Assembly (NCBI GenBank): GCA_902795955.1
Contig: CADBNJ010000033.1
Span: 1 to 19,023, forward strand
Direction: 5' to 3'
Length of the DNA: 19,023 bases
Source of the DNA: Oscillospiraceae bacterium
GTDB lineage: Bacteria > Bacillota > Clostridia > Saccharofermentanales > Saccharofermentanaceae
Notes under the pieces: generated by a model
Database searches by the model: none
What the model saw: the letters and a program-made list of their open reading frames with translations, nothing else
Told to the model about the DNA's origin: nothing
Program-made: the position numbers and the translations under genes
In this document: positions 1-19,023 of the stretch, in pieces
How the letters are laid out: each line of letters starts with the position of its first letter
How positions within the stretch are numbered: position 1 is the first letter of the stretch

Positions 1-1236
1 CGGGCCCTTGCCGATAAGCGTAGCACCTCTTACCGGTTCGGCTATCCTGCCGCCGCGTATCATGTATGCCTCGTTTACAGCAAAGTTCAACTCACCCGTT
101 GCAGTATCGACGGATCCTCCGCCCATCTGTGTACAGTAAAGGCCTTCATCAGTTGCCGCTATTATCTCTTCGGGTGTTGACGAACCGTTCTCGATATAAG
201 TATTACTCATTCGCGACGTCGGCGCGAAAGTATAGTCTTCCCTTCTTGCACAGCCCGTGACAGGCATATTCATGCGGCGTGATCCGAGTTCATCAACAAG
301 GTAATTCTTAAGGATACCGTTCTCTATGAGAAGAAGGTCGGAGGATTCATTACCTTCGTCATCAGTATAATATGACCCCCACTCACCTTCTATCCTGGCG
401 TTATCCCTTGCAGACACTACGGAAGAAGCTATCTGTTCACCGAGTTTGCCGGTAAAGCATGAACTGCCGATACCGACTGAAGAAGCTTCCAAAGCGTGAC
501 CGCATGCTTCGTGGAAAATGACTCCGCCAAAACCGTTGCAGATTATGACAGGCATCTTGCCTGAAGGAGCATATCCCGCATTGACCATTCTTATCGCAGT
601 ATCACAGCACTCCCTGACCTTATCGATAAACGGGTATTCATTAATGAATTCATATCCCCTTTGCGTGCCGGGTGACACACGGCCTGTCTGTTTCTCATTG
701 CCCTTCGTAGCAATGGCTTCCATTGACAGACGGATCCGCTTCTTGGTCTCTTCCCTGTTTACACCTCTTGAATTAACTACTCTTATTGTCTTGGAAGAAG
801 CATTATAACCGCCCGTTACCTGTGTGATGAGAGGATCGTAATCAAGTGCAAAAGATGCAGCTTTTTTGAGAATATCGACAGTATCGGATTTGGGTATCGT
901 ATCCGGATCGATGTTTACCGTGCTGGGAGAAGTCCTGCAAAGTTCCCTGATGACGGCAGCTGCCTGTTCCGCAGATCCCTGCAGAGCACGGGCAGCCTCC
1001 CTTGCCATGTGTATGAGCGACGATGTCTCAAGGTTATTGGAATAAACATATACGCTGTTTGTTCCCTGCATTATCCTGATTCCGATGCCGGCACCTGCGC
1101 CGGTTCCTGCTCTAATTACTTTGCCGTTCAGAAGACTGACGCCCCTGGTGGACTCTTCTTCAAGATATACTTCCGCAAAATCGGCTTTGCCCGACAATGC
1201 AGCCTCCAAAATCAAACTGATGTCGTTGTCATTCAT
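1..1236 (-). CDS. tldD: TldD-family metalloprotease, 3' end cut by window edge
   Basis: The minus strand is open from an ATG at 1236 to the window edge, giving 412 codons without a stop. The family is usually about 450-480 residues, so the last 40-70 are missing. TldD and its partner TldE/PmbA form a cytosolic zinc metalloprotease that degrades unfolded or modified peptides. The zinc-binding and catalytic motif HEACGH is at residues 242-247, matching the HExxxH of the family, and the last visible residues (GATLIGKGP) match the conserved stretch before the C-terminal part. The third zinc ligand, a cysteine in other members, would lie outside the window. The start follows the upstream hydrolase stop by one base, so translation is probably coupled; a GGAAG-like site lies inside the upstream gene. 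Whether tldE follows cannot be seen. Confidence 0.9.
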   Translation of the reverse strand, partial: MNDNDISLILEAALSGKADFAEVYLEEESTRGVSLLNGKVIRAGTGAGAGIGIRIMQGTNSVYVYSNNLETSSLIHMAREAARALQGSAEQAAAVIRELCRTSPSTVNIDPDTIPKSDTVDILKKAASFALDYDPLITQVTGGYNASSKTIRVVNSRGVNREETKKRIRLSMEAIATKGNEKQTGRVSPGTQRGYEFINEYPFIDKVRECCDTAIRMVNAGYAPSGKMPVIICNGFGGVIFHEACGHALEASSVGIGSSCFTGKLGEQIASSVVSARDNARIEGEWGSYYTDDEGNESSDLLLIENGILKNYLVDELGSRRMNMPVTGCARREDYTFAPTSRMSNTYIENGSSTPEEIIAATDEGLYCTQMGGGSVDTATGELNFAVNEAYMIRGGRIAEPVRGATLIGKGP

Positions 1237-1237
1237 G

Positions 1238-2542
1238 TCATTCACACTTCCAGAAATGAACGGAATAAGGTTCCATCAATGAACCGCCCCCAAAGTCATG
1301 GAGTTCACCGGTTATAAGATCTGTCGCTCTTCCGCACTGCGCATCGAAATGAGCACGGAATTCATTCGAATCCGCATTAACGGCCACGAGGACCCTCTCC
1401 TTACCTGTGCGTCTCTCAAATATAAGCTGTTTGGGCTGTATCAGTATGTTCTTGTATGAACCGTGATTCAAAGCATCAGATGAGACTTTTGCCTTGGCAA
1501 GTGACGCAATAAGATCAGTCAATTCATTCCACTCAGGCTTGTCCAAAGCAGGTCTCAGGCTCTCATCTCCCCAATGCTTGTCTCCTTCGATACCCCATTC
1601 ACTCCCGTAGTATACCGCAGGGACTCCGGGCATTCCGAAAACCATTCCGTATATAGGCTTGAGATGATTCTTATCAGTCAGTATCGAGGCAACTCTCGTA
1701 ACATCATGGTTATCCGCAAAAGAAAGAAGATGCTTGCCCGTGTAGAGGCACCATGGCTCGTTAGAGAACTGACGGTTAAGGGAATGTGCGATCTCAAACA
1801 TGTTGCCGCTGTTAAAGCTGGAGTATAAACCCTTATAGCATTCGTAATTTGTCACGCTGTTGCAGGCTTCATCATTCATCCATCTGTTATAATCTCCGTG
1901 CAGTGTCTCACCGAGAAGAACAAAATCCTCCTTGACCTGTCCCGCATACCATCTGAGTGCTTTGAGGAAATCGGCATCGAGGCAATATGCAACATCAAGT
2001 CTCAACCCGTCTATGTCATATTCGGATACCCAGTTCTTCATTACCTGATAGATATGGTCGCGGACCTCGCCGTTCCATGTATTGAGCTTTACAAGTTCAT
2101 AATGACCTTCCCAGCCCTCATACCAGAAACCGTCATTGTAATTGGAATTGCCGTCAAAAGAGATCTTAAACCAGTCTTTGTATGCAGAATCCCATTTGTG
2201 CTCCTGTACATCCCTGAATGCCCAGAATCCGCGTCCTACATGATTGAATACCCCGTCAAACATGATCTTGAGGCCGGCATCCTTTATCGCCTTGCAAACT
2301 GTCTTAAGATCCTCATTTGTTCCGAGTCTCGGATCGAGTGTCAGAAAATCCTTTGTATCATAACCGTGATAATCACTCGCAAACAACGGATTGAACAACA
2401 CGCAGGTTGCACCCAGCTTCGTGATGTGAGGAATAAAGTCGATTACTTTAAGTATCTTATGCTCATCCGGCGATCCGCCTTTGAGCGCGTCACATAAACC
2501 CAGAGGATATATCTGGTAAATAACTGATTCATCAAACCACAT
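1238..2542 (-). CDS. Cytosolic GH13 alpha-glucan hydrolase (alpha-amylase / maltodextrin-glucosidase type)
   Basis: This 434-residue protein carries the four conserved GH13 regions: DGVFNH (96-101), GLRLD with the nucleophile at D183, GETLHGD with the acid/base at E212, and FADNHD with the transition-state stabiliser at D280. It should hydrolyse alpha-1,4-glucosidic bonds in maltodextrins or glycogen fragments. There is no signal peptide, so it acts in the cytoplasm, probably on imported or stored glucan. It lacks the N-terminal domain of neopullulanases and cyclomaltodextrinases and has only a short C-terminal beta domain, so the exact substrate is not certain. The start is supported by TAGGAG eight to nine bases upstream. 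It lies 15 bases after the pyrE-like gene and one base before tldD, so the three are probably co-transcribed. No functional link to its neighbours is evident. Confidence 0.92.
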   Translation of the reverse strand: MWFDESVIYQIYPLGLCDALKGGSPDEHKILKVIDFIPHITKLGATCVLFNPLFASDYHGYDTKDFLTLDPRLGTNEDLKTVCKAIKDAGLKIMFDGVFNHVGRGFWAFRDVQEHKWDSAYKDWFKISFDGNSNYNDGFWYEGWEGHYELVKLNTWNGEVRDHIYQVMKNWVSEYDIDGLRLDVAYCLDADFLKALRWYAGQVKEDFVLLGETLHGDYNRWMNDEACNSVTNYECYKGLYSSFNSGNMFEIAHSLNRQFSNEPWCLYTGKHLLSFADNHDVTRVASILTDKNHLKPIYGMVFGMPGVPAVYYGSEWGIEGDKHWGDESLRPALDKPEWNELTDLIASLAKAKVSSDALNHGSYKNILIQPKQLIFERRTGKERVLVAVNADSNEFRAHFDAQCGRATDLITGELHDFGGGSLMEPYSVHFWKCE

Positions 2543-2557
2543 GTAAAATAACTCCTA

Positions 2558-3406
2558 TCAGCAGAAACCCTTTGATCTCGCAAGTTCCGCTCTCTCTTTA
2601 TTCTTGCCGCCGAGCGCGATCTGCTCCTCAATGAAGGAAGGATGCGAGGCGATAAAATCTCTCATGTATTTATCGGGATCTGCAAGGAAACTCATAACAA
2701 GATCGAACTGAGCCTGATCGATAATACCCTGTGCCAGTGCTTCGGTAAAAAGCTCCTTGTCAATTCCCGCAAGCGTCTTCATTGCGATACCCATGGATCT
2801 GAGCTTCTCCTCACCGCCCTGGTGTCTGTCAACTACGGCGATTGTATTGTCGATCGATACTTCCTGGATATTAAGGACGGGAACCCATGCACGCTCATAA
2901 CTTGAAGCTTCCGTGATAAGGTCGGCAATGTGAAGCGACGTCTTACCCTTGAGGACAACATCCCCTGCATTTACCGTCTCGCGGAAATCAGAGGTGCTGT
3001 ATACAGCCGTAAGATCCTTGTAGATCGTGAGATGTGCCTTGCCGAGAATATAAGCGGGAACCATCGAGAATATGAAATCCCTTCTCTCGCCGCCCGAAAT
3101 GATGTCAAAATCAAATTCCTTTGCCGCATCAACAATGGAATCGATAACATTCCTGTATGAAGGCGACACATGATAGAGTCCGTAAAGAACTCCGAATATC
3201 TCCTTGGGCGCTGACAGTTTATCTTCAGCAATACTCTTCTCTATGAATTTGAGCACTTCGTTTGCTATCTCTTCATCATGCAGAAGGAAGTGCGTATTAC
3301 AGTAGAAAGGTCCTAATTTGCCAGATGTATACCAGAAAGGCTCATCTGCGGGTGCCACTCTTACTGCATTTGTCTTAAAAAGGTCTGAAATAATACGGTT
3401 GATCAT
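2558..3406 (-). CDS. pyrE: Orotate phosphoribosyltransferase-like protein (divergent PyrE)
   Basis: This 282-residue protein resembles the phosphoribosyltransferase group that makes orotidine 5'-monophosphate from orotate and PRPP. YTSGKLGPFYCN (26-37) matches the N-terminal substrate segment written roughly as kSGrisPyy.N in PyrE. SGGERRDFIFS (104-114) lies near the catalytic loop, and NTIAVVDRHQGGEE (187-200) sits where the PRPP-binding loop is expected. That loop reads VVDRHQGG instead of the usual acidic DDxxTxG form. The C-terminal tail from about 205 is longer than in the 200-220-residue PyrE proteins. The start has a strong GAGGAG site and its own promoter at 3435-3443. The adjacent pyr operon lacks any other pyrE, which supports this role, but it rests on motif reading only. 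Confidence 0.72.
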   Translation of the reverse strand: MINRIISDLFKTNAVRVAPADEPFWYTSGKLGPFYCNTHFLLHDEEIANEVLKFIEKSIAEDKLSAPKEIFGVLYGLYHVSPSYRNVIDSIVDAAKEFDFDIISGGERRDFIFSMVPAYILGKAHLTIYKDLTAVYSTSDFRETVNAGDVVLKGKTSLHIADLITEASSYERAWVPVLNIQEVSIDNTIAVVDRHQGGEEKLRSMGIAMKTLAGIDKELFTEALAQGIIDQAQFDLVMSFLADPDKYMRDFIASHPSFIEEQIALGGKNKERAELARSKGFC

Positions 3407-3434
3407 ATCTTACTCCTCAAAATTAATACATCTA

Positions 3435-3443
3435 ATTATACCA
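3435..3443 (-). promoter_or_regulatory. Extended -10 promoter for the pyrE-like gene
   Basis: On the minus strand the gap between feoAB and the pyrE-like gene contains TGGTATAAT: a perfect -10 hexamer with the TGn extension. No good -35 hexamer lies at 16-18 bases, as is usual for extended -10 promoters. Transcription would begin near 3428, about 20 bases before the start codon. It would drive pyrE-like, the GH13 gene and tldD. No intrinsic terminator separates it from feoAB, so read-through from the pyr operon is also possible. Confidence 0.6.
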
Positions 3444-3491
3444 TTATCACTGTGTATTAACGGTGAATATCTTAAATAAATTGAAAATTGT

Positions 3492-5831
3492 TCAGAAAAG
3501 GCTGCCGATAGAGTAAACGGCAAACGATATGAGCCAGGCAACGACACACTGCCATATTACTACGCCTGCAGCCCACTTGGCACCCATTTCCCTTCTTATC
3601 GACGCGATCGCGGCGACACAGGGCGTATAAAGGAGTGAGAATACAAGAAGTGACAACGCAGCGAGCGGCGTTAACGCACCCGCAACACTCTCGCCGAACA
3701 ACACTTTCAGGCTCGATACGACGCTCTCCTTGGCGATGAAGCCTGTTATGAGTGATGTTACTATCCGCCAGTCACCGAGGCCTATTGGAGCTAATACAGG
3801 CGCTATGAAGCCTGCAATGACGGCAAGTATGCTTTCGCGCGAATCGTCAACCATCCTGAAGCTGAAGTCAAAGCTCCTGAGGAGCCATATGATAATGGTG
3901 GCAACAAGTATTATCGTGAAGGCACGGCGGATGAAATCCCATGCTTTATCCTTAAGGAGCCTGTACACATTGCCTGCCTTGGGAAGCCTGTAATTGGGAA
4001 GCTCCATTACAAAAGGGACAGCCTCACCCTTGAACAGTGTATTGCGGTAGAACAGCGCAACTATAATGCCCGTAATAATGCCGAGCAGGTATAATCCCAC
4101 CATGATCAGTCCGCCGTAATCAGGGAAAAAAGCGTTTACAAAGAATGCGTATATCGGAAGCTTTGCCGTACAGCTCATAAAAGGCGTAAGAAGTATGGTC
4201 ATCCTCCTGTCCCTTTCGCTGGGAAGTGTCCTCGTAGCCATTACTGCAGGAACGGTGCAGCCGAAGCCGATCAGCATGGGAACGATGCTTCTTCCCGACA
4301 GGCCGATCTTACGCAGAAGCCTGTCCATAACAAAAGCGATCCGCGCAGCATAGCCGGTATCCTCAAGTATCGACAGGAAGAAAAAGAGCGTGATTATGAT
4401 CGGCAGAAAACTTAGCACGCTTCCGACACCGGCAAAGATGCCCTCTATGACCAGTCCGTGAATGAATGAATTTGCATGTGCATTCGCAAGTGCCGTGTCG
4501 GTAAGACCCGTCAGCTTGTCGACGCCGGCCTCGATAAGGTCCTGAAAGAATTTGCCGATCACGTTAAAAGTCAGCAGGAAAATGCAAGCCATTATCAAAA
4601 TGAATGCGGGAATGCCCGTGTATTTGCCCGTGAGGACCCTGTCAAGGCACTCACTGCGCCTGCGTTCCTTGCTGAGTTTGGGCTTGCGGAAGGTCCTTGA
4701 GCATACCTTCCTTATAAATGCGAAACGCATCTCGGCAATTGCCGCCGTTCTGTCAAGTCCGCGTTCCGTCTCCATCTGTCTGATCATGTGCTCGGCGGTC
4801 TTGAGCTCGTTGTCATCGAGCGCAAGTCTGTCGATTATCAGTTTGTCGCCTTCAATTAACTTGTTGATCGCAAAGAGGACAGGAATGCCGTTCTTTGCCG
4901 CATGATCCTCAATGAAATAAGTAAGAGAATGAATGCATCTGTGAACTGCGCCTCCGTGATCGTTCTCATCACAGAAGTCCTGCCGCCCGGGTCTCTCCTG
5001 ATACCTGGCAATGTGTATTGCGTGATCGATCAGCTCCTGGATTCCCTGATTCTTTGCAGCTGATATCGGTACGACAGGAACGCCCAGCTGAGCCTCCAGA
5101 GTGTTGACGTCAACGCTCCCGCCGTTAGATCTGAGCTCATCCATCATGTTGAGTGCGACGACCATCGGAATATCCATCTCCAGAAGCTGTAATGTCAGAT
5201 ACAGATTACGTTCGATGTTGGTCGCATCAACGATATTGATGATCGCTTTAGGCTTCTCATTGAGCACGAAGTCTCTTGATACAACTTCCTCGTTGCTGTA
5301 CGGGGACATTGAATAAATACCGGGGAGATCGGTCACAAGAGTATCGGGATGTCCTGTTATAACTCCGTCTTTGCGGTCCACCGTTACTCCGGGGAAATTA
5401 CCCACTCTCTGATTCGAACCCGTCAAAGCATTGAATAATGTGGTCTTGCCGCAGTTCTGATTGCCGACAAGAGCGAATGTAAGAGTAGTACCGGAAGGCA
5501 GCGGATTACCTGTTCCTTTGGGGTGGAACCTTCCGCCCTCACCCAGACCGGGGTGCTCGGTCTTACTGAATTCTGTCTGAACGCCGTGTTCAACATGTTC
5601 GTCCGGTTCAACAGGTTCGACAATGATCCGTTCTGCTTCAGACAGTCTCAAAGTAAGTTCGTAATCATAGAGTCTTACCTCTACGGGATCTCCCATCGGG
5701 GCATATTTGACGATCGATATCTCAGCGTCGGGGATTACACCCATATCAAGAAGGTGCTGTCTTAACGCACCCTCTCCTTCAACACTTCTGATCACGGCTC
5801 TCTGACCTGTCTTAAGCTCTTTGAGATTCAT
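3492..5831 (-). CDS. feoB: FeoA-FeoB fusion, ferrous iron transporter
   Basis: This 779-residue protein joins a FeoA SH3-like domain (about 1-75) to FeoB through a short linker. The FeoB G domain shows G1 GNQNCGKT (123-130), switch segment NFPGVT (145-150), G3 DLPG (168-171), G4 NMMD (228-231) and G5 SAAK (257-260). A membrane domain follows from about residue 404, with two Gate-like hydrophobic blocks. FeoB takes up Fe2+ across the cytoplasmic membrane using nucleotide hydrolysis; FeoA supports it. FeoB proteins are usually 650-780 residues, and many clostridial ones have fused FeoA. The start lies four bases after the pyrD stop, with its GGTGA ribosome binding site overlapping that stop, so translation is probably coupled to the pyr operon. 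No Fur box or separate promoter was seen upstream, because upstream is pyrD coding sequence. Confidence 0.95.
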   Translation of the reverse strand: MNLKELKTGQRAVIRSVEGEGALRQHLLDMGVIPDAEISIVKYAPMGDPVEVRLYDYELTLRLSEAERIIVEPVEPDEHVEHGVQTEFSKTEHPGLGEGGRFHPKGTGNPLPSGTTLTFALVGNQNCGKTTLFNALTGSNQRVGNFPGVTVDRKDGVITGHPDTLVTDLPGIYSMSPYSNEEVVSRDFVLNEKPKAIINIVDATNIERNLYLTLQLLEMDIPMVVALNMMDELRSNGGSVDVNTLEAQLGVPVVPISAAKNQGIQELIDHAIHIARYQERPGRQDFCDENDHGGAVHRCIHSLTYFIEDHAAKNGIPVLFAINKLIEGDKLIIDRLALDDNELKTAEHMIRQMETERGLDRTAAIAEMRFAFIRKVCSRTFRKPKLSKERRRSECLDRVLTGKYTGIPAFILIMACIFLLTFNVIGKFFQDLIEAGVDKLTGLTDTALANAHANSFIHGLVIEGIFAGVGSVLSFLPIIITLFFFLSILEDTGYAARIAFVMDRLLRKIGLSGRSIVPMLIGFGCTVPAVMATRTLPSERDRRMTILLTPFMSCTAKLPIYAFFVNAFFPDYGGLIMVGLYLLGIITGIIVALFYRNTLFKGEAVPFVMELPNYRLPKAGNVYRLLKDKAWDFIRRAFTIILVATIIIWLLRSFDFSFRMVDDSRESILAVIAGFIAPVLAPIGLGDWRIVTSLITGFIAKESVVSSLKVLFGESVAGALTPLAALSLLVFSLLYTPCVAAIASIRREMGAKWAAGVVIWQCVVAWLISFAVYSIGSLF

Positions 5832-5835
5832 TATT

Positions 5836-6750
5836 TCACCACAGCTTAAGCGTTCCGGTCAGTTCAGACAGTTCGATCTGATTGTCCTCACAGTACTGCT
5901 CCAGATCATTCGTAATATCGACGGGACACGCAGGATGAATAAGGCTTGCCGTGCCGATCTCGACGGCAGAAGCTCCGGCTATCATGAACTCGATAACGTC
6001 TTTATAGTTCATTACACCGCCGCATCCGATAACAGGTATATCAAGAACCTGCGAACATTCGGCAACCATCCTTACTGCCACGGGTTTGATGGCAGGACCG
6101 GAATAACCGCCCGTATTGTTATGAAGCACAGGGCGTCCCGTCCTGATGTCGATTACCATACCCAGCAATGTGTTTATAAGAACGACGGCATCGGCACCAG
6201 CGCTTTGAGCTGCAAGAGCCATTGCCTTTATATCCGTAACATTAGGTGTCAATTTGATCCAGAGAGGCAGACCGGTCCTCTGTCTCATGGCAGATACTAT
6301 CTCGCGTATCTGAGCAGGATCTGTACCTATGCTCATGCAGCCTGCCTTAACATTCGGGCACGACAGATTGATCTCAAGAGCGTCGATCTTATCCTTGTGA
6401 GGATCGAGCTTGTCGATCATTGCCATGTAATCATCATATGAATGTCCCGCTACATTGACTATTACACCGGTATTGAGCGATCTCATGTAATCGAGATCGT
6501 GTTCGATGAAATAATCTACTCCGGGATTCTGAAGTCCGACTGAATTGAGCATTCCGGCAGCCGTCTCTGCAACGCGCACGCCTTCGTTGCCTGCCCTGGG
6601 CTTTATCGTCAATCCCTTGGAAGACAGACCGCCGAGTATTGACAGATCGTAGTACCCGGATAATTCGTGTCCGAAATTACATGTTCCCGATGCAAGTATC
6701 AACGGACTCTTAAGGGAAACATTACCGACTTTTACCGATAATCTGCTCAC
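5836..6750 (-). CDS. pyrD: Dihydroorotate dehydrogenase B, catalytic subunit (class 1B)
   Basis: This 304-residue FMN enzyme oxidises dihydroorotate to orotate, the fourth step of UMP synthesis, passing electrons to PyrK and then NAD+. The catalytic base of class 1 enzymes is cysteine, seen as C131 in NLSCPNVK. K166 in LWIKLTPN fits the flavin-contacting lysine, and ILASGTCNFG (18-27) and IGCGGV near residue 240 match the substrate and FMN phosphate regions. Length and the adjacent pyrK place it in class 1B, a cytosolic enzyme, rather than the fumarate-linked 1A or the membrane class 2. Its ATG overlaps the pyrK stop as ATGA, so the two subunits are translationally coupled. feoAB follows after four bases. 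Confidence 0.96.
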   Translation of the reverse strand: MSRLSVKVGNVSLKSPLILASGTCNFGHELSGYYDLSILGGLSSKGLTIKPRAGNEGVRVAETAAGMLNSVGLQNPGVDYFIEHDLDYMRSLNTGVIVNVAGHSYDDYMAMIDKLDPHKDKIDALEINLSCPNVKAGCMSIGTDPAQIREIVSAMRQRTGLPLWIKLTPNVTDIKAMALAAQSAGADAVVLINTLLGMVIDIRTGRPVLHNNTGGYSGPAIKPVAVRMVAECSQVLDIPVIGCGGVMNYKDVIEFMIAGASAVEIGTASLIHPACPVDITNDLEQYCEDNQIELSELTGTLKLW

Positions 6751-7505
6751 AGGATCACCTCCTCGAAGGGAAAAACGGGGCCGTCCTTACAGCATCTGAC
6801 ATGCTTGAAAGGTATCCCTTCCTCCTCAGCCCTTACTTTGCAGACACAGACGAGACATATGCCGATGCCGCATGCCATACGCTGTTCCATTGATACATAG
6901 CAGCGGAGGCCTTTGTCTTTGGCCCAGTTCCCGACTGCTTTCATCATTGGAACGGGTCCTACGCAGCATACAACTGTGTTCTTGTCAGGTGACAGCGTAT
7001 CCAGGCCCGCAATGCAGGTGCCCTTGATGCCGTAATCACCTGAATCTGTAGTAACGATGTAATCATCACATGTGAGGCAGATCTGCGACTTATCTCTGAA
7101 GCCCTGAACCATGGTAACATCCTTGCCTGCCTGTCTGAGCACCTCATATGCGAAGTTGACCGGAAACACTCCCGTTCCGCCGCTGACGAGAATGAACGAA
7201 TCCGATAATCCAAGATCAAAACCGTTTCCCAAAGGTCCCAGCACATTGATGGTGCTTCCCTCTTCGATAGAAGCGAGTTCCTTTGTTCCCTCACCGACGA
7301 TCTTAATGCCGATGCAGAATGTACCGTTAACCTTGTCAACGCTTGCAATTCCGAAAGGTCTCTTGAGGAACCTGAAGCATGATACATTCACAAACTGTCC
7401 GGGAACTGCCTTTCCGGCAATATCAGCACAGCCGATCGTAAGATAAGCAGTATCGGATGTAAGCATCACGCGCTTTAAGACTTTACAAGTGTATTCCTGA
7501 TTCAT
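6747..7505 (-). CDS. pyrK: Dihydroorotate dehydrogenase B electron transfer subunit, FAD/2Fe-2S
   Basis: This 252-residue protein is the electron transfer partner of PyrD. It has a ferredoxin-reductase fold: KRPFGIA (48-54) in the FAD-binding beta barrel, GPLGNGF (90-96), and SGGTG (108-112) at the start of the NAD-binding half. Near the C terminus C212, C217, C220 and C238 or C239 give the C-x4-C-x2-C-x17/18-C cluster for one [2Fe-2S] centre. A tandem CC at 238-239 leaves the fourth ligand ambiguous. Two further cysteines (C180, C181) lie in the NAD domain. The start overlaps the pyrF stop as ATGA and the stop overlaps the pyrD start in the same way. As an iron-sulfur protein it is the only gene in the operon with an obvious link to iron uptake. 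Confidence 0.95.
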   Translation of the reverse strand: MNQEYTCKVLKRVMLTSDTAYLTIGCADIAGKAVPGQFVNVSCFRFLKRPFGIASVDKVNGTFCIGIKIVGEGTKELASIEEGSTINVLGPLGNGFDLGLSDSFILVSGGTGVFPVNFAYEVLRQAGKDVTMVQGFRDKSQICLTCDDYIVTTDSGDYGIKGTCIAGLDTLSPDKNTVVCCVGPVPMMKAVGNWAKDKGLRCYVSMEQRMACGIGICLVCVCKVRAEEEGIPFKHVRCCKDGPVFPFEEVIL

Positions 7506-8452
7506 ACGTATTTACGGTCCTTCAATGCGTTATTGAGTTTTGTTCTCATGTCTATCGCCTCATCACGCGTTGCTTTGGCAAAGTCAGAAGGATCGAGGTC
7601 CTCTCTCTTCTTCCACGCACACATGAGACTCCTCGATGCGTTCACGATAGAACCCTTACCGTCTGCCGTAAATGAAGCTACGGCAGCATCCGGGCCTGCT
7701 CCCTGTGCTCCGTAACCCGGAACAAGAATAAGGTTATGAGGCATCAGCTTACGCGCTTCGACAGCCTGTTCGGGCCATGTGGCGCCGACTACAGCGCCGA
7801 CTGAAGAGAATCCTTCTTCACCGGTCAGATCCTCTCCCCATGTGTTAACGAGAGATGCCATTGCTTCATATACTTTCCTGCCGTCGCCAAGCTCGAGATC
7901 CTGAAGATCTCCTGCCGAAGGATTGGATGTTCTTACAAGAATGAATATACCCTTGCCGTCTCTGCCGCAGACATCAAGGAAAGGCTTAACCCCGTCTATT
8001 CCGAGGTATCCGTTGACCGTGGCGCAATCGGCGTTCATCATGCTGACTTTGGTGCCGTTGATGATCTCTGTAGAGCCTAAGATGCCTTCTGCATAAGCAG
8101 TTGACGTCGCTCCGATATCGTTGCGCTTACAGTCTGCGATCACGAGCATACCTTTGCTCTGAGCATACTGTATTGTCTTGTTAAGCACTTTCAAAGCTTC
8201 GATTCCGTAAAGTTCATAATAAGCAAGCTGAGGTTTGATTGCAGGGACTATATCGTACACTGCGTCGATCAGCGCTTTGTTGAAGAGCCAGATGGCATGT
8301 GCCGTAGCTTTGGATGCATCATCAGGATATTCCCTCACGGCTTCATCGATAAGCACCTGAGGAATGTACTCCAGTTTGGGATCAAGTCCCATCACAGTAG
8401 GGTTATCAAGTTCCGCGATCCTTCTTACCAGTTCATCAGCAAAGTTTCTCAT
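7502..8452 (-). CDS. pyrF: Orotidine 5'-phosphate decarboxylase, long form
   Basis: This 316-residue enzyme decarboxylates OMP to UMP, the last step of the pathway. The catalytic network appears as D24 in MGLDPKLE, K72/K73-region AIKPQLAYYE, and DCKRNDIGAT (107-116), which contains the D-x-K-x-x-D signature with K109 and D112. VPGYGAQGA at about 240-250 matches the phosphate-binding part. The protein is longer than the 230-240-residue Bacillus and E. coli enzymes and fits the second PyrF subfamily of about 270-310 residues. The start codon lies 17 bases inside pyrC; the GGGAGG site about ten bases upstream is within pyrC codons. The stop overlaps pyrK. Confidence 0.95.
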   Translation of the reverse strand: MRNFADELVRRIAELDNPTVMGLDPKLEYIPQVLIDEAVREYPDDASKATAHAIWLFNKALIDAVYDIVPAIKPQLAYYELYGIEALKVLNKTIQYAQSKGMLVIADCKRNDIGATSTAYAEGILGSTEIINGTKVSMMNADCATVNGYLGIDGVKPFLDVCGRDGKGIFILVRTSNPSAGDLQDLELGDGRKVYEAMASLVNTWGEDLTGEEGFSSVGAVVGATWPEQAVEARKLMPHNLILVPGYGAQGAGPDAAVASFTADGKGSIVNASRSLMCAWKKREDLDPSDFAKATRDEAIDMRTKLNNALKDRKYV

Positions 8453-9692
8453 ATGTTATCTTACCTCCCATTACCGTATAAAGAGTCTCACCATACAGCT
8501 TCCAGCCGTCATAAGGAGTATTCCTTCCTTTGGTGAGCATCTTGTTCTTATCGAATACAAACTCATTTTCCACATCGAAAACAGCGAGGTCCGCATCATC
8601 TCCGGTATTCATACCGCCCCTGCCGAGCTTAAGGAGAGACGAAGGATTGTGGCACATCATTTCGATCAGCCTGTCAAGCGTTATCCTGCCTGTCTTGACA
8701 AGGTATGTATAGCCAAGTGCAAAAGATGATTCGAGTCCGACGATGCCGTTAAGTGCAAGCGAGAACTCAATCTCCTTCTCATCCTGATGATGAGGTGCGT
8801 GGTCGGTAACTATCATGTCTACCGTGCCGTCAACTATCGCTTCGATAACTGCATCGACATCCTCCTGCGTACCGAGCGGCGGATGCATTTTATAATTTGC
8901 ACTGTAGTTGACACAGCTCTCATCAGTAAGCGTGAAGTAATGAGGGCATGTCTCGCATGTAACCTTAACTCCTCTGGCCTTAGCTTCCCTGATCATTCTC
9001 ATGCCGCCTTTTGTGCTGACATGGCAGAGATGTACGGGAAGTCCGAGGTATTCCGCGATAATGATATCTCTGGCTATCATGACGTCCTCGGAAGCTGAAG
9101 GTATACCGCGGATTCCGATAGATGTTGATACCGGTCCTTCATTCATTGCTCCGCCTGACAGCGATTTGTCTTCGCAGTGATCCAATACCGGAACATCAAA
9201 ATCCGCACAGTATTCAAGGACTTTGCGCATGAATCCGGCAGTGGAGATAGGTTTACCGTCATCGGAGACTGCTACAATTCCTGCTTCCTTCATGAGGCCG
9301 ATCTCTGATAATTCTTCGCCGTTGAGCCCCTTGCTGGCAGCTCCGATCGGATAAACCCTGCATAATCCTATGTCTCCTGCTCTCTTGATAATACTCTCCA
9401 CTATGGCGGCGTTATCGACGACGGGACTTGTGTTAGGCATGCAGCATACGCTTGTAAAACCGCCTCTTGCGGCTGCTTTGGAACCGGTCTCGATGTTCTC
9501 CTTGTATTCCTGACCCGGCTCTCTGAAATGAACGTGCATATCAACAAGACCGGGAGTTACGAGATTTCCCTTCACATCGATGATCCTGTCAGCCTCTGAC
9601 TCTCCGTATGGTGCGCAGAACTTCCCGTCAGAGATATAGATATCCCTGATCTCCTTACCCATCACGTTACAATTCTTCAGTATCAATCTCAT
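8436..9692 (-). CDS. pyrC: Dihydroorotase, zinc amidohydrolase
   Basis: This 418-residue enzyme cyclises N-carbamoyl-aspartate to dihydroorotate, step three of the pathway. Metal-binding motifs of class I dihydroorotases are all present: DMHVHFREPG (51-60) with H53 and H55, SDDG (143-146), DHCED with H172, CHVS with H224, and TDHAPH with D297. Length matches the usual 420-430 residues of the Bacillus type, not the 350-residue E. coli type. Its ATG overlaps the pyrB stop by four bases (ATGA). At its 3' end it overlaps pyrF by 17 bases. Confidence 0.97.
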   Translation of the reverse strand: MRLILKNCNVMGKEIRDIYISDGKFCAPYGESEADRIIDVKGNLVTPGLVDMHVHFREPGQEYKENIETGSKAAARGGFTSVCCMPNTSPVVDNAAIVESIIKRAGDIGLCRVYPIGAASKGLNGEELSEIGLMKEAGIVAVSDDGKPISTAGFMRKVLEYCADFDVPVLDHCEDKSLSGGAMNEGPVSTSIGIRGIPSASEDVMIARDIIIAEYLGLPVHLCHVSTKGGMRMIREAKARGVKVTCETCPHYFTLTDESCVNYSANYKMHPPLGTQEDVDAVIEAIVDGTVDMIVTDHAPHHQDEKEIEFSLALNGIVGLESSFALGYTYLVKTGRITLDRLIEMMCHNPSSLLKLGRGGMNTGDDADLAVFDVENEFVFDKNKMLTKGRNTPYDGWKLYGETLYTVMGGKITYEKLC

Positions 9693-10618
9693 AATTCATT
9701 CCTCCTTGCCATGAGAAGGTATAGCACGGCCATTCTTACGGCGACACCGTTAGTCACCTGCTGGTTTATGACTGACTGATCGCAATCATAAACTTCGGTC
9801 GGCAGTTCCACGCCGTGATTACAAGGCCCGGGATGCATCAGAAATGCATCAGGCTTAGCACATGCAAGCGCTTCTTTGGTTATTGCATAGAATCTTGCAT
9901 ATTCGGATACAGACGGGAACAGTGAACTCTTCTGTCTCTCAAGCTGGACTCTGAGGCCCATTACCGCGTCAGCGTCCCTGCAGCAGTCCTCAACACTGTC
10001 TGCCACCGTTACGCCCATCTTCTCGATTCCGATAGGCATCATCGTCCTCGGGCCATAGACTGATACCTTCGCGCCGAGTTTTGTAAGACCGATCGCATTA
10101 GACCTGACTACTCTGCTGTGGTATATATCACCGCATATGGCTATCTTCTTCCCTTCGAAAGTATCGAATCTCTCATACATGGTAAGCATGTCAAGAAGCG
10201 CCTGTGTAGGATGTTCATTCATACCGTCTCCCGCATTAACGACAGATGCGTTGAGATAGGGTGCAATAAAATGGGGAGCGCCTGACTGATTATGACGCAT
10301 GATTATTATGTCGGTTCCCATCATGTCGATCGTTCTTGCAGTATCGAGCAGTGACTCGCCTTTGTTGACGGAACTGCCTGATGTTGAGATGTTGGCAGAT
10401 GCTGAGCCCATGTATTTGGAAGCGAGTTCGAATGATAATCTTGTACGTGTGCTGTTCTCATAGAACAGCGTGACTATCGATTTGCCCTGCAGATGAGTCG
10501 TCTTCTTGTTGCCTGATTCGATGACCATCTTCATCATCTTGGCTGTATCAAGGATCTCCATTATCTCCTCTGCAGTAAGCTGCTTCATTCCCAAAAGGTC
10601 TTTGTTCTTAAGTCCCAT
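9689..10618 (-). CDS. pyrB: Aspartate carbamoyltransferase, catalytic chain
   Basis: This 309-residue enzyme joins carbamoyl phosphate and aspartate, the first committed step. It shows the carbamoyl phosphate site STRTR (56-60) and NKGES with K86 (85-89), HPTQALLD (136-143), GDIYHSRVVRSN (163-174) and MHPGPCNHGVEL toward the C terminus. The open frame reaches a GTG at 10639, but that codon lies upstream of a GGGAGGTGG ribosome binding site. The ATG at 10618 is six bases beyond that site and forms a TGATG junction with the pyrR stop, so it is taken as the start. No regulatory chain (pyrI) is present, as in Bacillus. Confidence 0.96.
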   Translation of the reverse strand: MGLKNKDLLGMKQLTAEEIMEILDTAKMMKMVIESGNKKTTHLQGKSIVTLFYENSTRTRLSFELASKYMGSASANISTSGSSVNKGESLLDTARTIDMMGTDIIIMRHNQSGAPHFIAPYLNASVVNAGDGMNEHPTQALLDMLTMYERFDTFEGKKIAICGDIYHSRVVRSNAIGLTKLGAKVSVYGPRTMMPIGIEKMGVTVADSVEDCCRDADAVMGLRVQLERQKSSLFPSVSEYARFYAITKEALACAKPDAFLMHPGPCNHGVELPTEVYDCDQSVINQQVTNGVAVRMAVLYLLMARRNEL

Positions 10619-11169
10619 CAGACCACCTCCCTTGCACACAGCAATACCTGTGTCTGACCGTCAACTTCCTCAAGCTCGACCTCCACCCTCTCAGACAGCG
10701 AAGTAGGCACATTCTTGCCGACATAGTCAGCTCTGAAAGGCAGCTGTCTGTGTCCTCTGTCGATCAGTATCGCGAGCTGCACCTCGTCAGGCCTTCCCAT
10801 ATCGAAAATATTATCTATCGCAGACCTTATCGTCCTTCCCGTGAACAGAACATCATCAACAAGAACTATCTTGCTTCCGTTGACATTAAACGGGATATCA
10901 GTGCTGTGCACTACCGGGTGGCTTGACAGCATCGACAGATCATCTCTGTAGAATGTTATATCAAGAATTCCCATTGGAACCTTGACACCTTCGATCTCAT
11001 TAAGGTAATCCCTGATGAACTTTGCCATCGGAACACCTCTTCTCTGGATTCCGATAAGTGCAACGTTGTCGAGGCCCTGATTCCGTTCGATTATCTCGTG
11101 AGAGATCCTGATGAGTGCTCTCTTGACTGCGGCCTCATCCATTAGCACTGATTTGACGTTGTCTGACAT
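10618..11169 (-). CDS. pyrR: PyrR, pyr operon attenuation regulator / uracil phosphoribosyltransferase
   Basis: This 183-residue protein matches the usual PyrR size. The PRPP-binding loop [13 protein letters not shown] spans 101-113, with the acidic pair D105-D106. [11 protein letters not shown] (39-49) and [15 protein letters not shown] (64-78) are typical of the family. PyrR binds UMP and a specific hairpin in pyr mRNA leaders, favouring termination when pyrimidines are plentiful; many members also make UMP from uracil and PRPP. An in-frame ATG exists at 11196, but it overlaps the end of the leader terminator T-tract, and AGGAGAG seven bases before the ATG at 11169 marks that as the start. 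The upstream leader carries its own target, so control is autogenous. Confidence 0.96.
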
Positions 11170-11196
11170 ATTATCTCTCCTGCATTTTACCGGCAT

Positions 11197-11225
11197 AAAA
11201 AGACCGGGATATTATTATCCCGGTC
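11197..11225 (-). terminator. Intrinsic terminator of the pyr attenuator
   Basis: The minus strand reads GACCGGGATA, a four-base loop ATAA, TATCCCGGTC, then TTTTT. This is a perfect ten-base-pair stem directly followed by five Ts, ending only 28 bases before the pyrR start codon. It cannot be the terminator of the upstream gene alone, because a promoter for pyrR lies before it. It is best read as the regulated terminator of the pyr leader. Confidence 0.9.
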
Positions 11226-11289
11226 ATATATGTAAAATTCACCTATAGCTCGTTATTCAGTTATCCGTAAATCTTACAGTCTCGCCGGG
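11219..11289 (-). promoter_or_regulatory. Predicted pyr antiterminator fold
   Basis: On the minus strand CCCGG (11289-11285) can pair with CCGGG (11223-11219). TGTAAGATT (11278-11270) can pair with AATTTTACA (11239-11231) over nine positions with one G-U. The two helices are separated by an internal loop of 6 by 7 bases. The fold uses the 3' half of the PyrR-binding hairpin and the 5' arm of the terminator, so it excludes both, as expected of the antiterminator in PyrR systems. The pairing was found by eye and no energy was computed. Confidence 0.65.
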
Positions 11290-11301
11290 CTGTTTAAAGA
11301 T
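11271..11301 (-). promoter_or_regulatory. PyrR-binding hairpin (anti-antiterminator)
   Basis: The minus strand folds as ATCTT, a TAA bulge, ACAGCC, hexaloop CGGCGA, GACTGT, AAGAT. The loop fits the CNGNGA consensus of known PyrR-binding loops. The upper stem AGCC/GACT mirrors the Bacillus AGUC/GGCU, with a C-A mismatch exactly where Bacillus has a U-G wobble. A purine-rich bulge on the 5' side also fits. The hairpin starts about two bases after the predicted transcription start. Binding of PyrR with UMP would keep this hairpin, free the terminator and stop transcription before pyrR. Confidence 0.82.
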
Positions 11302-11309
11302 ACAGGTAT

Positions 11310-11338
11310 AGGATAGTCTTATCTCCCTTTAAAATCAA
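11310..11338 (-). promoter_or_regulatory. Promoter of the pyr operon
   Basis: On the minus strand TTGATT (11338-11333) is separated by 17 bases from TATCCT (11315-11310), a reasonable housekeeping-sigma promoter. The predicted start is near 11303, which places the PyrR-binding hairpin at the very 5' end of the transcript. It lies 12 bases after the stop codon of the upstream gene. Confidence 0.68.
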
Positions 11339-11350
11339 GAGCAATAATGA

Positions 11351-12133
11351 TCAGACAGCGCTTGAAGGGATTATCTCCAGGGCAATGAATCCGATGTTGC
11401 TTGAAGTATCTGCACCGTATATGATCCTGTATGCATACTTGCCGTCAACGGTATAGTTTATCTCTGATTTCTTAAAGTTTGTCAGGAGCTGCGTAGCAAG
11501 CTCATAGCACTGCTGTGAAGACCTGTCCCTGTACAAGGCGTTAAAGATCGTGCTGAAATAATGAGACATGACATTTACATTGCTGATCCTGTCATCAAAT
11601 TCCGAGATAGCTCTTATAAATGTCAGTTTCCCGTCGAATTTACGTGCCTGCCCCTGTATCGCTACACCGAACTGAGGATTGATATTCTTCTCAAAATAAT
11701 CAAGATAGCTGCTCTTGTCGGTTATCTTAAAAGAAAGTGAACTATCTGAGTTATTTGTATACTTAACGCCGCCCAGATCGAAATCAAAATTTGACAGAAG
11801 ATCATGATACTCAGCGGTGTTCTCGAATCTCTCCTTGAATTCTTCATATGTGAAGTCCATTGCAGGATTCATCATCAAAGGCAAAAGGAAATAGAACAGC
11901 GATCCGAAAAGCACCAAAAACACAAGGATTATGCAGATAGGAATAACGGGATCCGTCTTCTTTGCTGAAGGCTCCTTCTTCCCCTCTTTGGCAGTCTTCT
12001 TCTCCTTGACCTTCCTGACTCTGTCGCTCTTTCTGGAATTAAGAGTCTCCAGAGCCCTTTTATATTCTTCGGAATCGACAACGTCATTATCGATCCCGCT
12101 GTCATTTATCTTGATCTCATCTGAATCCGACAT
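11351..12133 (-). CDS. Membrane-anchored protein of unknown function
   Basis: I do not recognise this 260-residue protein. It has a charged N-terminal tail (1-61) that is first acidic and then lysine-rich (about 39-60), one membrane helix (about 62-86), and a C-terminal domain of about 170 residues with no further hydrophobic segment. The positive charge before the helix predicts an N-in, C-out topology, so the C-terminal domain would face the outside. It has no cysteine motif or sortase signal; a single cysteine is near the middle of the outer domain. The frame is open to an ATG at 12157, but GAGAGG seven bases before the ATG at 12133 marks the latter as the start. It has its own promoter, is divergent from the SDR gene, and ends just before the pyr promoter. 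Confidence 0.75.
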   Translation of the reverse strand: MSDSDEIKINDSGIDNDVVDSEEYKRALETLNSRKSDRVRKVKEKKTAKEGKKEPSAKKTDPVIPICIILVFLVLFGSLFYFLLPLMMNPAMDFTYEEFKERFENTAEYHDLLSNFDFDLGGVKYTNNSDSSLSFKITDKSSYLDYFEKNINPQFGVAIQGQARKFDGKLTFIRAISEFDDRISNVNVMSHYFSTIFNALYRDRSSQQCYELATQLLTNFKKSEINYTVDGKYAYRIIYGADTSSNIGFIALEIIPSSAV

Positions 12134-12161
12134 CTGTAACCTCTCTTTCGTGAACATATAG

Positions 12162-12189
12162 ATTATAAATTATTTTCGCTTGCATACAA
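12162..12189 (-). promoter_or_regulatory. Promoter for the membrane-anchored protein
   Basis: The minus strand has a perfect TATAAT (12167-12162) with TTGTAT (12189-12184) 16 bases upstream. Transcription would start near 12155, about 22 bases before the chosen start codon; the alternative ATG at 12157 would then lie upstream of the transcript, which supports the shorter start. It overlaps the divergent promoter of the SDR gene. Confidence 0.6.
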
Positions 12190-12209
12190 CCACAAATATC
12201 GTACATAAT
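12180..12209 (+). promoter_or_regulatory. Possible promoter for the SDR gene
   Basis: TTGCAT (12180-12185), an 18-base spacer and CATAAT (12204-12209) form a moderate promoter ending 25 bases before the SDR start codon. Its -35 shares bases with the -35 of the divergent promoter, so the two polymerases would compete. The downstream start has a strong GGAGGGG site. Confidence 0.45.
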
Positions 12210-12234
12210 AGTACAAACGGTCATTGGAGGGGTT

Positions 12235-12933
12235 ATGGGACACATTCTGGTTACAGGCGGTTCAAGAGGTATCGGCAAGGCTGTCTGCAGGCTTTTTAAG
12301 CAGAACGGATGGAGAGTCAGCTATTTTTACAAGAACACATTGCCCGGAGAAGATGATATGACTGCGGTCCGCTGTGACGTCAGTGATGCAGACAGTGTTA
12401 AGCAGGCAGTTGCATATATCGAATCAGTCAACGGTGCTGTAGATGTTCTCATATCCAACAGCGGTATAAGCGTTACCGGCCTTGCGACAGATTTCGGAAC
12501 GGATGAATACAGAAGTGTTATGGATACGAATTTCGGAGGGCTGTTCAATGTGTCAAATGCAGTTATCCCCTCTATGATCCATAATAAGCGCGGAGTGATC
12601 ATAGCGATCTCTTCGATGTGGGGGCAGACCGGAGCATCATGTGAGGCTCTGTATGCTGCATCCAAGGGGGCTGTTGATTCTTATGTCAGATCACTTGCCA
12701 AGGAACTCGGGCCTTCGGGTATCAGAGTGAATGCAGTATCCCCCGGAGTCGTTGATACTGATATGATGGCGGCATATTCGGATGAAGATAAGGATGAATT
12801 GAAGAATGAGACTCCGCTGGGCAGACTGGGAACTGCCGAGGATATTGCAAACGCTGTTTACTTCCTCTCATCCCCTGCTGCATCTTATATTACAGGTCAG
12901 ATCATAGGCGTAAACGGAGGCTTTCTGATCTGA
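12235..12933 (+). CDS. Short-chain dehydrogenase/reductase, FabG-like
   Basis: This 232-residue protein is a classical SDR. It has the nucleotide-binding TGGSRGIG (7-14), the DV pair at 48-49 that contacts the adenine, NSG (75-77) in place of the usual NAG, N99, catalytic S127 with Y140 and K144 in YAASK, and the SPGVVDTDM segment after it. FabG reduces 3-oxoacyl-ACP with NADPH, but FabG is usually 245-248 residues and lies with fab genes; neither is so here. The second strand region is short. In clostridia similar proteins have been assigned to the EF-P 5-aminopentanone reductase (YmfI) group, so that is a fair alternative. The substrate cannot be set from the sequence. It lies 107 bases before citrate synthase on the same strand. 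Confidence 0.9.
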   Translation: MGHILVTGGSRGIGKAVCRLFKQNGWRVSYFYKNTLPGEDDMTAVRCDVSDADSVKQAVAYIESVNGAVDVLISNSGISVTGLATDFGTDEYRSVMDTNFGGLFNVSNAVIPSMIHNKRGVIIAISSMWGQTGASCEALYAASKGAVDSYVRSLAKELGPSGIRVNAVSPGVVDTDMMAAYSDEDKDELKNETPLGRLGTAEDIANAVYFLSSPAASYITGQIIGVNGGFLI

Positions 12934-12964
12934 TACTTTAGCTTGCTAAATTGCCATATTTATC

Positions 12965-12991
12965 ACTAAAATACAAGATGTCAATTTTAGT
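12965..12991 (+). repeat. Inverted repeat across the citrate synthase promoter
   Basis: ACTAAAAT (12965-12972) and ATTTTAGT (12984-12991) are perfect eight-base inverted arms separated by 11 bases. The repeat covers the predicted -35 and the first part of the spacer of the citrate synthase promoter, where an operator could sit. It lacks a T-tract on either side, so it is a poor terminator for the SDR gene. The region is AT-rich, so chance is possible. Confidence 0.4.
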
Positions 12992-13007
12992 TGTTATATT
13001 ATATAAT
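12978..13007 (+). promoter_or_regulatory. Possible promoter for citrate synthase
   Basis: ATGTCA (12978-12983), an 18-base spacer and TATAAT (13002-13007) precede the gene. Transcription would begin near 13014, about 27 bases before the start codon, leaving room for the GAGGAGG site at about 13029-13035. Confidence 0.5.
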
Positions 13008-13040
13008 TTTTGTATTAACTGTCATCCTGAGGAGGTCCTT

Positions 13041-14408
13041 ATGCCCGTATACAACAAATATTCCAAAGTAACACCGGACATTGAAGCTCTTGCAAAATAC
13101 TGCATGAACGAGAAGATCGATCCGCAGCTTTACAGTAAGTTTGATGTTAAGAGGGGATTACGCGACCTGAACGGCAAAGGTGTCCTTACAGGTCTTACCG
13201 AAGTCTCCGAGATAGTTGCTTCCCGCATTGTCGACGGCAGATCTGTTCCGTGTGACGGTGAACTGTATTACAGAGGGATCAACGTCAGGGATATCATCTC
13301 CAACCATCCGATGGATGATCATTACGGATTTGAAGAGGCCTCCTTCCTCCTTCTTTTCGGCAAGCTCCCGTCCAGGAAGGAATTATCGGATTTCTGCAAT
13401 ATGCTTGCGGGATTCAGGACACTTCTGCCGAAGAACTATGTCCGTGATGTCATAATGCAGAAGCCAAGCAATGACATAATGAACAATCTGGCAAGAGGTG
13501 TTCTCAATCTCTATGCCTATGATCAGAACTGCAACGACCTGTCCATTGCAAACGTGCTTAGACAGTCGCTGGAGCTTATTGCATTCTTCCCTCTGATATC
13601 AGTCTACAGCTATCAGGCTAAGCAATACTATAATGACAAGGGCTCGTTCATCATTCACAGGCCGAAGCCCAATCTGTCGACTGCAGAGAACATTCTGTAT
13701 ATGCTCAGACCGGATTCCAAATTTACGCCTCTTGAAGCGAAGATACTTGATATCGCCCTTATCCTTCATGCCGAGCATGGCGGCGGCAACAATTCGACCT
13801 TTACGACTCACGTAGTATCGAGTTCGGGAACGGATACATATTCATCCGTAGCGGCTTCACTCTGTTCGCTCAAGGGGCCGAAGCACGGCGGAGCAAATAT
13901 AATGGCGATGAAGATGTTCGCCGACATCAAGAAGAATATCAGTGACTGGGATGATGATGAAGAGATCACCGAATATCTCAAGAAGATACTTCACAAGGAA
14001 GCATTCGATAAAGCCGGAGTCATATACGGGCTCGGTCATGCAGTATATTCGATATCAGACCCCAGGGCATTGATCTTCAAAGAATTTGTTGAGAAGCTTT
14101 CTATTGAGAAGAACCGCGTTGCGGAATTCAATTTCTATTCCAGGATCGAGAGACTGTCTGCCGAACTCATTTCCAAAGAGAGGAAGATCTTCAAAGGCGT
14201 ATCCGCCAATATCGATTTCTACAGCGGCTTTGTATATTCCATGCTCGGACTTCCCGTGGAACTCTACACTCCCCTGTTCGCGATCGCGAGGATCTCCGGC
14301 TGGTCAGCGCACAGGATCGAAGAGATCAACAACGCAGGCAAGATCATAAGGCCCGCATATATGTGTGTGCAGGACAGACAGGATTACATCCCCATCGATA
14401 ACAGGTGA
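13041..14408 (+). CDS. Citrate synthase
   Basis: This 455-residue protein condenses oxaloacetate and acetyl-CoA to citrate in the cytoplasm. The catalytic residues are visible: H246 in LHAEHGGGNNS, H282 in GPKHGGAN, and D392 in NIDFYSG, with the oxaloacetate-contacting GLGHAVY (330-336) between them. Its length and sequence style fit the clostridial citrate/2-methylcitrate synthase group, so 2-methylcitrate activity is not excluded. The frame is open 90 bases further upstream to 12951, but GAGGAGG five to six bases before the ATG at 13041 and an AT-rich promoter within the extension support the shorter form. No aconitase or isocitrate dehydrogenase gene is in the window. Its TGA directly abuts the stop of the convergent gene. 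Confidence 0.95.
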   Translation: MPVYNKYSKVTPDIEALAKYCMNEKIDPQLYSKFDVKRGLRDLNGKGVLTGLTEVSEIVASRIVDGRSVPCDGELYYRGINVRDIISNHPMDDHYGFEEASFLLLFGKLPSRKELSDFCNMLAGFRTLLPKNYVRDVIMQKPSNDIMNNLARGVLNLYAYDQNCNDLSIANVLRQSLELIAFFPLISVYSYQAKQYYNDKGSFIIHRPKPNLSTAENILYMLRPDSKFTPLEAKILDIALILHAEHGGGNNSTFTTHVVSSSGTDTYSSVAASLCSLKGPKHGGANIMAMKMFADIKKNISDWDDDEEITEYLKKILHKEAFDKAGVIYGLGHAVYSISDPRALIFKEFVEKLSIEKNRVAEFNFYSRIERLSAELISKERKIFKGVSANIDFYSGFVYSMLGLPVELYTPLFAIARISGWSAHRIEEINNAGKIIRPAYMCVQDRQDYIPIDNR

Positions 14409-17018
14409 TCATCTCTTAGAGTATTTATCCTTGTACATCTCGACATCGGCAATATGCGTGATGGCGTCTATATTTGCCGTATTGGCACTGATCACCATCT
14501 CGCCGCATCCGATACTTGCCTTTACACGGTATCTCTTACCGCTGACGGAACTGTCTTTCTGAATGATGTCGTTGATCATGTCACGTATCATTCCGATCTT
14601 CCCTGCCAAAGGTGTATCTCCAATAATAACGAAAGCAAACTCATCACCGCCGTAGCGTGCGCAGAAACCGGAATTGCCGACATAAGTCTTAATTGCATTC
14701 GCGAGCGCCTTGATCGCCAGATCACCTTCGTTATGGCCGTAATAATCGTTAATGTTCTTCAGTCCGTCAAGATCTGCAGTAAAGTAAGTGATCCATTTAC
14801 CGGCATTATCAGGAGCGGAGACGGCGCTGTTCACTTCCGTCATGAAGCCGCGTCTGTTATAAAGACCTGTAAGATAGTCTGCATTGGACATTCTCTCGAT
14901 CTCCTGATTAGCCGTTATCAGTTGTCTGTTATTGATAACCGAATGGATCATGGCAGACACGAATAATGAGAACTCCTCAAAACGCTGCTCTGATCTGAGC
15001 GATATCTCGCTGAGCCCTGATGCAATATACCCGAACGACTCTGTTCTTGCCTTTGCCTGCTTGAATAACAGTATGTTGATACCGCTGTCTTCAGCAAGCA
15101 ACAGGTTCATGTCAGGCAGCACCTCCGGCATATGGAAGAATTTGCGGTCATATTTATACTCTCCGCCCCATCCTTCAAAGATGGCGTGGATCCAGTCCTC
15201 GTCTTCGCGGATGCCTATAAAATAATACTGATCCTTCCAAAGCCACAGATAATGCTGCAGATCGGCAGAAGCTTCGACAACGTCGCTCATGCTGATCGTT
15301 CTGGAGATAAATCTTCCCATCTCGAGCATGTGTCTGAAATAATCCTGGTTGTCATTATTCAGATTCGACACTATGACAGGCCATTTATCCTGATCGTCAT
15401 GCCTGCAGTTGCACGAATGACGCAGGACAATGTTATAACCGACCTTGATATCCTTCTCACTGCGGTCGAAGGAATTCATGATATCAAGAATGGTGTCTTT
15501 CATAAACTCATAATCAGGTTCGCACGTCGTTATGGAAGGTGTCTGGAATTCGCTCTTCCAGATGCCGTCAAAACCCGTAACCAGGCAATCTTCAGGTACC
15601 CTGTATCCATACTTCTTAAGAGCGTCACACACACCGATCGCCATTGAATCATTAGCACAAACAAAGGCCTGAGGGACTTTGTATCCTGACCTCAACAAGG
15701 CTTCGAGCACGCGATATGCGGCTGCGTCCCAGAAATCACCGTAATGAACCCTCATCTCATCGAAAGGAATGCCGTTCTCTTTGAGAACACTCTTATATAT
15801 CTCAATACGTTCTTCAGAGAATGGATTGCCTCTGAAGCCTGCAAACATGTCAACTTCACGCAGTCCGTGATCCTCAACTATATGGCGGACCATTTTCTCA
15901 AAACCGTCTGCATAATCAAGCTGGAAATTGATGCAGAAAGGCATGGTGTGCTCAAACATCATTACGGGGATACGGCGCTTATGAGCGTTATTGATAAGTC
16001 TTGCTATCACCTTCTCATTCTTGATCATCTCTCCGAAGATTATGATGCCGCTGAGACCGACTGTATCAATAAAATTGGCAAAACGCAGGTCTGATTCCAG
16101 CGAGTCTTCATTTGGCGAAGGAATGCTGAAAGTGAAGACCGTAAGAACATAGTCCTTTGTAACATCGGGAGACTGAAGGCTTCTGATAAACATATTGAAG
16201 TTCTCGGCATCTTCCCACACACCGCAGATTCCGAGCATTTTACGCCTTCTGCCGGTGACAGGCAGAACAAAATCCTCTCTGCGAAGTATTCTTACATAAT
16301 CAACACACATTGAATTGTCAGGACCAAAGACAGTATCTGAATCAGGGACCCCGGGCCAGTCACCGCCGACAGCCACGCCCATGACCAGATACATCGGGTG
16401 ATCAAATGACTTGGGTTCCTCGCACTTGAAGTATTCGACACCATCGACAAAGAATCTGATGAGTCCCGGCTCCCAATCACACGCATAAACATGGAATTCA
16501 CTGTCAGGCGCGTGCTCGGGATCTATCTTATAAATACCCTGCTGAAGAATGTGATGCGGATTGTCTCCTCCCGATGCGGAATGGATCGTACCGTACAGGA
16601 CATTGGGTTCGGAGCAGTTATACTCCATAATGTCTATCTCTCCGCATCCGGGCCAATTACCGTACTTGTCCGTATCCGATACAAGACTGAATACAGGCCT
16701 CAGTCCTTTGCCCTTGGGAACCTTGACCTTTGCTTCAAAGTATCCGTAACGGAATTCGTGCTTGCCGAATGTACTGATTCGTCCTGATGTATACCTTAAA
16801 GAACCGTCAGGCATGTGATCCTTGACAGGACAAATATATATATGTCCGTCCCTGACAAAAACATTGCGTTCGCTGGCAACATATTCCTGAAGCTCATGGA
16901 AGAACTTGCCTTGCGCATGGATCTCCTCGTTCCATTCGGCAAAGCTTAAAGCATCACCTATGAAATCATCAGACCAGATCGGCTCAAATCCTTCCGGTAT
17001 CTCAAAATCAGCTCTCAT
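14409..17018 (-). CDS. GH16 glucanase domain - LacI-type sugar sensor - GGDEF diguanylate cyclase fusion
   Basis: This 869-residue protein has at least three parts. Residues 10-246 form a GH16 (laminarinase-type beta-glucanase) domain with the catalytic EIDIME: E127 nucleophile, D129 and E132 acid/base, plus GVAVGGDWPG (214-223) and CVDYVRI (238-244). Residues about 260-535 are a LacI/GalR-type sugar-binding core, with CANDSMAIGVCDALKKYGYR (454-473) and VTGFDGIW, but without a helix-turn-helix. Residues about 550-700 form a weakly GAF-like region and helix. Residues 705-869 are a GGDEF domain with DYLTGLYNRRGF (714-725), metal-binding D749 and intact RYGGDEF (788-794). The inhibitory RxxD site is absent (GNSG at 782-785), so feedback inhibition by c-di-GMP is unlikely. 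No signal peptide or membrane helix is seen. The start has an AGGT site inside uppP, one base upstream. Domain calls are strong; biological role is inference. Confidence 0.9.
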   Translation of the reverse strand: MRADFEIPEGFEPIWSDDFIGDALSFAEWNEEIHAQGKFFHELQEYVASERNVFVRDGHIYICPVKDHMPDGSLRYTSGRISTFGKHEFRYGYFEAKVKVPKGKGLRPVFSLVSDTDKYGNWPGCGEIDIMEYNCSEPNVLYGTIHSASGGDNPHHILQQGIYKIDPEHAPDSEFHVYACDWEPGLIRFFVDGVEYFKCEEPKSFDHPMYLVMGVAVGGDWPGVPDSDTVFGPDNSMCVDYVRILRREDFVLPVTGRRRKMLGICGVWEDAENFNMFIRSLQSPDVTKDYVLTVFTFSIPSPNEDSLESDLRFANFIDTVGLSGIIIFGEMIKNEKVIARLINNAHKRRIPVMMFEHTMPFCINFQLDYADGFEKMVRHIVEDHGLREVDMFAGFRGNPFSEERIEIYKSVLKENGIPFDEMRVHYGDFWDAAAYRVLEALLRSGYKVPQAFVCANDSMAIGVCDALKKYGYRVPEDCLVTGFDGIWKSEFQTPSITTCEPDYEFMKDTILDIMNSFDRSEKDIKVGYNIVLRHSCNCRHDDQDKWPVIVSNLNNDNQDYFRHMLEMGRFISRTISMSDVVEASADLQHYLWLWKDQYYFIGIREDEDWIHAIFEGWGGEYKYDRKFFHMPEVLPDMNLLLAEDSGINILLFKQAKARTESFGYIASGLSEISLRSEQRFEEFSLFVSAMIHSVINNRQLITANQEIERMSNADYLTGLYNRRGFMTEVNSAVSAPDNAGKWITYFTADLDGLKNINDYYGHNEGDLAIKALANAIKTYVGNSGFCARYGGDEFAFVIIGDTPLAGKIGMIRDMINDIIQKDSSVSGKRYRVKASIGCGEMVISANTANIDAITHIADVEMYKDKYSKR

Positions 17019-17019
17019 T

Positions 17020-17892
17020 CTATTTACCTATAATACCCGTGAGGCCGAAGATAAGCACCATAAGCCCCAAAACGATCCTGTAGAAAGCGAACACGTTAAA
17101 GTTATGCTTTCTAATATAACTCATCAGAGCCTTGATTACAAATAAACTAACTATGAACGCGGACACCATTCCGATGAGCAGGAGCACGATCTCGGTACCA
17201 TTGATGGAACCGTCATACTTCAGAATCTTAAGGAGGCTTGCACCGAGCATAACAGGCACGGCAAGGAAGAAAGTGAACTTAGCGGCACAGCTCCTGCTTA
17301 TCTTGATCATCAATGAACCGACGATAGTCGTACCAGATCTTGAGGTTCCCGGGAAGATCGCAGCGATCAGCTGGAAGACTCCGATAATAAAGGCATGCTT
17401 ATAAGTGATCTGCTCGATCTTGGTGATCTCTGGCCTGATCTTGTTCTTCTTGAGAACTGACTCAGTTACGATAAAGATAATACCGAATATTATCAGTGAT
17501 ATTGCAACTACAACATAGTTATAGAGATGCTCGTCAAGCCAGTCATCGAGGACAATACCGACGATGGCTGCAGGAATACATGCCACAAGGATCTTGAACC
17601 ACATCTGAAAGATATCTGTCTTGATATATCTGCCTGCTCCCTGCTTCGACAGCGGATGCGCATTGTTCTTCGCACCGAAAGGCCATAATTCCTTCCAGAA
17701 CAGCAATATAACGGCACAGATAGCGCCAAGCTGGATGACGACGAGATAGAGACCGAAGAAATCCTCGGAAACATTTATCTTGAGGAACTCGTTCAGCAGG
17801 ATCATATGTCCTGTCGAGCTTATCGGAAGCCACTCCGTTATACCTTCAACGATACCGAATATAAGTGCAACAATATAATCCCAGATTACCAT
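17020..17892 (-). CDS. uppP: Undecaprenyl-diphosphate phosphatase (BacA/UppP family)
   Basis: This 290-residue membrane enzyme removes one phosphate from undecaprenyl diphosphate, recycling the lipid carrier for peptidoglycan and other wall polymers; it also gives bacitracin resistance when abundant. Both active-site motifs are intact: EGITEWLPISSTGH (16-29), with E16, E20 and H29, and PGTSRSG (181-187). About eight hydrophobic segments are visible and the length is typical. The frame is open to an ATG at 17931, but that codon falls in an inverted repeat, and AGGAG six bases before the ATG at 17892 sets the start. The GH16-GGDEF gene starts one base after its stop, so both are probably translated from one mRNA. 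Confidence 0.96.
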   Translation of the reverse strand: MVIWDYIVALIFGIVEGITEWLPISSTGHMILLNEFLKINVSEDFFGLYLVVIQLGAICAVILLFWKELWPFGAKNNAHPLSKQGAGRYIKTDIFQMWFKILVACIPAAIVGIVLDDWLDEHLYNYVVVAISLIIFGIIFIVTESVLKKNKIRPEITKIEQITYKHAFIIGVFQLIAAIFPGTSRSGTTIVGSLMIKISRSCAAKFTFFLAVPVMLGASLLKILKYDGSINGTEIVLLLIGMVSAFIVSLFVIKALMSYIRKHNFNVFAFYRIVLGLMVLIFGLTGIIGK

Positions 17893-17923
17893 AAAAACTC
17901 CTAAACAAATAATACTGTCACAT

Positions 17924-17946
17924 TCTATCACGAACAGCGTGATAGA
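17924..17946 (-). repeat. Inverted repeat upstream of uppP
   Basis: Nine-base perfect arms, TCTATCACG and CGTGATAGA on the minus strand, flank a five-base CTGTT. The repeat lies between the stop of the membrane protein gene (17967) and the uppP start (17892). It has no T-tract after it on either strand, so it is a weak terminator candidate. It could be an operator or an RNA hairpin in the uppP leader. No convincing uppP promoter was found; a TTGACA overlaps the upstream stop codon, but its -10 is poor. Confidence 0.55.
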
Positions 17947-17966
17947 GAAACATCACTTTGAGTAAA

Positions 17967-18749
17967 TCATGTGTCAATCTGTGAAGCCAGATATAACAGC
18001 AACGTGATCTTGCGCTTGTGCATATATGCACGCAGTGTGATCCACAGGCTGTTGGAAGCAGCGATAAACATAGCAAATCCGCATATCTGCATAAGCCTGA
18101 CTCCAAAAAACCACGGGAAGAACAGGATAAGGACACCTGCAGTTATCGACAGAAAGTCGATGATTATCTGGATCGCGGAATGCATACCGAACCTGCTCTT
18201 AATCTCATTTACCGGAGCAAGACGCTTTGATATCTGCTCATTTACTCCCTGTTGCAGGCTATGAGCTATCTCATCATTCGGAAGCTTATCTTGAATCACT
18301 CTGTCTATACCTTTTAATCTGTCTGCAGTGACCTTCCTCCTTGCGATGAGCTTCTCCAGCTTAAGCGTGTGCAGAACATTGGACATACCGTCAGATATTA
18401 TTATTACCGCCAGAAGATATGTAAGAACGGCAGAAGGGATCTTAGGCCAGATATACATTGCAGCACACAAGGCGATCACAATTGATGACGAACAGATAGT
18501 GACGATTGTCTTTTTTGTCTTATTCTTCTCAAATACGGCGCCGACAAGAACAGTAACGGCCGCAATCGCAACCGTGAAAGCAACTCCCCTTGCCAGTCCG
18601 TTCACACCTGCATTAGGAGTAATAACGAAAGTCACACCGTCAATAAGGAGCATTAATGCAATAACGGTCTTATTGCGCATGAGATTGTCAACCCACGTGA
18701 AAGTCTGGTCGATCTTATCCAGATAAGTTATCTTATTCAGCTTTCTCAT
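17967..18749 (-). CDS. Polytopic membrane protein, DUF308/HdeD-like
   Basis: This 260-residue protein has about six membrane helices: 28-44, 52-73, 81-101, 104-126, then a charged cytoplasmic segment (127-190) rich in K, R, E and Q, and helices 192-216 and 218-240. Paired short hydrophobic helices ending in polar residues resemble the HdeD/DUF308 family of small membrane proteins, but the long polar insert between the helix groups is not typical. No catalytic motif is seen. The start is supported by AAAGGA seven bases upstream. It is the first gene after the tRNA terminator. Function is unknown; HdeD itself is tied to acid stress in E. coli, but that should not be carried over. Confidence 0.75.
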   Translation of the reverse strand: MRKLNKITYLDKIDQTFTWVDNLMRNKTVIALMLLIDGVTFVITPNAGVNGLARGVAFTVAIAAVTVLVGAVFEKNKTKKTIVTICSSSIVIALCAAMYIWPKIPSAVLTYLLAVIIISDGMSNVLHTLKLEKLIARRKVTADRLKGIDRVIQDKLPNDEIAHSLQQGVNEQISKRLAPVNEIKSRFGMHSAIQIIIDFLSITAGVLILFFPWFFGVRLMQICGFAMFIAASNSLWITLRAYMHKRKITLLLYLASQIDT

Positions 18750-18790
18750 GTTTGATCCTTTATAACACCGACCGGTTTATCTCTTAATGG

Positions 18791-18819
18791 AAACGCCTCT
18801 TGTCATATGACAAAAGGCG
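18791..18819 (-). terminator. Terminator of the tRNA pair
   Basis: The minus strand reads CGCCTTTTGTCA, TA, TGACAAGAGGCG, then TTTCC. The 12-position stem has one G-T pair and a central CATATG that would form the loop. It begins eight bases after the tRNA-Tyr CCA end. The T-tract is short (three), so termination may be incomplete and could feed into the downstream membrane protein gene. Confidence 0.7.
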
Positions 18820-18827
18820 CCTCGTTC

Positions 18828-18912
18828 TGGTGGGAGGAGGTGGATTCGAACCACCGAAGTCGCTGACGACAGATTTACAGTCTGTTCCCTTTGGCCACTC
18901 GGGAATCCTCCC
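18828..18912 (-). tRNA. tRNA-Tyr (GTA)
   Basis: The minus strand folds into a class II tRNA. The acceptor arms GGGAGGA and TCCTCCC pair over seven bases and are followed by A and an encoded CCA. The anticodon loop CTGTAAA gives GTA at 18878-18876. A long variable arm and the GGTTCGAATCC T-arm are present, as expected for bacterial tyrosine tRNA. Confidence 0.97.
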
Positions 18913-18935
18913 ATATTCAATTGTGATCAGTGCGG

Positions 18936-19012
18936 TGGTGGGCCTTCAGGGACTCGAACCCAAGACCGACCGGTTATGAGCCGGTTGCTCTAACCAACTG
19001 AGCTAAAGGCCC
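18936..19012 (-). tRNA. tRNA with CAT anticodon (elongator Met, or Ile2)
   Basis: The minus strand has acceptor arms GGGCCTT and AAGGCCC, a D-arm with TAGCTCAGTTGGTTAGAGC, anticodon loop CTCATAA with CAT at 18978-18976, and T-arm GGGTTCGAGTCCC, then A and an encoded CCA. It lacks the three G-C pairs and acceptor mismatch of initiator tRNA. Elongator Met and the lysidine-modified Ile2 share this anticodon; overall similarity to both is high, so the identity is left open. Confidence 0.95.
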
Positions 19013-19023
19013 ACGTCAAACAC

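Follow-up and report, generated by a model that had tools for sequence, protein, structure and literature searches.

A GH16 domain as a candidate carbohydrate-input module of soluble diguanylate cyclases in Saccharofermentans-like gut bacteria

The window analysed here, a 19,023-nt stretch of contig CADBNJ010000033.1 from an Oscillospiraceae bacterium, encodes a protein that joins a GH16 domain, a LacI-type ligand-binding core, a GAF-like domain and a GGDEF domain (Table 1). Rather than a metabolic glucanase, the GH16 module is most plausibly a part through which a soluble diguanylate cyclase takes carbohydrate input. Glycan binding to the GH16 and LacI-type inputs of this sensor cyclase probably sets c-di-GMP, with a likely pilus output. 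A fuller account is offered only tentatively, as a possibility and not an expectation. It holds that a glucanase of the secreted laminarinase type became an intracellular glycan receptor whose active site was lost repeatedly, mainly to Gln or Ser at the nucleophile, that the clade of the window protein, with its acid triad kept in a remodelled cleft, is an enzyme-receptor hybrid, and that its c-di-GMP output signals beta-glucan breakdown products and drives attachment to plant fibre by pili.

Table 1. Features of the fusion gene and its neighbour, in window coordinates
Feature	Position	Strand	Basis
uppP/bacA (undecaprenyl-diphosphate phosphatase), 1 nt upstream of fusion gene	17020..17931	-	Pfam BacA 5.2e-84
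Fusion gene, 869-aa GH16 - LacI-type sensor - GAF-like - GGDEF	14409..17018	-	ORF, Pfam, single-frame orthologues
GH16 domain, residues ~10-247	16278..16991	-	
S111	16686..16688	-	Trp in 22/22 secreted paralogues examined; Ser in 9/9 of window clade
GH16 catalytic motif E127-x-D129-x-x-E132, intact in window protein	16623..16640	-	22/22 secreted, 5/49 fused keep E-D-E
LacI-type (periplasmic-binding-like) ligand-binding core, residues 258-535, without DNA-binding head	15414..16247	-	Pfam, phmmer
S-C-N-C (SCxC) motif, residues 535-538, end of sensor core	15405..15416	-	SCxC in 49/49 species-level fusions
Helix + GAF-like domain, residues ~540-672	15003..15401	-	
Long (signalling) helix, residues 674-712	14883..14999	-	AF2 secondary structure
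GGDEF diguanylate cyclase domain, residues 712-868	14415..14885	-	Pfam/NCBIfam
GGDEF active-site motif, residues 790-794	14637..14651	-	

The reading frame starts with ATG and runs for 869 residues with no internal stop. Matches above the curated Pfam cut-offs were obtained for GH16 (residues 75-226, E=8.9e-19), Peripla_BP_3 (residues 383-536, E=5.6e-19) and GGDEF (residues 712-868, E=1e-26), the last also matching NCBIfam TIGR00254 (4.1e-30). The profile search thus recovers all three domains that the original prediction had placed in one frame. Both its profile match and its beta-jelly-roll fold assign the first domain to GH16. The solved glucanase 3atg aligns with residues 14-245 (phmmer, E=1.4e-39), and a structure search places the GH16 part of the predicted model near laminarinases. 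The motif GEIDIME begins at residue 126, which leaves E127, D129 and E132 intact, as had been proposed.

The sensor core matches the cores of CcpA, LacI and PurR (phmmer), and R404 and D484 are invariant in all 51 family members aligned (alignment A1, 51 of 120 listed proteins). A second alignment (A2) used 24 of 27 sequences, drawn from the window protein and 26 fragments. NCBIfam LacI models align to core positions only, among the matches listed (25 of 42). There is no helix-turn-helix head among the six Pfam matches of the window protein, and the GH16 module takes its place, in agreement with the earlier description. The full-length model that had been suggested as a check is confident, with a mean pLDDT of 88.4 and a pTM of 0.68. 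Structure searches with the full length gave solely GH16 and LacI-type chains among the matches listed; a separate model of the middle domain was therefore made, and it revealed a GAF fold. The original prediction had missed this GAF-like domain, and likewise that the protein belongs to a genus-wide family most of whose members have lost catalytic residues. The cyclase motif is intact across the fusions: GGDEF and the DxDxxKxxND residues are present in 49 of 49 species-level fusions. The RxxD inhibitory site, an optional feature, occurs in none of these 49 and in none of the 85-protein database set.

GGDEF domains require cytosolic GTP, and the fusion protein is predicted to be cytosolic and soluble. 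By a crude hydropathy test, the first 60 residues of the window protein reach a 12-residue Kyte-Doolittle mean of 0.42 at most, compared to best values of 1.97-3.02 in 22 secreted paralogues (two from its own genome and 20 of the best-scoring GH16-only matches, not a random set). The N-terminal ranges of fused and secreted proteins do not overlap in this test, and the best 19-residue mean anywhere in the window protein is 1.4 by the same crude measure. Lipobox-like motifs are found in 16 of the 22 secreted paralogues and in 0 of 49 fused proteins. These crude hydropathy and lipobox tests detect neither a signal peptide nor a lipobox of the kind carried by secreted GH16 laminarinases, and on this basis an exported protein was rejected. 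The original claim that signal peptide and membrane helix are both lacking is borne out to that extent.

The source assembly is a fragmented draft of 349 contigs and 68.85% completeness, a setting in which separate genes could have been joined by error. However, the same single frame is present in independent genomes at 94, 71, 67 and 55% identity and below. The 94% relative is L038, and the 71% relative, over residues 1-869, is L040, from a record titled Ruminococcaceae bacterium YRB3002. For the stretch between residues 246 and 262, the weak point that had been named in advance, this excludes in practice both a chimera and an overlooked frameshift, and the probability of an assembly or annotation artefact is negligible. 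The proposed search over genomes found fusions in 49 of the 85 genomes of the genus (G000-G084), which comprises Saccharofermentans-like gut bacteria, and no match at E<=1e-60 in other genera of the family. All 49 fused domains match a GH16 profile made from the secreted paralogues, with a worst E of 2.2e-56. Viral origin was considered and dropped, as a pattern scan of viral contigs was empty (six short patterns, close relatives only).

The E-D-E triad is kept in 22 of 22 secreted paralogues, the non-random set described above, but in only 5 of 49 fused domains, so that at least one of the three residues is missing from 44. In the database set of 85 proteins, 12 keep it. The nucleophile position of the 49 fused domains holds Q in 25, S in 10, E in 7, R in 3, D in 2, and C and T in one each. 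When the triad columns are left out of the tree, fused domains form one side of a branch (96/84). Parsimony on intact versus lost triads gives four changes, three of them forced by starred branches, and the nucleophile column alone gives 11. With intact secreted domains as outgroup, the triad would have been lost four times. A single loss followed by three regains of the whole triad also costs four changes, a course that is biologically unlikely.

GH16 domains with dead triads are under purifying selection like the adjoining sensor. Across 12 pairs, which are not independent because several have members in common, omega (NG86) is 0.040-0.143 for the dead GH16 domains and 0.035-0.120 for the sensor core. 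In six pairs with 245-250 GH16 codons the range is 0.053-0.143; in the other six, the GH16 bin (325-352 codons) includes part of an extra segment. The sensor bin of pair L108-L110 also took extra codons (373), and the pair of the window protein and L040 was left out as its dS is saturated. Since catalytic residues are lost in most relatives examined while the module is still under selection, the pattern suggests an enzyme turned into a sugar sensor. Biochemists reportedly changed the nucleophile of the laminarinase ZgLamA to Ser for trapping substrates. The nucleophile mutant E144S of another GH16 laminarinase, SCLam, is inactive and served to measure oligosaccharide binding (PMC7961093).

The original prediction had the GH16 module trim or hold a beta-glucan oligosaccharide and hand the product to the sensor. 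Trimming and handing over requires catalysis, and with the triad incomplete in 44 of 49 species-level fusions, through four losses by parsimony, it cannot be the general mechanism of the family; what the members have in common must work without catalysis, and 'hold' fits better. Within the window's own clade, an active cytosolic GH16 domain could still trim an imported oligosaccharide whose product acts on the LacI-type core to alter c-di-GMP output. All nine members keep the triad together with W122, H146, H156 and W221 of the cleft, at overall identities down to 67%, which would be odd were catalysis useless there. GH16 omega is 0.033 between the window protein and L038, and the laminarinase-like predicted fold fits as well. 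However, two conserved cleft positions are altered in 9 of 9 members, Trp to S111 and the Asn preceding the ELQ motif to Phe or Tyr (F40), and passage of a product between modules is conjecture. An enzyme-coupled sensor is unlikely, although GH16 domains of this clade may process their ligand or use the catalytic acids for binding it.

A GH16 module that has lost all carbohydrate ligands and serves as a scaffold or protein-contact domain, leaving sensing to the LacI core and GAF-like domain, is more improbable still. Cleft residues outside the triad are altered in the dead clades: among the long forms, H156 is kept in 3 of 39 and W221 in 6 of 39, whereas both are invariant in the secreted paralogues. 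With changes reaching this far, the dead-clade modules may have a ligand other than a beta-glucan altogether. The front of the core is also exchangeable. Bare, CBM-only and Barstar forms exist, so the core does not need a GH16 module, and Barstar is a fold known for protein binding. (The core tree is a quick one of 72 rows, with five fragments or core-less rows dropped, that took 22 of 65 long forms and in which the label 'GH16+CBM' was given by length.) Against a pure scaffold, long forms with a Ser nucleophile retain the sugar-contact positions W122 (18/18) and N40 (16/18), and 27 of 65 long database fusions have a precomputed CBM_4_9 domain. Of 37 long-form loci, eight have a GH5 cellulase gene downstream; because all eight belong to one clade, the linkage was given no p-value and counts as few events, and all 82 genus genomes searched contain GH5. 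These context counts cover 37 of 39 long-form genomes, L026 and L031 having short flanks only.

In the preferred reading, a glycan-responsive cyclase would receive carbohydrate input through two stacked modules, one a GH16 domain akin to secreted beta-glucanases, the other a LacI-type sugar-binding core. Beta-gluco-oligosaccharides brought into the cell, or some comparable glycan, would bind the GH16 cleft, the LacI core or both. GH94 phosphorylase domains, present in 39 of 39 genus genomes searched, suggest that such oligosaccharides reach the cytosol. Binding could reorient a putative dimer through the GAF-like domain and long helix, raising or lowering GGDEF conversion of GTP to c-di-GMP. 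For the majority of family members, the GH16 domain would be a pseudo-enzyme retained for something other than catalysis, with binding as the simplest role. The likeliest c-di-GMP target is a type IV pilus ATPase. PilZ is found in 0 of 39 genus genomes searched, and the c-di-GMP riboswitches RF01051 and RF01786 gave no matches in the 13 genomes of the same genus among 21 searched, so the output reading depends on MshEN, present in 37 of 39. Such a pathway would link sensing of glucan breakdown products with attachment. If glucan fragments do set c-di-GMP, food detection and attachment would be joined in a single soluble protein.

The input signals of many diguanylate cyclases are unknown. In this fusion the modules at the input end belong to carbohydrate-active families, so the class of signal can be guessed and tested. 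One signalling core also carries GH16 domains that range from intact to degenerate, a series on which the passage from enzyme to receptor can be tested directly. No GH16-GGDEF protein was found in the literature searched, as the original prediction had supposed, and a search for pseudoenzyme sensors gave nothing relevant among the matches listed. GH16 and GGDEF occur as separate genes in the available text of PMC11340318, and a HAMP-GGDEF protein is claimed to have glucosidase activity, with no separate GH domain shown in the available text (PMC5457731). Cyclases with periplasmic-binding-like (LacI-type) sensors share the sensor type upstream of GGDEF; they are described without a glycoside hydrolase module, a term with 0 occurrences in the available text of that review (PMC8846402). 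A Bacillus velezensis protein combines GH126 with a GGDEF-fold domain, but the hydrolase family differs, SAERF replaces GGDEF, and the available text reports no LacI-type core (PMC7479077). GH16 laminarinases with structures (2hyk, 3atg, SCLam 6xof) are stand-alone or CBM-linked enzymes, unlike the fused module, which has no signal peptide and shares its chain with a cytosolic cyclase.

Two receptor systems offer likenesses. Among the RsgI anti-sigma-I factors, signalling proteins of the plant-fibre degrader Clostridium thermocellum, the likeness is greatest for RsgI6, whose GH10 domain has very low activity, retains carbohydrate binding and is used as a sensor (PMC4711584). RsgI proteins are described in that source as membrane-spanning, with an extracellular sensor, and as binding a sigma factor (PMC4711584), whereas the fusion has a GH16 module, is predicted soluble and cytosolic, and has a c-di-GMP output. 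The window protein has no anti-sigma-I domain among its six Pfam matches and, by the crude 19-residue hydropathy measure given earlier, no transmembrane helix. Insect beta-glucan recognition proteins (GNBPs) are GH16-family immune receptors that bind beta-glucan and have lost the catalytic glutamates (PMC6403176), but these animal proteins have neither a cyclase nor a LacI-type core. The fusion, if the reading is true, would be a bacterial parallel to both.

The window copy is adjoined by uppP and citrate synthase, with no CAZyme gene directly beside it. Order and 1-nt spacing of the uppP-fusion pair are kept in three relatives (L038, L039 and L040). In 24 of the 37 long-form loci the next gene downstream is a second GGDEF gene with a LacI-type sensor (Pfam check in one), and similar LacI-type-sensor cyclases are found by BLAST in the window's own genome, on contig C24.

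The arrangement of the original prediction, a GH16 domain joined to a LacI-type sensor core and a GGDEF domain, is confirmed and enlarged: fusions of this kind occur in 49 of 85 same-genus genomes. Ten are short forms (868-887 aa) like the window's protein, and 39 are long forms (1032-1144 aa) with an extra segment between the GH16 domain and the sensor. A GH16 profile built from 22 secreted paralogues (the window genome's own two plus 20 of the best-scoring GH16-only matches) matches all 49, with a worst E-value of 2.2e-56. The same profile matches all 85 full-length fusions (20 short and 65 long; worst E-value 2.4e-56) among the best 120 of 1278 database matches. Across 115 genomes of the taxonomic family, matches with E<=1e-60 are confined to 55 genomes of one genus out of five. 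Record titles with the fusion are Saccharofermentans sp., Mageeibacillus sp., Clostridiales bacterium and Ruminococcaceae bacterium YRB3002. Membership tests class the window's protein as a diguanylate cyclase that also has a LacI-type core and a GH16 domain, and they reject secreted GH16 enzyme, LacI regulator and RsgI protein as its class.

The catalytic triad (E127, D129 and E132) is intact in 22 of the 22 secreted paralogues examined, whereas only five of the 49 fused domains retain it, those of the window and of loci L038, L039, L040 and L042. At the nucleophile position the fused domains carry Gln (25), Ser (10), Glu (7), Arg (3), Asp (2), Cys (1) or Thr (1), and 12 of the 85 full-length database fusions among the matches listed have an intact triad. 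In a carefully built tree of 107 GH16 domains, from which the three triad columns were left out, every fused domain lies on one side of a single branch (96/84). By parsimony, the triad switches between intact and lost four times on this tree, and starred branches force three of these changes; 11 changes are needed in the nucleophile column and 17 in the acid/base column. When the intact secreted domains serve as outgroup, the four changes read as four losses. A history of one loss and three regains of the complete triad would be equally parsimonious but is unlikely. The outline that gives four losses is broadly repeated in a species-level tree of 71 GH16 domains, with three changes and a weak split between fused and secreted domains (60/92).

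Domains without a complete triad are not decaying, with low omega in 12 close pairs of them: 0.040-0.143 in the GH16 bin and 0.035-0.120 in the sensor core, where the pairs are mutually non-independent and the GH16 bin of six takes in part of the extra segment. Their clefts have changed. Of the residues that never vary among the secreted domains, H156 remains in 3 of the 39 long forms, W221 in 6 and W122 in 11. In the database matches listed, long forms with a Ser nucleophile have W122 (18/18) and mostly N40 (16/18), and those with Gln have Phe at 122 (31/32) and Tyr or Phe at 156 (30/32). It is plausible that these clefts bind some sugar, though not necessarily the same glucan.

The window's own clade (P0001-P0009, the window's protein and eight others with full-length identity of at least 67% among the matches listed) keeps E127, D129, E132, W122, H146, H156 and W221 in 9/9. 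Two positions set it apart from all 22 secreted domains: Trp is replaced by S111 and Asn by Phe or Tyr at 40, each in 9/9. In the excerpted account of SCLam, W129 is named as the driver of the substrate chain between subsites -1 and +1, and Y52, W139, H169, W240 and N53 contact sugar (PMC7961093). In our own reading, by residue spacing, W129, W139, H169, W240 and N53 would correspond to S111, W122, H156, W221 and F40 of the window. Thus the catalytic acids are conserved in a rebuilt cleft, and the members of this clade may or may not be active hydrolases.

Diguanylate cyclases require cytosolic GTP. By hydropathy, the window's protein has no signal-peptide-like stretch: its N-terminal 12-residue maximum is 0.42, and the maxima of all 49 fusions run from -0.29 to 1.36, versus 1.97 to 3.02 in the 22 secreted paralogues. 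A lipobox-like motif is found in 16 of these 22 versus none of the 49. Because of these absences and the need for GTP, the fused GH16 module is taken to be intracellular. Against a cytosolic reading, 15 of the 49 have a 19-residue window of at least 1.6 somewhere; the maximum, 1.79, begins at residue 476 of its protein.

All 49 fusions have intact GGDEF and DxDxxKxxND motifs, and none has the inhibitory RxxD. The window's draft genome has seven EAL matches. PilZ was found in none of the 39 genus genomes searched, although the window's genome has many GGDEF and EAL genes, and MshEN was found in 37 of the 39; this suggests that type IV pili are among the main targets of c-di-GMP in the genus. 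MshEN is described as the N-terminal, c-di-GMP-binding domain of the pilus ATPase MshE (PMC11731258). By our reading, the copy in the window's genome has two RLG repeats five residues apart, matching the published consensus spacing, but the first repeat ends in Ser instead of Gln, and some leucine-type positions are occupied by Phe, Met, Ile or Val. A search of 13 same-genus genomes found no c-di-GMP riboswitch. GH94 domains occur in 39/39 genus genomes searched; since GH94 phosphorylases usually act inside the cell, this suggests that beta-gluco-oligosaccharides are present there.

On balance, the most likely function is that of a carbohydrate-responsive diguanylate cyclase with the glucanase-type domain as input module. 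The proposal that the GH16 module trims or holds a beta-glucan oligosaccharide for the sensor is supported in part, though trimming is not supported as a mechanism shared by the whole family. As a working system, RsgI6 comes closest: its GH10 module is reported to have very low activity and still bind carbohydrate (PMC4711584). The closest evolutionary analogues are insect GH16-family glucan receptors, in which the catalytic glutamates are described as lost (PMC6403176). Rv0315, a bacterial GH16 protein reported to be inactive and without laminarin binding (PMC4606783), is a warning that an inactive GH16 domain is not necessarily a glucan receptor. In the literature searched, a GH126-GGDEF protein is the sole published hydrolase-GGDEF domain fusion found (PMC7479077, in excerpt), and no report of a GH16-GGDEF protein was found. 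In Fibrobacter, a rumen cellulose degrader, GGDEF protein abundance is reported to shift on cellulose (PMC6851124).

The sensor-GGDEF core also occurs with other front modules. In 27 of 65 long proteins among the matches listed, the segment added in the long form has a precomputed CBM_4_9 assignment; a check confirmed this domain in P0030 and P0066 and did not find it in P0022. Database protein P0096 carries Barstar (Pfam, 2.6e-16), P0095 has only a CBM, and P0081 has no recognised front module. A quickly built tree of the core places the CBM-only form, one bare form and a different N-terminal form within the long group, which suggests loss or exchange of front modules. Barstar, a barnase-inhibitor type of protein-binding inhibitor fold, is precomputed for 17 proteins among the matches listed, and paralogues L002, L116, L117 and L118 resemble the Barstar type at their N-termini. 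An S-C-x-C motif closes the LacI-type core in 49/49 fusions and is a possible metal or redox site.

Genome context was counted at 37 long-form loci, with labels from BLAST to reference genes, Pfam-checked in one or a few loci. Directly downstream, on the same strand, 24 have a second LacI-type-sensor GGDEF gene. In eight, a PLD-type (cardiolipin-synthase-like) gene overlaps the end of the fusion by 4 nt and a GH5 cellulase comes after it; the second sensor-GGDEF gene is next in seven of these, and the eighth reaches the contig end. Five have neither arrangement, and one of these five lies at a contig end. Further downstream, the short-form loci L041 and L042 have GH5 genes and L049 has a GH3 gene; L047 has a GH5 gene upstream. 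The window's fusion gene begins 1 nt after uppP and faces citrate synthase, an order common to L038, L039 and L040. At many loci the long fusion is preceded, at a distance of about 30 nt and on its own strand, by a gene of about 220 aa, alike in length and position.

Coordinates of features in the window and at related loci
Feature	Location	Strand	Remark
PLD-type gene	L043 9111-10676; L091 8692-10281; others		4-nt overlap with the fusion's stop; ahead of GH5 cellulase
Gene of about 220 aa, example	L079 6288-6968	+	no Pfam match
Paralogue with Barstar-like N-terminus	L002 220-2388	-	window's genome, contig C113
S-C-x-C motif	window 15405-15416		residues 535-538
Two tRNA genes	window 18831-18912 and 18939-19012	-	Rfam; window's edge
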